Made by a program: the position numbers and the translations under genes. DNA of 64,000 nucleotides. Source: an uncultured Bacteroidota bacterium (lineage in GTDB: Bacteria; Bacteroidota; Bacteroidia; Flavobacteriales; Schleiferiaceae). The stretch spans positions 62,001 to 126,000 of the forward strand of contig CAJXNI010000002.1 in NCBI GenBank assembly GCA_913057235.1, written 5' to 3'. Under the pieces are notes generated by a model that saw nothing but the letters and a program-made list of their open reading frames with translations, was not told the DNA's origin and did no database searches. Shown here in pieces: positions 1-64,000 of the stretch (position 1 is the stretch's first letter; every line of letters starts with the position of its first letter).

Positions 1-1537
1 AAAGTGCAGTCCAGTATACTTTGGTGGTGTCGTTACTAATTTGTTCTAAAAAAGGTAAGTGCAGTCTCGGTTCAAAACCGAGAAAATTTTCAAAATAATC
101 TTGAGCGGCATGATTGAAGAAAATCAAGTTTTTTTCTTGGTCAAGGGAAAAAATGACTTGTTCTACACTATTGGAAACAGATAAAGCGCGTTTAGCAAAG
201 AGAATTAGATCTAAACGCGCCTTTTTTAAACGTTTGTAGAAATAACCAAGTGCAAGCAGGCATACCAAAATAACCAAACTGGCTAAGGCCAACATAGTCA
301 CCCAAAATCGCTGATTTTCTATTGTTTTACTCTGCTTTTTCGCTTCAAGTTGAAGACCACTCAAAGTGCCTTTATTCTCTTGATTCTTGCGTATGGTCCG
401 CAACAGCAACTCCAATACCTCTTGACGTTCATTCTCGAGAATGTCTGAAAGAGGTATTAGTTCATGGTAATAGTATTCTACCTTAGGTTGCTCTCCTAGT
501 TGCTGATTCAGGTCAATTAACTGGCGTAGGAAATAGCTTTTCTTGGCATTTTGGCCAAAATCTTTAGATAAAGAATAGCCTTTCATGGCAAATATGACCG
601 CACTATCTAAAAGGCCCATTTGCTCATAGCTTTGCGCTAGAATGCGGTAGGCCTCAATGTCATAGAAAAATCCAAAAAGCTCGCTTTCGTCTTCAAGTAT
701 TTTATTGGCAAAAAAAAGAGCCTTACGGTTACGGTTAAGCTCTAAATAAAGATCAGACCATTGGGCATAAATCTCTTTATCAAAATTTCGCTCCTTGGCA
801 TTAACTTGCGCCAGCTCATCCGCAATTTGCAAGGCTTCTCGTGCCTCAGCCAGTAAGCTGTCGGCTATGTAAGCCTGCGCTTTATATAAATAGCAATGAG
901 CAATGAGCATGGGGTCATTACAGTAAAAAAGCCTCAATTGCAAAGCTTTGTCATAATAATAGATGGCACTATCTTGCTCTTTGAGCCGACTTTTTACCAA
1001 GCCTTTGTTATTAAGCGCCACACTCATTCCAAAGCCATCATCTATTTGTTGGAAACAGTTGTGCGCTTCTTGATAAATCAAGTAAGCCTCTTGGTATATC
1101 TCTAATTTGTAGAGCATGTTGCCTAAATCGATTGTATACCAACCTTTATCTTCAAGGTCTGCCAGTGCAAAGGCGGTGGAGTCTTCCAGGCCTTCAATAT
1201 AACTAGCGGCCGTTTTCACATAATGGCCCCGCTCATTGTAGAAACGAGACTTTAGACCATAAAGATGCAGCGTGGAATAACCCGGTATTTGTTCGCGAGC
1301 AATAGTTATAGCCTTGTTGATGCAATCTAAAAATACTTTGGGCTTATTTGGGTTCCGTTCGGCTTCGGCTATGTAAAAATGAAGATATGCCTCAGGATCA
1401 TCCAGGCTATCTGCGTTGGCTCTTAGGGAGGCAATGTTAGTATAAGGGGAACCCTCTGTTTTTGACTGCTGCGCTTCCGCATAGCAAACCCTCAAGGCAA
1501 AAATTAGAATAGCCAGAGTGAGAGAAGCTTTGCGCAT
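1..1537 (-). CDS. TPR-repeat membrane sensor with PAS domain, partial (C-terminus outside window)
   Basis: The reading frame is open from the ATG at 1537 to the window edge, giving 512 visible residues. It has an N-terminal signal peptide (residues 1-22), a long helical tetratricopeptide-like region (about 50-380), a short coiled coil, one membrane segment (about 411-433), and then the start of a PAS-like domain (from about 455; contains VIFSLDQEKNLIFFN). This layout (exported TPRs, one helix, cytoplasmic PAS) is typical of Bacteroidota hybrid sensors ending in a histidine kinase or a response-regulator-like output. The output domain lies beyond the window, so the kinase assignment is inference. 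The start codon lies only 28 bases after the SRP RNA gene on the same strand, and I see no separate promoter between them. Confidence 0.8.
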   Translation of the reverse strand, partial: MRKASLTLAILIFALRVCYAEAQQSKTEGSPYTNIASLRANADSLDDPEAYLHFYIAEAERNPNKPKVFLDCINKAITIAREQIPGYSTLHLYGLKSRFYNERGHYVKTAASYIEGLEDSTAFALADLEDKGWYTIDLGNMLYKLEIYQEAYLIYQEAHNCFQQIDDGFGMSVALNNKGLVKSRLKEQDSAIYYYDKALQLRLFYCNDPMLIAHCYLYKAQAYIADSLLAEAREALQIADELAQVNAKERNFDKEIYAQWSDLYLELNRNRKALFFANKILEDESELFGFFYDIEAYRILAQSYEQMGLLDSAVIFAMKGYSLSKDFGQNAKKSYFLRQLIDLNQQLGEQPKVEYYYHELIPLSDILENERQEVLELLLRTIRKNQENKGTLSGLQLEAKKQSKTIENQRFWVTMLALASLVILVCLLALGYFYKRLKKARLDLILFAKRALSVSNSVEQVIFSLDQEKNLIFFNHAAQDYFENFLGFEPRLHLPFLEQISNDTTKVYWTAL

Positions 1538-1565
1538 GTTTGGTTTTAAGAAGAAGAAAAAGAAA

Positions 1566-1660
1566 GGCAAGCTACCCGTATCACACCGCTACGACCGAAT
1601 ACCCTTGCTGCGTTCCCGCCCTGGGGGAGTTCTTCAGGAGCTGGTTGTACGGGACTTGCC
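1566..1660 (-). ncRNA. ffs: Signal recognition particle RNA (small bacterial 4.5S type)
   Basis: On the minus strand a roughly 95-nt RNA is closed by GGCAAG at its 5' end (1660-1655) and CTTGCC at its 3' end (1571-1566). A second closing block follows (TCCCGTA against TACGGGTA). In the middle is the universally conserved SRP domain IV sequence, GGGCGGGAACGCAGCAAGGG, which corresponds to the Ffh-binding hairpin of E. coli 4.5S RNA. The RNA works with Ffh/FtsY in co-translational membrane targeting. A U-rich tract follows the 3' end and may act as a weak terminator. A strong promoter lies directly upstream. Confidence 0.93.
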
Positions 1661-1668
1661 TTAGCTGG

Positions 1669-1699
1669 CAAAATTACGCTTTAAACTTTAACCGCAAAA
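1669..1699 (-). promoter_or_regulatory. Promoter of the SRP RNA gene
   Basis: On the minus strand TTTTG (1699-1695) is followed after 18 bases by TAATTTTG (1676-1669), a full match to the Bacteroidota -33/-7 consensus (TTG, TAnnTTTG). It ends 9 bases before the mapped RNA 5' end, which is the expected spacing. It lies back to back with the promoter of the DUF4199 gene on the other strand. Confidence 0.75.
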
Positions 1700-1710
1700 C
1701 AATTTTCAAC

Positions 1711-1740
1711 TTTTGCAGGATAGAGTTTTGGCTATATTTG
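1711..1740 (+). promoter_or_regulatory. Promoter of the DUF4199-glycosyltransferase operon
   Basis: TTTTG (1711-1715), 17 bases, then TATATTTG (1733-1740) matches the Bacteroidota primary sigma consensus. It ends 24 bases before the ATG at 1764, which supports that start over a longer frame beginning at 1713. Confidence 0.7.
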
Positions 1741-1763
1741 TGGCTCATCAAACACCCATCATC

Positions 1764-2306
1764 ATGGCGCAGTCAAACAAGAATATAGCCCGCACCTTTG
1801 GTATGTATTACGGCCTATTCTCCATAGTATTGGTAATCATCCAATACGTAACCGGAGATTTTACCGTGCAATCTGATCCCGGTGAAACCAACTGGTTTTA
1901 CACATTACTGAGTCTTGTGGGCGGTGTAGCTTTCCCCATTTTTGCCTTAATTAAAATCAAACAGGCCAATGATGGCTATCTTTCTTTTGGCAAAGGCTTT
2001 AAATCAAGCTTCACCGTTTTTATTATAAGTGCTCTTTTCGTGGCTGTTTGGATGCTCATCTACACCTTGGTTTTAGAGCCGGGGTATCAAGAAGCCTTAA
2101 TGGATAACACCTATTCACAAATGCAAGCGCAAGGCGGGGGAATGACTGAGGAGCAAATGGACACGGCCATGCAATGGACCCAAAGCATGACCAGCCCTTG
2201 GATGCTGGCTTTGTGGGCTATTTTAACATCGGCCATTTTAGGAGCCATAGCCTCTTTAATTTACAGTGCCATTTTGCAGGCCAAGCCGCCCGTGGGGCAT
2301 GAATAA
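1764..2306 (+). CDS. DUF4199 family membrane protein
   Basis: This is a 180-residue membrane protein with about four hydrophobic segments: two near the N-terminus (GMYYGLFSIVLVIIQYV and the SLVGGVAFPIFALIKIK stretch), one at FTVFIISALFVAVWMLIYTL, and a C-terminal one before the tail. The pattern of a short hairpin, a positively charged loop with SFGKGFKSSF, and an extracytoplasmic Met/Gln-rich loop is that of DUF4199, a Bacteroidota-restricted family of unknown function. In this phylum it is often found directly before a DPM1-like glycosyltransferase, as here (gap of 9 bases). ATG 1764 was chosen because the promoter at 1711-1740 lies inside the longer frame. Confidence 0.85.
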   Translation: MAQSNKNIARTFGMYYGLFSIVLVIIQYVTGDFTVQSDPGETNWFYTLLSLVGGVAFPIFALIKIKQANDGYLSFGKGFKSSFTVFIISALFVAVWMLIYTLVLEPGYQEALMDNTYSQMQAQGGGMTEEQMDTAMQWTQSMTSPWMLALWAILTSAILGAIASLIYSAILQAKPPVGHE

Positions 2307-2315
2307 TACTTTTGA

Positions 2316-3269
2316 ATGGATATATCGGTAGTAATACCTCTTTTTAACGAGGAGGAATCACTCAAAGAACTGTACGATTGGATTGCCCGGGTAATGGCCG
2401 CCAATCGTTTTTCATATGAGGTCATCTTTGTAGATGACGGCTCAACTGACCACAGCTTTAAAATTCTGCAAGAGCTTGGAAAAGAAGATAGCCGCGCCAA
2501 AACCATTAAGTTTAGACGCAACCACGGCAAATCGGCTGGCTTAAATGTAGGCTTTGCGGCCGCTCAGGGCGATGTGGTCATTACCATGGACGCTGATCTA
2601 CAAGACAGCCCCGATGAGATTCCGGAACTCTACAGGCTCATCAAAGAAGAAAACTATGACCTCATTAGCGGCTGGAAGAAAAAACGCTACGACCCCATTA
2701 CCAAAACCATCCCTACCAAGTTTTTCAATTGGGCCACCCGCAAAATGAGTAAAATTCAGTTGCACGATTTTAACTGTGGTTTAAAGGCCTACAAAAATGA
2801 GGTGGTTAAAAACGTAAATGTGCAGGGCGAAATGCACCGCTACATCCCAGTTTTGGCCAAATCAGCAGGTTTCACCAAAATAGGTGAGAAGGTGGTGCAG
2901 CATCAAGCCCGTAAATACGGCCACACCAAATTTGGCTTAAGCCGATTTATAAACGGTCCTCTAGACCTGATCACCCTGGCTTTTGTTTCCAAATTTTCCA
3001 AGCGGCCCATGCACTTTTTTGGTTTGTATGGCACGCTTATGTTTTTAGTAGGTTTTTTGGCCGCCCTTTACATAGGCATTGAAAAGCTTATCGCGCTGAA
3101 CAGTGGGCACCACGCTCGCCTTGTAACAGACAACCCTTTTTTCTACATTGCCCTTATTACCATGGTTTTGGGCACCCAGCTCTTTTTAGCCGGCTTTTTA
3201 GCCGAGCTGATTAGCCGCAATAGCAGCCGTAAAGCTAATTACACCATAGATCAAAAATTGAATCTGTGA
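2316..3269 (+). CDS. Family 2 glycosyltransferase, DPM1/GtrB-like
   Basis: 317 residues. The N-terminal GT-A domain begins ISVVIPLFNEEESL, with VIFVDDGSTD as the nucleotide-binding strand, the catalytic DADLQD motif and a conserved FNCGLKAY. Two C-terminal membrane helices follow (LYGTLMFLVGFLAALYIG and a second before LISRNSSRK). Enzymes of this form transfer a sugar from a nucleotide donor to polyprenyl phosphate at the inner membrane face. The next glycosyltransferase gene overlaps it by four bases (GTGA), so the two are translationally coupled. The substrate cannot be read from the sequence. Confidence 0.9.
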   Translation: MDISVVIPLFNEEESLKELYDWIARVMAANRFSYEVIFVDDGSTDHSFKILQELGKEDSRAKTIKFRRNHGKSAGLNVGFAAAQGDVVITMDADLQDSPDEIPELYRLIKEENYDLISGWKKKRYDPITKTIPTKFFNWATRKMSKIQLHDFNCGLKAYKNEVVKNVNVQGEMHRYIPVLAKSAGFTKIGEKVVQHQARKYGHTKFGLSRFINGPLDLITLAFVSKFSKRPMHFFGLYGTLMFLVGFLAALYIGIEKLIALNSGHHARLVTDNPFFYIALITMVLGTQLFLAGFLAELISRNSSRKANYTIDQKLNL

Positions 3270-4264
3270 GCTATAAGCTATCGCTGATTATTCCTGTTTA
3301 CAACCGTCCCCAAGAGGTTGAAGAGTTACTGGACAGTTTATTACTGCAAAGCCAGCAAAATTTTGAGGTGCTTATTGTAGAAGATGGCTCAGTTGACCCA
3401 TGCGATTTTCTCATGGAACGCTACCAAGACACCTTAGACCTCCGGTACTTTTTTAAAACCAACTCGGGCCCTGGCCCCAGTAGAAACTACGGTGCACAAA
3501 AGGCCACAGGTGACTATTTCATTTTTCTGGATTCAGACTGCATTATTCCGCCCCATTACATTGAGGCGGTAAACACCCAATTGGCTCAAAGGCCGGTAGC
3601 CGTTTTCGGTGGGCCGGATAGAGCCCATGAAAGTTTTAGCCCCATTCAAAAATCCATAAACTACGCCATGACCTCCTTTTTTACCACTGGGGGTATCCGC
3701 GGTGGTAAGGCCAGCATGGAAAAATTTCACCCCCGTAGTTTCAATATGGGCATGAGCAAAGAGGCGTTTGAAATCACCAAGGGTTTTTCCAACATGCGCT
3801 TTGGAGAAGATATCGATTTAAGCATACGCATTGTTAAAGCCGGTCTTTCTTCAGCCTTGTTTCCAGAAGCTTACGTTTATCACAAACGAAGGACTAATTT
3901 CAGGCAATTCTTTAAGCAGGTATTCAATTCCGGTATTGCCCGCATCAACTTGTATAAAAGGCACCCCGGCACTTTAAAGCTGGTGCATTTCTTTCCGGGC
4001 CTGTTCACCATGGGCTTGGTGTTGGCGGTGGTTTTGGGCTTGTTTGGGCTTCCTTACCTGCTGGAATTGTATGCCCTATACCTTTTGATACTTCTGGTGC
4101 ATGCCACCTTTGCTAATGGCAGCCTTATTGTAGGAGCACTCAGCATAGTGGCCAGCTTGGTGCAGCTAACCGCCTATGGCCTTGGTTTTTGGTTGAGTTT
4201 TTACCGTAGAATTATTTTGGGCAAATCTGAGTTTGCCCGCTTTACCAAGAACTTTTACAAATAA
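3266..4264 (+). CDS. Family 2 glycosyltransferase with C-terminal membrane helices
   Basis: 332 residues starting at GTG within a GTGA overlap with the preceding gene. The GT-A fold is evident: LSLIIPVYNRPQEV, VLIVEDGSVD, a FLDSDC metal-binding motif, and FGEDIDLSIRI, typical of GT2 enzymes that act on cell-surface glycans. The last 100 residues hold two or three hydrophobic helices (FFPGLFTMGLVLAVVLG and following). It is probably the second sugar transferase of the DUF4199-GT2-GT2 operon. Acceptor and product are unknown. Confidence 0.87.
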   Translation: MSYKLSLIIPVYNRPQEVEELLDSLLLQSQQNFEVLIVEDGSVDPCDFLMERYQDTLDLRYFFKTNSGPGPSRNYGAQKATGDYFIFLDSDCIIPPHYIEAVNTQLAQRPVAVFGGPDRAHESFSPIQKSINYAMTSFFTTGGIRGGKASMEKFHPRSFNMGMSKEAFEITKGFSNMRFGEDIDLSIRIVKAGLSSALFPEAYVYHKRRTNFRQFFKQVFNSGIARINLYKRHPGTLKLVHFFPGLFTMGLVLAVVLGLFGLPYLLELYALYLLILLVHATFANGSLIVGALSIVASLVQLTAYGLGFWLSFYRRIILGKSEFARFTKNFYK

Positions 4265-5722
4265 TTAGGGCAAGCGGTAAAGCTCTAAACCGTTTTTGTA
4301 GGTTTTTAAAAGTTGCCAATTTTCGGCTTGGGCCTTCGCTTCATTTTCAGCATCTTCAGCTGGGTACAGAGCAAAAAAGTTCACCTCTTCAGCGGGTTGA
4401 TAGCGTTCAATGGGCTGTAACCAATTACTGTGGCGGTGGGCTTGGTAAAAATTCAGGCTGGGCTCCAAAAGCCAGGTGGCGCCCAAAAGGATAGTTTCTC
4501 CTTGTTCTTGCCGTACTTCTTTTTGCAAATCTTTTAAAAGTTGCTTGTTAGCCGCATCGTACTGCCAGTCTAGGGTGCTGCGCAGGTTAATATTGTCAAT
4601 AAGGTTAATTAACACCAATACCGCTACCCCAGAGAAAATGAGATTACGCAGCCAGGCCTCTATGCGGGGCTCTTGCATGCGTTCCAACACAAAAACTATA
4701 AGGGTTAAAAACACCAAACCATAAGATAGTGCGGTGCGCGCTACCAGATATTCTGTTCCTAACAGGGTGTGCTGTACCCATTGCAAGCCAGCCGTAATTA
4801 AAAGTACCAGCAGCAGTGGTTGGTAGAAAAAGCGTTTTTCTTTCTTGAGAATAAAGGCGTCAAAAATCATTAGAACGCCTGTGCCTATTAAAATCACGGC
4901 AACCCCTATACTCAGAGGGGTTAACCAATTACTGTAATTGTGATAAAGCATCACATTCAGTAAACTTTGTACGGTGTCTTCCCAAAAGCCTGAAGTACCG
5001 CCAAAAAGCATCTTGCTTATTTGTCGTAAAGGCACGTAAATAGCAGATCCTAAGAGGATACTGACCACCAGAATGGCTCTAAAAAGTCGCCACCATTCTT
5101 TTTTACTGTCTTGTCCATCGGCATAAGCCATAAGCGGTAATACCGCAATAATGCCTAAATAGACGTACAGAAAGCTAAAGTTGGCATACACCGCCAGGGC
5201 CGCAAAAATTAGGGTGCGGTAGGTGTGGTTGCCGTTATTGACTTTTAGGTACAGGTAAAAGTGGTGCAAGCTGGCCATTAACAAAGCCAGGGCCATGCCG
5301 TAGCCCCGCGCCAGGGCAAAGAAATCAAAGAAATAGACCTGTGCACTTAAAATAAGAAAGGCACAAACCTGAGACCAGACGGTCCTCAAGTTTTTAGAAA
5401 GCCAGGCCGCATTCCAGAAAAACACTAAGGCAAAAAGTACATTGGGTAAGCGTAAATTAAAGGTACTTAGCCCTAAAAGCTTTACCGAAGCTTTGGCTAG
5501 TAAGGTGTTTAAAATGTGATTGTTAGGAAGGGCAGGCCCACGGTAAAGTACAATGCCTTTAACTGGGCGCTCCACATAATTTTGGTAGGTAAATGCCTCA
5601 TCATGCGTAATGGCCAGCTTTTGAGCACGGATCACAATAAGGGCAAAAAAGACCAGGCTCAATGAAATCATAATAACATTGGCCAGGTAGCGAATTCGCT
5701 TGTTGGGCATTGAGTTTTTCAT
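4265..5722 (-). CDS. Polytopic membrane glycosyltransferase-like protein (GT-C fold)
   Basis: 485 residues from ATG 5722. A TTG four codons upstream is possible but less likely. An N-terminal helix is followed by ITHDEAFTY, an acidic pair in the first extracytoplasmic loop that matches the DE motif of GT-C polyprenyl-phosphate-sugar glycosyltransferases. About ten more hydrophobic segments follow, then a soluble C-terminal part of about 100 residues. The family uses lipid-linked sugars such as those made by the DPM1-like enzyme encoded convergently at 2316. Its 3' end meets the second GT2 gene with no spacer (4264/4265), so the two transcripts probably overlap. The exact family is uncertain. 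Confidence 0.7.
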   Translation of the reverse strand: MKNSMPNKRIRYLANVIMISLSLVFFALIVIRAQKLAITHDEAFTYQNYVERPVKGIVLYRGPALPNNHILNTLLAKASVKLLGLSTFNLRLPNVLFALVFFWNAAWLSKNLRTVWSQVCAFLILSAQVYFFDFFALARGYGMALALLMASLHHFYLYLKVNNGNHTYRTLIFAALAVYANFSFLYVYLGIIAVLPLMAYADGQDSKKEWWRLFRAILVVSILLGSAIYVPLRQISKMLFGGTSGFWEDTVQSLLNVMLYHNYSNWLTPLSIGVAVILIGTGVLMIFDAFILKKEKRFFYQPLLLVLLITAGLQWVQHTLLGTEYLVARTALSYGLVFLTLIVFVLERMQEPRIEAWLRNLIFSGVAVLVLINLIDNINLRSTLDWQYDAANKQLLKDLQKEVRQEQGETILLGATWLLEPSLNFYQAHRHSNWLQPIERYQPAEEVNFFALYPAEDAENEAKAQAENWQLLKTYKNGLELYRLP

Positions 5723-5874
5723 CACGGCCGCCAAAAATGCAAAAAAACCCTTTCATACCCTAGGCTAAAATCAACTGGTAATTCCCGTATCTGTTTTACA
5801 TACCTGTATTTAAAGCAGTTTTGGCCCTTTATAAATCCTTGAGCAATAAGTTTAATTTTGCGGCATTAAAGTTT

Positions 5875-5888
5875 GACCTGGTTAGGTC
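5875..5888. repeat. Short perfect inverted repeat in the intergenic region
   Basis: GACCT-GGTT-AGGTC is a 5-bp perfect inverted repeat about 65 bases upstream of the MORN-like gene, in an otherwise unremarkable gap of 231 bases (5723-5953). It could be an operator or a small hairpin. The same gap holds TAATTTTG at 5853-5860, a possible -7 box without a well-placed -33. Confidence 0.3.
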
Positions 5889-5953
5889 ATAACAACGCTA
5901 TTAGATTTAAGACCTTTGGCAATCATTGGTAAACTGAGTTCATTTAACAGCCC

Positions 5954-6676
5954 ATGAAAAAACTCTTAGCCCTAACACTTTTAAGCTCTTTGGCTATAAC
6001 TGCTATCGGGCAGAATGCGCGAGACAGTAATGGCGAGCGCCACGGACACTGGTCTAAAAAGTATGAAAACGGAAAACCCCGCTACCAGGGGACCTTTTCG
6101 CATGGTGTGCCGGTGGATACTTTTCGGTATTATTTTGATGACGGCAGTTTGCGCACCCTGAACATCTATCGCGGTAAAACCGGAAATGCCATGAGTCTGC
6201 AATACGGGCAAGAAGAAATTTTGGCGGCCAAAGGCTTGTATCGTGGGCAAAAGAAAGACAGTGTGTGGACCTACTACAACCAGGAAGGACAGGTAATAGC
6301 GCGTGAGACCTTTAAAAATGGCCAAAGACAAGGGAAAGCCTACAAGTATTTCCCCAACGGAAAGAAGGCAGAAATCGTGGTCTATAAAGACGATGTAAAA
6401 CACGGGGCTTTTAAACAGTTTTATGAAAGCGGTGAGCCCATGGCTAAAGGCACCTATGTAAATGGAACTTTAGACGGTGAGATTACGTATTATTATTCCA
6501 ATGGAAAGCCTCGCCTGAAAGGCCACTACCGCCAAGGGGTGATGCACGGCACCTGGTATCACTTTGGTAGCAATCTTCAGGTAACCAAAAAAGAAGTGTG
6601 GCGCAATGGCTTTCTGCAAGAAGAAATGGATGAAATGAAGGATACATCGGCCGTAGCGCCTGTACCGCATTATTAA
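5954..6676 (+). CDS. Exported MORN-variant (YwqK-like) repeat protein
   Basis: 240 residues with a signal peptide ([20 protein letters not shown]). The mature part is a series of about eight repeats of roughly 22 residues of the form NGK[22 protein letters not shown], seen clearly at [38 protein letters not shown] and [19 protein letters not shown]. These are MORN-variant repeats, common in Bacteroidota exported proteins and generally thought to be structural or protein-binding. The gene ends one base before mnmA and is probably co-transcribed with it, without an obvious functional link. Confidence 0.85.
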
Positions 6677-6677
6677 T

Positions 6678-7856
6678 ATGGCAAGAGTAGTAGTAGGTTT
6701 AAGTGGAGGAGTAGACAGCAGCGTGGCCGCTCACTTATTGGTAGAAGAGGGGCATGAAGTGATTGCTTTGTTTATGCGCAATTGGCATGATGAAAGCGTT
6801 ACGCTGCACGATGAGTGCCCCTGGGTAGAGGACAGCAATGACGCCATGATGGTGGCCGATAAGCTAGGCATCCCCTTTCAGGTGATTGACTTGAGCGCGG
6901 AATACAAGGAGCGCATTGTAGATTACATGTTTGCGGAGTACAGCGCGGGACGCACGCCTAACCCAGACGTGCTTTGCAATCGTGAAATTAAGTTTGATAT
7001 TTTTTTAGAAAAGGCTTTAGAGCTGGGAGCCGATTTTGTGGCTACCGGGCACTACTGCCGCAAGCGCACCACCACCCAAAACGGGCAAACCCTGCACCAC
7101 CTTTTGGCTGGGGCCGATGGTTCTAAAGATCAAAGTTATTTTCTCTGCCAGCTCAACCAAGAGCAATTGGCCAAGGCACTTTTCCCTATAGGCGAATTGC
7201 AGAAAAGTGAAGTACGAGCTGTGGCCAGTGAACTGGGCTTGGTAACGGCCGATAAGAAAGACTCGCAAGGTCTTTGTTTTATTGGCAAAGTAAGTTTACC
7301 TGATTTTTTGCAACAGAAACTGGCCCCCAAAAAAGGAGAGGTCATTGAAATTGCCCCACAAACCCAGTTAGAAAAAGAGCTGGCCAATTCGGGCATTTCG
7401 CTGGAATCTAAGGTGAGCCCTTACCATTTTGAACCGCAAATGGGTAAAGTAATTGGCATGCACAATGGCGCGCATTATTTTACCATAGGTCAGCGTAAGG
7501 GTTTGGCCATTGGCGGAACCCCTGAGCCGCTCTTTGTTTTAGGCACCGATACGGAAAAAAATATCATTTATGCAGGGCAGGGCAGTAACCACCAAGCCTT
7601 GCAAAAAGAAGGACTTTTTATTGCCCATGAAGATGTTCATTGGCTGCGTCCAGATTGCAGATTAGAACCAGGCCAAGAAGCGCGCTATCAAATGCGCATT
7701 CGGTACCGCCAGCCATTATTCCCGGTTACCTTGTATCAAGAAAAAAATGGCCTGTACGTTATTTTTGACCAAGCCCAAAAAGCGGTAACGCCTGGCCAGT
7801 TTGCGGCTTGGTATCAAAATGATGAAGTGATTGGTTCTGGCGTTATAAAATATTGA
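6678..7856 (+). CDS. mnmA: tRNA-specific 2-thiouridylase MnmA
   Basis: 392 residues. It shows the PP-loop ATP-pyrophosphatase signature SGGVDSS (9-15), [13 protein letters not shown] with the first catalytic Cys100, [12 protein letters not shown], and SQGLCFIG with the second catalytic Cys200, followed by the C-terminal beta-barrel. MnmA adenylates U34 of tRNA-Lys/Glu/Gln and transfers a persulfide sulfur to form 2-thiouridine. It carries a roughly 15-residue insertion in the central part ([20 protein letters not shown]) compared with the E. coli enzyme. Both cysteines are intact. The stop overlaps the region just before the protease start. Confidence 0.97.
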
Positions 7857-7858
7857 TT

Positions 7859-9439
7859 ATGAAATTTATACTCACTTTTACTTTAAGCTTTGCTTTCATT
7901 CTTTGCTCCGCTCAGGAAACCAAGCTTAGGGTCTATTTTACGGATAAAGGTGCTCAACCTCAATTACTGGAAAACCCGCAGGCTTTTTTAAGTGAAAAGG
8001 CCATCAGCCGAAGAGCTAAACAAAACATACCGGTGACCCGTGAAGACTTGCCCGTAGCGCAGGAATACCTCACACAATTGCGAGACTTAGGCTTTACAGT
8101 TCATTTTGCCAGCCGCTGGTTTAACTACGCCTTGGTAAGTGGCGTTCACTGGCAATCTTTGCAGTCGCTCAGTTTTGTTGAAAAATTGGAAGTTCCCAAG
8201 CAATACCAAGTACACTTTGCCCAGGCTAATCAAATGCAAAGCATTGTGTACGGCACTGCGCGTAATCAAATTGAGATGCTCAACGGGCAGGTCTTGCATA
8301 ATTTAGGTTTTACGGGGCAGGGCAGCGTTGTTGCGGTTTTAGACGGTGGCTTTACGGGCACCAATACTTCCGCTGCTTTTGATAGCCTGCGGGCCGAGGG
8401 CCGGCTGCTAGGGCAATACAATTTTGTGAATCCGGCCATTGACGTGTACAACGGAGGGCTGCACGGAACGCTGGTGCTAAGCTGCATGGCGGGAATTATT
8501 GACAGTGCCTTTGTGGGAACGGCCCCCAAGGCCAGCTATTGGCTCTTGAAGTCAGAAAATGAGGCTTCTGAAACACCAGCAGAAATGGATAATTGGCTGG
8601 CGGCAGCCGAGTTTGCCGACAGCGTAGGAGCCGATGTCATTAACTCATCTTTGGGCTACAGCACTTTTGACGACCCCAGCAATGATTTCACCTACCAGGA
8701 TATGGATGGCAATACCACGCTGGTAACGCGCGCAGCCGACAAGGCCGCTCAAAAAGGCATAGTGGTGGTAGTGAGTGCCGGAAACGCAGGCAACAGCAAC
8801 TGGCAGTACATTACGGCTCCTGCCGATGGGGACAGCGTGCTAACCGTGGGCGCAGTAGATGCCTTTGAAAGCTACGCCAGTTTTAGCAGCCAGGGCCCAA
8901 CTTTTGATCAAAGGGTTAAACCCGATGTAGTGGCGCAAGGCGAAGGTTCAGCGGTGGTGGCACCTAATGGTAATTTAGTGGCTGCTAATGGCACTTCTTT
9001 TTCCAGTCCTATTATGGCTGGTTTAATGGCTTGTCTGGTGCAGGCTTCTCCCAGCCGCAGTAATATGGATTTGATTCAACAGGTACGCAGGAGTAGCAGT
9101 CAGTACACCACGCCAGACGGACTTTTAGGTTATGGCATACCCAATTTTGGAGTGGCCTACGCCCTAGGCCAGGCGTCTTTGCAAACCACTGAAGAATGGA
9201 CTTTAGAAGTGTACCCTTTACCTTTTAACGATCACTTGCATGTGGCTCTGCAAAATATTCAAAAGCCTCAGCAAGCCCAAATTTCTATACGAGATATGCG
9301 CGGTCAGGAAGTGTTTAGCCTTAATGAGTTGTTAGAGCCTAACCAGGCGCTACGCTTACAACCGGGCTTGCCTGCTGGTTTTTATCTCTTATCGGTGAAA
9401 ACCAACCAAAGAACATTCACGCAAAAAATAATGCGCTAA
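7859..9439 (+). CDS. Subtilisin-like serine protease (S8) with T9SS sorting domain
   Basis: 526 residues starting at ATG 7859, three bases after the mnmA stop. A signal peptide is followed by an N-terminal prodomain-like part (about 25-130). The S8 catalytic domain follows, with Asp162 in VAVLDGG, His202 in GGLHGTLV, the oxyanion Asn309 in SAGNAG and Ser380 in NGTSFSSP. The last 75 residues (LEVYPLPFNDHLHVAL through GFYLLSV and FTQKIM) form a type A Por secretion system C-terminal domain, which directs export by the type IX system and surface anchoring. The catalytic triad is complete, so an active surface or secreted endopeptidase is likely. Confidence 0.93.
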   Translation: MKFILTFTLSFAFILCSAQETKLRVYFTDKGAQPQLLENPQAFLSEKAISRRAKQNIPVTREDLPVAQEYLTQLRDLGFTVHFASRWFNYALVSGVHWQSLQSLSFVEKLEVPKQYQVHFAQANQMQSIVYGTARNQIEMLNGQVLHNLGFTGQGSVVAVLDGGFTGTNTSAAFDSLRAEGRLLGQYNFVNPAIDVYNGGLHGTLVLSCMAGIIDSAFVGTAPKASYWLLKSENEASETPAEMDNWLAAAEFADSVGADVINSSLGYSTFDDPSNDFTYQDMDGNTTLVTRAADKAAQKGIVVVVSAGNAGNSNWQYITAPADGDSVLTVGAVDAFESYASFSSQGPTFDQRVKPDVVAQGEGSAVVAPNGNLVAANGTSFSSPIMAGLMACLVQASPSRSNMDLIQQVRRSSSQYTTPDGLLGYGIPNFGVAYALGQASLQTTEEWTLEVYPLPFNDHLHVALQNIQKPQQAQISIRDMRGQEVFSLNELLEPNQALRLQPGLPAGFYLLSVKTNQRTFTQKIMR

Positions 9440-10372
9440 ATGCAAAACAGAGTTTGCCAGCTTTTTGGCATTAAATATCCTATAATTCAGGCCGGGATGA
9501 TTTGGTGCAGCGGTTGGCGGTTGGCTGCAGCGGTGAGTAATGCAGGTGGCTTGGGTATTATTGGTTCGGGCTCTATGTACCCTAACATTTTGGAAGAACA
9601 TTTGCAAAAATGCAAGCAGGCCACCCGCAAGCCCTTTGCGGTGAATTTGCCTATGCTGTATCCCCAAATTGAAGACCACCTGGAGTTAATTGTAAAATAC
9701 AAGGTTCCCATTGTCTTTACTTCGGCTGGTAATCCTAAAAAATACACCCCCTACCTTAAAGAAAAGGGCATTAGGGTGGTGCACGTTGTTAGCTCTTTAA
9801 AATTTGCGCTCAAGGCGGAAGAAGCAGGCGTTGATGCCGTGGTAGCCGAAGGATTTGAAGCAGGCGGTCACAATGGGCGCGATGAAACCACTACCATGGT
9901 TTTAACTCCGGCTGTAGCCGAAAATCTAGAAATACCGGTTATAGCCGCAGGCGGCATTGCTACCGGGAGCCAAATGCTGGCGGCCTTTGCGCTGGGGGCT
10001 GAGGCGGTGCAAATAGGTTCACGCTTTGTGGCTAGTGAAGAAAGCTCTGCGCATGTGGCTTTTAAAAACAAAGTGCTGGAAAGCACTGAAGGCGCTACCC
10101 AACTCACCTTAAAAGAATTGGCTCCGGTGCGTTTAATCAAAAACAAATTCTTTGAAGATATTCAGGAGGCCTGTCGGGCAAAAGCCACCGTAGAAGATTT
10201 AAAAGCCCTGCTGGGAAGAGCCCGCGCCAAAAAAGGCATGTTTGAAGGTGACCTTGAAGAAGGAGAGTTGGAAATAGGGCAGGTGAGCGGTCTAATTTCA
10301 GAGATTAAGCCTGCGGCCACCATTGTGGAAGAACTGTGGAAAGAATTCCAGGACTTGAGAAAAAAATTATGA
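9440..10372 (+). CDS. Nitronate monooxygenase family flavoprotein
   Basis: 310 residues, TIM-barrel FMN enzyme of the 2-nitropropane dioxygenase group. Visible features are YPIIQAGM near the start, SNAGGLGIIGSGSM, VVAEGFEAGGHNGRDE (the catalytic-His loop GGHxG) and the phosphate-binding PVIAAGGIATGSQM followed by GAEAVQIGSRF. The group includes nitronate monooxygenases and the FabK enoyl-ACP reductase. A canonical FabI is encoded at 47782, which favours the monooxygenase role, but the sequence alone does not settle this. It starts directly after the stop of the protease gene. Confidence 0.85.
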   Translation: MQNRVCQLFGIKYPIIQAGMIWCSGWRLAAAVSNAGGLGIIGSGSMYPNILEEHLQKCKQATRKPFAVNLPMLYPQIEDHLELIVKYKVPIVFTSAGNPKKYTPYLKEKGIRVVHVVSSLKFALKAEEAGVDAVVAEGFEAGGHNGRDETTTMVLTPAVAENLEIPVIAAGGIATGSQMLAAFALGAEAVQIGSRFVASEESSAHVAFKNKVLESTEGATQLTLKELAPVRLIKNKFFEDIQEACRAKATVEDLKALLGRARAKKGMFEGDLEEGELEIGQVSGLISEIKPAATIVEELWKEFQDLRKKL

Positions 10373-10429
10373 TTAATATCGGAAATTGCACACTTAACTA
10401 AGGCAAACCCTTACTTAACTCATCTGGAA

Positions 10430-10460
10430 TTGTTTAATCGGTTGGGCAAAGGTATATTTG
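10430..10460 (+). promoter_or_regulatory. Promoter of the giant fibronectin-like surface protein
   Basis: TTG (10430-10432), 20 bases, then TATATTTG (10453-10460), a full -7 match, ends 20 bases before the ATG at 10481. This rules against a longer frame that begins near 10430. Confidence 0.65.
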
Positions 10461-10480
10461 AAACAAATTATTTAGCTACT

Positions 10481-13400
10481 ATGAAGAATCTGAAGGTTTT
10501 AATATTTGCGTTAGCCACTTTGCTAACGCTACCGGCTTCTGCCTCTCACTTGTTAGGGGGCGAGATTTATTGGTCTTGTCGACCTAACGGTCAATATGTG
10601 TTCACTTTAACCTTATACCGAGATTGTACGGGAATAACCCTTCCCACTACACAATCCACTATTAATGGTCCACAAGGGAATATTACCTGTTTCTACGATA
10701 TCAATCAGAGCGGTGATGTAAGCCCAGACTGTCCCAATACAGCCTTGGATATTGAATGTAGCTCTCAGGACGATGGAGCCATTGAAAAATACGTGTATGT
10801 GAGTAACCCTATTACGCTTACGGGTACGCCTCCTGCCGGAGGATGGGAATTTTCTTATTCCAGCTGCTGTAGGCCTACTACCAATACGGTAAATACCAAT
10901 ACGGGTGGTTATTATTTACGTTCGGTGATGTACCCATACACGCCTCCCGGCCAGGCTAATCCTTTAAATGCCAGCTCTTGTTACGATAATTCTCCTCAAT
11001 TTGCACAAGATGCTAACGGGGTACTTTGCCCAGATTACAAGTACACTTTTAACCACCTTCCTTCAGATAAAGATATTGACTCACTGGTTTTTGATTGGGC
11101 TGATCCTTTACAAAGTGCCGGACAGCCCATCGTGTGGCAATCAGGTTATTCCAACACCACCCCATTTCCGGATGGTACAGAAAACCCACTAAACGGCCCT
11201 AATACGGTTGATCCTTTTTCGGGTGAGATGACTTTAGAGGCCTACAGTCCAACCGATGGCTGGTACGTAAGTTGCGTATCTATCAAAGAATATCGTTGCG
11301 GTCAGCTCATTGGTGAGGTGTTCCGGGATGTACCTTTTAACTATTTACCAGCTAGCGAATGTCCGGGCAATGCCAACACCCCTTCCGCAGAAATCGATAC
11401 TTCCGTGTATACCAACGTAACCCGCCAGGGCAACGTTTACCGCACACGAGTATATCCACAAGACACGGTAAAATTTAGAGTAACTGGTCAGGATTTAGAC
11501 CAGTTTGGCGCGGGTCAGTTTCAAACCATTTGTATGAAAGCGGGAGGTTTGCAATTGAACCCCAGTAATCCCGCCAGTCCTACGGGTTGTAACGGTGAGG
11601 CCCCTTGTGCTACGCTCACCAGTGTAAACGCCAATGCCAGTTTCTGCAATACTATCCAAAATACGGTGGAGTTTGAATGGGTGCCTGATTGTGTGCACTT
11701 AAGCAGTGGTGCCTGTGGTTCAGCCAACAACACCTATTTCTTCACCATCCGAATGGAAGACAACGGCTGTGCCGCACCCAAGGTAGGTCTGGCCACCATT
11801 GTGGTGGAAGTCATCGCAGGTGATCCTACCCCTCCTTTACTGGAGTGTGCCGATGTGCAACTGAATGGCGACATACGCCTTACCTGGGGGCAACCCGAGC
11901 TGGACAGCGCTCTTGAATTTAACTACTACCGTATTTACGGCAGTTCTTCACCTAATGGTCCCTGGAACGTGGTAGACTCCATTCCTTTTTACGATACCCT
12001 CTCCACGGTGGTACCTTCGCAAGGGGGAACCAGCTATTTTTACGCAGAGTGGAGTACCGGCCCTTGTGACTTTGTGTCACGTCCCAGTCCGGTGATTCGT
12101 ACCATGAACCTGAATTTGACCGCTATTCCTCCCGGTAGTCCGGAGTACGCCCAGCTTTCCTGGACACCGCTCTCCGCAGCCGGCCTCCCCGCCAGCTCGG
12201 CTGGAGCCTATGAGGTGTGGGTAGAAGCCCCGGCCTTTAGTGGCAATTGGACCAAAAAAGCAGAAACCACCGGCACCAGTTACACCGATACCGTTTCGGT
12301 GTGCGATATGAATGTAAAATACCAGATTCGCGTGCAGGATACCGTAGTGGGTTGCTACAGCGGGTCCAGCCCGGATACCGGCACCTTCCGCGATCGTACC
12401 AACACCCTTAATACTGATGTGGCGCGCGTGTTTGTAAACACCAATAACAAAGCGGCCATTGAGTGGGATACTGATTCGGTAGACGACATTGTGGCTTTCT
12501 ACCTCTTGTTTAACGATCCCCGCGATGGCTGGGTGGTGGTAGACACCGTGCAAGCCGGTACGCCTTCTCCTTATGAGTGGCCGGGCAGTATGGCCGACAC
12601 CCGCTCAGAAGAGTTTAAAGTGATTACCGTAGATAGCTGTGGAAATGAAAGTGATGACCTGGCCATAGATCCCAATCGTACGGTGCACCTGCGTAATTAC
12701 CTGGATAAGTGTAACGGCATCTCGCGTTTGAGCTGGAATGCCTACGAGGAGTTCCCCAATGATGTACACGGTTACCGCGTGTATGTGCAGGAAACCCGCA
12801 ACGGTACCCAGCAGCCGCAATCGCTGCTGTTTACAGCCGGGCCGGATGATACTACCTACACCCAAACCGTAATTGAGAAAGACGTGGAGTATTGCTACGT
12901 GGTAGAAGCCTTTGACAGCATTGCTGGTTTGACCTCTACTTCCAATGAATTGTGTGTGGAAGCCGAAGTGCCGCAACAGAGCCGTCAATTGTACATTGCC
13001 ACGGTAAGTAATGAATTTAGAAAAGACGCCATTGAGCTGCAGCTGCTGGTAGATGGCGATGCCGATGTGCAAAGCTTCCAGATTACCCGTGCTCCGGAGT
13101 ACTTTGGTCCGTACAAAACCATTGCCCAGGTAGCCAAGCCTACCGCTCCGCCTTACATCATTCAGTTTTTAGACTTTGGTGTGGAGCCCGGTCGTTTGGA
13201 TTACTTCTACCGCGTAACCGCTACCGATAGCTGTGGCGGACGCGATACGGTGAGTAATATCTCGCGCAATATTCGTTTAAGCGCCAGCGCCCAGGCCGAT
13301 TTAACCAACCGTCTGGTATGGACCACCTACCAGGGTTGGGGCGGTGATGTAGCCAAGTATGAGATTTACCGCAGACAAGGTGACTTTGGCCGCTTTACCA

Positions 13401-13876
13401 AAATTGGTGAGAATGACGGTAATGACAGCACCTTTATAGACTTTGAGCTACCCGATTTGATTCAGGCTGAGCCTGACCAGGGACGCTACTGCTACTACAT
13501 TAAGGCCATAGAGGGTAATAACCCGCAGGGCATTGTCACCAATTTAGGCGAGCCTTTTGCTGCCCAGTCTAACCAGATTTGTGTAACCCAGCAGGCCCGC
13601 ATGTTTATGGCCACGGCCTTTAGGCCCAACAGTAATGTTCCAGAAAACCGCCTCTTTGGGCCCAGCATGCAGTTAGATGATGTGGATGAATACCAGTTCT
13701 ACATCTTAAACCGCTGGGGTAAAAAGGTTTTTGAAACCACTGATCCTGAAGAAAAATGGGATGGTAAATATGAAGGCAAAGATGCCCCGCAGGGCGTATA
13801 TATTTACTTTATCCGTTACGCCACCCCGGGTGATAAGGCCAAAGAAGAACGCGGCAACTTTACCCTGGTGCGTTAG
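10481..13876 (+). CDS. Giant exported protein with fibronectin-like domains and gliding-motility-type C-terminal domain
   Basis: 1131 residues from ATG 10481. The signal peptide ends near ASASHLLGGEIYW. The SHLLGGEI start plus a Cys-rich first domain (about 20-430) is a conserved N-terminal module of large Bacteroidota surface proteins. At least five fibronectin-III-like domains follow, each with a YRIYGSSSPNGPW or YEIYRRQGDFGRF type strand. The last 90 residues (MATAFRPNSNVPEN, YQFYILNRWGKKVFET, WDGKYEGKDAPQGVYIYFIRY) match the gliding-motility-associated C-terminal domain (type B T9SS signal). It is probably a cell-surface adhesin or structural protein exported by type IX secretion. A strong terminator follows. 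Confidence 0.9.
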   Translation: MKNLKVLIFALATLLTLPASASHLLGGEIYWSCRPNGQYVFTLTLYRDCTGITLPTTQSTINGPQGNITCFYDINQSGDVSPDCPNTALDIECSSQDDGAIEKYVYVSNPITLTGTPPAGGWEFSYSSCCRPTTNTVNTNTGGYYLRSVMYPYTPPGQANPLNASSCYDNSPQFAQDANGVLCPDYKYTFNHLPSDKDIDSLVFDWADPLQSAGQPIVWQSGYSNTTPFPDGTENPLNGPNTVDPFSGEMTLEAYSPTDGWYVSCVSIKEYRCGQLIGEVFRDVPFNYLPASECPGNANTPSAEIDTSVYTNVTRQGNVYRTRVYPQDTVKFRVTGQDLDQFGAGQFQTICMKAGGLQLNPSNPASPTGCNGEAPCATLTSVNANASFCNTIQNTVEFEWVPDCVHLSSGACGSANNTYFFTIRMEDNGCAAPKVGLATIVVEVIAGDPTPPLLECADVQLNGDIRLTWGQPELDSALEFNYYRIYGSSSPNGPWNVVDSIPFYDTLSTVVPSQGGTSYFYAEWSTGPCDFVSRPSPVIRTMNLNLTAIPPGSPEYAQLSWTPLSAAGLPASSAGAYEVWVEAPAFSGNWTKKAETTGTSYTDTVSVCDMNVKYQIRVQDTVVGCYSGSSPDTGTFRDRTNTLNTDVARVFVNTNNKAAIEWDTDSVDDIVAFYLLFNDPRDGWVVVDTVQAGTPSPYEWPGSMADTRSEEFKVITVDSCGNESDDLAIDPNRTVHLRNYLDKCNGISRLSWNAYEEFPNDVHGYRVYVQETRNGTQQPQSLLFTAGPDDTTYTQTVIEKDVEYCYVVEAFDSIAGLTSTSNELCVEAEVPQQSRQLYIATVSNEFRKDAIELQLLVDGDADVQSFQITRAPEYFGPYKTIAQVAKPTAPPYIIQFLDFGVEPGRLDYFYRVTATDSCGGRDTVSNISRNIRLSASAQADLTNRLVWTTYQGWGGDVAKYEIYRRQGDFGRFTKIGENDGNDSTFIDFELPDLIQAEPDQGRYCYYIKAIEGNNPQGIVTNLGEPFAAQSNQICVTQQARMFMATAFRPNSNVPENRLFGPSMQLDDVDEYQFYILNRWGKKVFETTDPEEKWDGKYEGKDAPQGVYIYFIRYATPGDKAKEERGNFTLVR

Positions 13877-13900
13877 GCATAAAACCTCCTAAAATACCCA

Positions 13901-13934
13901 AGCCCTCTGATTCCGTTCAGAGGGCTTTTTTTTT
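13901..13934 (+). terminator. Rho-independent terminator after the surface protein
   Basis: AGCCCTCTGA, a 6-base loop, TCAGAGGGCT and then nine T residues: a perfect 10-bp stem with a U-tract, 25 bases after the stop codon. Confidence 0.92.
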
Positions 13935-14028
13935 GGCAACTCATCCATCGGGGAAAACCCCAGAGGCCCCGTTCAATCACAATCACAGTCCTTGCGTAAA
14001 AAGCAAGGCGCCTGTGCTGAATTATTCT

Positions 14029-14060
14029 TAATTTTGCGCGCAATTCAAAACGAAATTGCG
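14029..14060 (+). promoter_or_regulatory. Putative guaB -7 box and leader hairpin
   Basis: TAATTTTG (14029-14036) is a full -7 match, but no TTG sits at the usual distance upstream. Directly after it, CGCAATTC (14039-14046) and GAAATTGCG (14052-14060) can pair with one bulged A, forming a hairpin at the start of the leader, 9 bases before the guaB ATG. A second inverted repeat, CCTTGC/GCAAGG (13990-14008), lies just upstream of the promoter. Either could be a regulator site. Confidence 0.45.
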
Positions 14061-14068
14061 GTATCCCT

Positions 14069-15544
14069 ATGTCTACAATCAATGAAAAAATTATAGGTGA
14101 AGGTTACACCTATGACGATGTACTTTTACTCCCTGCCTTTTCTGAAGTTTTACCCCGAAATGTGGATTTAGGAACCCGGTTCACAAAAAACATCCGCTTA
14201 AAAACGCCTATTATTTCGGCAGCCATGGATACCGTAACTGAATCCGGTATGGCCATAGCCATTGCCCAGGATGGCGGAATAGGGGTGCTGCATAAAAACA
14301 TGACTATTGACCAGCAAGCGGTAGAAGTGCGCAACGTAAAGCGCGCAGAAAGCGGGATGATTTTAGATCCGGTAACTTTACCGGAAAGTGCCTTGGTGAG
14401 TGATGCCCAAAAAATGATGCAGGATTTTAAAATTGGCGGTATTCCTATTGTAGACGGTCAGAAGAAATTAATCGGCATCATTACCAATCGCGATTTACGC
14501 TTTGAAAAAGACACCAACCGCCCCTTGCGTGAAATTATGACCAAAGAAGGGCTGGTAACCACCTATGAAAACACCAGTTTGGCCGAAGCTGAAGTCATCC
14601 TGCAAAAGCATAAGATTGAAAAACTACCGGTAGTACAAAAAGACAACACCCTTATTGGCCTAATTACTTACCGAGATATCACCAAACTCCACATAAAGCC
14701 TAATGCCTGTAAAGATGATTACGGCAGATTGCGGGTAGCGGCAGCCGTTGGGGTTACCCCCGATATTTTGGACCGTGTAACCGCTCTAGTTGAGTCTAAC
14801 GTAGATGCCATTGTTATAGATACCGCTCATGGCCACAGCCGAGGCGTAGTAAAAGCTTTGGAGCAGGTGAAAGAAAAATTTCCACAGTTAGATTGTGTGG
14901 TAGGCAACGTGGCTACAGCCGATGGTGCCCGTTATTTAGCCGATGCTGGTGCTGATGCCGTAAAAGTAGGTATTGGTCCGGGTAGCATTTGCACTACCCG
15001 CGTGGTGGCTGGCGTAGGAGTACCCCAACTTACGGCTGTGTTGGAAGCGGCCAAAGGCCTGGAAGGAACCAACGTGCCCTTGATTGCCGATGGCGGTATA
15101 CGTTTTACAGGCGACATTGTAAAGGCCATAGCTGCAGGTGCGGATAGCGTAATGTTAGGCTCGCTTTTGGCGGGTACCAAAGAAGCCCCTGGTGAGACCA
15201 TTATTTATGAAGGCAGGCGCTACAAAACCTACCGCGGCATGGGCTCCATAGAAGCTATGCAACAAGGCTCTAAAGACCGTTACTTTCAGGATGTGGAAGA
15301 CGATATTAAAAAACTGGTGCCCGAAGGCATTGTGGGCCGCATAGCGTACAGAGGGGAGGTAACCGAAGTAATGTATCAGTTTATTGGCGGTTTAAGAGCC
15401 GGTATGGGTTATTGCGGTGCACCCAATATAGAAGCCTTACAGAAAAATGCACGCTTTACGCGGATGACTGCCGCGGGCGTGTATGAAAGTCACCCGCATG
15501 ATGTACATATTACCCGTGAATCACCAAATTACAGTAGAAAATAA
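14069..15544 (+). CDS. guaB: Inosine-5'-monophosphate dehydrogenase
   Basis: 491 residues, full length. The (beta/alpha)8 barrel starts with [18 protein letters not shown] and is interrupted by two CBS domains (about 95-215; [17 protein letters not shown] and [12 protein letters not shown]...IEKLPVV). The catalytic loop [11 protein letters not shown] holds the nucleophilic Cys; [18 protein letters not shown] and the flap [10 protein letters not shown] also match. GuaB oxidises IMP to XMP with NAD, the first committed step to GMP. It follows a terminator and has its own -7 box and leader hairpin. Confidence 0.98.
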
Positions 15545-15545
15545 A

Positions 15546-15572
15546 TTTGCATCTTAATTAATTTTAGTTTCG
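15546..15572 (+). promoter_or_regulatory. Possible promoter of the chaperone operon
   Basis: TTTG (15546-15549), 15 bases, then TAGTTTCG (15565-15572), one mismatch from TAnnTTTG. The spacing is a little short. The element lies 23 bases before the ATG at 15595. Confidence 0.4.
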
Positions 15573-15594
15573 TCTGATAATTGAAGAAGTACCT

Positions 15595-17568
15595 ATGAGA
15601 AAAATTCTTGCACTCTGTTTAATTACTGCTTTTGCGGCTCCTTTATCAGCCCAAAACCAAAATTTAAAGCAGAAAACGCTTTTTACAGTAGAAGATGATA
15701 CCATTACGGCCGGAGAATACATGGCGGTGTACAATAAAAACCGTGATGTAGGTAAAGACATAGACCCTAAAACACCCTTGGAATATCTGGACCTATACAT
15801 CAACTTTAAGTTGAAAGTGCACAAGGCCAAGGAATTGGGCAAAGATACGCTGCCGGGATTCCTGAACGAATACCAGTCTTACCGCGAGCAGTTGGCCGAA
15901 CCTTATCTTTCGGATAATGCCGTTACGGAAGAATTGGTGCGAGAAGCTTACCAGCGTCAAAAAGAAGATGTGCGCGCCTCACACATTATGGTGGCCGTGC
16001 AACCCAATGCGCTTCCTAAGGACACTTTAGAAGCCTACAACCGCGCCATGGAAATACGCAAAACCATTGTTAATGGCGCTGATTTTGCCAAGGTAGCCCA
16101 AGAAAGTTCAGCCGATACTTACAGCGCAAAACGTGGTGGAGACTTGGGATATTTCACCGCATTTGATATGGTCTACCCTTTTGAGAGTGCCGCTTACAAC
16201 ACGCCAGTAGGAGAAATAAGCCAGCCGGTTCGCAGTCAGTACGGCTACCACCTGGTAAAACCAACCGACCGCAGGCCCGCCCGTGGTACGGCCCATGTGG
16301 CGCACATCATGATTGTGGATAATGAAAAGAAAAGTGCCGAAGAGAGCGAGAATGCCAAAGCCCGCATAGATGAAATCTACGCTAAACTGCAGGCGGGTGA
16401 AGATTTTGCTACCCTGGCTAAGCAGTACAGTGAAGATAAAACCTCCGCTATTCAGGGAGGGGTGTTGCAGCCTTTTGGGATTAATAAAATGTACCCCGAA
16501 TTTGAAGAAGCTGCCTTTGCCTTAAAAGAAAAAGGTGAAATTTCAGAGCCCATAAAAACTCCGGTAGGTTGGCACATTATTACCTTAATCAAAGAACCCA
16601 AGAAGCAATCTTTTGCGGAGAGTAAGGCCGCTTTGCAAAACGAGGTAGAAAGAGACGCCCGTGCCTTGCAAAGTCGCGAAAGCGTAATTAAAACGATTAA
16701 AAGCGATTATGCCTACAAGGAATATCCTTCTCGCTTGCCTCTGGCTTTTGAGCAGGTGGGTGAGGAGTTATTCTCATCGGCTTTTAAAGCCCAGGATGTA
16801 AAAAATGCCGATAAAGTTTTATTTGAGTTTGCTGAAAAACAATATACGGTGCAAGACTTTCTGGAGTTTGTAGAAAATAATCAGCGCAGCTATGCCTCTA
16901 GCTCAGACTTAGAAGCCTCTATGTTCAAGGCTTATGATGATTTTAGCGAAGGCGAATTAGTGGCCTATGAAAAGAGCCGCTTGCCCGAAAAGTACCCTGA
17001 GTTTCGCTTACTGGATCGCGAGTATTACGAAGGTATTTTACTCTTTGACCTCACCGATGAGATGGTTTGGAAAAAAGCTTTGCGCGATACCACGGGTCTG
17101 GCTGAATTCTATCAGAAAAATAAAGAAAACTACCGCTGGGAAAAACGTTACCAGGTAGTTTTAATTGATGCCGACACCAAAAAAGCCGCAAAAAATGCCA
17201 AAAAGCAACTTAAAAAAGGAGCCGAAATGGAGGAGATACTGACCCAATTAAATCAGGAGTCTAAACTGAGTTTGGCTTTGGATAGTGGGGTGTACGAAGT
17301 GTCTGATCTTGAATTACTTAAAAAGTATAAAGAGGAAGATTTGGAAGAAGGTTTTACCGATGTGGTTGAGGAAAACGGTCGTTACAAGCTCATGCAGATT
17401 TTAAAAATCATGGAGCCTAGCGTAAAACCTTTGGAAGATGCAAAAGGCAAAGTAATTAGCGATTACCAAGAATACTTGGAGAAAGAATGGATTAAAAGCC
17501 TAAAAGCGGAATATGAGGTACGGGTAAATGAAGCGGTTTTAGATCAGGTTGTTGAAGAACTGGATTAG
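15595..17568 (+). CDS. Periplasmic peptidyl-prolyl isomerase with two parvulin domains
   Basis: 657 residues with a signal peptide (MRKILALCLITAFAAPLSAQ). An N-terminal SurA-like helical part is followed by two PpiC/parvulin domains at about 125-230 (RASHIMV, GGDLGYF, VRSQYGYHLVK) and 235-345 (AHVAHIMIV, GGVLQPFG, KTPVGWHIITL). A long charged C-terminal half contains a third, degenerate parvulin-like region. It belongs to the Bacteroidota group of long PPIases thought to aid outer membrane protein folding. It is the first gene of an operon with the lipoprotein at 17549, SurA at 18423 and MoxR at 19786. Confidence 0.92.
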   Translation: MRKILALCLITAFAAPLSAQNQNLKQKTLFTVEDDTITAGEYMAVYNKNRDVGKDIDPKTPLEYLDLYINFKLKVHKAKELGKDTLPGFLNEYQSYREQLAEPYLSDNAVTEELVREAYQRQKEDVRASHIMVAVQPNALPKDTLEAYNRAMEIRKTIVNGADFAKVAQESSADTYSAKRGGDLGYFTAFDMVYPFESAAYNTPVGEISQPVRSQYGYHLVKPTDRRPARGTAHVAHIMIVDNEKKSAEESENAKARIDEIYAKLQAGEDFATLAKQYSEDKTSAIQGGVLQPFGINKMYPEFEEAAFALKEKGEISEPIKTPVGWHIITLIKEPKKQSFAESKAALQNEVERDARALQSRESVIKTIKSDYAYKEYPSRLPLAFEQVGEELFSSAFKAQDVKNADKVLFEFAEKQYTVQDFLEFVENNQRSYASSSDLEASMFKAYDDFSEGELVAYEKSRLPEKYPEFRLLDREYYEGILLFDLTDEMVWKKALRDTTGLAEFYQKNKENYRWEKRYQVVLIDADTKKAAKNAKKQLKKGAEMEEILTQLNQESKLSLALDSGVYEVSDLELLKKYKEEDLEEGFTDVVEENGRYKLMQILKIMEPSVKPLEDAKGKVISDYQEYLEKEWIKSLKAEYEVRVNEAVLDQVVEELD

Positions 17569-18436
17569 AAATAAACCATACAGTAAACCGCTAGGGTTAT
17601 TCCTGGCGGTTTTCAGCTTATCAGCTTGTCAGTTTTTAAAATCTGACCAAGATGAAAGCAAAGGTGAGCCTGTGGCTCGGGTGTACGAGTCATATCTTTA
17701 CGAGGCAGATATCAAAGAAATTGTGCCGGAAGAGCTTACCGGTAAGGACAGTGCAAGTTTTGTGCAGAATTACATCAACGTTTGGGCTAAGAACCAACTG
17801 ATGGTTTACAAAGCCGATTATAACCTTACCGAAGAACAGAAGCGCTTTGATGAAAAAATCCGGAATTACCGTAATGACCTTTTGAAGTACGCCTACCTTC
17901 AGAAATATGTACGGGAGCGCTTGGATACCAATATTTCTGAAAAGGAAATCAGGACCTATTACAAGTCCAATACAGAGAACTACCTGCTACGGGAAAATAT
18001 CCTTCGGTTTAGGTACTTGGTGGTACCTAATGACGCCCCTGATTTAGACAAAGTAGAGCGGCTCTTTCAAAGTAATAATGCGGAAGACTTGAAGGAATTA
18101 AAGGATTATGCCCTTAGCTATGCACGCTTTTACACTACTGAAGATACCACTTGGGTAGGGTTTAATCAATTTGCCAGTTTGGTTCCGGTACAAACTTTTA
18201 ATCAGCAAGACTTTTTAGCCAAAACAAAATATTTCAAGCTTGAAGCGGATGATGGTTTGGTCTATTTTGTAGAAATTCTGGCTTATAAAACTAAAGAAAG
18301 CGCGTCTCCGTTACCTTACGTATACAAAGTAATTGAAAATGTATTGATCAATAAAAGGCGTTTGAATCTAATTGATTCTTTAGAAGAAAATCTGTTGAAA
18401 GACGCCCTAAAAAAACAAGAATTTGAAACGTACTAA
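17549..18436 (+). CDS. Lipoprotein with degenerate parvulin-like fold, chaperone operon
   Basis: 295 residues. The only start codons in reach are two adjacent TTGs (17549 and 17552), overlapping the end of the preceding gene by 20 bases. The lipobox LSAC (in FSLSACQFLK) marks it as a lipoprotein. The central part (ENILRFRYLVV, then later GLVYFVEILAYK) has the strand pattern of a parvulin domain without its active-site residues, and the N-terminal helices resemble SurA. It sits between two PPIases, so a role as a non-catalytic outer-membrane-protein chaperone is likely. This is inference from fold pattern and position. Confidence 0.8.
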   Translation: MLKNWIRNKPYSKPLGLFLAVFSLSACQFLKSDQDESKGEPVARVYESYLYEADIKEIVPEELTGKDSASFVQNYINVWAKNQLMVYKADYNLTEEQKRFDEKIRNYRNDLLKYAYLQKYVRERLDTNISEKEIRTYYKSNTENYLLRENILRFRYLVVPNDAPDLDKVERLFQSNNAEDLKELKDYALSYARFYTTEDTTWVGFNQFASLVPVQTFNQQDFLAKTKYFKLEADDGLVYFVEILAYKTKESASPLPYVYKVIENVLINKRRLNLIDSLEENLLKDALKKQEFETY

Positions 18437-19796
18437 ACTGCTTTTGGCCGCACTTACTTGGGGCCTTTTACTTTCTTTTAATTTAGCCAAAGCCCAGCCT
18501 ATGCTGGTAGACGGTGTTGTGGCCGTAGTGGGAAAAAACATTGTTTTAAAATCTGCAGTTGATCAGCAATACCGGGCCCGACAAGACCAACAGCAGTTTG
18601 AGCAAAGTTTTACCCAATGCCAGGTTTTTGAGGAATTAATGATGGAAAAGCTGCTTTTGCATCAAGCGGAACAAGATAGCATTACCATAGGCGAAGAAGA
18701 GGTGGAAATGAATATGGAGCGCAGGCTAAATGTGTACATTCAGCGCATCGGCAGCCAACAGCGTTTGGAGCAATACTACGGCAAAACCCTCATTGAAATT
18801 AAAGAAGAAATGCGCAGCCTGGTGAAAGACCAAATGATTGCGCAGCGCATGATGCAAGAAATTAACAAAGACATCAGCATTACCCCCGGTGAAGTGCGTT
18901 CTTTCTACAACAACATTCCTAAGGACAGCTTACCGCTGTTAAATGCTGAAGTAGAGTATGCACAGATTGTGAAATTCCCCAAAGTAAGTCAGGAAGCCGC
19001 GCAAGAAGCCATTGATCGGTTAAACGGGATTAAGGAGCGCATTGCCAATGGCTCATCTTTTAGTACCATGGCGGTTCTGTATTCAGAAGATCCGGGTAGT
19101 GCCAAGAATGGAGGTGAATACAAAGGCATAAAACGCGGACAGTTTGTAAAAGAATTTGAGGCGGTAGCCTTTAACCTGGAGTTGGGTGAAATTTCTGATC
19201 CGTTTAAAACGGAATATGGGTATCATATAGTGCAGCTGCAGATGAAAAGAGGGCAAGAGCTAGATTTAAGACACATCTTAATCAAACCCAAAATATCAGC
19301 CGAAGAGCTGCAAAAGGCAGAACGCCAACTGGACAGTGTGCGCGAGTTGATCACCAATGGCACCATTTCTTTTGAGGAGGCTGCTGAGCAGTTTTCAGAC
19401 GATGAGGACTCCCGCCTAAATGGGGGAAAGGTATTGAACCCGCAAACCGGTGATACGCGTTGGGAAACCAGTCAATTGGATAAGTCTGTATTTTATGCCA
19501 TTGAAGGCCAACCCATTGGCTCTGTTTCTGAGCCTGCCTTTTTCCGCACCCCTGATGAAAAAGAAGGTTACCGCTTATTAAAAGTGCATAATAAAACAGA
19601 GGCGCACGTGGCCGATTTAGCCACAGACTACCAAAGAATTAAGCAAGCCGCAATGGCTGAAAAAAAGCAAGAGGCCCTGCAAACTTGGGTGAGCGACAAA
19701 TTAAAAACTACCTACGTGTGGGTGAATAATACTTATTTACAATGTGAGTTTGACCAAAACTGGATCAAGAATTCACAATCTGAATATGCAAACTAA
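18423..19796 (+). CDS. surA: SurA-type periplasmic chaperone, peptidyl-prolyl isomerase
   Basis: 457 residues. It starts at TTG 18423, overlapping the lipoprotein gene by 14 bases. The signal peptide ends at AKAQ. Then comes the SurA N-terminal core (PMLVDGVVAVVGKNIVLKSAVDQQY) and two parvulin domains: about 175-280 (EVEYAQIV, GGEYKGIKRGQFVKEFEAV, KTEYGYHIVQL) and 285-390 (DLRHILIKP, NGGKVLNPQTGDTRWE). It guides outer membrane proteins across the periplasm to the BAM complex. The order long PPIase - lipoprotein - SurA - MoxR recurs in Flavobacteriales as I recall it. Confidence 0.9.
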   Translation: MKRTKLLLAALTWGLLLSFNLAKAQPMLVDGVVAVVGKNIVLKSAVDQQYRARQDQQQFEQSFTQCQVFEELMMEKLLLHQAEQDSITIGEEEVEMNMERRLNVYIQRIGSQQRLEQYYGKTLIEIKEEMRSLVKDQMIAQRMMQEINKDISITPGEVRSFYNNIPKDSLPLLNAEVEYAQIVKFPKVSQEAAQEAIDRLNGIKERIANGSSFSTMAVLYSEDPGSAKNGGEYKGIKRGQFVKEFEAVAFNLELGEISDPFKTEYGYHIVQLQMKRGQELDLRHILIKPKISAEELQKAERQLDSVRELITNGTISFEEAAEQFSDDEDSRLNGGKVLNPQTGDTRWETSQLDKSVFYAIEGQPIGSVSEPAFFRTPDEKEGYRLLKVHNKTEAHVADLATDYQRIKQAAMAEKKQEALQTWVSDKLKTTYVWVNNTYLQCEFDQNWIKNSQSEYAN

Positions 19797-20754
19797 AACT
19801 ATGGGTGACGTTGAGGCGGTTAAAAGCCTGGGTGAAAAATACCAAGCACTAAAAAAAGAGATTGGCAAAGTAATAATTGGTCAGGAAGAAGTGGTAGACC
19901 TGCTGATTCTATCCATTATTTGCCGGGGTCATAGCTTATTGGTTGGAGTGCCGGGCTTGGCCAAAACCTTACTGGTAAACACCGTGGCACAGGCTTTAGG
20001 TCTCGATTTTAGAAGAATCCAGTTTACACCAGATCTAATGCCCTCTGATATTGTAGGAGCCGAGATTTTGGATGAGAACCGCAATTTTAAGTTTGTAAAA
20101 GGGCCGCTTTTTTCAAACATCATATTGGCAGACGAGATTAACCGTACGCCCCCCAAAACCCAAAGTGCCTTGCTGGAAGCCATGCAGGAAAAATCGGTGA
20201 CCGCTAGCGGGCAAACCTATAAAATGGCCGATCCCTTTTTTGTATTGGCCACCCAAAACCCCATAGAGCAGGAAGGCACCTATCCTTTGCCAGAAGCACA
20301 GCTAGACCGTTTTATGTTTAACATTGAAGTAGGCTACCCTACCTTTGAAGAAGAGGTGAATATTGTGAAAAACACCACCAGTGGTGTGAATCATGAGGTT
20401 CATAAAATATTAGATGGTCAAGAGATTATTGAATTTCAGAATCTCATCCGTAAAATTCCGGTGAGCGATAATATTTATGAATACGCCATAAAAATAGCTC
20501 AAGCCACTCGCCCCGGTGGTGAAAATTTACCGCAAATTACCCGCGATTATATCTCATGGGGGGCTGGTCCTAGGGCATCTCAAAACCTGGTACTAGGCGC
20601 CAAAGCGCATGCGGCTCTAAATGGTCGCTTTTCTCCCGAAAGGGAAGATATTTTAGCCGTAGCCAAGCCCATTTTACGCCACCGGGTGGTAAAAAATTAC
20701 AAGGCAGAAGCCGAAGGCGTTTCTATGGATTCTATAATTGACGCACTGCTATAA
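19786..20754 (+). CDS. MoxR-family AAA+ ATPase
   Basis: 322 residues from ATG 19786, which overlaps the surA end by 11 bases. An ATG at 19801 and a GTG at 19744 are alternatives. Motifs are a P-loop-like GVPGLAKTLL, Walker B ILADEINRTPPKTQ, sensor LATQNPIEQEGTYPLPEAQLDRF and arginine-containing RPGGENLPQITRDYI. MoxR ATPases act with von Willebrand factor proteins in maturing protein complexes or in envelope stress. No vWA gene follows here; pyrG comes next after its own -7 box. Confidence 0.93.
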   Translation: MQTKTMGDVEAVKSLGEKYQALKKEIGKVIIGQEEVVDLLILSIICRGHSLLVGVPGLAKTLLVNTVAQALGLDFRRIQFTPDLMPSDIVGAEILDENRNFKFVKGPLFSNIILADEINRTPPKTQSALLEAMQEKSVTASGQTYKMADPFFVLATQNPIEQEGTYPLPEAQLDRFMFNIEVGYPTFEEEVNIVKNTTSGVNHEVHKILDGQEIIEFQNLIRKIPVSDNIYEYAIKIAQATRPGGENLPQITRDYISWGAGPRASQNLVLGAKAHAALNGRFSPEREDILAVAKPILRHRVVKNYKAEAEGVSMDSIIDALL

Positions 20755-20781
20755 CCGCCTATTTTTTCCTCTATTTATTGC

Positions 20782-20789
20782 TAGCTTTG
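20782..20789 (+). promoter_or_regulatory. -7 box upstream of pyrG
   Basis: TAGCTTTG matches TAnnTTTG and lies 33 bases before the pyrG ATG. A T-run (20762-20767) stands where a -33 would be expected, without a clear TTG. Confidence 0.5.
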
Positions 20790-20822
20790 CCAGCGATTTT
20801 GCCACGCTACTCTAAATAAATT

Positions 20823-22439
20823 ATGCCGTCTACTAAGTACGTTTTTGTAACCGGTGGGGTTACCTCTTCATTAGGTAAAGGAATTATTTCCGCTTCACTA
20901 GCAACCCTCTTACAATCAAGAGGGTACAGTGTCACCATTCAAAAATTAGACCCCTACATTAACATAGATCCTGGTACTTTAAACCCCTATGAACACGGGG
21001 AGTGTTACGTAACTAATGACGGTGCCGAAACTGACCTGGATTTGGGGCATTACGAGCGCTTTCTAAATAGACCCACTTCACAAGCCAATAATGTGACCAC
21101 TGGCCGGGTGTATCAAAGTGTTATTGACAAAGAAAGGCAAGGCGCCTACCTTGGAAAAACCGTACAGGTAATACCGCACATAACCGATGAGATAAAAAAT
21201 CGGATTATGGTGCTGGGCAATACCGGTGAATTTGAAATTGTAATTACCGAAATAGGTGGTACCGTAGGAGATATTGAAGCCCTGCCTTACATTGAGGCGG
21301 TGCGGCAGTTACGCTGGGAGTTGGGCGAAAATGCCCTGGTTATTCACCTCACGCTTATCCCGCATTTAGCGGCTACTGGTGAGCTTAAAACCAAACCCAC
21401 TCAACACTCGGTACAAAAACTACAGGAGAGTGGGGTCCAGCCCGATGTATTGGTGTGCCGTTCTGAGCACCACATTACCGATGAAATTCGCAGAAAACTG
21501 GCGCAGTTCTGTAACGTTAAGAAAGAAGCGGTTATTGAAAGTATAGATGCCGAAACGATCTACGCAGTGCCTATTTTGATGCGTAATCAAAATTTAGATG
21601 AAGTAGTTCTAAAACGCTTAGACTTACCCATAGAAGACAATTTGGACCTGGTAAATTGGAAAGATTTCCTTTACAAGCTGCGCTATCCTAAATACGAAGT
21701 TGAAATTGGTCTAATTGGCAAGTACGTAGAGCTCCATGACTCCTATAAATCTATCGTAGAGGCCTTTATTCACGCAGGGGCTGCTAATGAAGCCAAGGTG
21801 AACATCCGCTGGATACACAGTGAAAACCTTAATGAAGAAAGTGCCGCTAAGTATTTAGAAGATTTGGATGGCGTTTTGGTAGCTCCCGGTTTTGGCGAAC
21901 GCGGTTTTGATGGAAAGCTGGACGCTATAAAATACGCACGTACTCAAAAAATTCCTTTTTTAGGCATTTGCTTGGGCATGCAAGCGGCCGTTATTGAATT
22001 TGCACGCAACGTTTTAGGTTTTCAAGATGCTAACAGTACCGAGATGAACCCCCAGACCGAGCATCCTGTGATTGCCTTAATGGAAGATCAAAAAAGCGTT
22101 AAAGACATGGGCGGCACCATGCGTTTAGGCGCCTGCGATTGCGAGCTGAAAGAAGACTCCATTGCCTTTAAGACCTACAAACGCAAGAAAATAAGCGAGC
22201 GTCATCGCCATCGTTATGAGTTTAACAACAAGTTTCTCAAAGAATTTGAAGGGAAAGGGCTAATGGCCACGGGTACCAACCCAGAAACCAATTTGGTGGA
22301 AATAGTGGAGCTTCTAGATCATCCCTGGTTTGTGGGGGTGCAGTTTCATCCTGAATACAAAAGTACCGTTGCCAACCCGCACCCGCTATTTGTAAATTTT
22401 GTAGCCGCAGCTATTCAAAACAGTCAGCAAGAAAATTAA
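20823..22439 (+). CDS. pyrG: CTP synthase
   Basis: 538 residues, full length. The N-terminal synthetase domain shows YVFVTGGVTSSLGKGIISAS, PYINIDPGTLNPYEHGE and EIGGTVGDIE. The C-terminal class I glutamine amidotransferase domain shows LVAPGFGERG, GICLGMQ with the nucleophilic Cys, and the FHPEYKS His-Glu pair. It makes CTP from UTP, ATP and glutamine in the cytoplasm. yidC follows after 4 bases, so the two probably share a transcript, a pairing I have seen in other Bacteroidota. Confidence 0.98.
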   Translation: MPSTKYVFVTGGVTSSLGKGIISASLATLLQSRGYSVTIQKLDPYINIDPGTLNPYEHGECYVTNDGAETDLDLGHYERFLNRPTSQANNVTTGRVYQSVIDKERQGAYLGKTVQVIPHITDEIKNRIMVLGNTGEFEIVITEIGGTVGDIEALPYIEAVRQLRWELGENALVIHLTLIPHLAATGELKTKPTQHSVQKLQESGVQPDVLVCRSEHHITDEIRRKLAQFCNVKKEAVIESIDAETIYAVPILMRNQNLDEVVLKRLDLPIEDNLDLVNWKDFLYKLRYPKYEVEIGLIGKYVELHDSYKSIVEAFIHAGAANEAKVNIRWIHSENLNEESAAKYLEDLDGVLVAPGFGERGFDGKLDAIKYARTQKIPFLGICLGMQAAVIEFARNVLGFQDANSTEMNPQTEHPVIALMEDQKSVKDMGGTMRLGACDCELKEDSIAFKTYKRKKISERHRHRYEFNNKFLKEFEGKGLMATGTNPETNLVEIVELLDHPWFVGVQFHPEYKSTVANPHPLFVNFVAAAIQNSQQEN

Positions 22440-22443
22440 AAGC

Positions 22444-24291
22444 ATGAACAGTAAGTTTGATTTAAACACCCTTATTGGGTTTTTATTAATTGGGGGAATT
22501 TTGCTCTATTTTGGGTATTTTACCGGAGAAGAGCCAGGCCAGGTGCCCGCAACCGAGCAAACTGCGGCAGATAGCACTGTGGCTGCTGCATCGCCCGAAG
22601 AGGCCGTACAGGAAGAGCAACCGCAGGCAGCGGAAGTCCCAGATAGCCTTAAAAACCTTAATGACAGTTTAGCCAACCATACTAAGTACGGTCCTTTTGC
22701 GGTGGCCATGCTTGAAACCAATGCGGACACGGCTTTCACCCTGGAAAATGAGCTGGTGGAACTTTCGGTTTCGGCCTTAGGGGGGCAAATTCAGGAAGCG
22801 CGCTTAAAGGAATACCAAACCTATGATTCGCTGCCGCTTTACCTCATTAATGACAATGCCAATTTTAATTTGGCTTTGGTAGGGGGCAAGCGCTATTACA
22901 CTGCAGATTTGGCTTTTAAGCCGATAAAAAGCAGCACCAATGAATTGGTACTGGAACTAAAAGGGGAAAATGGCGAGCAACTACGCTATACGTACCGACT
23001 GGAGCCAGGCTCTTATCAGGTGCAGTGGAATGTGACTAGCCAGAATATGGCGCAACTTTTACCTGGTGGCAAAACCGAGCTTACCTGGGAATTAAAGGCC
23101 AACCGTCATGAAAAAAATCGTGAGAATGAGCTCACCATGACTGAAATTGAGTACCGCTACGCCAACGAGGATGATGTAGATGAACTGAACGGAACCGGCA
23201 CCGAGGAGGAACAGGTGGAAGAGGATTTGAGCTGGATAGCTTACAAGCAACAGTTTTTTAGCTCTATACTTCACTTGCAGAACGGTACTTTAGAAAATAC
23301 CAAACTGCTGCACCAAGTAACCGATGAAGAAGAGCACACCAAATACATGGCGGCTGCGGCTTCTTTAAACACCACCAGCAGCGGCAACCTTGATGCCGAT
23401 TTTGGTTTGTATTTGGGCCCCAATAAATACGATGTTTTAGCGGCCTACGAGCAAGAGTTTGAACAGCTTATTCCGTTGGGTTGGGGTATTTTTGGCTGGA
23501 TTAACCGAGGCATTGTCATTAACATTTTTAACTGGCTAGAGCAGTACGGAATCAACTATGGGATAATCATTTTGATAATCGCCCTAATTTTTAAACTCAT
23601 TTTATTCCCGCTTACTTACACCAGTTACCGTTCCATGGCCAAAATGCGGGTGTTAAAACCCGAAATGGATGAGCTGAACGAAAAGTTCAAGGATAAGGAC
23701 CCCATGAAAAAACAGCAGGCCACCATGGAGCTTTACCAAAAAGCCGGGGTAAATCCTCTGGGGGGATGCCTGCCCATGTTGTTGCAAATGCCTATTCTCA
23801 TTGCTTTATTTCGCTTTTTCCCGGCTTCTATTGAGCTTAGGCAGCAGTCATTCCTCTGGGCTGATGACCTTTCTACCTATGACTCTATTTTGAACCTACC
23901 CTTTGAGATTCCCTTTTACGGAGATCACGTGAGCTTATTTACTTTGTTGATGACCGTAAGTACGCTCATTTACACCTACATGAATCAACAGCTTACCGGT
24001 AGTGCGCAAAATCAGCAGTTGCCTCCAATGAAGTACATCATTTATTTTATGCCTATTATTTTTCTGGGGGTGTTTAATAGTTATGCAGCTGGTTTAAGCT
24101 ACTATTACTTTGTGGCCAACATGATAACCTTTGGCCAGCAGTTTGCTATTCGCTCTTTTATTGATGATGAAAAGATTCACGCTAAAATTCAAGAGAAGAA
24201 AAAGAAACCTAAAAAAGAAAATCGCCTGATGCGCAGAATGAAGGATATGCAAGAACAGCAGAACCGTCAAATGCGTAGAAAAAACAAATAG
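22444..24291 (+). CDS. yidC: Membrane protein insertase YidC
   Basis: 615 residues. There is an N-terminal membrane helix (TLIGFLLIGGILLYFGYF), an acidic Ala/Glu/Gln-rich linker, and a large periplasmic beta-domain (about 85-350). The 60KD_IMP insertase core follows, with helices at YGIIILIIALIFKLILFPLTY, QKAGVNPLGGCLPMLLQMPILIALFRFF, and further helices to about 585. The tail is strongly basic (KKKKPKKENRLMRRMK), as in ribosome-binding YidC tails. It inserts and folds inner membrane proteins, alone or with SecYEG. The SRP RNA of this window acts in the same pathway. Confidence 0.97.
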   Translation: MNSKFDLNTLIGFLLIGGILLYFGYFTGEEPGQVPATEQTAADSTVAAASPEEAVQEEQPQAAEVPDSLKNLNDSLANHTKYGPFAVAMLETNADTAFTLENELVELSVSALGGQIQEARLKEYQTYDSLPLYLINDNANFNLALVGGKRYYTADLAFKPIKSSTNELVLELKGENGEQLRYTYRLEPGSYQVQWNVTSQNMAQLLPGGKTELTWELKANRHEKNRENELTMTEIEYRYANEDDVDELNGTGTEEEQVEEDLSWIAYKQQFFSSILHLQNGTLENTKLLHQVTDEEEHTKYMAAAASLNTTSSGNLDADFGLYLGPNKYDVLAAYEQEFEQLIPLGWGIFGWINRGIVINIFNWLEQYGINYGIIILIIALIFKLILFPLTYTSYRSMAKMRVLKPEMDELNEKFKDKDPMKKQQATMELYQKAGVNPLGGCLPMLLQMPILIALFRFFPASIELRQQSFLWADDLSTYDSILNLPFEIPFYGDHVSLFTLLMTVSTLIYTYMNQQLTGSAQNQQLPPMKYIIYFMPIIFLGVFNSYAAGLSYYYFVANMITFGQQFAIRSFIDDEKIHAKIQEKKKKPKKENRLMRRMKDMQEQQNRQMRRKNK

Positions 24292-24313
24292 CAAAGTAGG
24301 TGACCCACATATA

Positions 24314-24350
24314 AAATGGCTCTGTTGCGAAACAGAGCCATTTCTTCTTA
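24314..24350. terminator. Bidirectional terminator between yidC and the DUF4199-like gene
   Basis: AAATGGCTCTGTT, a GCGA loop, then AACAGAGCCATTT form a perfect 13-bp stem with a T-rich 3' flank. A-richness on the 5' side lets it serve both convergent transcripts. Confidence 0.85.
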
Positions 24351-24375
24351 GAACTGTGTCAGATTTTGAATTTGT

Positions 24376-24848
24376 CTAAGGTTCAACGGGTTTTTCAATT
24401 GTTGAACGTTTTAATAATTGAATAGCTAGATAGCTGCAAAGAAAGGAGGAACCAAAGCCCTCAATAAAAACTATACCTGCAGCGGTTACCGGGGTAAGGT
24501 ATGGGCTAAGGTTTTCTACCGTGCGCACTTCCTCCATAAATACAGGATCAATTTGGTCTAGATAAATAGCTACAAAAACTGCAAAGCCGGCAATGCCGAT
24601 TAAAGCGGTGCGCATGCTAATTTTAAAATAATTGAAAAATTCTTCATAGCCCTCACCACTTATTTTTTTGTATTCAGAAATAGCTGTTTTAAGGGTTAAG
24701 AAAAGAATAATGGCATTAAAGGCTCTCAACCAATACACATGCCTAAACTCGTTACGCGCATAAGCAAGAAATAGCCAATTAGTAAAGCCATTAATATGAG
24801 CCCATAACGGTTGGGAATTTTACGCCAGTATTTGTCAAAAGTACTCAT
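24376..24848 (-). pseudogene. DUF4199-like membrane protein, split by a frameshift
   Basis: Two reading frames on the minus strand together make one DUF4199-type protein. The first starts at ATG 24848 and reads MSTFDKYWRKIPNRYGLILM and on through ALLIGYFLLMRVTSLG before a stop after 40 residues. The second, in the -1 frame, reads HVYWLRAFNAIILFLTL through IDPVFMEEV to a stop at 24376, with no good start of its own (the first is GTG at 24738, inside the second membrane helix). Joined near 24740-24765 they give about 157 residues with the helix order of DUF4199. It is either a decayed gene, a sequencing error, or programmed frameshifting. The gene at 24851 ends 2 bases upstream of it. Confidence 0.65.
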
Positions 24849-24850
24849 GG

Positions 24851-25405
24851 TTAATGTTTGTGAGTTAATTTAAAATAATCCTCTAAAGTTATTTCCGCAT
24901 TAATTTGACTTTGCTTTAAATCGTACAAATTGGCTAAGGTATCTTGCCGATGCACCAGGTAAACTGGATTCTCTTGTTCTAAAGACTGGTAGACCTTAGC
25001 TGCAATGCGGTAATGGTTTTCGGCCTTGAGCCGGTAAAAAGGCTCTTTTGCCAAGCCTTTAGTAAAAACAACTGATGCACTGTCTATATGTTTAAAAGCT
25101 TTTCCCAGGCTCGCGTAAATATAAGCTTGGTCGTTATTGGGATGCTGTACTATGTTGAATTGTAGGCTCAGTGAATCGTCTTCTGGAGTACGCCTGCGCA
25201 AACTGTAAATGCGCATGGGCTTTTTACTGGTAGCATCAAGGTGGTAGTAAAAACTGCGCACATTGTGGAAATACAAGCGCGCGTCAGAGGTGGTGCTAAA
25301 GTCAATTTCACTCCAGTTTACTGGAGTTTTTCCGGGGGCAAACAGGAAGGACAAGAAGAGAACAACGCCTACAAAAACCAGTAACCATTTTACCGGTGGG
25401 TTCAT
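24851..25405 (-). CDS. Conserved hypothetical protein, membrane-anchored
   Basis: 184 residues from ATG 25405. An N-terminal helix (WLLVFVGVVLFLSFLF) is followed by a soluble domain that starts WSEIDFSTTSDARLYFHNVRSFYY, with charged helices and a KPMRIYSLRRRTPED strand, ending in His-rich KLTHKH. I do not recognise a named family. A longer frame to 25480 would overlap the divergent crtD start and is not needed. Its stop lies 2 bases from the start of the frameshifted DUF4199-like gene, so the two were probably one operon transcribed away from crtD. Confidence 0.75.
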   Translation of the reverse strand: MNPPVKWLLVFVGVVLFLSFLFAPGKTPVNWSEIDFSTTSDARLYFHNVRSFYYHLDATSKKPMRIYSLRRRTPEDDSLSLQFNIVQHPNNDQAYIYASLGKAFKHIDSASVVFTKGLAKEPFYRLKAENHYRIAAKVYQSLEQENPVYLVHRQDTLANLYDLKQSQINAEITLEDYFKLTHKH

Positions 25406-25478
25406 GGTTTTAAATTTTTTAAGCCAATTTTTCACGGGTGTAAAACATATTTTATTCTTGCTAGTTTCAGTACGTAAC

Positions 25479-26945
25479 ATGCAGAAAAAAGCAATTGTTG
25501 TAGGTAGTGGTGTAGCCGGATTAGCTACGGCTGCTCGTTTAGCCGCCAAAGATTATAGTGTCACTGTTTTTGAGGCACACAATACCTATGGCGGTAAATT
25601 GGGGCTCACCGGTAATGAGCGGTATCGGTTCGATTTAGGCCCATCCCTTTTTACACTGCCGCATTTAGTGGAGGAGACCATTTTAAACTGCGGAAAAAGG
25701 CCTTTTGATTATTTCGAGTACAGCCAACGAGAGGTGGCTTGTGAATATTTTTGGGATGACGGCACGCAACTCACCGCCTGGGGTAAAGCAGAGCGTTTTG
25801 CAGAAGCCGTGTACCAATCCCTGGGGGTTAAACCCGATGTGGTTCTGGATTATTTGAGAATGTCGGCTCGTATTTACAATACCACCCGACCCGTTTTTTT
25901 GGAGAAATCATTACATCGGCTGCAGTCTTACGGAAACCGGGATACCCTCAAAGCTGTTTTACAAATGCACAAACTGCATTTGACCAACACCCTGCATGGC
26001 GTAAATTCCAAAAAACTACAACACCCTAAACTTATTCAGCTCTTTGATAGGTTTGCTACCTACAACGGAAGTAGCCCTTATCTAACTCCTGGGGTGATGA
26101 GTAGTATTCCTCACCTGGAGCATAACATTGGCACTTTTTACCCCAAAGGAGGAATGCGTTCTATTGTAACCGCCTTGTACCAATTAGCCTGTGACTTAGG
26201 TGTGCATTTTGAGTTTAACAGCCCTGTACAGCGCATCAAGGTAGAAAAGGGGAGAGCAACTGGAGTAGAAGTGGCCCATAACTTTTATTCAGCCGATACG
26301 GTGGTGAGTAATATGGATGTAGTGCCTAGTTACCGCAAGCTTTTAAAAGACCAGCCTGCACCTGAAAAAACCCTGGGGCAAGAAAGAAGCTCTAGCGCCC
26401 TTATTTTTTACTGGGGTATTCAGCACTCTTTTAAGCAATTAGACCTTCACAATATTTTCTTTAGTGAAAACTACCAAGCGGAGTTTGAAGCTATTTTTGA
26501 GCAGAAAACCGTGTTTGAAGACCCCACCGTTTACGTAAACATCTCCTCAAAAGCCGAAGCAGCAGATGCGCCACCCAGTTGCGAAAACTGGTTTGTAATG
26601 GTAAATGTTCCAGGCAATACGGGTCAGGATTGGGATGCTTTGATTCCCACGGTGCGAAAGGCGGTGCTACATAAATTGAGTAAAAATTTAGGGATAGAAG
26701 TAGAGCCACTTATAGAGTATGAAGACGTTTTAGACCCGCGAAAAATTGAAAAGAACACGGCTAGTTATCAGGGCTCGCTTTATGGGGCTAGCAGCAATAA
26801 TACGCTTTCGGCATTTTTGCGGCATCCTAACTTTAGTCAAAAAATTAAAAATCTTTATTTCTGTGGAGGCAGTGTACACCCCGGAGGAGGCATACCTTTG
26901 TGCCTGCTGAGTGCAAAAATTACTGCTTCTTTAATACCGGATTGA
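25479..26945 (+). CDS. crtD: Carotenoid desaturase, probably 1-hydroxycarotenoid 3,4-desaturase CrtD (CrtI family)
   Basis: 488 residues from ATG 25479. The N-terminal FAD-binding motif KAIVVGSGVAGLATAARLAA is followed by EAHNTYGGKLG and the CrtI-type RFDLGPSLFTLP. The C-terminal motif is LYFCGGSVHPGGGIPLCLLSAKI. These mark the phytoene desaturase superfamily. I favour CrtD over CrtI because no phytoene synthase is adjacent and the following genes encode CruF and CrtZ, a set that makes 3',4'-desaturated 1'-hydroxy carotenoids. CrtI cannot be excluded by reading. The next gene starts one base after its stop. Confidence 0.85.
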   Translation: MQKKAIVVGSGVAGLATAARLAAKDYSVTVFEAHNTYGGKLGLTGNERYRFDLGPSLFTLPHLVEETILNCGKRPFDYFEYSQREVACEYFWDDGTQLTAWGKAERFAEAVYQSLGVKPDVVLDYLRMSARIYNTTRPVFLEKSLHRLQSYGNRDTLKAVLQMHKLHLTNTLHGVNSKKLQHPKLIQLFDRFATYNGSSPYLTPGVMSSIPHLEHNIGTFYPKGGMRSIVTALYQLACDLGVHFEFNSPVQRIKVEKGRATGVEVAHNFYSADTVVSNMDVVPSYRKLLKDQPAPEKTLGQERSSSALIFYWGIQHSFKQLDLHNIFFSENYQAEFEAIFEQKTVFEDPTVYVNISSKAEAADAPPSCENWFVMVNVPGNTGQDWDALIPTVRKAVLHKLSKNLGIEVEPLIEYEDVLDPRKIEKNTASYQGSLYGASSNNTLSAFLRHPNFSQKIKNLYFCGGSVHPGGGIPLCLLSAKITASLIPD

Positions 26946-27584
26946 ATGGCGAAGTTTCAACTTTTTTGCAGGCAATATGGCCTGCCGCTGGTGGCAAGCC
27001 TGCATGTGTTTGGGCTGTTCACTATTTTGCTTTGGGATGCAGACTTCTTTACCCAATTTACACCGGTAACATTGCTGTTCACAGCGGTGGTTTTGGTGGG
27101 GGCGCATCAGGGTAACCTCAAACATTTAAGCTATTTCTTAATAAGCACCTACGTGATAGGATATGGGGTTGAGCTACTGGGTACCCAAACAGGCTTTCCT
27201 TTTGGGGAGTATTGGTATGGCGATAATCTACGCCCACACTTAATAGGAGTACCCCTGGTGATTGGCTTTAACTGGATTATTTTAACGCTGGCTACCCACT
27301 TTTTAGTGAAGCATTTTTCAAGCAATAAATATGTCATTGTTATTGTGGCTTCAATGCTCATGGTTGGCCTTGACACTGTAATTGAACAAGTAGCCCCACC
27401 TCTGGATTACTGGCACTGGGCGCAAGAGATTGTTCCGCTTATGAACTACGCGGGCTGGTTTGTAGTTTCCCTAATTGTGCACGGGCTGGCTTACTATTGG
27501 TTAAGTTCGCATAAAAATGCAGTAGCCCGTAATTACTTTTGGGTGGTAATTTTATTTTTCATGATTTTTAGTTTGGCTTTATGA
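26946..27584 (+). CDS. cruF: Carotenoid 1,2-hydratase, CruF family
   Basis: 212 residues with about seven membrane helices. The family signature is GYGVELLGTQTGFPFGEYWYG followed by LRPHLIGVPLVIGFNW, matching the Caroten_synth (DUF422/CruF) family, whose members add water across the 1',2' double bond of the acyclic psi end of monocyclic carotenoids. It has a GLDTVIEQVAPPLDYWHW stretch that is also characteristic. It lies between crtD and crtZ, with its stop overlapping the crtZ start (ATGA). Confidence 0.88.
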   Translation: MAKFQLFCRQYGLPLVASLHVFGLFTILLWDADFFTQFTPVTLLFTAVVLVGAHQGNLKHLSYFLISTYVIGYGVELLGTQTGFPFGEYWYGDNLRPHLIGVPLVIGFNWIILTLATHFLVKHFSSNKYVIVIVASMLMVGLDTVIEQVAPPLDYWHWAQEIVPLMNYAGWFVVSLIVHGLAYYWLSSHKNAVARNYFWVVILFFMIFSLAL

Positions 27585-28078
27585 CGTGGTATTGGATTGC
27601 CTTAATTGTATTTACTACATTTTGGTTTATGGAGTTTGTAGCCTGGGCTACGCACAAATATGTGATGCACGGCTTTTTGTGGAGTTTACACCGAGATCAT
27701 CACGTCAAGGATCCTGGTTTTTTTGAGAAAAATGATGCCTTCTTTCTAATTTTTGCGGTACCCAGTTGGTTGTGCATCATGTTGGGAATGATGGCCGGAA
27801 GCTGGATTTCTGTAAGTATTGGGGCAGGTATTGCCGTTTACGGTTTTGCTTACTTTTTGGTGCACGAAGTATTTATTCACCGCAGGCTTAAATGGTTTAG
27901 AACTAGTAAGTTCACCTATCTCAAAGCCATTCAGAGAGCGCACAAAATGCACCACAAGCATTTGGGTAAGCATGATGGCGAAAGTTTTGGCATGCTCATC
28001 ATAAATCCCAAGTACTACCAGGCAGAATTGAAAGCGCAACGCAAGCGTAGAGGAAAAACGGTTGTTTCTGCCTCTTAA
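27581..28078 (+). CDS. crtZ: Beta-carotene 3-hydroxylase CrtZ
   Basis: 165 residues, membrane-bound fatty-acid-hydroxylase fold with the di-iron histidine boxes: HKYVMH (26-31), HRDHH, HEVFIHRR and HKMHHKH. These match bacterial CrtZ, which puts hydroxyl groups on C3 of beta-ionone rings. The start overlaps cruF by 4 bases. Its TAA stop is interleaved with the stop of the convergent phosphoribosyltransferase gene (TTAA at 28075-28078). Confidence 0.93.
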   Translation: MTWYWIALIVFTTFWFMEFVAWATHKYVMHGFLWSLHRDHHVKDPGFFEKNDAFFLIFAVPSWLCIMLGMMAGSWISVSIGAGIAVYGFAYFLVHEVFIHRRLKWFRTSKFTYLKAIQRAHKMHHKHLGKHDGESFGMLIINPKYYQAELKAQRKRRGKTVVSAS

Positions 28079-28581
28079 GAAACAGTTACTGCGAAAGGTG
28101 CAGTTTCAATATTCACTTGCACATGTTCCTGCAGAGCGGTAGATAGAGAGAGTCCTTTAAAATCAGCTTTCACCGGAAAACGTTTGTGGTTTCGGTCTAC
28201 CAATACAACGGTATGAATAGATTGCACCGGAAAGTCTAAAAAGAAACGTACGCCATAAATAAGAGTGGCGCCTGAATTGAGGACATCATCAATCACCACC
28301 ACGTTTTTGCCATCAAAAGGTCCCCGCACACCGCTAATCTGAAGCGGTTCACTCAAGGGCGCATCCTTATTTAAGTGGATGGTAGCCAATTCAACTTCCA
28401 AGTCGCTAATAGCATTTAGTTCTTTGGCAAGAAGCTCAGCCAGTACCGCCCCTCTTTTAGCAATGCCTGCTAGTAGCACGGTTTCTGCTTCCTGGTGCTC
28501 TTCATAAATCTGCCAGGCTATTCTGCTAATCTTGTGAAGCACTTGCTGATGATCTAAAACTTGGGTGGAGGAGCTACTCAT
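28075..28581 (-). CDS. Phosphoribosyltransferase, PyrR-like
   Basis: 168 residues from ATG 28581. It is a type I PRTase fold with the PRPP-binding motif VVVIDDVLNSGATL (about 95-108) and an upstream VLLAGIAKRGAVLAELLA hood region. PyrR-like proteins are UMP/uracil phosphoribosyltransferases or RNA-binding regulators of pyrimidine genes. In Bacteroidota they often stand alone, as here. The specific substrate cannot be read off. No PyrR-type attenuator was seen in front of pyrG in this window. Confidence 0.85.
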   Translation of the reverse strand: MSSSSTQVLDHQQVLHKISRIAWQIYEEHQEAETVLLAGIAKRGAVLAELLAKELNAISDLEVELATIHLNKDAPLSEPLQISGVRGPFDGKNVVVIDDVLNSGATLIYGVRFFLDFPVQSIHTVVLVDRNHKRFPVKADFKGLSLSTALQEHVQVNIETAPFAVTVS

Positions 28582-28645
28582 CAATTGTAGTTTTTAGCAA
28601 ATATAAAATCTTTGGCCCCGCTAAATGCAAGGAGTTCAACTGCTT

Positions 28646-29224
28646 TTAGGGTTTTAAAAGCTGTATAAAAGCTTCGTTGCCCAGGCGGGGTTTAATACTG
28701 TTGTAGCAGCGTTCTAAATGGGCAATCTTAAATTTGGCACTAAATCGCTTTTTGTACTCTTCCAAACTTCCGCCAAAGGGTGGCCCCGATGCACTGAGCG
28801 GAAAAGTGAAAAGAACACCTACTAACATACCACCAGGCTTAAGCAAAGTATGCATCTTTTTAACGTAGGCTCCGCGCTGCTCTGGTGCCAGGGCGCAAAA
28901 AAAGGTTTGCTCCAAAATGAGCTCAAAAGTATCCTCTAATTCAAAAAAATCTTGGTGGTGCAGGTGCGCATCGGGGAAACCGGGGCAGCGCTCTTTTAAG
29001 TTTTGTAAAGGAGCACTTGCAATATCAACCACATGCACTTGCGTAAATCCCTGCTCATACAGCCACTGTGCTTCGTAGGCATTTCCGGCACCCGGTATTA
29101 AAATTTTGGCCTGTTTATTTTGCCACTGTTGCATAAAACCCATTAAAGGAGGGGAGGCATTACCTAAATCCCAGCCGGTTTTGTTCTCGCGGTATCGGTT
29201 TTCCCAAAATGCTTGTACATCCAT
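28646..29224 (-). CDS. Class I SAM-dependent methyltransferase, thiopurine S-methyltransferase (TPMT) family
   Basis: 192 residues. The family start FWENRYRENKTGWDLGNASPPL is clear, followed by the SAM-binding ILIPGAGNAYEAQWLYEQGF, the acidic VDIA at strand 2, and the TPMT-typical EQTFFCAL and GPPFGGSLEEYKKRF. Family members methylate thiols, thiocyanate or metalloids (tellurite, selenite). It is divergent from bshC, the last enzyme of bacillithiol synthesis, with 148 bases between. A thiol or metalloid substrate fits the context, but this is inference. Confidence 0.87.
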   Translation of the reverse strand: MDVQAFWENRYRENKTGWDLGNASPPLMGFMQQWQNKQAKILIPGAGNAYEAQWLYEQGFTQVHVVDIASAPLQNLKERCPGFPDAHLHHQDFFELEDTFELILEQTFFCALAPEQRGAYVKKMHTLLKPGGMLVGVLFTFPLSASGPPFGGSLEEYKKRFSAKFKIAHLERCYNSIKPRLGNEAFIQLLKP

Positions 29225-29359
29225 GGGGCAAATTTCCAGCTTTTACACTTCTAAAACTTGCTTGGCCCAGAATATTTCTGAGAACTTAACTCTAAACCTT
29301 ATTACCTTTTGAAACTTATACCTCATTCATAGAAATTAAAGCTTAACTAATTAAAATTC

Positions 29360-29367
29360 TACTTTTG
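29360..29367 (+). promoter_or_regulatory. -7 box very close to the bshC start
   Basis: TACTTTTG matches TAnnTTTG exactly but ends only 5 bases before the ATG at 29373, so a transcript from it would have almost no leader. No clear TTG is placed upstream. Confidence 0.45.
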
Positions 29368-29372
29368 CCTTC

Positions 29373-30971
29373 ATGACAGAGTCGGAGTGTATTCCTTACG
29401 CACAAACAGGTTTTTTTTCAAAGCTCATCACCCATTACCTGGAAGAAAATCCAGCCCTTAAAAATTTTCACCACCGTTTTCCTAAAGAATCAGACTTTGC
29501 GGCTCAAATGGCCGATAAATCCCAGTTTAGTTCCTCAAAGCGACAGATCCTGATAGAAAGCCTGAAGAGGCAATATCAAAACGCTCAAATAGATGTAGAA
29601 GGCAAAGTACTTTCAAATATCGAGGCTCTGGCCGATGCAAATACCTTTACCGTTACCACCGGTCACCAGCTAAATATTTTAACCGGCCCCCTGTACTTCA
29701 TTTATAAAATCATTTCTACCCTCAACCTGGCTGAACGCCTGCACAACGCCCATCCGCAAAAGCGTGTGGTGCCGGTGTATTGGATGGCCAGTGAAGACCA
29801 TGATTTTGAAGAGATTAATCACATCCATTTTTATGGAGGAAAGTTGAGTTGGCATAATGATTTGAAGGGGGCAGTAGGGCACATGCCTACTTTTGGTATG
29901 GGTAAAGTACTGGATGAGTTGGAGGAGCATTTAGGACCCGGTAAAAATGCCGCTGAAATTTTAGCCCTTTTCAGGGAGGCTTACCACGAACGTGAGAATA
30001 TCGCTCAGGCTACGCGCTACGTTGTACACCAGCTTTTTAAAAAATACGGTTTACTCATTTTAGATGGCGATGACCCGGACCTGAAAGCGCAAATGAAGTC
30101 TATTTTTAAAGACGATTTACTCCAGCACAATGCCCAAAAAAAGGTAGCGCTAAGTAGTGAAGCTTTAGAAAAAGACTACTTCGCTCAGGTATATCCAAGA
30201 GCTATAAATCTGTTTTACCTTAAAAAAGGCGTACGTGAACGTATTGAAAAGCGCAATGACCTTTGGGTTGTGCTGAACACCGAAATAAGCTTTAGTAAGG
30301 ACCAGCTTCTCCAAGAATTGGAGCAGCATCCCGAGCGTTTTAGTCCGAACGTGGTTTTGCGGCCCCTCTACCAAGAAGTGATTTTACCCAATTTGGCCTA
30401 CATAGGGGGCGGAGGAGAGCTGGCTTATTGGTTTCAACTTAAAGCTATGTTTGATCATTTTCAGGTGCCGTTTCCTATGCTGGTGCTTAGAAATTCGGTT
30501 TTGTGGGTATCTGAAAAATGGCAGCACCGCGCAGCTGATCTTGACTTACCCTTAACCGCTTTTTTTCAAAACATGGATCAACTTCAAAAAGAGTTGGCGC
30601 AAAGAAGCGCTCCGGTAGATCCTGAGCTTAACGCTTACCATCAAAAGCTTCAGCGCATTTTTGATGAGCTGGAAGAAGTAGCCCACCTCACCGATGAGAG
30701 CATGCTGGGCGCAGTTAACGCGCAGCGTCAAAAGCAACTGAATGGCTTGGAAAAATTGAAAAAGAAATTAGTGAGAGCGGAGAAGCGCAAGCATAGCACC
30801 GTTATGGAAAAAGTTGCGCGAATCCATAAGGCGCTATTCCCACAAGGGGGCTTGCAAGAGCGGCATGATAACCTCAGTGTTTATTATGCAGACTATGGTC
30901 CTAAATTTATAGATGTCTTGAAAGAAAGTTTAAACCCCTTGGATTTTAGGTTTACGGTGCTGAAGGCTTAG
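29373..30971 (+). CDS. bshC: Bacillithiol biosynthesis cysteine-adding enzyme BshC
   Basis: 532 residues, the family's usual length. The core signature is TVTTGHQLNILTGPLYFIYKI, followed by VVPVYWMASEDHDFEEINHI, a nucleotidyltransferase-like Rossmann fold. Further support comes from YIGGGGELAYWFQLK and the C-terminal coiled-coil (LEEVAHL through MEKVARIHKALFPQGGLQERHDN). BshC couples cysteine to glucosaminyl-malate to form bacillithiol, the main low-molecular-weight thiol of many Bacteroidota. BshA and BshB are not in the window. Confidence 0.95.
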   Translation: MTESECIPYAQTGFFSKLITHYLEENPALKNFHHRFPKESDFAAQMADKSQFSSSKRQILIESLKRQYQNAQIDVEGKVLSNIEALADANTFTVTTGHQLNILTGPLYFIYKIISTLNLAERLHNAHPQKRVVPVYWMASEDHDFEEINHIHFYGGKLSWHNDLKGAVGHMPTFGMGKVLDELEEHLGPGKNAAEILALFREAYHERENIAQATRYVVHQLFKKYGLLILDGDDPDLKAQMKSIFKDDLLQHNAQKKVALSSEALEKDYFAQVYPRAINLFYLKKGVRERIEKRNDLWVVLNTEISFSKDQLLQELEQHPERFSPNVVLRPLYQEVILPNLAYIGGGGELAYWFQLKAMFDHFQVPFPMLVLRNSVLWVSEKWQHRAADLDLPLTAFFQNMDQLQKELAQRSAPVDPELNAYHQKLQRIFDELEEVAHLTDESMLGAVNAQRQKQLNGLEKLKKKLVRAEKRKHSTVMEKVARIHKALFPQGGLQERHDNLSVYYADYGPKFIDVLKESLNPLDFRFTVLKA

Positions 30972-31066
30972 GCTTGAAACCAAACCGAACATGACCAAAA
31001 TTTTAAGTTCAAAAACGGGTCGGTAGGTAGCCTAACAAAGACAATAAGAAACCAACACAATTCTGC

Positions 31067-31074
31067 TATCTTCG
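31067..31074 (+). promoter_or_regulatory. Possible -7 box of the dipeptidyl peptidase gene
   Basis: TATCTTCG differs from TAnnTTTG by one base (TTCG ending) and lies 22 bases before the ATG. No good -33 partner was seen. The TTCG variant also occurs at 33213 and 56329, where a TTG is well spaced. Confidence 0.35.
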
Positions 31075-31096
31075 GGGCCGTTTTAAACTTCCTACC

Positions 31097-33121
31097 ATGA
31101 AAAAAGTTAGCTGGCTAACCTTAGCAATTAGTGTATTTATGATGAGTTGTAACCCTACGGAAAACAATAACCAAGCATCGGCTGAAGCCGAGACCGAAAC
31201 TAAGAAACAGTTTGATTTTCAATGGCAAACCGAGCAGTTTGCGGATTTGCGCATTTTGCGCTACCAGATTCCTGGCTGGGAAAAACTGAGTCTACAGCAA
31301 AAGAAGCTGGCCTATTACTTGAATATGGCTGGTTTGGCGGGTCGCGATATCATTTACGATCAACTGTATCGTCATAATCTGGAAATTCGCAAGGCCCTGG
31401 AGAATATCGTAAAGAACTACCAGGGGGAAAAAGATACCAACTGGGAAGCCCTTACCACCTATGCCAAACGTGTATGGTTTAGCAACGGCATTCACCACCA
31501 CTACAGCCACGCCAAGCTAGAACCTGGCTTTGAACAGAGCTATCTGGAGCAACTGCTGAAAGAAACCAACACCAATCTTTCGGTCGAAGCCCAAGCGGCT
31601 ATTTTTAACGATCAGGACATGAAAGGCGTAAGTAAAGATCCAGACAAAGACTTAGTGTTGGCTTCAGCGGTTAATTTTTATGAGCCGGGCATCACCGAGC
31701 AAGAGGTATTGGATTTTTACCAGGCTATGGCCGATAGCACAGATGCTACTCCGGTGAGCTACGGTTTAAACTCTAAACTGGTGAAGGAAAATGGAAAGCT
31801 GGTAGAGAAAAAATGGCACTTAAACGGCATGTACGGTTCGGCTATAGCCGAAATAATCAAGTGGTTAGAGAAAGCCCAAGCTGTGGCCGAAAACGAGCAG
31901 CAGGCTAAAGCTTTGGGTCTTTTGATTGAATACTACAAAACCGGAGATCTTGAAACCTGGGATGCCTACAATATTGCATGGGTTCAGGATACCGGTAGTG
32001 ATGTGGACTATATCAATTCATTTATTGAAGTATACCACGATCCTTTAGGGTACAAGGCCACCTATGAAACGGTGGTGCAAGTGAAAGACTTGGACGCCAG
32101 TGAAAAAATGGCGGTAATTATTGATAACATTCAATATTTTGAAGACCAATCGCCTATTTTAGACGAGCACAAAAAAGAAGAGGTAGTAGGCGTTTCGTAT
32201 CGTATGATCAATGTAGTAGGGGAAGCCGGTGCCACTACACCTGCCACACCCATCGGGGTAAACCTGCCCAACTCAGGTTGGATACGCGAGCAGCACGGTT
32301 CTAAATCCATAAGTCTTACCAATATTGAAGGCGCTTATGAAAATGCTCGTGGCGAAGGGTTTTTAGAAGAGTTTGCCTTTACCACTGAAGAGGTGGAACG
32401 CGCTAAGAAATACGGAGCAATCAGTTCAAAAATGCATACCGCCCTGCATGAAGTGGTAGGCCATGCCAGTGGCAAAACGGAGCCCGGTAAAGGTGATACC
32501 AAGGCCATTCTTAAAAACTACTACAGCACGCTGGAAGAGGCCAGAGCCGATTTGGTGGCGCTTTATTTTATTATGGATGAAAAACTCATGGAGCTCAACC
32601 TTATTGATACCATGGCGGTAGGCAAAGCAGAATACGATAACTACATCCGCAATGGTTTAATGTTGCAACTGCGTAGGTTAAAGCCCGGTGAAATTATTCA
32701 GGAAGACCACATGCGCAATCGTCAGCTGGTAGCGGCCTGGGCCTTTGAAATGGGACAAAAAGACAACGTGATTGAGCGCAAAACGCTAGACGGAAAAACC
32801 TATTTTGTAATCAATGATTATGACGCTTTGCGCGATATTTTTGGGCAGCAGCTCAAGGAAATTCAGCGCATTAAATCACAAGGTGATTATGAAGCAGGGC
32901 GTGCTTTGGTTGAAAAATATGGGGTGCAGGTTGATGCTGATATTCATGCCGAAGTATTGAGGCGAACTGAAAAACTGAACATCGCTCCTTACGCAGGATT
33001 TATCCAACCCATTATGAAGCCCATAGTGGATGGTGATAGCCTTACTGACATTGAAATTGAATACCCCACGGACTTTACCGAGCAAATGCTGTACTATGGT
33101 GAAAATCATAGCTTTTTATAG
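31097..33121 (+). CDS. Dipeptidyl peptidase III-like zinc metallopeptidase (M49), lipoprotein
   Basis: 674 residues. The lipobox MMSC (about residue 18) marks a lipoprotein. The M49 zinc site is HEVVGH (451-456, inside LHEVVGHASGKTEPG) with the second motif EEARADL (480-486). These are the HEXXGH and EExRAD hallmarks of the bacterial DPP III group. The enzyme removes dipeptides from the N-terminus of peptides. Lipoprotein anchoring suggests work at the envelope on imported or periplasmic peptides. A strong terminator follows. Confidence 0.93.
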   Translation: MKKVSWLTLAISVFMMSCNPTENNNQASAEAETETKKQFDFQWQTEQFADLRILRYQIPGWEKLSLQQKKLAYYLNMAGLAGRDIIYDQLYRHNLEIRKALENIVKNYQGEKDTNWEALTTYAKRVWFSNGIHHHYSHAKLEPGFEQSYLEQLLKETNTNLSVEAQAAIFNDQDMKGVSKDPDKDLVLASAVNFYEPGITEQEVLDFYQAMADSTDATPVSYGLNSKLVKENGKLVEKKWHLNGMYGSAIAEIIKWLEKAQAVAENEQQAKALGLLIEYYKTGDLETWDAYNIAWVQDTGSDVDYINSFIEVYHDPLGYKATYETVVQVKDLDASEKMAVIIDNIQYFEDQSPILDEHKKEEVVGVSYRMINVVGEAGATTPATPIGVNLPNSGWIREQHGSKSISLTNIEGAYENARGEGFLEEFAFTTEEVERAKKYGAISSKMHTALHEVVGHASGKTEPGKGDTKAILKNYYSTLEEARADLVALYFIMDEKLMELNLIDTMAVGKAEYDNYIRNGLMLQLRRLKPGEIIQEDHMRNRQLVAAWAFEMGQKDNVIERKTLDGKTYFVINDYDALRDIFGQQLKEIQRIKSQGDYEAGRALVEKYGVQVDADIHAEVLRRTEKLNIAPYAGFIQPIMKPIVDGDSLTDIEIEYPTDFTEQMLYYGENHSFL

Positions 33122-33143
33122 GGTTATTGGATAAATTAGATCA

Positions 33144-33177
33144 AGCCGCTCCAAAACATTTTGGGGCGGCTTTTTTT
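33144..33177 (+). terminator. Rho-independent terminator after the DPP III gene
   Basis: AGCCGCTCCAAAA and TTTTGGGGCGGCT form a stem (one T-G wobble) with a tiny loop, followed by seven T residues. Confidence 0.9.
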
Positions 33178-33184
33178 GGGCCTA

Positions 33185-33213
33185 TTGTATTTTGCTAAAA
33201 GCTTCTACCTTCG
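33185..33213 (+). promoter_or_regulatory. Promoter of the DUF6340 lipoprotein-TerC operon
   Basis: TTG (33185-33187), 18 bases, TACCTTCG (33206-33213), one mismatch from the -7 consensus, 19 bases before the ATG at 33233. It lies immediately after a terminator, which supports a new transcription unit. Confidence 0.55.
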
Positions 33214-33232
33214 CCTGCCTCATCTCTACTTC

Positions 33233-34288
33233 ATGAAAACACTTGTAAAAGTTTGGGCTTTGGCCCTAATCTTAGGCAGCTGCGGAGGCGCCAAAGAAGT
33301 GCAAATTCAAACTTTGCGCCCGGCCGATATTACAGTGGCGCCTGTTATTCAAACCCTATTACTGGTTGACCGTACGCATGTAGACCGCAATGACTGGTTG
33401 GCCATAGGGGAGGGGATTTTAACCGGAGAGCTACCCTATGAAGACCGGGCAGCCGCACAGGAGGCTTTAAATGCCTTAAAAAACAAGCTGCAAGAATCAC
33501 CGCGTTTCCAAATAAAAATTGCTCGCGAGCGCTTAAAGGGCAATAGTTTGAGTTCCGCCTTTCCAGATCCACTTCCGTGGGATGAACAGAGGCGCTTGTT
33601 GCAACGCTACCAAGCCGATGCCTTGATTAGTATTGAGATTATGGACTCAGATTTTATAATCACACGAGGTAAACGCAAAGTAACCGAAGAAATAGAACGG
33701 AATAATCAAACCGTAGAAGTAGAACGCGATGAGTTTTACGCAGAAGGCGTGGCCAATATTAAAATGGGCTTTAGGCTGTATTATCCGGGTAACCGTCAAA
33801 TAATAGATCAACAGCTCATAAATGAAACCCGTACTTGGCAGTCTGCGGCCCGCAGTAAGGCTGAAGCAGCGGCTCAGCTTATCAGCAAAAGCCGGGCAAC
33901 CCAGGTTTTGTGCGCACAAGCGGGTACCGACTATGCCTTTAAACTAGCCCCGCTGCCTATTGCTTTAAAACGCACATTTTATACCAAGTCTAAGAAAAGT
34001 GTAGCCCTGGAACAAGGCGCACGCATGGCCGAGGTGGACGATTGGACCAACGCCATTAGCACTTGGAAAAAAGGCATTGAAAATGCCGTAGAACCCAAAG
34101 ACCAAGGCCGCATGGCCTTAAACATTGCCGTGGGCTATGAGGTGTTGGGGCAGTTTGAAAATGCCCGTGCCTGGGCGCAGAAGGCTTATGTGCAATACGG
34201 AAACAAACAAGCCAAAGGTTATTTGGATAGGCTTATGCACCGTATTGAACAGGAAAATAGAGTAGAAGTGCAAATGCAAAAAGAGTAA
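33233..34288 (+). CDS. DUF6340-like lipoprotein with C-terminal TPR region
   Basis: 351 residues from ATG 33233; a longer frame from 33161 would read through the terminator. The lipobox LGSC follows a short hydrophobic stretch. The main domain starts ADITVAPVIQTLLLVDRTHVD and contains ADALISIEIMDSDF and a strand pattern that fits the DUF6340 family of Bacteroidota. The last 80 residues (MAEVDDWTNAISTWKKG, ALNIAVGYEVLGQFENARAWAQKAY) are two TPR-like helical pairs. The function is unknown; TerC follows after 2 bases. Confidence 0.75.
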   Translation: MKTLVKVWALALILGSCGGAKEVQIQTLRPADITVAPVIQTLLLVDRTHVDRNDWLAIGEGILTGELPYEDRAAAQEALNALKNKLQESPRFQIKIARERLKGNSLSSAFPDPLPWDEQRRLLQRYQADALISIEIMDSDFIITRGKRKVTEEIERNNQTVEVERDEFYAEGVANIKMGFRLYYPGNRQIIDQQLINETRTWQSAARSKAEAAAQLISKSRATQVLCAQAGTDYAFKLAPLPIALKRTFYTKSKKSVALEQGARMAEVDDWTNAISTWKKGIENAVEPKDQGRMALNIAVGYEVLGQFENARAWAQKAYVQYGNKQAKGYLDRLMHRIEQENRVEVQMQKE

Positions 34289-34290
34289 GA

Positions 34291-35022
34291 ATGGATTTTA
34301 GCATTTTTCTAACCAGTGAGGCGTGGATAGCCTTTTTGACCCTGAGTTTGCTGGAGATTGTTTTGGGTATTGACAATATCATTTTCATCTCAATTCTAAC
34401 CAATAAACTGCCCGAAGTTATTAGAGGCAGGGCTCGTTTTGCCGGAATTGCCCTCGCCCTTATTTTTAGGGTGATCATGCTTTTGGGGATTACTTGGATT
34501 ATTGGTTTAACCGAGCCCTTGTTCACCCTTTTTGAGATGGCCTTTACCGGAAGAGATCTGGTGCTTTTGGCTGGGGGCTTGTTCCTCATTGGCAAGTCTA
34601 CCAGTGAAATTCACCACAAAACGGAAGTGCAAGACCCTAAAGAACAAAAACAAGCTCTAAAGAAGAAAGGCGCCCGCTCTTTTGTGTCCATCATCATTCA
34701 AATTGGCCTGCTAGACATTGTTTTTTCATTTGATAGCATTCTCACCGCCATCGGCATGACCGAAGAATTGGTCATAATGATTATGGCTGTTATTGTTTCT
34801 TTAGTAGTGATGTTGGTTTTTGCCGGTAAAATAGCCGCCTTCATTGAGAAGCACCCCACCTTGCAAGTATTGGCCTTATCCTTTCTAATTCTAATTGGTT
34901 TTGTACTTATTGCCGATGGGCTGCATCAGCATATTAGCAAGGGCTACATTTATTTTGCGGTGGCTTTTTCACTAATGGTAGAAATCATAAACATTAGGGT
35001 ACGTAAAAAAGACACCACTTAA
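34291..35022 (+). CDS. TerC family integral membrane protein
   Basis: 243 residues with about seven membrane helices. TerC signatures are present: LEIVLGIDNIIFISIL with the metal-coordinating Asp in the first part, and DIVFSFDSILTAIGM in the second half. The His/Lys-rich cytoplasmic loop (HHKTEVQDPKEQKQ) is typical. Members of this family have been linked to tellurite resistance and to manganese export for metal loading of exported enzymes. Either role fits. The 3' end overlaps the convergent NRPS gene by 4 bases. Confidence 0.92.
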   Translation: MDFSIFLTSEAWIAFLTLSLLEIVLGIDNIIFISILTNKLPEVIRGRARFAGIALALIFRVIMLLGITWIIGLTEPLFTLFEMAFTGRDLVLLAGGLFLIGKSTSEIHHKTEVQDPKEQKQALKKKGARSFVSIIIQIGLLDIVFSFDSILTAIGMTEELVIMIMAVIVSLVVMLVFAGKIAAFIEKHPTLQVLALSFLILIGFVLIADGLHQHISKGYIYFAVAFSLMVEIINIRVRKKDTT

Positions 35023-37262
35023 TCGTTGGCTATAAACTCTCTAATGGCCTTCACTATTTGAGCGTTAGACTCTTTATTAGTCATTATTTCACGATGATTA
35101 CCCCGTAGTGGTACATGCTTACAAGTCTTGTATTTGCTTTGCCAGTATTTTAAAGAGGTGTTAGTCAATTCTAAGTTGGCGTTAGAGGAAAAATACAGAG
35201 ACTTGAGGTTGGTGGTTTTTATGTGTATGGCTCTCCTAAAGGCGGCTACTGCCTGACCAAATGGTCCAGAGGCTAATTCAGTAGGTACAATATTGTTATT
35301 GCTGGCCTTTCTAGAAAAGGCGTTTCTGATTTTTCTTACCAGGCCTGTAGAATGAAAATGATAAGGACCAGGGTTACTCACTCCATCATAATGGAAGGTA
35401 TCAATATGAATTACCTTTTGGCAATTTTTAGTTTGTTGCGCTAAATAATGAACCAAAAGTCCGTTAAGGCTATACCCCACTAGAACAGTGCTGGGTAGTT
35501 GCTGAATACAATCTTTCATTTTGAATATTGAATCTAGCAACAACTCATTGGACTGCGTAATTTTAAACAGGTCATAATGAAGCCAATAAGTGTTAAATTC
35601 TTGGTGCTTACCTTCCAAAAGATTTTTGAAGAACCTTTGTGCTCCAAAATGAGCTACCAAAATTAAATTAGGTCTGTCCTTCTTGATTTCACCGACTGAT
35701 TTAATTGAAAACAAAAAATCTCTTAACCATTCATTTTCATAGGCTTCAAGCAGTAAATTTATGGTGTGAAAGCTATGTAACAGGTCTTCCCGAAAGGGTA
35801 AACTTAATTTGCTGCAAATAGCTTCTCCTAATAGAAGCACGCCCAGGGAATCGCCTCCTAAATCAAAAAAGTAACTGTCATCATCATCAATGTTAGTATG
35901 ACCAAAGTGTTGGTAAAAACAACTTCTAATAATTTCTTTTACCCCTTGTTCTTTGGTTTTTAGGCCAAAGGGATTTTCCACTAATTTTAGCAGTTTCTCC
36001 TGATTCACTTTACCGCTATGCGTTTCTGGAAACTTTTGAAGATGAATAAATCGTGGGCTGAAGCCCATTTGTGCGTAGAGCGGCACTAATTCTTCAATTA
36101 AATAGATTTTTCCCGAGTAAAAGATTAAAACCTGACCATAACTTGAATAAGGGTTTTGTAAAGCTTTCACCTGCGTGACACCTGCTAAATTGAGAAGTAC
36201 CTGTTCTACAATTTTGAGATTTAACCATCGTCCTTTAACCTTTACCTGTTGCTGGGCGCGGCCTTTAAAATAAAGGGCTCCATCAGGAGCAAGCACGCCC
36301 AAATCACCCGTGGATGTCCAGCCATGCTCGTCATGTTCTACCTGTATTTCACCAAAGTCTTGCTGGTCTGGGGCTCTTAAAATTTTTACGGGTTTAACAG
36401 GATAGCCTAAAAGGTCGGGCTGGTACTGATGAAGCTCTGACTTTTGATAGGTCTTTTGAGCGATAGTTCGTAACTCTGTGGTAGCATAAGATATTTGAAG
36501 ACGGCACTTTGCGGGACATTTCTTGGCAAATAGCTGTAAATCCTCAGGTAGAATAGGCTCGGCCCCCAGGCACACAAACCGCAGGCTTTTAAAGGCTTCT
36601 GCATCATTTATACGGGCCAGGGTTCTAAATGCACTGCTGGGGAGTGAGCTGAAGTTCACATGGTTTTTCCGCCAGAAAGAAGGCAGTTCTTGAATGCCCA
36701 TTTTTTTGCTATCAAATAGAGCCAGGGTGGCCCCGGTGAGCAAAGCGGGCAGGTAGCAGGCTAAGCTGGCGCTGAAAGAAAAGCTGAAAATTTGATCAAT
36801 TACATCTGCCTCAGAAATGTGGTTATCACATATTTGACGTTGCGTATCTTCCCAGATAAAGGAGTTGGAGTGCTGCACCAGGCTTGGCTTTCCCGTACTT
36901 CCAGAAGTTTGGAACAAGCATAGGCATTCGGCTTCTAAAAACGCTGCTGTGCTCAGGCAAAAATCATTTTCCTCCAGCAGGGTCTTTCCAGGTAATAACT
37001 GGTCTTTGTTGCTACCGGTAACACTAAAGTAGGGGAGGCCCCAGTACAGAGCTGCCACCACATATTGCAGATGAACCAAGGGCTCTGCAGCCCTAATTTG
37101 CACCAATGCGTGGGAGCCTTTGCAGTGTTTAAACTCAGGTTGGTTCACACAAAATTTCTCTAAATCACGGTAGCTTAAGCTCTTTTGCTTAGCAACAATA
37201 GCCGCTTTAGCAGCATGTTCTCTAAAAACTTCTTTAAGCCTTGCTTGAAAAATGGTGTGCAT
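35019..37262 (-). CDS. Single-module NRPS: adenylation, carrier protein, thioesterase
   Basis: 747 residues. The adenylation domain (about 1-435) shows A3 TSGSTGKP (119-126), A5 SYATTE, A7 TSTGDLG (316-322), A8 GRAQQQVKVKGRW (334-346) and A10 SGKVN with Lys418. The carrier domain (about 440-510) has the phosphopantetheine site LGGDSL with Ser472. The thioesterase (about 530-747) has GYSLNG with Ser598 and a terminal catalytic-His motif RGNH (His723). There is no condensation domain. The A4 region reads FSFSFSAS where amino-acid-activating domains have FDxS, so the substrate may lack an alpha-amino group. The nucleophile elbow has Asn where Gly is usual. It overlaps the upstream GNAT gene by 29 bases. 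The product is unknown. Confidence 0.88.
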   Translation of the reverse strand: MHTIFQARLKEVFREHAAKAAIVAKQKSLSYRDLEKFCVNQPEFKHCKGSHALVQIRAAEPLVHLQYVVAALYWGLPYFSVTGSNKDQLLPGKTLLEENDFCLSTAAFLEAECLCLFQTSGSTGKPSLVQHSNSFIWEDTQRQICDNHISEADVIDQIFSFSFSASLACYLPALLTGATLALFDSKKMGIQELPSFWRKNHVNFSSLPSSAFRTLARINDAEAFKSLRFVCLGAEPILPEDLQLFAKKCPAKCRLQISYATTELRTIAQKTYQKSELHQYQPDLLGYPVKPVKILRAPDQQDFGEIQVEHDEHGWTSTGDLGVLAPDGALYFKGRAQQQVKVKGRWLNLKIVEQVLLNLAGVTQVKALQNPYSSYGQVLIFYSGKIYLIEELVPLYAQMGFSPRFIHLQKFPETHSGKVNQEKLLKLVENPFGLKTKEQGVKEIIRSCFYQHFGHTNIDDDDSYFFDLGGDSLGVLLLGEAICSKLSLPFREDLLHSFHTINLLLEAYENEWLRDFLFSIKSVGEIKKDRPNLILVAHFGAQRFFKNLLEGKHQEFNTYWLHYDLFKITQSNELLLDSIFKMKDCIQQLPSTVLVGYSLNGLLVHYLAQQTKNCQKVIHIDTFHYDGVSNPGPYHFHSTGLVRKIRNAFSRKASNNNIVPTELASGPFGQAVAAFRRAIHIKTTNLKSLYFSSNANLELTNTSLKYWQSKYKTCKHVPLRGNHREIMTNKESNAQIVKAIREFIAND

Positions 37263-37983
37263 AAAAAGTAGTGCAGACTTTAAAACCTTGTTGTTGCAAA
37301 TTTAGGCTACTAATGCCATCGGCATAAGCCCAACTGCATAATTTGGAAAAACCGAGCTTTGTCGCTTGTTGCAACCTAAATGCAATCATTTCTTTATGAA
37401 ACCCCCTTTTTTGAAAAGGTTTTAACACCACACCAGCCGATAAAAAGGCCTCCTGCTTTTTGGAAAACATAGCGCACAGCCCAACTGAACAACCCTTTAG
37501 TTGAACACGCCAAACTTTGTGATTGCTATGCCCTAGCAACTTCTTAAAATTGGTTAATACCTGAGGGTTAGCTGGGTCGGAAATAGATTTAAAGCCCTTT
37601 AAGTAGAGGCGAGCGTAGCAAGGGGCATGGGTTGGCTCTAATAGTGAAAAATCTAAGTCTGAGTGAAATTCAGTGCTTTTTGAAACATTCATTTCCAGTA
37701 AGTCAAAACGTTCGGTCAGGAATGGCTGGTGGGAGCAGTTTGGCTCAAGGGTGATCCATTTAAAGCGTTTGATTCCTTTGGCCAAATAGAATTTCTGGAC
37801 ATTTATAAAGTCAGGTTGGGTGAAGCTTGTTGCTGATAAGAGATAATTAAAATAATCAAGACCTTTAAAAAAATGAGCTTGTTTATCATTTATCTCGAGG
37901 CTCCCGCAAGCATTTCCTGCTTGAGCAAATTGCGCAACTCTAAATGCATCGTACTCAAAAATAAGGTGTTGATTGAAATTCAT
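37234..37983 (-). CDS. GNAT-family acyltransferase coupled to the NRPS gene
   Basis: 249 residues from ATG 37983; a longer frame to 38070 starts with TTG and is less likely. The C-terminal half has the GNAT acyl-CoA site: SAGVVLKPFQKRGFHKEMI, with QKRGFH at about 191-196 as motif A, and then SSLNLQQQGFKV as motif B. The N-terminal half has a similar strand/helix rhythm without these residues and may be a degenerate second GNAT domain. Its end overlaps the NRPS start by 29 bases. It probably acylates the NRPS product or supplies its substrate. TATATTTA at 38008-38015 could be its -7 box. Confidence 0.8.
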   Translation of the reverse strand: MNFNQHLIFEYDAFRVAQFAQAGNACGSLEINDKQAHFFKGLDYFNYLLSATSFTQPDFINVQKFYLAKGIKRFKWITLEPNCSHQPFLTERFDLLEMNVSKSTEFHSDLDFSLLEPTHAPCYARLYLKGFKSISDPANPQVLTNFKKLLGHSNHKVWRVQLKGCSVGLCAMFSKKQEAFLSAGVVLKPFQKRGFHKEMIAFRLQQATKLGFSKLCSWAYADGISSLNLQQQGFKVCTTFYAHHFSSKA

Positions 37984-38117
37984 CGAAATTTTGCGCAAGA
38001 ACCTCGGTAAATATACGCTGGTTCCTAACACTGGCCTTAATCTAGAGATGCTTTTACTTGCCACACTCAATCAATACTTTATCTTTGAGCTTTTATTAAC
38101 TCTAACTTTACATTCGT

Positions 38118-38837
38118 ATGAAAAAAATTTTACTTTCATTTTTTAGTGTTGTAACCTTTGGTGCTTTTGCGCAGGCCGATGTTTCCGCGCGTTTAGCAAG
38201 TCCAGCCGCCAACGCTACAATTACTGCCGGTACCCAGTTTAACTTTGATGTAGTTATCAAAAATGAGGGTACTGAGCCTGTTGACATGCAAGACACTTTG
38301 TTTTATCTACCCGTTATTAACGGAAGCTATCTGGGCAATGGCCAGGGAGGTATAGTTGGATGGGGTATTTTTACCACCATTAATCCTGGTGATTCTATCA
38401 CTGAATCTCGTCAGTTAAATATCTCTGGAGGCTCTTCTGGTAATCTTACCTTTTGTGCCGAGGTAATTGTGGTAGGCGCTGGTTGGACTGGCGTTACTGA
38501 AACGGATACCGTTAATAATATTGGTTGCAACCCAATTTCCTACAATGCAGGAGGCGGAGTAAGTATCAGTGAAATTAGCTTGGTAAACAGCATGGACAAC
38601 TCTTACTACAACAACGGTACTTTCTTTGTAAGAATGGCGAACTATTCTTTTGACAACCGTGCTGAGATGAAGGTGTACAATACCATGGGTGCCGAGGTTT
38701 TCAGCAGCGAATTAGCGCCTAACGGATCTTCTTTAGTGCAAGACGTAGACCTTAGCCAACTAGACAATGGCATTTACATTGTAAAAGTGGCGGGCGGTAA
38801 CAACGCAGCCGTTACTCACAAAATCATGGTGAAGTAA
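38118..38837 (+). CDS. Small T9SS-exported protein with CARDB-like domain
   Basis: 239 residues. The signal peptide ends at GAFAQ. A beta-rich domain follows (FDVVIKNEGTEPVDMQD, then INPGDSITESRQLN), the strand pattern of CARDB/Ig-like adhesive modules. The last 80 residues (FVRMANYSFDNRAEMKVYNTMG, LDNGIYIVKV, THKIMVK) form a type A T9SS C-terminal sorting domain. No catalytic motif is visible. A possible promoter is TTTG (38084) with TAACTTTA (38103-38110). A terminator follows, so it is monocistronic. Confidence 0.85.
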   Translation: MKKILLSFFSVVTFGAFAQADVSARLASPAANATITAGTQFNFDVVIKNEGTEPVDMQDTLFYLPVINGSYLGNGQGGIVGWGIFTTINPGDSITESRQLNISGGSSGNLTFCAEVIVVGAGWTGVTETDTVNNIGCNPISYNAGGGVSISEISLVNSMDNSYYNNGTFFVRMANYSFDNRAEMKVYNTMGAEVFSSELAPNGSSLVQDVDLSQLDNGIYIVKVAGGNNAAVTHKIMVK

Positions 38838-38863
38838 GAATAAACTTCCTATACTTTTTAGAA

Positions 38864-38893
38864 AGCCCTCCCCGTTGCGGAGGGCTTTTTTTA
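38864..38893 (+). terminator. Rho-independent terminator after the T9SS cargo gene
   Basis: AGCCCTCC, a 7-base loop, GGAGGGCT and then seven T residues: an 8-bp GC-rich stem with a U-tract. Confidence 0.92.
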
Positions 38894-38948
38894 TGGCAGC
38901 CCTAAAGTAGGTTCTTTTGTGGCAGAAGCCTTAGTTTCGCTTGCCTAG

Positions 38949-40187
38949 ATGCCCAGAAGCGCTCAAAAATACGTAGCCCTCTTACTTCTCATGCTGGCCA
39001 GTGAGGCAGTTTTTATGCTGCCCTTTGTGGTGGCCCGCGTGTTTAGGCCCACCTTTTTACATGCCTTTGAGCTTACCAATTTTCAATTGGGTAGTGCTTT
39101 TTCAGCCTATGGCCTAAGCGCCATGCTGAGTTACTTTCTAGGGGGCCCCTTGGCCGATAAATTCCCGCCCCGCAAGCTTATGGCGCTGTCTTTAGTGGTA
39201 ACCGGGCTTAGCGGATTCTTCATGGCCACGCTTCCGGGTTTAGGGGCCCTAACTATTTTGTACGCCTTTTGGGGGGTAAGCAGTATTTTACTTTTTTGGG
39301 CTGCTTCCATTAAGTCCATTCGCCAGTTAGGCGGTACTGATCAAGGCTTGGCTTTTGGTTCAGTAGATGCCGGCCGCGGGCTTTTGGCGGCCGTGGTAGC
39401 TTCAGCATCAGTGCTGTTGATGGAGTTTCTCTTGCCTGTGCCTGCAGAAGAAGCCCAAGCCGAAATGCTTTCCTCGGCTTTAAGCCAAATCATAAATGGT
39501 TTTAGCGCATTTATTTTAATTCTAGGGCTATTGGTTTGGTGGCTCTTTCCCAAGCGTCAACAACCGCAGAAGGCCAGTACCGCCATTGTTTGGAAACAGG
39601 TGCTGCATAGGCCGCAGGTTTGGTGGCAGGCTCTGGTGGTGCTTTGCGCTTACGTGGGGTACAAGGTAACCGATGATTTTTCGCTCTACGCCAGCGATGC
39701 GCTCAATTTTAATGACGTAAAAGCCGCCCACATGGGAACCATTTCCTTTTGGATGCGACCGGTGGCTGCGCTCTTGGCAGGCTTTTTAGGAGACCGTTTC
39801 CGGCACTCAAAAGTCATTCTCTGGTTTTTTGCCATCATGCTAGTAGGGAGTCTTTTAATGGCTAGTGGTTTTCTGTCTCATTTTAGGGTGTGGGCCACCG
39901 CCTTAAACATTGCCGCTCTCAGTTTGGGCATATACGGGGTGCGTGGCTTGTACTACGCGCTGCTGCAAGAGGCTCATTTGCCCATGAGCATAACAGGCAG
40001 CGTGGTAGGGTTTGTTTCTGTGGTGGGTTATACTCCCGATATTTTCATGGGACCGTTGATGGGCTATTTTCTGGATCGATATCCCGGTATAACCGGCCAC
40101 CAATGGGTTTTCGCTTTTTTGGCAGGCTTTAGTCTCCTGGGGCTGGTAGCCGCAAGGGCTTTTCAAGTGAGGAAACCAAAGGTTTAA
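38949..40187 (+). CDS. Major facilitator superfamily transporter
   Basis: 412 residues with about 12 membrane helices in two bundles and the loop 2-3 motif GGPLADKFPPRKLMALS. A second such motif, GFLGDRFRHSKVI, precedes helix 8. The helix-4 region contains FWAASIKSIRQLGG and a long central loop (PKRQQPQKAS). The pattern suggests the organophosphate:phosphate antiporter-like or sugar-phosphate group, but the substrate cannot be read. TAGTTTCG at 38932-38939 may be its -7 box, which would put transcription start very near the ATG. Confidence 0.9.
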   Translation: MPRSAQKYVALLLLMLASEAVFMLPFVVARVFRPTFLHAFELTNFQLGSAFSAYGLSAMLSYFLGGPLADKFPPRKLMALSLVVTGLSGFFMATLPGLGALTILYAFWGVSSILLFWAASIKSIRQLGGTDQGLAFGSVDAGRGLLAAVVASASVLLMEFLLPVPAEEAQAEMLSSALSQIINGFSAFILILGLLVWWLFPKRQQPQKASTAIVWKQVLHRPQVWWQALVVLCAYVGYKVTDDFSLYASDALNFNDVKAAHMGTISFWMRPVAALLAGFLGDRFRHSKVILWFFAIMLVGSLLMASGFLSHFRVWATALNIAALSLGIYGVRGLYYALLQEAHLPMSITGSVVGFVSVVGYTPDIFMGPLMGYFLDRYPGITGHQWVFAFLAGFSLLGLVAARAFQVRKPKV

Positions 40188-40190
40188 ACC

Positions 40191-40499
40191 TCAAACCTTT
40201 TTCAGGCGCTCTTCATACTCTTGGTTGCTCATATTGGTTTTAAGCGCCTCACTATTGAGTTTCGCCAAAGGCTCCTTGCTCTTAAATTCGCTTTCGGCCA
40301 ATTCTTCACCGGCCTTACAAATGGGGCAGTACATAAAGCGTTGATTTTTGGTAGGTATAACTGGCACAAAAAACAAGCTTATATAGTATGTGGTTTTAGA
40401 CAAGAGCCAGTGGCGGGTATTGTGGCAATGGGTGCAGGTTTTTTCCTCTACCGGTCCTACGGTTTTGGTTACCGGATGGTATCCGAAAATGAAAATCAT
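40191..40499 (-). CDS. Small zinc-ribbon protein
   Basis: 102 residues from ATG 40499; a longer frame to 40556 begins with a weak start. CTHCH (C-x2-C) and CPICK (C-x2-C) frame a domain with FGYHPVTKTVGPVEEKTCTH and a hydrophobic YISLFFVPVIPTK between the pairs. This is the zinc-ribbon_15 type found in small bacterial proteins. The C-terminus is charged (NQEYEERLKKV). Function is unknown. It is convergent with the MFS gene. Confidence 0.8.
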   Translation of the reverse strand: MIFIFGYHPVTKTVGPVEEKTCTHCHNTRHWLLSKTTYYISLFFVPVIPTKNQRFMYCPICKAGEELAESEFKSKEPLAKLNSEALKTNMSNQEYEERLKKV

Positions 40500-40620
40500 A
40501 GTGCTGTATATTTTAGCTGGCTTCAGAATTAATCCATAGCCAGAAACCAACGTCAAAATGCTTTATAAACCGCTAACTTAAAAACTCTGTTGAAAAGGCA
40601 AGCTGAGTAAGCAATCATAA

Positions 40621-43195
<2,575 letters not shown>

Positions 43196-43199
<4 letters not shown>

Positions 43200-44077
43200 A
43201 AAATTTAATAGGCACAGGGGTGGCCCTAATTACCCCTTTTAACGCACAACATCAAATTGATTTTAACGCACTGGAGCGTCATATTTCGCATTGCATAGAA
43301 GGTGGGGTAGAGTACCTGGTGGTGATGGGCACCACGGGTGAAAATGCTACTTTAAGCGCAGCCGAAAAAAATCAAGTACTAGCCGCTGCAAAAGAAGCGA
43401 ATAATGGCCGGGTGCCCTTGGTTTACGGCATTGGCGGAAGCAACACCGCGCAATTGGTCGAAACAATTGAAATCACCAATTTAGAAGGGGTAAGTGCTAT
43501 TCTTTCGGTGTCGCCTTACTACAACAAGCCTACGCAAGAAGGCATTTACCAGCATTACAAAACCTTGAGTGAGGCCGCTCCCTTGCCCATCATTTTATAC
43601 AATGTGCCCGGGCGTACAGGTTCCAATATTTCCGCAGAAACCACTTTGCGTCTCGCGCGCGATTTTGACAACATTATTGGTATAAAAGAAGCCAGTGGCG
43701 ATTTAGAGCAAGTGATGGAAATCATTAACCAGCGCCCAGAAGGCTTTTTGGTAATAAGTGGTGAAGACAACCTCACCTTGCCCATCATTGCCTCGGGGGG
43801 CGATGGAGTGATTAGTGTAAGTGGTCAAGCCTTTCCATCGGTTTTTACCGAAATGGTACGCAATGCCCTGGCCGGTGAAATTAAAACCGCCCAAAAGTTA
43901 CACTACCGCCTATTTGAAGTAACCAAGCTACTCTTTGCTGAAGGCAACCCGGGTGGAGTAAAAGCAGCCTTAGACTTGCAAAAAATTTGTGAGCCCTACT
44001 TGCGCCAGCCTCTTTGGAAAGTATCTCAAGGTTTAAGAGAGGCTATTGCCGATGAGATTGAAAAGCAACAATTGTAA
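43196..44077 (+). CDS. dapA: 4-hydroxy-tetrahydrodipicolinate synthase
   Basis: 293 residues, class I aldolase barrel. GTGVALITPF at the start, VVMGTTGENATLS, PIILYNVPGRTG with Tyr135, and IIGIKEASGD with the Schiff-base Lys164 are intact. It condenses pyruvate and aspartate semialdehyde at the branch point to lysine and diaminopimelate for peptidoglycan. It ends the ligA-DUF6913-dapA operon and is followed by a terminator. Confidence 0.97.
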
Positions 44078-44100
44078 GGGCTTTGACACTAATATTCCCC

Positions 44101-44132
44101 AAGCTCACGGATTCAACTCTGTGAGCTTTTTT
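44101..44132 (+). terminator. Rho-independent terminator after dapA
   Basis: AAGCTCAC, a 12-base loop (which can extend the stem by a few pairs), GTGAGCTT and then a T-run: 8-bp perfect core stem. Confidence 0.88.
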
Positions 44133-44137
44133 AATTC

Positions 44138-44168
44138 TTGCAGGTCCTTAGTAGAAAATTTACCTTGC
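44138..44168 (+). promoter_or_regulatory. Promoter of the TM2-domain gene
   Basis: TTG (44138-44140), 20 bases, TACCTTGC (44161-44168), close to TAnnTTTG. It follows directly after the dapA terminator and ends 18 bases before the ATG at 44187. Confidence 0.5.
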
Positions 44169-44186
44169 TCTTTTCAAATCAACTAT

Positions 44187-44549
44187 ATGCAAAACCAAAA
44201 GCTCTTTACCCTAGTACCTGGCCTTACCCATGAAGAAATCAAATTTTTGGGCCCACTAGCCGAAGATTTAACCGACCAGCAAATTGAAACTTTTGCCAAT
44301 ATCTATAGCGGTCGCAGAAAATCACCTGATACCATTTTACTAACAGCCTTATTGGGCTTTGTAATTGCAGCCGGAGTGCACCGATTTATTTTAGGCCAAA
44401 TTGGTATGGGAATATTATACCTGCTCACGGGGGGACTATGCTTTATTGGCACCATTGTAGACTTAGTAAACTACAAAAGCATGACTCTTGCTTTTAATGA
44501 GGAACAAGCCCATGAAGCAAAAGCCATGACCCTCTCAGTGTATTCTTAA
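44187..44549 (+). CDS. TM2 domain-containing membrane protein
   Basis: 120 residues from ATG 44187; a longer frame starting at 44046 would cross the dapA terminator. The TM2 core is AALLGFVIAAGVHRFILGQIGMGILYL followed by GGLCFIGTIVDLV, two helices joined by the conserved DRF/HRFxLG turn. The N-terminal 45 residues are soluble. TM2 proteins are of unknown function in bacteria. Confidence 0.85.
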   Translation: MQNQKLFTLVPGLTHEEIKFLGPLAEDLTDQQIETFANIYSGRRKSPDTILLTALLGFVIAAGVHRFILGQIGMGILYLLTGGLCFIGTIVDLVNYKSMTLAFNEEQAHEAKAMTLSVYS

Positions 44550-44685
44550 ATATTGAAGTGAAACTTTGCCAAGTTTTTTGAGAATGTATTTCTGGTAGTT
44601 TTTGACCGAAAAGTTTTAGAAAGTGCACCTTAGACTTAAGGAGATTACAGTTTTTTCTGAAATTTAAGATCTCAATTCAACCATC

Positions 44686-45234
44686 ATGCGCAAATTTACT
44701 TGGATTTACGGCCTTTTGGCTGGTATCATTAGCTCTTTAGGTTTTTTATTAATGGCTCCTGCCCAAGGTGAAACCATCAATTTTGACAGAAGCGAAAGCA
44801 TGGGCTATGCCGCTATGCTACTGGGTTTTGTAGGCATTCTAATTGCCATAACCCAGTATCGTGCTAAACACTACCGAAACATTAGTTTTGCTAAGGCCTT
44901 TAAAATAGGTCTGTTCATTTCCCTCATTGCAAGCCTTATTTATTGCGCAACCTGGGAGTACTACTATCAAAATTACGCCTCTGATTTTGCGGAACAATAT
45001 ATGGCCTACCAACGCGAAACCATGAGTGAAGAGGGCATGACGGAAGTTGAAATAAATCAAAGCTTGGCGGCTCAGGAAGATTTTTTTGAAGCCTACAAAA
45101 ATAACCTGGCCATACGCATGGGGGTTACCAGCCTGGAAATTTTACCGGTAGGCCTGGTGATTACATTATTAGCCGCTTTACTTTTTGGTGTTTTGCTTAG
45201 AAAATCTAAAGATGAAGAATCTGAATATATATAG
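44686..45234 (+). CDS. DUF4199 family membrane protein
   Basis: 182 residues with four hydrophobic segments (WIYGLLAGIISSLGFLLM, YAAMLLGFVGILIAI, AFKIGLFISLIASLIYC, GLVITLLAALLFGVLL). Between the third and fourth is the family's extracytoplasmic Glu/Met-rich loop (AYQRETMSEEGMTEVEINQS). It is the third member of the DUF4199 group in this window, after those at 1764 and the broken copy at 24376. The function is unknown. Confidence 0.85.
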   Translation: MRKFTWIYGLLAGIISSLGFLLMAPAQGETINFDRSESMGYAAMLLGFVGILIAITQYRAKHYRNISFAKAFKIGLFISLIASLIYCATWEYYYQNYASDFAEQYMAYQRETMSEEGMTEVEINQSLAAQEDFFEAYKNNLAIRMGVTSLEILPVGLVITLLAALLFGVLLRKSKDEESEYI

Positions 45235-45261
45235 CCTTGTAAAGTGAACTAAATGAGTTTT

Positions 45262-45297
45262 AAAGGCCGGGGTAAAAGTTTACCTTGGCCTTTTATT
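45262..45297 (+). terminator. Terminator hairpin abutting the rhomboid start
   Basis: AAAGGCCGGGGTAAA, an AG loop and TTTACCTTGGCCTTT pair along their full length with two G-T wobbles, followed by a T-rich tract. It ends the DUF4199 transcript, but lies only a few bases before the rhomboid ATG at 45302. TACCTTGG in its 3' arm may also serve as the rhomboid -7 box. Confidence 0.75.
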
Positions 45298-45301
45298 ATT
45301 T

Positions 45302-46120
45302 ATGGAATTATCGTTTTCGGCCTTATTGTTAATCATATTCAACGTAGGGGTATCCTTTTTGGCCTTTAGAGATCAAGGTCTTTTTCAAAAGCTATTATTT
45401 CAGGTAAATGAGGTGAAAGCGGGGCAGTGGTATCGCCTGGTTTCCGCAGGCTTTTTGCATGTAGATTGGAATCACCTCTTTTTTAACATGTTTACTTTTA
45501 ACTTTTTTGCCAACTCTGTAAGTGATGTTTTAGGCACTGGCACTATGGTAGCGGTGTATGCCGGCAGTTTACTGGGCGGAAATTTACTGGCTCTACTTTT
45601 TAACCGAAACAATCCTTTATACCGGGCAGTTGGGGCCAGCGGTGCGGTAAGTGGTATTGTGTACGCTTCCATTGCCCTTAACCCTGGCATGAATCTTTTT
45701 CTGTTCTTTATACCCATACCCATACCAGCATGGGTTTTTGGGGTGGGCTTCATTCTTTACTCTTTGTACGGCATGGGTAAGGCCAATGACAACATCGGTC
45801 ATGAAGCGCACCTGGGAGGCGCCATATCGGGCTTGCTTTTAACCATTGCATTCTTTCCGGCTGTCATCAATTCCAATCCGCTAACCATCATTTATATTCT
45901 TGTGCCCGCAGTGGTGGTATTTATAGTTAAGTTGGTAAAGCCCCAATTGCTAAATCTTTCGCAGGCTCAGCAGCACAGTGCTTATAATGTAGATGACGCT
46001 TATCGCGATAAGCGAGCCCATAAAGAACAGGAGCTTAACCGAATTCTGGAAAAAATTTCTACACAAGGTAAGGATAGCCTTACGCAAGATGAACAGCAGT
46101 TCCTAGAAAAAAATCAATAA
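45302..46120 (+). CDS. Rhomboid family intramembrane serine protease
   Basis: 272 residues with six or seven helices. The rhomboid catalytic pair is Ser113 in GASGAVSG and His170 in HEAHLGG; WNHLFFNM supplies the conserved His/Asn of helix 2. It cleaves single-pass membrane proteins inside the bilayer. The C-terminal 60 residues (NLSQAQQHSAYNVDDAYRDKRAHKEQELNRILEKIS) form a soluble helical tail often seen in Bacteroidota rhomboids. Substrates are unknown. Confidence 0.95.
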   Translation: MELSFSALLLIIFNVGVSFLAFRDQGLFQKLLFQVNEVKAGQWYRLVSAGFLHVDWNHLFFNMFTFNFFANSVSDVLGTGTMVAVYAGSLLGGNLLALLFNRNNPLYRAVGASGAVSGIVYASIALNPGMNLFLFFIPIPIPAWVFGVGFILYSLYGMGKANDNIGHEAHLGGAISGLLLTIAFFPAVINSNPLTIIYILVPAVVVFIVKLVKPQLLNLSQAQQHSAYNVDDAYRDKRAHKEQELNRILEKISTQGKDSLTQDEQQFLEKNQ

Positions 46121-46208
46121 CCTGTTGATTTTTAGAATGTAGATTACGCAATATTGTAAAAACAACGAGCAAAGCCTTGGGTTGACTTGGTAATCTCAAC
46201 ACTAACCC

Positions 46209-47738
46209 ATGAATTTAATAGGAAGCATTATTAAAAAAGGCCTGGACTTAAAGGCTCAATTTGAAGATGAAAACCCAGATTATCGCGAGGCCCAGCGGGG
46301 CGAATTGTATCAGCTTTTAAATAAGGCCAAAGGCACTTCCATTGGTCTCTATTATAATTTTGAAAGCATACTGGAGAGTGATGATCTTATTGCCACCTTT
46401 CAAGAAAGATTGCCACTGGTTGAATACCATCAAATAAACCAGCAATGGTGGCAACAAACCTTAAAATATCCAAACATCACTTGGCCGGGTAAGCCAGATT
46501 TCTTGGCTAAGAGCAGCGGAACTACCGGCAAAAAGCCTAAGCGAATGCCGGTTACGGAAGACCTGCTCAGCAGTATTCGTAAAGTTTCTATTGCACAACT
46601 TACCAGCATCAGTAACTACGATTTACCGGAAGACTTCTTTGAGCATGAGCTCATGGCTCTCAGCAGTGCTACAAGCCTAGAAAAAGTAGACGACCATCAG
46701 GAGGGAGAAATAAGCGCCATTACGGTTTCAAATATTCCGTTTTGGTTTGAAGGGGCTTATAGGCCTGGAAAAGAAATTTCCAATATACAAGATTGGGATG
46801 AACGCGTAGAACGCATCGCCAAAGAAGCACCCAATTGGAAAGTAGGCGCTCTGAGCGGCATACCCAGTTGGGTTTTGTTAATGCTTAAACGCATTATTGA
46901 AGTGAATGAGGTAGACACCATTCATGACATTTGGCCCGGGTTGCGAGTGTATACCCCTGGTGGCGTAGCCTTTGAACCTTATCGTGAAAAGTTTGAAGCC
47001 ATTTTTGGCCGGGAAGTACACATTTTAGACACCTACCTAGCCAGTGAAGGCTTTTTTGCCTACACCAATCGTCCGGGCACTTTGAGTATGAAATTAGCCT
47101 ATCAACACGGAATATTTTTTGAGTTTGTCCCATTCAATGAAGAAGGCTTTGATGATCAGGCCAACCTTTTGGATGACCCTAAGGTGCTTACCTTAGATGA
47201 GGTAGAGGAAGGCGTAAATTACGCTCTGATTATTACCACCCCGGCTGGTGCCTACCGCTACATGATAGGAGATTTAGTGAGCTTTACGAATAAAGAAAGA
47301 GCCGAGATAAAAATTACTGGTCGCACCAAGCACTTTTTAAATGTAGTGGGTAGCCAGCTCAGTGAAGATAAAATGGATGAGGCTTTAGCCGATGTTCAGG
47401 AGAAGCTAGGCGTGAATACCGAGGAATATACCTTGGCCGCTGTTGAAAATAAAGAAGGCAATTTTTACCACGAATGGATTTTGGGAGTAGAAGAAATGAA
47501 CCAGGCTACCAATGAGGAAGTAGCTCAGCGGATTGACGATTACCTGAGTAACAACAATAAGAACTACGGAGTGGCCAGGAAAAAGGCCTTAGAAGGTATG
47601 AAAGTGTATCAGGTAAGTATTGATCGCTTTTATGAGTATCAGGCTCAAAACCGTAAAAAAGGCGGCCAAACCAAAACCAAGAAATTATTGAAGCAAGAAG
47701 ATTTTTTAAAATTTAGGGATTTTGTAACCCAAGGCTAG
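46209..47738 (+). CDS. GH3 auxin-responsive promoter family protein
   Basis: 509 residues. The ANL-superfamily phosphate loop reads LAKSSGTTGKKPKRMPVT; later motifs are VYTPGGVAFEPYREKF, YLASEGFFAYTN, YRYMIGDLVSF and ITGRTKHFLNVVGSQLSEDKM. These mark the GH3 family, which in plants joins amino acids to acyl acids such as jasmonate or auxin. The bacterial members are uncharacterised as far as I know. No clear promoter was seen in the 88 bases in front. Confidence 0.9.
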   Translation: MNLIGSIIKKGLDLKAQFEDENPDYREAQRGELYQLLNKAKGTSIGLYYNFESILESDDLIATFQERLPLVEYHQINQQWWQQTLKYPNITWPGKPDFLAKSSGTTGKKPKRMPVTEDLLSSIRKVSIAQLTSISNYDLPEDFFEHELMALSSATSLEKVDDHQEGEISAITVSNIPFWFEGAYRPGKEISNIQDWDERVERIAKEAPNWKVGALSGIPSWVLLMLKRIIEVNEVDTIHDIWPGLRVYTPGGVAFEPYREKFEAIFGREVHILDTYLASEGFFAYTNRPGTLSMKLAYQHGIFFEFVPFNEEGFDDQANLLDDPKVLTLDEVEEGVNYALIITTPAGAYRYMIGDLVSFTNKERAEIKITGRTKHFLNVVGSQLSEDKMDEALADVQEKLGVNTEEYTLAAVENKEGNFYHEWILGVEEMNQATNEEVAQRIDDYLSNNNKNYGVARKKALEGMKVYQVSIDRFYEYQAQNRKKGGQTKTKKLLKQEDFLKFRDFVTQG

Positions 47739-47752
47739 CTCAGGAAAAGCTT

Positions 47753-47760
47753 TAAATTTG
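47753..47760 (+). promoter_or_regulatory. -7 box upstream of fabI
   Basis: TAAATTTG matches TAnnTTTG and ends 21 bases before the ATG at 47782. A TTTG lies at 47721-47724, further than usual. It supports the shorter start rather than the frame from 47758. Confidence 0.45.
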
Positions 47761-47781
47761 GCGCCTGAAAAAGCATTACGT

Positions 47782-48597
47782 ATGTCTCACAACTTATTAA
47801 AAGGAAAAAAAGGGATCATTTTTGGAGCCCTTAATCAAGACTCAATCGCCTGGAAGGTAGCTGAAAGAGCGCACGAAGAAGGCGCGGAGTTTATTCTTAC
47901 CAATGCTCCCATTGCCATGCGCATGGGTGAAATTAACCAGCTAGCTGAAGCCACCGCCTCAGACATTGTGCCAGCTGATGCCACCAATATGGACGACCTG
48001 GACAAGCTCTTTAGCTCGGCTGAAGAGAAATTTGGTAAAATAGATTTCATCTTGCACTCCATTGGCATGAGTGTAAATGTGCGTAAAGGCAAACACTACA
48101 CTGATTTGAACCACGACTGGCTTGCTAAAGGCTGGGATGTTTCAGCAGCCTCTTTTCACCGGGTAATGCAAACGGCCTGGAAAAAAGATTTAATGAATGA
48201 GTACGGCAGCATTATGGCCTTAAGTTATATAGCTGCCCAGCGTACTTTCCCAGATTACAATGATATGGCCGATAATAAGGCCTACTTAGAAAGTATAGCC
48301 CGCAGTTTTGGCTACCACTTTGGCGTTGCCAAAAAAGTGCGTGTGAATACCATTTCGCAATCACCAACCCCCACAACGGCTGGTAGCGGAGTAAAGGGTT
48401 TTGATGCCTTTTTAAACTATGCTGATAAACTAAGCCCCTTGGGCAATGCCTCAGCAGCAGACTGTGCCGATTACGTGATTACCATGTTTAGTGACCTAAC
48501 CCGCAAGGTAACCATGCAAAACCTCTACCATGATGGAGGTTTTAGTAATACCGGTGTTAGTCAGGCTATAATTGAAGAATTTGAGAATAAGGACTAA
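47782..48597 (+). CDS. fabI: Enoyl-ACP reductase FabI
   Basis: 271 residues from ATG 47782. It is an SDR enzyme with the FabI nucleotide site KKGIIFGALNQDSIAWKVA, then DFILHSIG and the catalytic Tyr-x6-Lys in YNDMADNK, followed by KVRVNTISQSPTPTTAGSG. It makes the last reduction in each fatty acid elongation cycle. The MADNK residues between Tyr and Lys differ from E. coli but I recall this form in Bacteroidota homologues. A terminator follows. Confidence 0.92.
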   Translation: MSHNLLKGKKGIIFGALNQDSIAWKVAERAHEEGAEFILTNAPIAMRMGEINQLAEATASDIVPADATNMDDLDKLFSSAEEKFGKIDFILHSIGMSVNVRKGKHYTDLNHDWLAKGWDVSAASFHRVMQTAWKKDLMNEYGSIMALSYIAAQRTFPDYNDMADNKAYLESIARSFGYHFGVAKKVRVNTISQSPTPTTAGSGVKGFDAFLNYADKLSPLGNASAADCADYVITMFSDLTRKVTMQNLYHDGGFSNTGVSQAIIEEFENKD

Positions 48598-48618
48598 TCA
48601 GTCTTGAAATAGCGCATT

Positions 48619-48647
48619 AAAAAAGGAGCCAAACGGCTCCTTTTTTA
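48619..48647. terminator. Bidirectional terminator between fabI and the thioredoxin-TPR gene
   Basis: A run of A, GGAGCC, an AAAC loop, GGCTCC and then six T: works on either strand for the two convergent genes. Confidence 0.87.
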
Positions 48648-48665
48648 ATGGATTCTCTAATCTTG

Positions 48666-49871
48666 CTAGGGTTGCAAGGCCTCCTTAATTTTAACAATAA
48701 CCTTTTCGTAGGCCTCGGTATCGGCTTCTTCTTTTTGTGCTAATTCCAGCGCCTTTTCTTCTATTTCAAGCGCTTCTTTGGCCAGCCCATTAACTAGTAA
48801 TAGGTTAGCATAGGTATCAAGTATGGCATGATCTTCTGGTGCCAGTTCAACCGCTCTTTCGGCCCAAACCAAGGCTTCTTCCAGATTCTTTTCATTGGTG
48901 CTGTTTTCAAATACATTCCAGGCCACAGTATTTAGCAGGTTGGCATCATTCCAATAATACTTTCGCACACCGGTGAAACAAACTTCACAGTACTGATCCC
49001 ATTCTTTGTTGCGGGCGTTTAAATATAGTTTAGTCTCAAATATTGCCCGGTCTTTTAAGTTTTCTGGGATAGCGACCAATATTTCTTCCTGCGCCATGGG
49101 CCATTCATCTAGCTTTTCTTCCTTTTTAAGTCTAAAGTATTCGGTGAGTAAAGAACTATACAGCACACCGGAGAAAAACCGTTCTGCATCTGCGCCTCGG
49201 GCATCAAGCACTTCTTCATAATTGGAAACTAACTTTTGAAACAGCGGTGATTCCGCTTCTCTTACGTTAGACCAAATCACCCCAAAATGTGCTTCATCAA
49301 GCCAAACCTCTAAGGGCTGTCTTTCGTAATAAGCCTCTAATTCAACGTCTTCCAGAAGTCCGGCTGTGCTAAATTTATCTAGGTAGAGCGCCATAAAATC
49401 TACTTCATCTTTCATTTGGGCTTTCTTTTGGGCCAAATACACCATATTGGTTTTTTCGCCTAATGCTTCTTCTCCCATTTTTAAATAGTCTTTGGGTTCC
49501 TGAGAAGCACCCAATTTTACGTTTAGCAATTCGCCCTTGGCATTAAGCCACAAAAGCGTGGGGTAGCCCTTGACTTTATAGCGCTTGGCCAATTCAATGC
49601 CTTCGCCTTTTTCCATGTCTACTTTTAAACAAATAAAGTTTTCATTGTAGTAATTCCCTACGTCTTGGCGGGTAAAAATATTGGCGCTCATCCATTTACA
49701 GGGCCCACACCAAGTGGTGTAGCAATCCATGAAAATGGGCTTCCCTTCTTTTTCGGCCAAAGCCAGGGCATCTTCAAAACTTAGGTCTTTTTTAAAGGTA
49801 ATACCCTGGGCGCTTAACGGGCTTAAGCCGATGGAAATCAGCAAAAGCACACTTGCAATTAACTTCTTCAT
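48666..49871 (-). CDS. Exported thioredoxin-fold protein with C-terminal TPR region
   Basis: 401 residues. The signal peptide ends at PLSAQ. The thioredoxin domain has WCGPCK with Cys55 and Cys58, then a VKGYPTLLWL cis-Pro loop. The helical rest ends in two or three TPRs (LNTVAWNVFENSTNEKNLEEALVWAERA, AILDTYANLLLVNGLAKEALEIEEKAL). The active site suggests a periplasmic thiol-disulfide oxidoreductase, often found in Bacteroidota with TPR extension. TATATTTA about 12 bases upstream may be its -7 box. The gene at 49899 ends just upstream. Confidence 0.9.
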   Translation of the reverse strand: MKKLIASVLLLISIGLSPLSAQGITFKKDLSFEDALALAEKEGKPIFMDCYTTWCGPCKWMSANIFTRQDVGNYYNENFICLKVDMEKGEGIELAKRYKVKGYPTLLWLNAKGELLNVKLGASQEPKDYLKMGEEALGEKTNMVYLAQKKAQMKDEVDFMALYLDKFSTAGLLEDVELEAYYERQPLEVWLDEAHFGVIWSNVREAESPLFQKLVSNYEEVLDARGADAERFFSGVLYSSLLTEYFRLKKEEKLDEWPMAQEEILVAIPENLKDRAIFETKLYLNARNKEWDQYCEVCFTGVRKYYWNDANLLNTVAWNVFENSTNEKNLEEALVWAERAVELAPEDHAILDTYANLLLVNGLAKEALEIEEKALELAQKEEADTEAYEKVIVKIKEALQP

Positions 49872-49898
49872 AACGTGAATTTTAGTAAATATAAGAGT

Positions 49899-51518
49899 TT
49901 AGTTCATCTCAGGTCTCTGGGCGGCTTGGCAGAAGGTTTCAAAAGCCTCTTCGCTAATGCTCCAGTCGGGCGCCTCACCCTTGCCCCAAACTTTGGGGTT
50001 ATCGTATAAGTTGAAGTAACAAGCGCCTACCACTCTGGGTGCTCTATGCAACACTTTACCAGCTTCTTGCAACCATTTTTTCTGAAAATCATCAGGCCCT
50101 TTTACCCCAAACTCTGTAATAAAAATAGGCGCGGTGACCTGCCGCATGCGCCATTGCTTACGATTGAATATCTCTCTGAAACGCTCCTGTTCTCTGTGGT
50201 CTTCAATGTTTTTATCGGGTAAACCATAAATGGCCAGGCTAATAAAATCAACGGCATCTTCTCCTGGGTACCACTCCAGCGAGCCGCGGTCACCGGCTGG
50301 ACCCCAAACTTTAAAAATATGCCGTGGTAAGTCTCCATGGTAATTCATGAAATACCGATAGGCCTTTATATAGGTTAAAGGGTTTTGGCTTTGCCAAGGG
50401 TAGCGCTCTATAGGGATTTCCATTTCATGCGCAAAACGCAAATAAACCGTAGTTTGGATAGAATTAAGTAAATCATACATACTGTCTAGAGTAGCATCGT
50501 AACGGCCCTCCAAAATATTTTCCAGTACCCTACGGTCGTGATTGGCGGCCGCGTCTTTAAATGGCTCCACAGTGAGTGTTAAAACATCACCCCGCGCTTC
50601 TAAAGCTTTAATTTTAGCTCTCAGCTCTGGCTTATGCGTGTTGTGCCAGTTTATGAAGATATGCTCAGCCGCCACCCTGCGGTGAGCCAATAGCCGTTTT
50701 TTGGGGTCATACAGCCCAACCAAAAAGTTGGTAGGCTTATGCCGATTACTGGTTAAAGGTATTTGGAGGCTCTCTTCCAGAGACTTCTGTTCGGCCAAAA
50801 TTTTTGTACCATCCACGTTAAGTTGAGATTGGGCGGTATCGGTTAGTATCAAACAGGTTTTTTCAGACCACCTGAAACGATGCAATCTGCGCAATAGATG
50901 ATATTCAGCAGAGTCATAAATGGGGTAGGCATCAAAGCGTTCTTCTGCGGGCGGGTACAAAACTAAGGCATTGGCATCAATTATGGAATCCCCGGGGTGG
51001 TACTCCATGCATCCGGGGTACCCCGAGGCTAAAAATACCAGCTGCACCGCAGGTGCGTTTTCACGGATTATTTGAGCCATGTGTATAAAGCTTTCTAAAT
51101 AAAGTTGGGGTTGTTGCATTTGCCAGGGAGCCCATTTCTCTGGTAATTCCGGGTAAGGATTAAATGCTAGGTAGGTGGTGGTGTCTCGTATTTTTAAATA
51201 CTTAGCCAAAAGCTTTAATTGTTGGTCGTAACCGCCTGCTATAATGGTTTTTAAAACTCCAGAGTACCCCTGATGAAGGGGGCTGAAGGACCAAGATTTA
51301 AAGCTAATGAATAGGGGTTGATTCTCCATCCTCGAGAGCTTTTGCTCCACCGCCAAGGGGTGTCTGATACTTTTGAGGTACAACTCCAGGTGATTAAGGT
51401 CTTGGGCCGCCTCAAAAAATTCCGCATTTTGATTCACCCAGGCCACTTTCAGATTAGAATTTATAGGACCATTTGGATTTTCATCATCTGTGGAGCCCAC
51501 CAAAAAATACCACGCCAA
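49899..51518 (-). CDS. GH26-like protein with two tandem barrels; N-terminus cut by an in-frame stop
   Basis: The open frame gives 539 residues from TTG 51518. The second half resembles a GH26 beta-mannanase-like barrel: LRFAHEMEIPIERYPW carries the expected acid/base Glu (HEM at 364-366), SLEWYPGEDAVDFISLAIYG follows, and ITEFG (Glu469) would be the nucleophile. The first half repeats the pattern (LAFNPYPELPEKWAPW, YHPGDSIIDANALVLYP) without the acid residues, so it looks like a degenerate duplicate. Upstream in the same frame ATG 51569 reads MRKQLF, a TAA at 51551-51549, then FSTLGLALAFLAWYFLVG, which would be an ideal signal peptide. The true start is therefore uncertain. Confidence 0.7.
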   Translation of the reverse strand: MAWYFLVGSTDDENPNGPINSNLKVAWVNQNAEFFEAAQDLNHLELYLKSIRHPLAVEQKLSRMENQPLFISFKSWSFSPLHQGYSGVLKTIIAGGYDQQLKLLAKYLKIRDTTTYLAFNPYPELPEKWAPWQMQQPQLYLESFIHMAQIIRENAPAVQLVFLASGYPGCMEYHPGDSIIDANALVLYPPAEERFDAYPIYDSAEYHLLRRLHRFRWSEKTCLILTDTAQSQLNVDGTKILAEQKSLEESLQIPLTSNRHKPTNFLVGLYDPKKRLLAHRRVAAEHIFINWHNTHKPELRAKIKALEARGDVLTLTVEPFKDAAANHDRRVLENILEGRYDATLDSMYDLLNSIQTTVYLRFAHEMEIPIERYPWQSQNPLTYIKAYRYFMNYHGDLPRHIFKVWGPAGDRGSLEWYPGEDAVDFISLAIYGLPDKNIEDHREQERFREIFNRKQWRMRQVTAPIFITEFGVKGPDDFQKKWLQEAGKVLHRAPRVVGACYFNLYDNPKVWGKGEAPDWSISEEAFETFCQAAQRPEMN

Positions 51519-51642
51519 AAAAGCAAGGGCAAGTCCTAGTGTTGAAAATTAAAAGAGTTGTTTCCGCATGGCTATATTTTAAAGACAGAGCTCTAAGCTA
51601 GAGTTTTTAGCGCTTTTACTGGCAGGCCTTTCATGGGCCATT

Positions 51643-51650
51643 TATCTTTG
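51643..51650 (+). promoter_or_regulatory. -7 box very close to the PLP decarboxylase start
   Basis: TATCTTTG fits TAnnTTTG exactly and ends 4 bases before the ATG at 51655, which would give an mRNA with almost no leader. No in-frame Met lies soon downstream. Confidence 0.45.
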
Positions 51651-51654
51651 CCAA

Positions 51655-52908
51655 ATGCTTTGGAAAAAACACACAAAACAAGAAATACAAACGCGCGTAT
51701 TTCAGGCGCTGGAAGAAAATAGAAATTACGACTCAGATTATATTTTGGGCATACCGGGTAGTTATTTAGATACGGAACAGTTTCACCGTGATGCGGATTT
51801 TCTGGCCAATGCACCTTACCTAAAAACCTTCATTAATAATCCAAATCACATTGGCTGCCACACGCTTACCGGTGCTGATGGAGAAGATCTTTTTAGAGGC
51901 ACTCAAAAGCTGGAGATTGAGCTAATCCAAATGGTATCAGAAGAAATATTGCACGCCCCAAAAAACAGCGTAGATGGCTACGTGGCGCCTGGGGGCACCG
52001 AAGCCAATATTCAAGCCCTTTGGATTTACCGCAATTTTTACCAAAAAGAACAGGGCGCTAAAAATGAGGAAATTGGAGTGATTTTCAGTTCAGATAGTCA
52101 CTATTCATTCTACAAAGGAGCCAACCTCCTTAGCATTAAACCCTTGCCAGTAAAGGTAGATGCGGATACCCGAAGTTTGGGAATGGCCGGTCTCAGAGAA
52201 AAAATTCAGGAGGCTAAGCAAATGGGAATTAAATACTTTATTGCCAACGCCAACATGAGCACTACTATGTTTGGTTCAGTAGATGACCCAGACATTTTGG
52301 CCGCGGCTTTTGAAGCCGAAAAAGTACCGTATAAAATACATGCAGACGGGGCTTTTGGAGGTTTCATTTACCCCTTTACCAACCCAGAAAGTAAGTTGGA
52401 TTTTAGAAACCCAAATATCACCTCCATAACTCTTGACGCGCACAAAATGCTTATGGCGCCCTATGGCACGGGTATTTTTCTAATTAGGAAGGATTGGATG
52501 CATTATGCAGCTACAGCTGAAGCTCAGTATGTGCAGGGCCTGGACTACACCATGGTAGGCAGCCGTAATGGGGCACAGGCCGTTTCCATTTGGATGATTC
52601 TACAAACCCATGGACCTAGAGGGTGGCGCGAAAATATCCAGTCGTTAATGGATGAAACTTCACGCGTGACCGATGTGCTGGAAGAATTAGGGATACCCTA
52701 CTACCGCAATCCGCACATGAATATCATCAGCATGCATGCTTCGGCCGTACCGCCCGAAGTTACCCAAAAATACCGCTTAGTAGCCGATGATTTTGAGGGC
52801 GTTCCCAAGTGGTGGAAGATTGTGGTAATGCCCCACACCAAAGGAAAGGTAATTGACAACTTTATAAGCGATTTACGAAGGCTTAAAGGCGCTCTCAATA
52901 ACCAATAG
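51655..52908 (+). CDS. Pyridoxal-phosphate-dependent decarboxylase (group II type)
   Basis: 417 residues, fold-type I PLP enzyme. Features are GYVAPGGTEANIQALWIYRN (phosphate site), DSHYSFYKGANLL with the ring-stacking His149, HADGAFGG with Asp231, and TLDAHKMLMAPYGTG with the Schiff-base Lys264. The group decarboxylates amino acids such as aspartate, glutamate, histidine or tyrosine. Substrate is not readable; the shorter form without the large N-terminal extension fits the histidine/aspartate-type subgroup. It stands alone between divergent and convergent neighbours. Confidence 0.88.
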   Translation: MLWKKHTKQEIQTRVFQALEENRNYDSDYILGIPGSYLDTEQFHRDADFLANAPYLKTFINNPNHIGCHTLTGADGEDLFRGTQKLEIELIQMVSEEILHAPKNSVDGYVAPGGTEANIQALWIYRNFYQKEQGAKNEEIGVIFSSDSHYSFYKGANLLSIKPLPVKVDADTRSLGMAGLREKIQEAKQMGIKYFIANANMSTTMFGSVDDPDILAAAFEAEKVPYKIHADGAFGGFIYPFTNPESKLDFRNPNITSITLDAHKMLMAPYGTGIFLIRKDWMHYAATAEAQYVQGLDYTMVGSRNGAQAVSIWMILQTHGPRGWRENIQSLMDETSRVTDVLEELGIPYYRNPHMNIISMHASAVPPEVTQKYRLVADDFEGVPKWWKIVVMPHTKGKVIDNFISDLRRLKGALNNQ

Positions 52909-52915
52909 CTACAAT

Positions 52916-53530
52916 TTAACGTTCGGCAAAAAAGCCAAACTTAAACTGGAGCTGCAGAACGGGCGCATTTAAATTATTGAACACGGTGGCTCTATTGGAG
53001 TCGCCAACATATTGGTAGCCGGCCATAATGCCCATTTTAAACCAGCTGACTAAATTCATTTCAGCACCCACCATGGGTATAAGCACAAGGGTGCCCTTTT
53101 CACTACGTTCGGCTATGAATTCACCATTCCGATAGCGATCTAAGCTGGCGCTTCCACCACCTAGTAAAAGCTGGGTGCTAAAGTGCACTACTTTGTTAGG
53201 GTCTGTGTTGTAACCTACCCAAAGTCCACCGTGGCCAAAAGACAAATAATCCTTACTTCCACTTAATGATTGACTAACCAGATGGTCAGTGGCAAGTCCC
53301 ATGCCGTAGCCTCCTAGGCTGAAACGCCCGTTTACAATAAGACCACCGCCTCCGCCACTGTAAAGAGCCAGGGTGTTCTCAAAAGGAGTAATCATCAATA
53401 AAGGGCCGCCAAAGCCGCCAACCGCGTAGGAGCTTTTGTTGCCAAATAAGTATTCTGTTTCGGTATTCTGGGCCTTAGCACCATAAAGAGCGAAGGCTAA
53501 TGATAGGAGAAATAAAAGGCGGGTATACAT
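52916..53530 (-). CDS. Small exported outer-membrane-type protein
   Basis: 204 residues from ATG 53530. The signal peptide ends at YGAKAQ. The rest is rich in Gly and alternating hydrophobic strands (SYAVGGFGGPLLMITPF, GGLIVNGRFSLGGYGMGLA, FSTQLLLGGGSASL) and ends in QLQFKFGFFAER, suggesting a small beta-barrel. No family is recognised. A possible promoter on its strand is TTG, 18 bases, TAATTTTT. Confidence 0.75.
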   Translation of the reverse strand: MYTRLLFLLSLAFALYGAKAQNTETEYLFGNKSSYAVGGFGGPLLMITPFENTLALYSGGGGGLIVNGRFSLGGYGMGLATDHLVSQSLSGSKDYLSFGHGGLWVGYNTDPNKVVHFSTQLLLGGGSASLDRYRNGEFIAERSEKGTLVLIPMVGAEMNLVSWFKMGIMAGYQYVGDSNRATVFNNLNAPVLQLQFKFGFFAER

Positions 53531-53610
53531 GATGTTTTTTTGGTAAAAATTAGAGGTCAAACTTTCAGTACAATTTAAAACATCTATTCAAGATTACAAG
53601 TTGTATAATC

Positions 53611-54303
53611 ATGCCTGTAACGCTTTTGCAAATTCATAGGTTTCAATCGGTGAAAGCCAAATGGTGGGCCTTTAAGCAAATGCCTACTTACGCCCAGAAA
53701 TTGAAATCCCAGTATGGAGCCCGCTTCGCCAAACAGCTAGGTACGGGAGCTGGAGAAGGCTTCTCCCTTTGGCCGGATTGGAGCACCTATTGCACCTTAA
53801 GTGTTTGGGAACATACTGCAGCAGCTCACCACTATTTAAACTCCCAGGCCTTTAGGCAGTCTTTTAAAGATTATAGCTTTGCCTCTACAAATATTTGGAT
53901 GAAGGGCATTTTAAGCAGGGGTCAGTGGAATGGTGAAAATCCTTTTGTAGAACAAAAAGGTAATGCAAACCCAGAATTATTAGGGGTAATTACCCGCGCT
54001 TCTATTAAGAAAAAAATGCTGGCTAAATTTTGGTCAAATGTACCGGCTGTAAGTAGGAGTATGCATCAATTACCTGGCAAGTTATATTCTAAAGGAATAG
54101 GGGAGCGCCCGCTCTTAGAGCAGGCCACTTTTAGTGTTTGGGAAAACCAAAAACTGATGCAAAACTTTGCCTATCATCAAAAAGAACATAAAAAAGTGGT
54201 GCAAAAAACCCAGCAGCTAAATTGGTATTCAGAAGAGCTTTTTGCCCGTTTTGAAATAGTTAAAATAGAAGGTGAACCCCTTTTTAAACCTGAAAATAGT
54301 TGA
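53611..54303 (+). CDS. crtA: Spheroidene monooxygenase-like carotenoid oxygenase CrtA
   Basis: 230 residues. The pattern follows CrtA of purple bacteria along its length: AKWWAFKQM, FAKQLGTGAGEGFSLWPD, YCTLSVWEH, then GQWNGENPF, ITRASIKKKMLAKFWSNVP, GIGERPLLEQATFSVWEN and WYSEELFARF. CrtA inserts a keto group at C2 of the acyclic methoxy/hydroxy end of spheroidene. The organism also carries crtD, cruF and crtZ at 25.5-28.1 kb. It is transcribed with nhaA (9 bases) and a nitroreductase. The assignment is by recalled motif similarity. Confidence 0.82.
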   Translation: MPVTLLQIHRFQSVKAKWWAFKQMPTYAQKLKSQYGARFAKQLGTGAGEGFSLWPDWSTYCTLSVWEHTAAAHHYLNSQAFRQSFKDYSFASTNIWMKGILSRGQWNGENPFVEQKGNANPELLGVITRASIKKKMLAKFWSNVPAVSRSMHQLPGKLYSKGIGERPLLEQATFSVWENQKLMQNFAYHQKEHKKVVQKTQQLNWYSEELFARFEIVKIEGEPLFKPENS

Positions 54304-54311
54304 AAAAATAA

Positions 54312-55640
54312 ATGGATAAAAGACACGAACCCATAGACTACATTGCCAAACCTTTAAATAGACTTTTTGGCAATGAAGCTTCCATAGGTATTATTTTATT
54401 TTTATCCGCTGTAGCGGCCATAGTGGTAGCTAATTCCAGTTGGGGGGCTGAGTGGTATCACCATTTTTGGGAACATGAAGTTACCCTTTCCTGGGATGAC
54501 CAATCTTTTGAATTAAACCTGCACCTGCTCATTAACGATGGCTTGATGGCCATTTTCTTCTTTTTAGTGGGTTTGGAAATTAAGCGCGAGTTTTTGCAAG
54601 GGCAACTGAGTACTTTCAAGCAGGCTTCTTTACCCATTGGTGCGGCCTTAGGTGGCATGTTGTTTCCGGCTGGTCTCTATCTTTTATTTAATGATGGCGA
54701 TACAGTCAAAGGCTGGGGAATACCCATGGCAACTGATATTGCTTTTACCTTGGGGCTAATAAGCCTGGTGCGCAATAGAGTGGCGCGCAGCGTAAAAGTC
54801 TTTGTAACCAGCCTGGCGGTGGTTGATGACATAGGAGCTGTTCTGGTGATTGCCTTTTTTTACACCTCTAACTTAGACGTCACACAGCTTTACGTGGCTG
54901 GTGGTGCCCTACTTTTTTTAGTCATCGCCAACCGTTTGGGGGTGCGTAGCGTGCTGTTTTACACTTTCGTGGGAATTTCAGGGATTTGGGTAGCATTTTT
55001 CTACTCCGGCATTCACCCTACCATTGCGGGCATTCTATTGGCCTTTACCATTCCCGCCAGTACGCGCATCACCAAAGATCAGTTTACCGATCGCCTGAAA
55101 AGGCTGTACCGAAAATATTTAAAAGCCGGTGAGGTAGACACTTTTGTAAATACCGGGCGTGAAGACAAACTTTTAAAAGGCATACGGGAAGCCGGAGACG
55201 ATGCCCGGGCACCCTTGCAAAAAATTGAGGCTGGGTTGCACGGTTTTGTGTACTACATTATTATGCCGTTGTTTGCTTTTAGCAATGCCGGTTTAAAAAT
55301 AGAAAGTAACTTTTTAGACCTACTCTTGGGGCCCATAGGTTTAGGAATTATTATTGGCTTGTTAATAGGTAAGGCCATTGGTATTACCTTAATTTCCAAA
55401 CTAATGGTAACATTGGGTATCTCAGAATTGCCCGAGCAGTCTAATTGGTTTCAAATATTTGGAGTAGCCATTTTAGCGGGCATTGGTTTTACTATGTCGC
55501 TCTTTATTTCAGAACTAGCCTTTAGCGATCCTGAAAAAGTAGATGCAGCTAAATCAGCTATTTTAGTAGCTTCCACCCTGGCCGGAATCATAGGCCTACT
55601 ATTTATTCAATTCACCAGTAAACGCAGAGAAGTATTATAA
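54312..55640 (+). CDS. nhaA: Na+/H+ antiporter NhaA
   Basis: 442 residues with about 12 helices. Family signatures include INDGLMAIFFFLVGLEIKREF, PMATDIAFTLGLI, and VVDDIGAVLVIAFFY with the conserved adjacent Asp pair of the ion site; ILAGIGFTMSLFISELAF is near the end. It exports Na+ in exchange for protons and supports salt and alkaline tolerance, consistent with a marine habitat. A longer charged loop between helices 8 and 9 (residues about 255-310) is present, as in many Bacteroidota NhaA. The nitroreductase gene starts directly after the stop. Confidence 0.96.
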   Translation: MDKRHEPIDYIAKPLNRLFGNEASIGIILFLSAVAAIVVANSSWGAEWYHHFWEHEVTLSWDDQSFELNLHLLINDGLMAIFFFLVGLEIKREFLQGQLSTFKQASLPIGAALGGMLFPAGLYLLFNDGDTVKGWGIPMATDIAFTLGLISLVRNRVARSVKVFVTSLAVVDDIGAVLVIAFFYTSNLDVTQLYVAGGALLFLVIANRLGVRSVLFYTFVGISGIWVAFFYSGIHPTIAGILLAFTIPASTRITKDQFTDRLKRLYRKYLKAGEVDTFVNTGREDKLLKGIREAGDDARAPLQKIEAGLHGFVYYIIMPLFAFSNAGLKIESNFLDLLLGPIGLGIIIGLLIGKAIGITLISKLMVTLGISELPEQSNWFQIFGVAILAGIGFTMSLFISELAFSDPEKVDAAKSAILVASTLAGIIGLLFIQFTSKRREVL

Positions 55641-56273
55641 ATGAATGCTAAAAAAGAAGCGCAAACGCAATTGAACCTTATTCCCGAGATAAGCCAACGT
55701 TGGAGCCCCCGAGCTTTCGGCCCCAAAGAAGTAAGCAATGAAGATTTAGAAACCCTTTTTGAAGCAGCCCGCTGGGCAGCCAGTTCAGGCAACTTGCAGC
55801 CATGGCGTTTTTTAGTGGCTAAAAAAGGCACCCCGGCTTTTCAGAAAGTTTTAAAAGGCATGGCTTCTGGCAACGTAAGCTGGGCACAGCACGCTCCCGT
55901 ATTAGTGGTAACCATGGCGCAGAAAACCCGTGTTTCTAGTAATGGTGAGAAAAAGCCCAACCCGCATGGCTGGCATGATTTAGGTCTGGCTATGGGTAAC
56001 CTTTCGGCCCAAGCCACTAACATGAAGATACATTTGCACCAAATGGCGGGCATTCAACCGCGTGAATTGGAGAACCTTTTTCAGGTAGATACGGAGTTTT
56101 TTGAAGTGGTAACCGCTTTTGCCTTGGGCTATTTTGATGAAGAATCTATGGAGCAACTGAATGAAAAACAGCAACAAAGTGAACGCGCAGCGCGAGCCAG
56201 AAAGCCTTTAAAGGAGTTGGTTTTTGAAAACTCATTTGCCCAAAGTGCTAAATGGTTGAGCAATGAAGATTAA
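55641..56273 (+). CDS. Nitroreductase family protein
   Basis: 210 residues, FMN-dependent nitroreductase fold. RWSPRAFGPKEVSNEDLETLFEAARWAASSGNLQPWRF is the N-terminal family signature, with HDLGLAMGNLSAQATNMKIH in the second half, where the usual LAAxxxGL appears as NMKIHLHQMAG. Substrate is unknown; the group reduces nitroaromatics, quinones or flavins. It begins directly at the nhaA stop. Confidence 0.9.
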   Translation: MNAKKEAQTQLNLIPEISQRWSPRAFGPKEVSNEDLETLFEAARWAASSGNLQPWRFLVAKKGTPAFQKVLKGMASGNVSWAQHAPVLVVTMAQKTRVSSNGEKKPNPHGWHDLGLAMGNLSAQATNMKIHLHQMAGIQPRELENLFQVDTEFFEVVTAFALGYFDEESMEQLNEKQQQSERAARARKPLKELVFENSFAQSAKWLSNED

Positions 56274-56300
56274 CTCTGGAAAAAATAAGTAACTGCCCGC

Positions 56301-56329
56301 TTGCTTAAAAACAATATCTCTTATTTTCG
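56301..56329 (+). promoter_or_regulatory. Promoter of sucD
   Basis: TTG (56301-56303), 18 bases, TATTTTCG (56322-56329), one mismatch from the -7 consensus, 31 bases before the ATG at 56361. Confidence 0.55.
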
Positions 56330-56360
56330 CAGGCGTATTTAGCAATCCAAAATCGCACAA

Positions 56361-57239
56361 ATGAGTGTTCTTGTAAACAAAGATTCTAAAGTTATAGTAC
56401 AAGGTTTTACCGGAAGTGAAGGTACCTTTCACGCGGGCCAAATGATTGAGGCCGGCACCAACGTAGTAGGAGGGGTTACTCCCGGAAAAGGTGGTCAGCA
56501 GCATTTAGAGCGCCCCGTATTTAATACGGTGAGTGATGCTGTAAAAGAAACCGGAGCCGATGTATCCATCATATTTGTACCGCCTGCCTTTGCAGCAGAT
56601 GCCATTATGGAAGCAGCCGAAGCAGGTATTAAAGTGATTGTAACTATCACTGAAGGTATTCCAGTAAACGATATGGTTAAGGTGAAGGAATACTTATCTG
56701 ATAAGGATTGTGTGATGGTGGGACCTAACTGCCCAGGTGTTATGACTCCTGGTGGAGCCAAAGTAGGGATTATGCCTGCCTTTATATTCAATCCTGGGCG
56801 CATAGGTATTGTTTCTAAATCAGGTACCTTAACGTATGAAGCTGTAGACCAAATAACTAAAGCGGGCATGGGTCAGTCTACCGCTATTGGCATTGGTGGT
56901 GACCCCATCATTGGCACCTCCATGAAAGAGGCGGTAGAAATGCTGATGAACGATCCGGAAACGGACGGCATTGTAATGATTGGTGAAATTGGGGGACAAA
57001 TGGAAGCCAATGCAGCGCGTTGGATTAAGGAAAACGGAACCAAGCCGGTAGTTGGATTTATTGCTGGTGAAACGGCTCCAAAAGGTAGAACCATGGGGCA
57101 CGCTGGCGCCATAGTAGGCGGTAGTGAAGATACAGCCCAGGCTAAAAAGGCCATCATGAAAGAATGTGGCATTAACGTGGTAGACTCTCCCGCTCAAATA
57201 GGAGAAACCATGGCGCAGTTAGTAGGTGTTAAAGCCTAA
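56361..57239 (+). CDS. sucD: Succinate-CoA ligase alpha subunit
   Basis: 292 residues. The CoA-binding N-terminus reads [15 protein letters not shown], followed by [13 protein letters not shown] and [12 protein letters not shown]; the phosphohistidine is His247 in MGHAGAI. SucD with SucC interconverts succinyl-CoA and succinate with nucleotide triphosphate synthesis in the TCA cycle. sucC is not adjacent in this window, as commonly seen in Bacteroidota where the two genes are separated. A terminator follows. Confidence 0.97.
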
Positions 57240-57259
57240 AACCTGGTTTCTAAAGAATA

Positions 57260-57297
57260 AAAATCCCGCTGCTTAAAAAGGCAACGGGATTTTTTAG
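57260..57297 (+). terminator. Rho-independent terminator after sucD
   Basis: AATCCCG and CGGGATT flank an imperfect inner stem (TGC/GCA), followed by six T residues. Confidence 0.82.
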
Positions 57298-57323
57298 TTT
57301 TTACCTTTCACCAAAATTGAGCA

Positions 57324-58673
57324 TTGCGCTTATACCTCGCCTACATAGGGATTTTTAGCACTGTGGTTCTTACCTTTTTAGGTTTCCAAAAAGCCCTGCA
57401 AAATCGTGATTGGTACAAGCAAACCACGGCACATCTACTTTTAAACTATGAAAGGGTAGGAGGCTGGGATAATTTTGAAATCCGTAGGGATACCCTGGCT
57501 TACCAACCTATTACAGAAAATAACCTTAATAATTGGGACGCTGCCATTTACAACTGCTTAAGGCTGCACGGTTATAAAAAAGGGCATAATTGCTATGATG
57601 ATTTCAAAGCCGCATTTTTTCCAGGTTTCCCACTATTCTGGAAGTTTACAGGACTCGGTTTCACCGGGATAAGCCTCTTAAACTTTGCGGTATACGGGCT
57701 TAGTTTAGCTCTTTTGTTGGCTCTTTTTTCTTGGCCCTCTAAGCTTAAAGCCGCCCTTTTTCTTTTACTCTTAAGCAGCCCAAACGTAATTATTTACGGC
57801 ATACCTTACAGTGAAAGTCTTTTTTTTGCGGCTGGTGCCTTAGCTACGTATGGTTGGATAAATAAAAAGCCTTGGCTCTTTTATCTTGCGCTCTATTTGC
57901 TTTTTGTTACCAGGGTAGCTGGAATCATTTTTTTGCTGGCCATAGCGGTGGTAACCATGGTAGCGCTTCTCCAAGCTAAAGGCCATCGCAAGTTTCCGCA
58001 TTATAAAACCTTTTTAGGTGTTTTACTCACTTATGCTTTAGCTTTAGGAACCTACCTTTTTTGGGCTTATGCCGATACGGGTTCCTTTGATCTTTATTTG
58101 GAAGCCACCCAAGTGCAAGAGCAATTTTTCAAATGGCCCTGGCCGCTTAAAGATTGGAGTGCAGAAGGTTTTGCCATGAGTACTTTTGGCCTGGGCGCCA
58201 TTTTACTACCTGCCCTGCTGGCCCTTGTACCACTTTTTTTAACCAAAAGTAAAACCGAGTTAGTGAGCCCACTAGCGGTAGGAGTCTTATATTTTGTTGG
58301 CCTGCTTTTGCTAGAGCTTCTGCATTCAGGCGGAGATCTGCACAGCCTACACCGTTTTGTTTTTTGCTCACCTGCCTTTGTCTTTATTTTTTTGTATTTG
58401 ACAGACCGTAGTCCTAAAACGTTAATTATACTGGGAACCATGGGGTTAGGCACCTTCCTATTCTTAGCCCTGGGCTTTGAATATGCAGGTAATAGCTGGC
58501 GCTGGCAATTTTTAGGTGCGCCATTATGGGCGCTTACTTTTAGCATGCCTTGGTTGCTGCAGAAAACTCCAAAGCTGGCCTATAGCCTTTTACTGGTTTT
58601 TAGCTTGATCAACATATGGTGGAACACCTATCTACTCAATCAGCTTTTGGCCAATGCCTGGATTTTTACCTGA
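57324..58673 (+). CDS. PIG-V-like GT-C membrane glycosyltransferase
   Basis: 449 residues, starting at TTG 57324, since an in-frame stop lies two codons upstream and no ATG is near. About ten membrane helices are present. NNWDAAIYNCLRLHGYKKG in the first large loop matches the WD-x2-HY...GY pattern of the PIG-V/GT-C mannosyltransferase group, with Tyr in place of the His. The later HSGGDLHSLHRFVFCSPAFVF fits the C-terminal helices. It probably transfers a sugar from a polyprenyl carrier outside the inner membrane. Acceptor is unknown. Confidence 0.7.
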   Translation: MRLYLAYIGIFSTVVLTFLGFQKALQNRDWYKQTTAHLLLNYERVGGWDNFEIRRDTLAYQPITENNLNNWDAAIYNCLRLHGYKKGHNCYDDFKAAFFPGFPLFWKFTGLGFTGISLLNFAVYGLSLALLLALFSWPSKLKAALFLLLLSSPNVIIYGIPYSESLFFAAGALATYGWINKKPWLFYLALYLLFVTRVAGIIFLLAIAVVTMVALLQAKGHRKFPHYKTFLGVLLTYALALGTYLFWAYADTGSFDLYLEATQVQEQFFKWPWPLKDWSAEGFAMSTFGLGAILLPALLALVPLFLTKSKTELVSPLAVGVLYFVGLLLLELLHSGGDLHSLHRFVFCSPAFVFIFLYLTDRSPKTLIILGTMGLGTFLFLALGFEYAGNSWRWQFLGAPLWALTFSMPWLLQKTPKLAYSLLLVFSLINIWWNTYLLNQLLANAWIFT

Positions 58674-58722
58674 TTGCAAAATATAAGGGCGCTTGAAGCG
58701 CGAATTGTACCTTGCCAGCATC

Positions 58723-59070
58723 ATGGAAGAATTGTGGAATACTTTTGAAGATTGGTTTTTAAGCCTGGGGCCAAAATACGGGGTAGACCCGCTTATTTTT
58801 GGTGGTATTTACGTGGGTGCTATTCCCTTTTTTACCCTTTCGGTTGGGTGGATTGTACGAAATTACCGGAAAAACAAATCTTTGGTGTGGCCTATTCTCA
58901 GCGCCTCCTTCTTTTTTATATCGGCCTATTTTTACCTTTTTGCGGTAGGTAAAAACATTCCCTGGTGGGTATACGGGTTATTAATAGCTATGCTTGTTTA
59001 TGGCGCGTACTCAACCTACAGAAGCATCAGGAGAAAGACTGATAAAGCCAAAAATGAAACAGACACTTAG
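58723..59070 (+). CDS. Small conserved membrane protein before prmC
   Basis: 115 residues from ATG 58723; a TTG at 58693 is an alternative. Three hydrophobic helices (GIYVGAIPFFTLSVGWIV, PILSASFFFISAYFYLF, WWVYGLLIAMLVYGAYS) are preceded by an amphipathic EELWNTFEDWFLSLGPKYGVDP and followed by a basic tail. I recall similar small proteins in other Flavobacteriales, without known function. It overlaps prmC by 17 bases. Confidence 0.75.
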   Translation: MEELWNTFEDWFLSLGPKYGVDPLIFGGIYVGAIPFFTLSVGWIVRNYRKNKSLVWPILSASFFFISAYFYLFAVGKNIPWWVYGLLIAMLVYGAYSTYRSIRRKTDKAKNETDT

Positions 59071-59896
59071 GAGCCTTAAGAACCTTTTCATTCAAAGGTT
59101 AAACTTTCAAGCACCCGAAGAAACAGAGGCGCAGTTTTTTCGCTTGCTAGAAAGCTTTTTCCAGATTACGCGCCTAGATTATCTTAAAAACAGCGACTCC
59201 CCGCTTGCAGAGCACCAAAAAGAAAAGTTGATGAAGGCTCTGGCAGCCTTAGAAAATAATCAGCCGGTGCAGCATATTTTAGGGACCACAAGCTTTGCTG
59301 GCTTAACACTGCGTGTAAATGCAAATGTGCTAATACCTCGCCCCGAAACGGAGGAGCTATTAGTCTTTATAAAAGAACAAATGCCTGATTTAAATCGCGC
59401 CATTGACGTGGGCACAGGTAGCGGTTGCATTGCCCTGGCGCTGGCACAGCACTATAAAAATGCTCAGATTTGGGCTACTGATTTAAGCTCTCTGGCTTTA
59501 AGCCTGGCTCAGGAAAATGCCCTTGATCTGGGGCTCAGCGTTAATTTTTTAGAAAACAATGTATTAACGGCCTCTCGCGAGCTTCCCCAAGACCTTGACT
59601 TAATAGTAAGTAATCCGCCCTACATCCGCCAGAGCGAAAAACGGACTATGGCTCCAAACGTTGTGAATTACGAACCTCATTTGGCTCTGTTTGTAGAAGA
59701 TGAAGACCCTTTAATTTTTTACCGGGCCATTGCAGACTATGCGCAAAAAGCCCTTCGCAAAGAAGGACTTTTAGCCTTTGAGATTAATCAATATTTGGCC
59801 CCACAAACGTGCACTTTGCTAGAGCAAAAAGGTTTTAAAGCCCGTTTTTTAGAAGACAGCTTTGGCAACGCCCGCTTTGTGCTGGCCTGCCTTTAG
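59054..59896 (+). CDS. prmC: Peptide chain release factor glutamine methyltransferase PrmC
   Basis: 280 residues from ATG 59054. The N-terminal helical release-factor-binding part is followed by the SAM domain: NVLIPRPETEELL, AIDVGTGSGCIALAL, and the catalytic VSNPPYIR (NPPY), then LLAFEINQYLA. PrmC methylates the Gln of the GGQ motif in RF1 and RF2. It overlaps the small membrane protein gene and is followed by a terminator shared with HU. Confidence 0.95.
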   Translation: MKQTLRSLKNLFIQRLNFQAPEETEAQFFRLLESFFQITRLDYLKNSDSPLAEHQKEKLMKALAALENNQPVQHILGTTSFAGLTLRVNANVLIPRPETEELLVFIKEQMPDLNRAIDVGTGSGCIALALAQHYKNAQIWATDLSSLALSLAQENALDLGLSVNFLENNVLTASRELPQDLDLIVSNPPYIRQSEKRTMAPNVVNYEPHLALFVEDEDPLIFYRAIADYAQKALRKEGLLAFEINQYLAPQTCTLLEQKGFKARFLEDSFGNARFVLACL

Positions 59897-59912
59897 GGGA
59901 GAGTATAGGCCA

Positions 59913-59945
59913 TAAAAAAAGCCGCACTAGGCGGCTTTATTTAAT
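59913..59945. terminator. Bidirectional terminator between prmC and the HU gene
   Basis: An A-run, AAAGCCGC, a 5-base loop and GCGGCTTT form a stem with a T-rich 3' flank, usable by both convergent transcripts. Confidence 0.85.
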
Positions 59946-59956
59946 TGTTTAATGTC

Positions 59957-60226
59957 TTACAGCTTGTTGCTCAATTCAGAGCCGGCCTTAAACTTGGCCA
60001 CTGTTTTGGCTGGGATTTGAATTTTCTTACCCGTTTGAGGGTTTCTACCTTCACGAGCTGAGCGCTCAGAGGTAGAGAAAGTACCAAAACCTACTAAAGA
60101 TACACGTCCACCATTTGCCAATGCATTGGTTACATTGTCAGTAAATGAATCTAATGCTTTTTTAGCAGCAGCTTTAGAGATTCCAGCGTCTTCCGCCATA
60201 GCGTCAATAAGATCAGCCTTGTTCAT
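59957..60226 (-). CDS. hup: HU family DNA-binding protein
   Basis: 89 residues, typical HU length. NKADLIDAMAEDAGISKAAAKKALDSF forms the helical dimer part, VSLVGFGTFSTSERSAREGRNPQTGKKI the arm with GRNP, then IPAKTVAKFKAG. It is a nucleoid-associated DNA-bending protein acting as a dimer. A strong promoter lies upstream, consistent with high expression. Confidence 0.96.
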   Translation of the reverse strand: MNKADLIDAMAEDAGISKAAAKKALDSFTDNVTNALANGGRVSLVGFGTFSTSERSAREGRNPQTGKKIQIPAKTVAKFKAGSELSNKL

Positions 60227-60263
60227 AATTTTTAAAATTTTAATTAGACTTTTTTTCCATTTC

Positions 60264-60293
60264 CAAATTTAGCCGAAACCCGCATTTGACCAA
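60264..60293 (-). promoter_or_regulatory. Promoter of the HU gene
   Basis: On the minus strand TTG (60293-60291), 19 bases, TAAATTTG (60271-60264), a full match to the Bacteroidota consensus, ends 38 bases before the HU start. Confidence 0.75.
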
Positions 60294-60379
60294 CATTTGA
60301 GCTAAGAAATCGCGGAAAATGTTGATAATTACCCCTATATGTTAATAAAGCCAGACCTAAATAGGTAGTAATTAGTACT

Positions 60380-61321
60380 TTATCGCAAATAAATGGCAGG
60401 GCTCAACGGAAATCCATTGAGCAAGGCTTGTATGGGCATGCGCTTTTTTCCGGCCAATTGCACTTCCTTTAAACTCAAATAACCATCAGCACAGGCTACG
60501 TGCAGGTATTTTTTGCCATCGGTTTTTAGTTGGCCCGGGCTTTCTTGAGGTTTTTCTTCAATAATACTGGCTTGGTAAATCTTAAAGGTTAAGGTTTCTT
60601 GAGGGCTTACTAACTCCGCATAAGCGGCCGGGTATGGGCTAAGGCCCCTAATGCGATTCAATACCTGCTGTGCACTCTGGTTAAAATGTAACTTTTGGTC
60701 TTGCTTATAGATCTTAGGAGCTAACTTTAACTGATCATTATCTTTTTGCGGCTGGGCCTGTAAGCGATTTTCTTCCAGCTGAAGAATGGTTTTAAGCAAT
60801 AGTTCGCTGCCCGTCTCCATCAATTTATCATGCAGGCTGCCGGCTGTTTCCTGGGCCTCAATAGCCACTGACGCTTGTAAAAGAATAGCCCCGGTATCAA
60901 TGTTTTCATTAATGAAAAAGGTGGTCACTCCTGTTTTTGACTCCCCGTTAATCAGCACCCAGTTAATGGGCGCGGCTCCACGGTATTGGGGTAACAGGGA
61001 GGCATGTAAATTTATAGTACCCTTTGCAGGGATGGACCAGACCACCTTGGGCAACATTCTAAAAGCTACCACAATGGCAACCTCAGGCTGCAACTCTTGT
61101 AGGGTAGCAATAAAGTCGGGTGATTTTAAATTGGTGGGTTGCAACACCGGAACATCTGCCTTGAGCGCTACTTCTTTTACAGCTGAGGCTTTTAATTTGC
61201 GACCTCTGCCTGCGGGTCTATCGGGGGCCGTTACCACCGCTAGTACTTGGTGATCACTGGCCAAAATGGCCTTTAAGGAGTGGGCCGCAAAATCGGGTGT
61301 GCCCATGAAAATGATGCGCAT
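60380..61321 (-). CDS. fmt: Methionyl-tRNA formyltransferase
   Basis: 313 residues. MRIIFMGTPDFAAHSL, APDRPAGRGRKL, VVAFRMLPKVVW, and the catalytic NLHASLLPQYRGAAPINW followed by GVTTFFINENIDTGAIL are all intact. It formylates initiator Met-tRNA. The 153 bases after its stop hold only the HU promoter and spacer. It starts 3 bases after the DUF6588-like gene ends, so recQ-DUF6588-fmt form one probable operon. Confidence 0.97.
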   Translation of the reverse strand: MRIIFMGTPDFAAHSLKAILASDHQVLAVVTAPDRPAGRGRKLKASAVKEVALKADVPVLQPTNLKSPDFIATLQELQPEVAIVVAFRMLPKVVWSIPAKGTINLHASLLPQYRGAAPINWVLINGESKTGVTTFFINENIDTGAILLQASVAIEAQETAGSLHDKLMETGSELLLKTILQLEENRLQAQPQKDNDQLKLAPKIYKQDQKLHFNQSAQQVLNRIRGLSPYPAAYAELVSPQETLTFKIYQASIIEEKPQESPGQLKTDGKKYLHVACADGYLSLKEVQLAGKKRMPIQALLNGFPLSPAIYLR

Positions 61322-61324
61322 AAT

Positions 61325-62350
61325 CTAAAATTTAATATGTATCCCCAGGTTCAGTGCTAGCGCAGAGTAGTAACTAAATGTGTACTCTGCGCTGATAAAA
61401 GATATTTCTAACAAATTGAAGCGCATGCCTAGAGTGGCACTCAAAGCCGAGGCATGAGTGGTTGTAAAATTTACCGGGTCTTTGATTTCTTGTTCAGGGT
61501 TACTAACGCTTAGCGGATTGATGTACCGATAAGTGCCCTTTAATTGAATATTACTTTGCGCAAAAGTATAACCTAGCAAAGAATAAAGAGCGAAAAAGCC
61601 TTGGTTCCACGAAACTAAAAATTGTGAGTTTAAAGCCTCTGAATTCAATAGCAGGCTTTTATTTTCACCAGAACCTTGGGGTAAATCCTGTTCAAAATAA
61701 AGTTGCTGATCCCCTAATACCAAGGCCATTTGCACAGGTGCCTCGCGCCAAGCTTGGATCCATTGCGACAAATTATGGGAAAGGCCTAAACCCCAGGAAT
61801 TAAAACGGGTATCTTCTAAATAAGGGCATTGCAGGTTGGGTAGAAACCGCAAGCTTAACTCCGTTTTTTTAAAGATGCTCACGTCTGTCTGCAGAGCCGT
61901 AAAGGGTAATATGGCAAAGCCATAGCCAGCGGGCATATTAAACTCCCTATCTCCCAGCCCTAAGGGTAAAGCAGCATTATCATACTGTAAAGCTACTCCG
62001 GGTCTATTGGCGCCAAAAGCGGTAGGCGTAACATTATCGTTAGGGTTAACCAAACTTAATTCTTTAAGCTCACTTGGATTTATAGCTAAATTGGTTTGGG
62101 CCTGCGGTACTAACACCAGACTATTGCTGAGCTGTACCCTAAAACTACCAGGCTCTGCTATATTGGCATTTGTGTGCCAGCCCCTTGATAAGGCTGCAGC
62201 CGATGCATCGCCCAGGGGCTCTAAAAAGCCGCGTGCTAAATAATTGATATCAGATTGCAAGCCTGCCACCACAGGGCTTGGGTCTAACTGAGCTTTTAAG
62301 CAGCCGGCAGAAAAAATAAGGGTGAATAATAGAATTTGTTTAAAGGGCAT
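61325..62350 (-). CDS. DUF6588-like exported beta-barrel protein
   Basis: 341 residues with a signal peptide ending SAGCLKAQ. The pattern LDPSPVVAGLQSDINYLARGFLEPLG at the N-terminus, GSFRVQLSNSLVLVP strands and C-terminal SFISAEYTFSYYSALALNLGIHIKF suggest an outer membrane beta-barrel, fitting DUF6588. The function is unknown. It overlaps the recQ stop by one base (TAATG), so they are translationally coupled. Confidence 0.75.
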   Translation of the reverse strand: MPFKQILLFTLIFSAGCLKAQLDPSPVVAGLQSDINYLARGFLEPLGDASAAALSRGWHTNANIAEPGSFRVQLSNSLVLVPQAQTNLAINPSELKELSLVNPNDNVTPTAFGANRPGVALQYDNAALPLGLGDREFNMPAGYGFAILPFTALQTDVSIFKKTELSLRFLPNLQCPYLEDTRFNSWGLGLSHNLSQWIQAWREAPVQMALVLGDQQLYFEQDLPQGSGENKSLLLNSEALNSQFLVSWNQGFFALYSLLGYTFAQSNIQLKGTYRYINPLSVSNPEQEIKDPVNFTTTHASALSATLGMRFNLLEISFISAEYTFSYYSALALNLGIHIKF

Positions 62351-64000
62351 TAGTGATTGTTTAAGGATAACCGGCCGTTTTTAAGAAAAAGTTTTTCTTC
62401 CTGAATAAGAAAGCGCAAAGCATCTTCATCGGCAGGGGCAAGGTGGCCTTCTTCCTGCAGCGCAGCAAGTGAAACAGCCCCTGCTTTCAGTAATTCCTGT
62501 AGTGTATTTAACAGCTGTTCTAAGCGGTTTTGAGTAACGGATCTTTTCTCAACCTTAAGGCATACATCGCAGCCACCACAGGGTTGGGCATTTCGTTCTC
62601 CAAAATAGGCCAGTAATTGTACACTTCGGCATTGCAAGTTGTTTTCACTGTAGTCCAAAACTGCCTCTATGCGTTCCTGTAAATCGCGGTAACGCTGCTC
62701 TAAATTGGCCGGAGAAATTTTAAGTTGCCCCACGTTAACCCGTTCTTGCGTGTAGGTGAGTACTGAACTGCCTTTACTGGCCTGGTAGTCTACTAATTGC
62801 TGGCTGTGTAAATGCATTAATCCCTTTTTCACCTCGCTGCTTAAAACCCCCATGCGTTGCGCAAGTAGCTCTTCATTAATTAGGGCGTACTCGGTTTCTA
62901 ATCCGCCATAGGAGCGAACCACCGTTTTTACAAGTGCATCGTACTTGGGGTGCTGTAGTTGGTAGTTGTACAATTGCGTGCGGTCTACCGTAATTTTTAA
63001 ACGCGAGGGCTGCTTAAAACCATCATTTAGCTCAATGAAGCCCTCTTTTTCTAAAATTTTTAGAGTTTGATAGGTTTTGAGGGCCGGCAGGCGATACTGC
63101 GCAGTGAACTCTTTTACAGGAAAGGCAAAGCTTTGGTGCAAGCCAGAACCCTGGGCCAGCTGAAAATAATTGGCTAAAGCCTGATACACCCGTTTCACAA
63201 AATCTAAATCAGGGAAGGTCTCTAAGTGCTTTTTAACCAGCAGGTTTCGATCTGCCGGGCCCAATAGCATGAGGGCATGGGCAGTATGTCCATCGCGCCC
63301 GGCACGGCCGGCTTCCTGAAAATACGCTTCTAAGGAATCTGGCAAGTCCAAATGCAGCACCAAGCGCACATCGGGTTTATCAATGCCCATTCCAAATGCA
63401 TTGGTGCATACCATAATGGGGTTCTCATTTTTTTGCCAGGCTAATTGTCGTTTTTGCCTTTCGGCCGAAGCCAAGCCTGCGTGGTAATATTGAGCGTTGA
63501 GACCGTGACTTTGAAGCCAGGCTGCAATTTCTACCGTGGCTTTGCGGTTGCGCATGTAAATGATGATGCTCCCTTTGGTTTTTTGGATGGCACGCAAGGC
63601 TTTGTCCCACTTTGCCTCAGTGTTCAACAGGCTGTAAAACAGATTTTTGCGCCTGAAGCTCTGCTGTACCACATGGTGTTTCTTAAAGCTCAGTTTATCC
63701 TGAATATCTTCCACCACTTTAGGCGTGGCGGTGGCGGTGAGCGCCAATACCGGCACCTCAGGCAGTAGTTCACGCAAAGCCGAAATTTCGAGATAAGAGG
63801 GCCTGAAATCATAGCCCCACTGTGATATACAGTGCGCCTCGTCTACCGCAATGCGGTTGATTTTCATGCGCGGCAAGCGTTGTAGAAAAAGATCTGTTTT
63901 TAGCCTTTCAGGCGATAGGTAAACCAGTTGAAAGTGCCCATTTGCAGCGTTTTCTAAAGTAAGGTCCAGCTCCCGGTAGCCCATGGCAGAATGCAGGGCC
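62350..64000 (-). CDS. recQ: ATP-dependent DNA helicase RecQ, partial (N-terminus outside window)
   Basis: About 549 visible residues; the frame stays open to the window edge (reading ALHSAMGYRELDL), so the first roughly 90 residues with the P-loop are missing. Present are the DEAH motif in VDEAHCISQWGYDFRPSYLEI, ALTATATP, GMGIDKPDVRLVLHLDLPDS, and QEAGRAGRDGHTAHALML. A RecQ-C-terminal zinc site (CRSVQLLAYFGE, then CGGCDVCL) and winged helix follow. No clear HRDC domain is seen; the C-terminus is short and winged-helix-like. RecQ unwinds DNA 3' to 5' in recombination repair. Confidence 0.93.
   Translation of the reverse strand, partial: ALHSAMGYRELDLTLENAANGHFQLVYLSPERLKTDLFLQRLPRMKINRIAVDEAHCISQWGYDFRPSYLEISALRELLPEVPVLALTATATPKVVEDIQDKLSFKKHHVVQQSFRRKNLFYSLLNTEAKWDKALRAIQKTKGSIIIYMRNRKATVEIAAWLQSHGLNAQYYHAGLASAERQKRQLAWQKNENPIMVCTNAFGMGIDKPDVRLVLHLDLPDSLEAYFQEAGRAGRDGHTAHALMLLGPADRNLLVKKHLETFPDLDFVKRVYQALANYFQLAQGSGLHQSFAFPVKEFTAQYRLPALKTYQTLKILEKEGFIELNDGFKQPSRLKITVDRTQLYNYQLQHPKYDALVKTVVRSYGGLETEYALINEELLAQRMGVLSSEVKKGLMHLHSQQLVDYQASKGSSVLTYTQERVNVGQLKISPANLEQRYRDLQERIEAVLDYSENNLQCRSVQLLAYFGERNAQPCGGCDVCLKVEKRSVTQNRLEQLLNTLQELLKAGAVSLAALQEEGHLAPADEDALRFLIQEEKLFLKNGRLSLNNH

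Follow-up and report, generated by a model that had tools for sequence, protein, structure and literature searches.

The window analysed here, a stretch of 64,000 nucleotides from an uncultured bacterium of the Bacteroidota (Flavobacteriales, Schleiferiaceae), carries a gene of the crtA type, and the question it raises is whether the encoded enzyme puts a keto group or a single hydroxyl group on the acyclic end of a carotenoid. An earlier note on this DNA suggested that the organism may make a 2'-keto derivative of a saproxanthin-like carotenoid. The note compared the gene with purple-bacterial CrtA only and omitted the CrtA homologues of Bacteroidota, named CrtA-OH, which are reported to be 2-hydroxylases of myxol biosynthesis that insert one hydroxyl (PMC11855829). 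The gene of the window very probably encodes such a CrtA-OH-type carotenoid 2'-hydroxylase, converting a saproxanthin-type intermediate to myxol.

The crtA-type gene and the carotenoid genes of its genome

The open reading frame at 53611-54303 (+) starts with ATG and encodes 230 amino acids without an internal stop. It is classed as a crtA-OH-type gene for a predicted carotenoid 2'-hydroxylase (psi end) from its NF045923 match (below cut-off), the tree, the cut-off controls and the fold. Residues 1-221 correspond to positions 1-221 of the 226 in the NF045923 profile, 'spheroidene monooxygenase', with an E value of 1.9e-55 and 187.7 bits, which is far beyond chance and lower than the curated cut-off of 300 bits. 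This nearly end-to-end match agrees with the full-length CrtA-type protein described in the earlier note. The gene is the only one of the NF045923 type in its genome (2.83 Mb, 99.97% complete).

The crtD-cruF-crtZ operon reported for the window is real and spans 25479-28078. It consists of crtD for a 1-hydroxycarotenoid 3,4-desaturase (25479-26945, +; NF042421, 683 bits, cut-off 500), cruF for a carotenoid 1',2'-hydratase (26946-27584, +; PF04240, E 3.5e-30, 105.9 bits, cut-off 25) and a crtZ-like gene for a beta-ring 3-hydroxylase (27581-28078, +). Because searches of Pfam and NCBIfam gave no match for the last protein, it is named by homology and by position in the clusters of relatives; the proteins encoded at the CrtZ position share 54% (L033 cluster) and 77% (L063 cluster) identity with it. 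The distance from the end of crtZ (28078) to the start of crtA (53611) is 25.5 kb, in line with the 25 kb noted before.

The remaining genes of the pathway are found elsewhere in the genome, which in all encodes CruF, CrtD, CrtZ (by homology only), CrtY, CrtB and CrtI. Contig 16 has crtI-crtB-idi, idi being named by eye, and on contig 32 (L060:5351-8902) the gene of a lycopene cyclase CrtY (PF05834) is clustered with those of a beta-carotene dioxygenase and a photolyase-like protein. CrtYcd was considered as the cyclase and rejected, TIGR03462 having no match in the genome. The absence of CrtF stated in the earlier note also holds, since PF00891 (Methyltransf_2) has no match in the whole genome. 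A search for CrtW with PF00487 gave two genes, one with a weak likeness to fatty-acid desaturases and one without an NCBIfam match that by eye is like an alkane hydroxylase. Since neither gene is near the crt genes, a 4-keto ring is not predicted for the pigment. The gene set is, as judged from sequence, that of a monocyclic, 1'-hydroxy, 3',4'-didehydro, 3-hydroxy-ring carotenoid (saproxanthin) with a CrtA-type enzyme in addition.

A microbial rhodopsin gene is located on contig 28 (L061:6809-7534), beside genes that by eye are heme-biosynthesis-like. Myxol as an antenna pigment for this rhodopsin is a possible idea only, and nothing relevant to it was found in the literature searched. With a full myxol gene set, retinal synthesis and a rhodopsin in one genome, the strain or its relatives are testable as myxol sources.

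Downstream of crtA, an nhaA Na+/H+ antiporter gene (54312-55640, +; PF06965, E 2.1e-138) begins 8 nucleotides after the crtA stop, directly followed by a gene for a nitroreductase-family protein (55641-56273, +; PF00881, E 1.4e-22). Given this spacing the three genes may form one transcription unit, and nhaA, which does not encode a pathway enzyme, is probably co-transcribed with crtA. The Bacteroidota-type -7 promoter box, TAnnTTTG, was not found upstream of crtA or crtD of the window. The location of crtA 25 kb from the operon, with nhaA and the nitroreductase gene, counts against a role in the myxol pathway.

Upstream of crtA, the gene at 51655-52908 (+) encodes a pyridoxal-dependent decarboxylase that is like tyrosine (202 bits) and histidine (184 bits) decarboxylases, with both scores below the respective cut-offs. 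The gene at 49899-51518 (-) encodes 539 amino acids that by eye form two alike, sugar-hydrolase-like halves in one fused chain. At 35019-37262 and 37234-38070 (-), an adenylation-type enzyme that ends in carrier-like and thioesterase-like parts stands, as judged by eye, beside an acetyltransferase-like gene; these are possibly a small stand-alone biosynthetic unit.

The C2' hydroxyl could also be glycosylated or acylated afterwards, so that the pathway would end in a derivative of myxol. Such derivatives, glycosides of myxol, are known from cyanobacteria (title of Graham and Bryant 2009). Among the listed open reading frames, inspected by eye, no glycosyl- or acyltransferase adjoins either crtA or crtD-cruF-crtZ, and a modified end pigment is regarded as quite improbable.

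Relatives of the protein and its partners in other genomes

The scores against NF045923 separate the purple-bacterial proteins from those of Bacteroidota. Seven of ten matching CrtA proteins encoded on plasmids were taken for comparison. All five purple controls, CrtA proteins from Rhodobacterales photosynthesis plasmids whose genes are in every case directly followed by bchI, were above the cut-off of 300 bits (328-365 bits). The five other Bacteroidota proteins tested (two of Nonlabens type, one from the same order and two from the same family as the window) were all below it (188-215 bits).

The phylogenetic tree of 125 rows gave the same division. A branch with full support (100*) set the five purple rows apart from the rest. 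The window protein grouped with L044, which comes from its own family, at an unstarred support of 94, and L045 and L046 were close by. Left out of the tree were the window's own copies (L001, L043), fragments (L018, L027, L030, L031), weak DUF3291-like matches (L028, L029), the larger duplicates (L032-L039, L060-L077), L085 (identical to L045) and L111 (identical to L048). The comparison with purple-bacterial CrtA that the earlier note had proposed as a check therefore places the protein with Bacteroidota, outside the purple clade. At positions 172, 188, 200, 206 and 211 one residue is fixed in all five purple rows and a different one is found in 97% or more of the remaining 119 non-purple rows; at each of these positions the window protein agrees with the non-purple rows.

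The identity of the window protein is 38% to its counterpart in Nonlabens xiamenensis, which belongs to the same genus as the tested N. spongiae, and 31% to CrtA of Roseobacter litoralis, so that hydroxylase relatives are only modestly closer than ketolase relatives. N. spongiae CrtA-OH expressed in Escherichia coli is reported to convert 1'-hydroxytorulene to deoxymyxol, and to give myxol together with CrtZ, with no keto group according to the authors (PMC11855829). The same 2-hydroxylase activity is reported for Flavobacterium P99-3 (Rahlert et al. 2009, as cited in PMC11855829).

A 2'-ketolase would perform two successive hydroxylations at C2' followed by loss of water, and the product would be a 2'-keto carotenoid of saproxanthin type. 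The window protein is homologous to the purple enzymes, with 31-35% identity to the Rhodobacterales plasmid copies, which is in keeping with a ketolase. The step from hydroxylase to ketolase needs little, because purple CrtA is described as hydroxylating twice before water is lost, having evolved from crtA-OH by gain of the second hydroxylation (review, PMC10604819). The CrtA of Rubrivivax, a ketolase, is reported to have been acquired from Bacteroidetes by transfer (PMC2889829), and the clade alone does therefore not fix the product. As ketolase activity arose within the CrtA family, a 2'-keto product has a precedent there. The tested members from Bacteroidota are nevertheless reported to yield hydroxyl products (PMC11855829), and both the score below 300 bits and the five diagnostic residues of the window protein are against a ketolase. 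A purple-type ketolase was rejected as the best explanation on the cut-off, the tree and the gene neighbours, and a 2'-keto product is considered highly improbable. A conjugated 2'-keto group also lengthens the chromophore. Schleiferia thermophila (Flavobacteriales), with the same gene set (crtBDEIYZA and cruF), is reported to have carotenoids mostly with a myxol-like chromophore (PMC4148732), which points in the same direction.

The distribution of the gene agrees with a carotenoid function. Of 247 genomes from the class, among them that of the window, 28 had a match to NF045923, and 26 of these matches were strong. CruF is present in all 26 genomes with a strong match as against 103 of the 247 overall (hypergeometric 1.6e-11, shared ancestry ignored), and CrtD above its cut-off in all 26 as against 97 of 247 (2.7e-12, likewise ignoring shared ancestry). 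The 26 exclude G056 (E 1.3e-8; with CruF and CrtD) and G074 (E 7.5e-10; with neither), and include G086, where the gene is broken by stops, and G208, where it is in two pieces at contig ends. The G086 gene (contig 5:64062-64738; L027, L030) has four in-frame stops and is probably a decaying copy; CruF and CrtD are retained in that genome. In the family of the window, crtA is present in 14 of the 24 other genomes searched.

The gene neighbourhoods of relatives were compared in a named set, the best 80 of 594 confirmed stretches, which leans to Bacteroidota and has 13 loci shorter than 9 kb. Another crt gene is found within 8 kb of the CrtA gene in 49 of these 80 contigs, and 41 hold both CruF and CrtD. 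In Nonlabens xiamenensis (L160) and in a genome of the same order as the window (L033) the arrangement is crtA-crtY-cruF-crtD-crtZ-crtB-crtI, the same seven-gene set as that published for myxol (PMC11855829). In G262 (L063/L085), of the window's family, crtA-nitroreductase-crtD-cruF-crtZ lie within about 5 kb, which bridges the two loci of the window, crtA-nitroreductase and crtD-cruF-crtZ. In G260 (L044/L062), also of this family, crtA adjoins nhaA; in G260 and G264 nhaA or the nitroreductase gene is kept as a neighbour of crtA.

These data bear on a further explanation, in which the protein is a member of the DUF3291/ABM barrel group with a role outside carotenoid synthesis that is tied to nhaA and the nitroreductase. 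A weak Pfam match to DUF3291 (E 2.4e-4, under the cut-off) and the separation of crtA from the crt operon speak for it. The strong NF045923 match, the occurrence with CruF and CrtD in 26 of 26 genomes and the crt neighbours, both in the 49 of the best 80 of 594 and in G262 of the same family, speak against it, and the probability left to a non-carotenoid enzyme is close to negligible. A CrtA homologue that fits a saproxanthin-type pathway with CruF, CrtD and CrtZ, as the earlier note proposed, is thus supported.

Genes of the CrtA type were also seen further afield. In an uncultured bacterium (L143) and a Myxococcales MAG (L146) one is found in a crt cluster with crtB, crtD, crtZ and crtY, and in L143 also crtI; neither cluster has a CruF match, and gene transfer together with another hydratase possibly accounts for them. 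Outside purple bacteria and Bacteroidota, CrtA-type proteins with 31-32% identity to that of the window are encoded on a Deinococcus taeanensis plasmid (L084) and in Nonomuraea gerenzanensis (L083), where they are unannotated or named 'hypothetical protein'.

In the preferred reading, a myxol 2'-hydroxylase, CrtB and CrtI would give lycopene, CrtY would cyclise one end of it, CruF would hydrate the 1',2' bond and CrtD would desaturate 3',4'. The window CrtA would then hydroxylate C2' with one oxygen atom of O2, and hydroxylation of ring C3 by CrtZ would give myxol; this order of substrates is presumed. A single hydroxylation is expected by analogy with the tested homologues. The free 1'-hydroxyl end, with C2' as the site of action, fits the proposal of the earlier note. 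The 2'-keto product probably does not, as the tree, the cut-off and the neighbourhoods side with CrtA-OH and the tested Bacteroidota enzymes insert a hydroxyl. Nor is the mass of saproxanthin plus 14 expected; the shift from saproxanthin to the predicted product myxol is +16 Da. Some dicyclic pigment may be formed as well, since N. spongiae CrtY alone is reported to have made mostly beta-carotene (PMC11855829).

The finding is largely ordinary, because tested marine relatives among the Bacteroidota make the known orange pigment myxol by the same step. The label 'spheroidene monooxygenase' in a Bacteroidota genome usually stands for a myxol 2'-hydroxylase, and a new keto-carotenoid need therefore not be expected from it.

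Predicted fold and candidate heme ligand

The AlphaFold model of the window CrtA (pLDDT 91.7, pTM 0.88) has two ferredoxin-like halves. The fold search matched five aldoxime dehydratase (Oxd) entries over the whole chain at Z 14.3-15.7 (rmsd 3.5-3.9, 220-223 aligned, 7-9% identity), the top match having Z 15.7, rmsd 3.5, 222 aligned and 7% identity; the next row had Z 8.4. With Foldseek alone other two-domain monooxygenases were better by E value, but at an rmsd of about 16. No sequence relative was found in the PDB with the window protein or with the family profile. PF13816 (Oxd) had no match among 48 members of the CrtA family at E up to 1. Across 395 genomes of the phylum it gave one partial match, to what is presumably a DUF4188-type protein by its looks.

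Aldoxime dehydratase is reported to hold its heme in the C-terminal half through the proximal His299 (PMC4835899). Counting along the chain of the Oxd entry 3w08 puts residue 299 at the second His of the motif SHPTH, its final residue. In the window CrtA, His193 is invariant across all 125 rows. Profile comparisons with nine Oxds (9 of 33 Oxd records) placed His193 on the column of the proximal His in both family profiles, weakly in each case: E 6.4e-4 and probability 28% for A1 (26 hand-picked rows), E 0.074 and 0.8% for A2 (P0001 and 47 of the 80 named loci). A first comparison of the family with a single Oxd piece of 65 amino acids was negative. The fold search gives aligned ranges rather than residue pairs, and the pairing of His193 with the proximal His comes from these profile comparisons, made without an unrelated-profile control.

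His193 is a candidate heme ligand of the window CrtA, and a probable one, in agreement with the 5-coordinate heme reported for CrtA (PMC10604819). The purple enzymes are reported to require O2 and reduced ferredoxin (PMC10604819). The model, the 5-coordinate heme and this ferredoxin dependence are the grounds for the chemistry proposed as likely: a two-domain alpha+beta barrel like that of aldoxime dehydratase would carry the heme of a monooxygenase, and His193 would be the proximal iron ligand. The electron donor would be external, for example reduced ferredoxin as in the purple enzymes.

The whole CrtA/CrtA-OH family could then be an unrecognised branch of heme alpha+beta barrels with the packing of aldoxime dehydratase and His193 as proximal iron ligand. 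Residues near His193 that are fixed differently in the purple and Bacteroidota clades (188: Arg or Tyr; 200: Val or Thr) would help to set whether the reaction ends after a single hydroxylation (myxol) or proceeds to the ketone (spheroidenone). This combined proposal is tentative, plausible without being probable. No paper with both 'aldoxime dehydratase' and 'CrtA' was found in the literature searched, and the paper on heme barrels (PMC4835899) uses neither 'spheroidene' nor 'carotenoid' in its main text. The barrel assignment may be the sole part of the finding that is new. If true, it would make the CrtA family a heme oxygenase of non-P450 type that has a histidine ligand and attacks C-H bonds of carotenoids and, once confirmed, would give the family a first structural frame and a testable difference between hydroxylase and ketolase.

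Comparison with known systems

The CrtA-OH enzymes of Flavobacterium P99-3 and Nonlabens spongiae agree with the window protein in family, length, phylum and the partners CruF, CrtD, CrtZ and CrtY. The window gene differs from these systems in lying 25 kb from crtD-cruF-crtZ, beside nhaA and the nitroreductase gene, and in belonging to a different sub-branch of the tree, the sequence compared being that of N. xiamenensis and not of P99-3 or N. spongiae. With the purple CrtA spheroidene monooxygenase/2-ketolase (NF045923) the window protein shares full-length homology and the same carbon of the acyclic end, but it is below the equivalog cut-off, in a separate clade, without adjacent photosynthesis genes and without CrtF. 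Aldoxime dehydratase (Oxd, PF13816) has the predicted whole-chain fold and domain packing in common with the window CrtA, which is shorter, has 7% identity and no PF13816 match, and would catalyse a different reaction.
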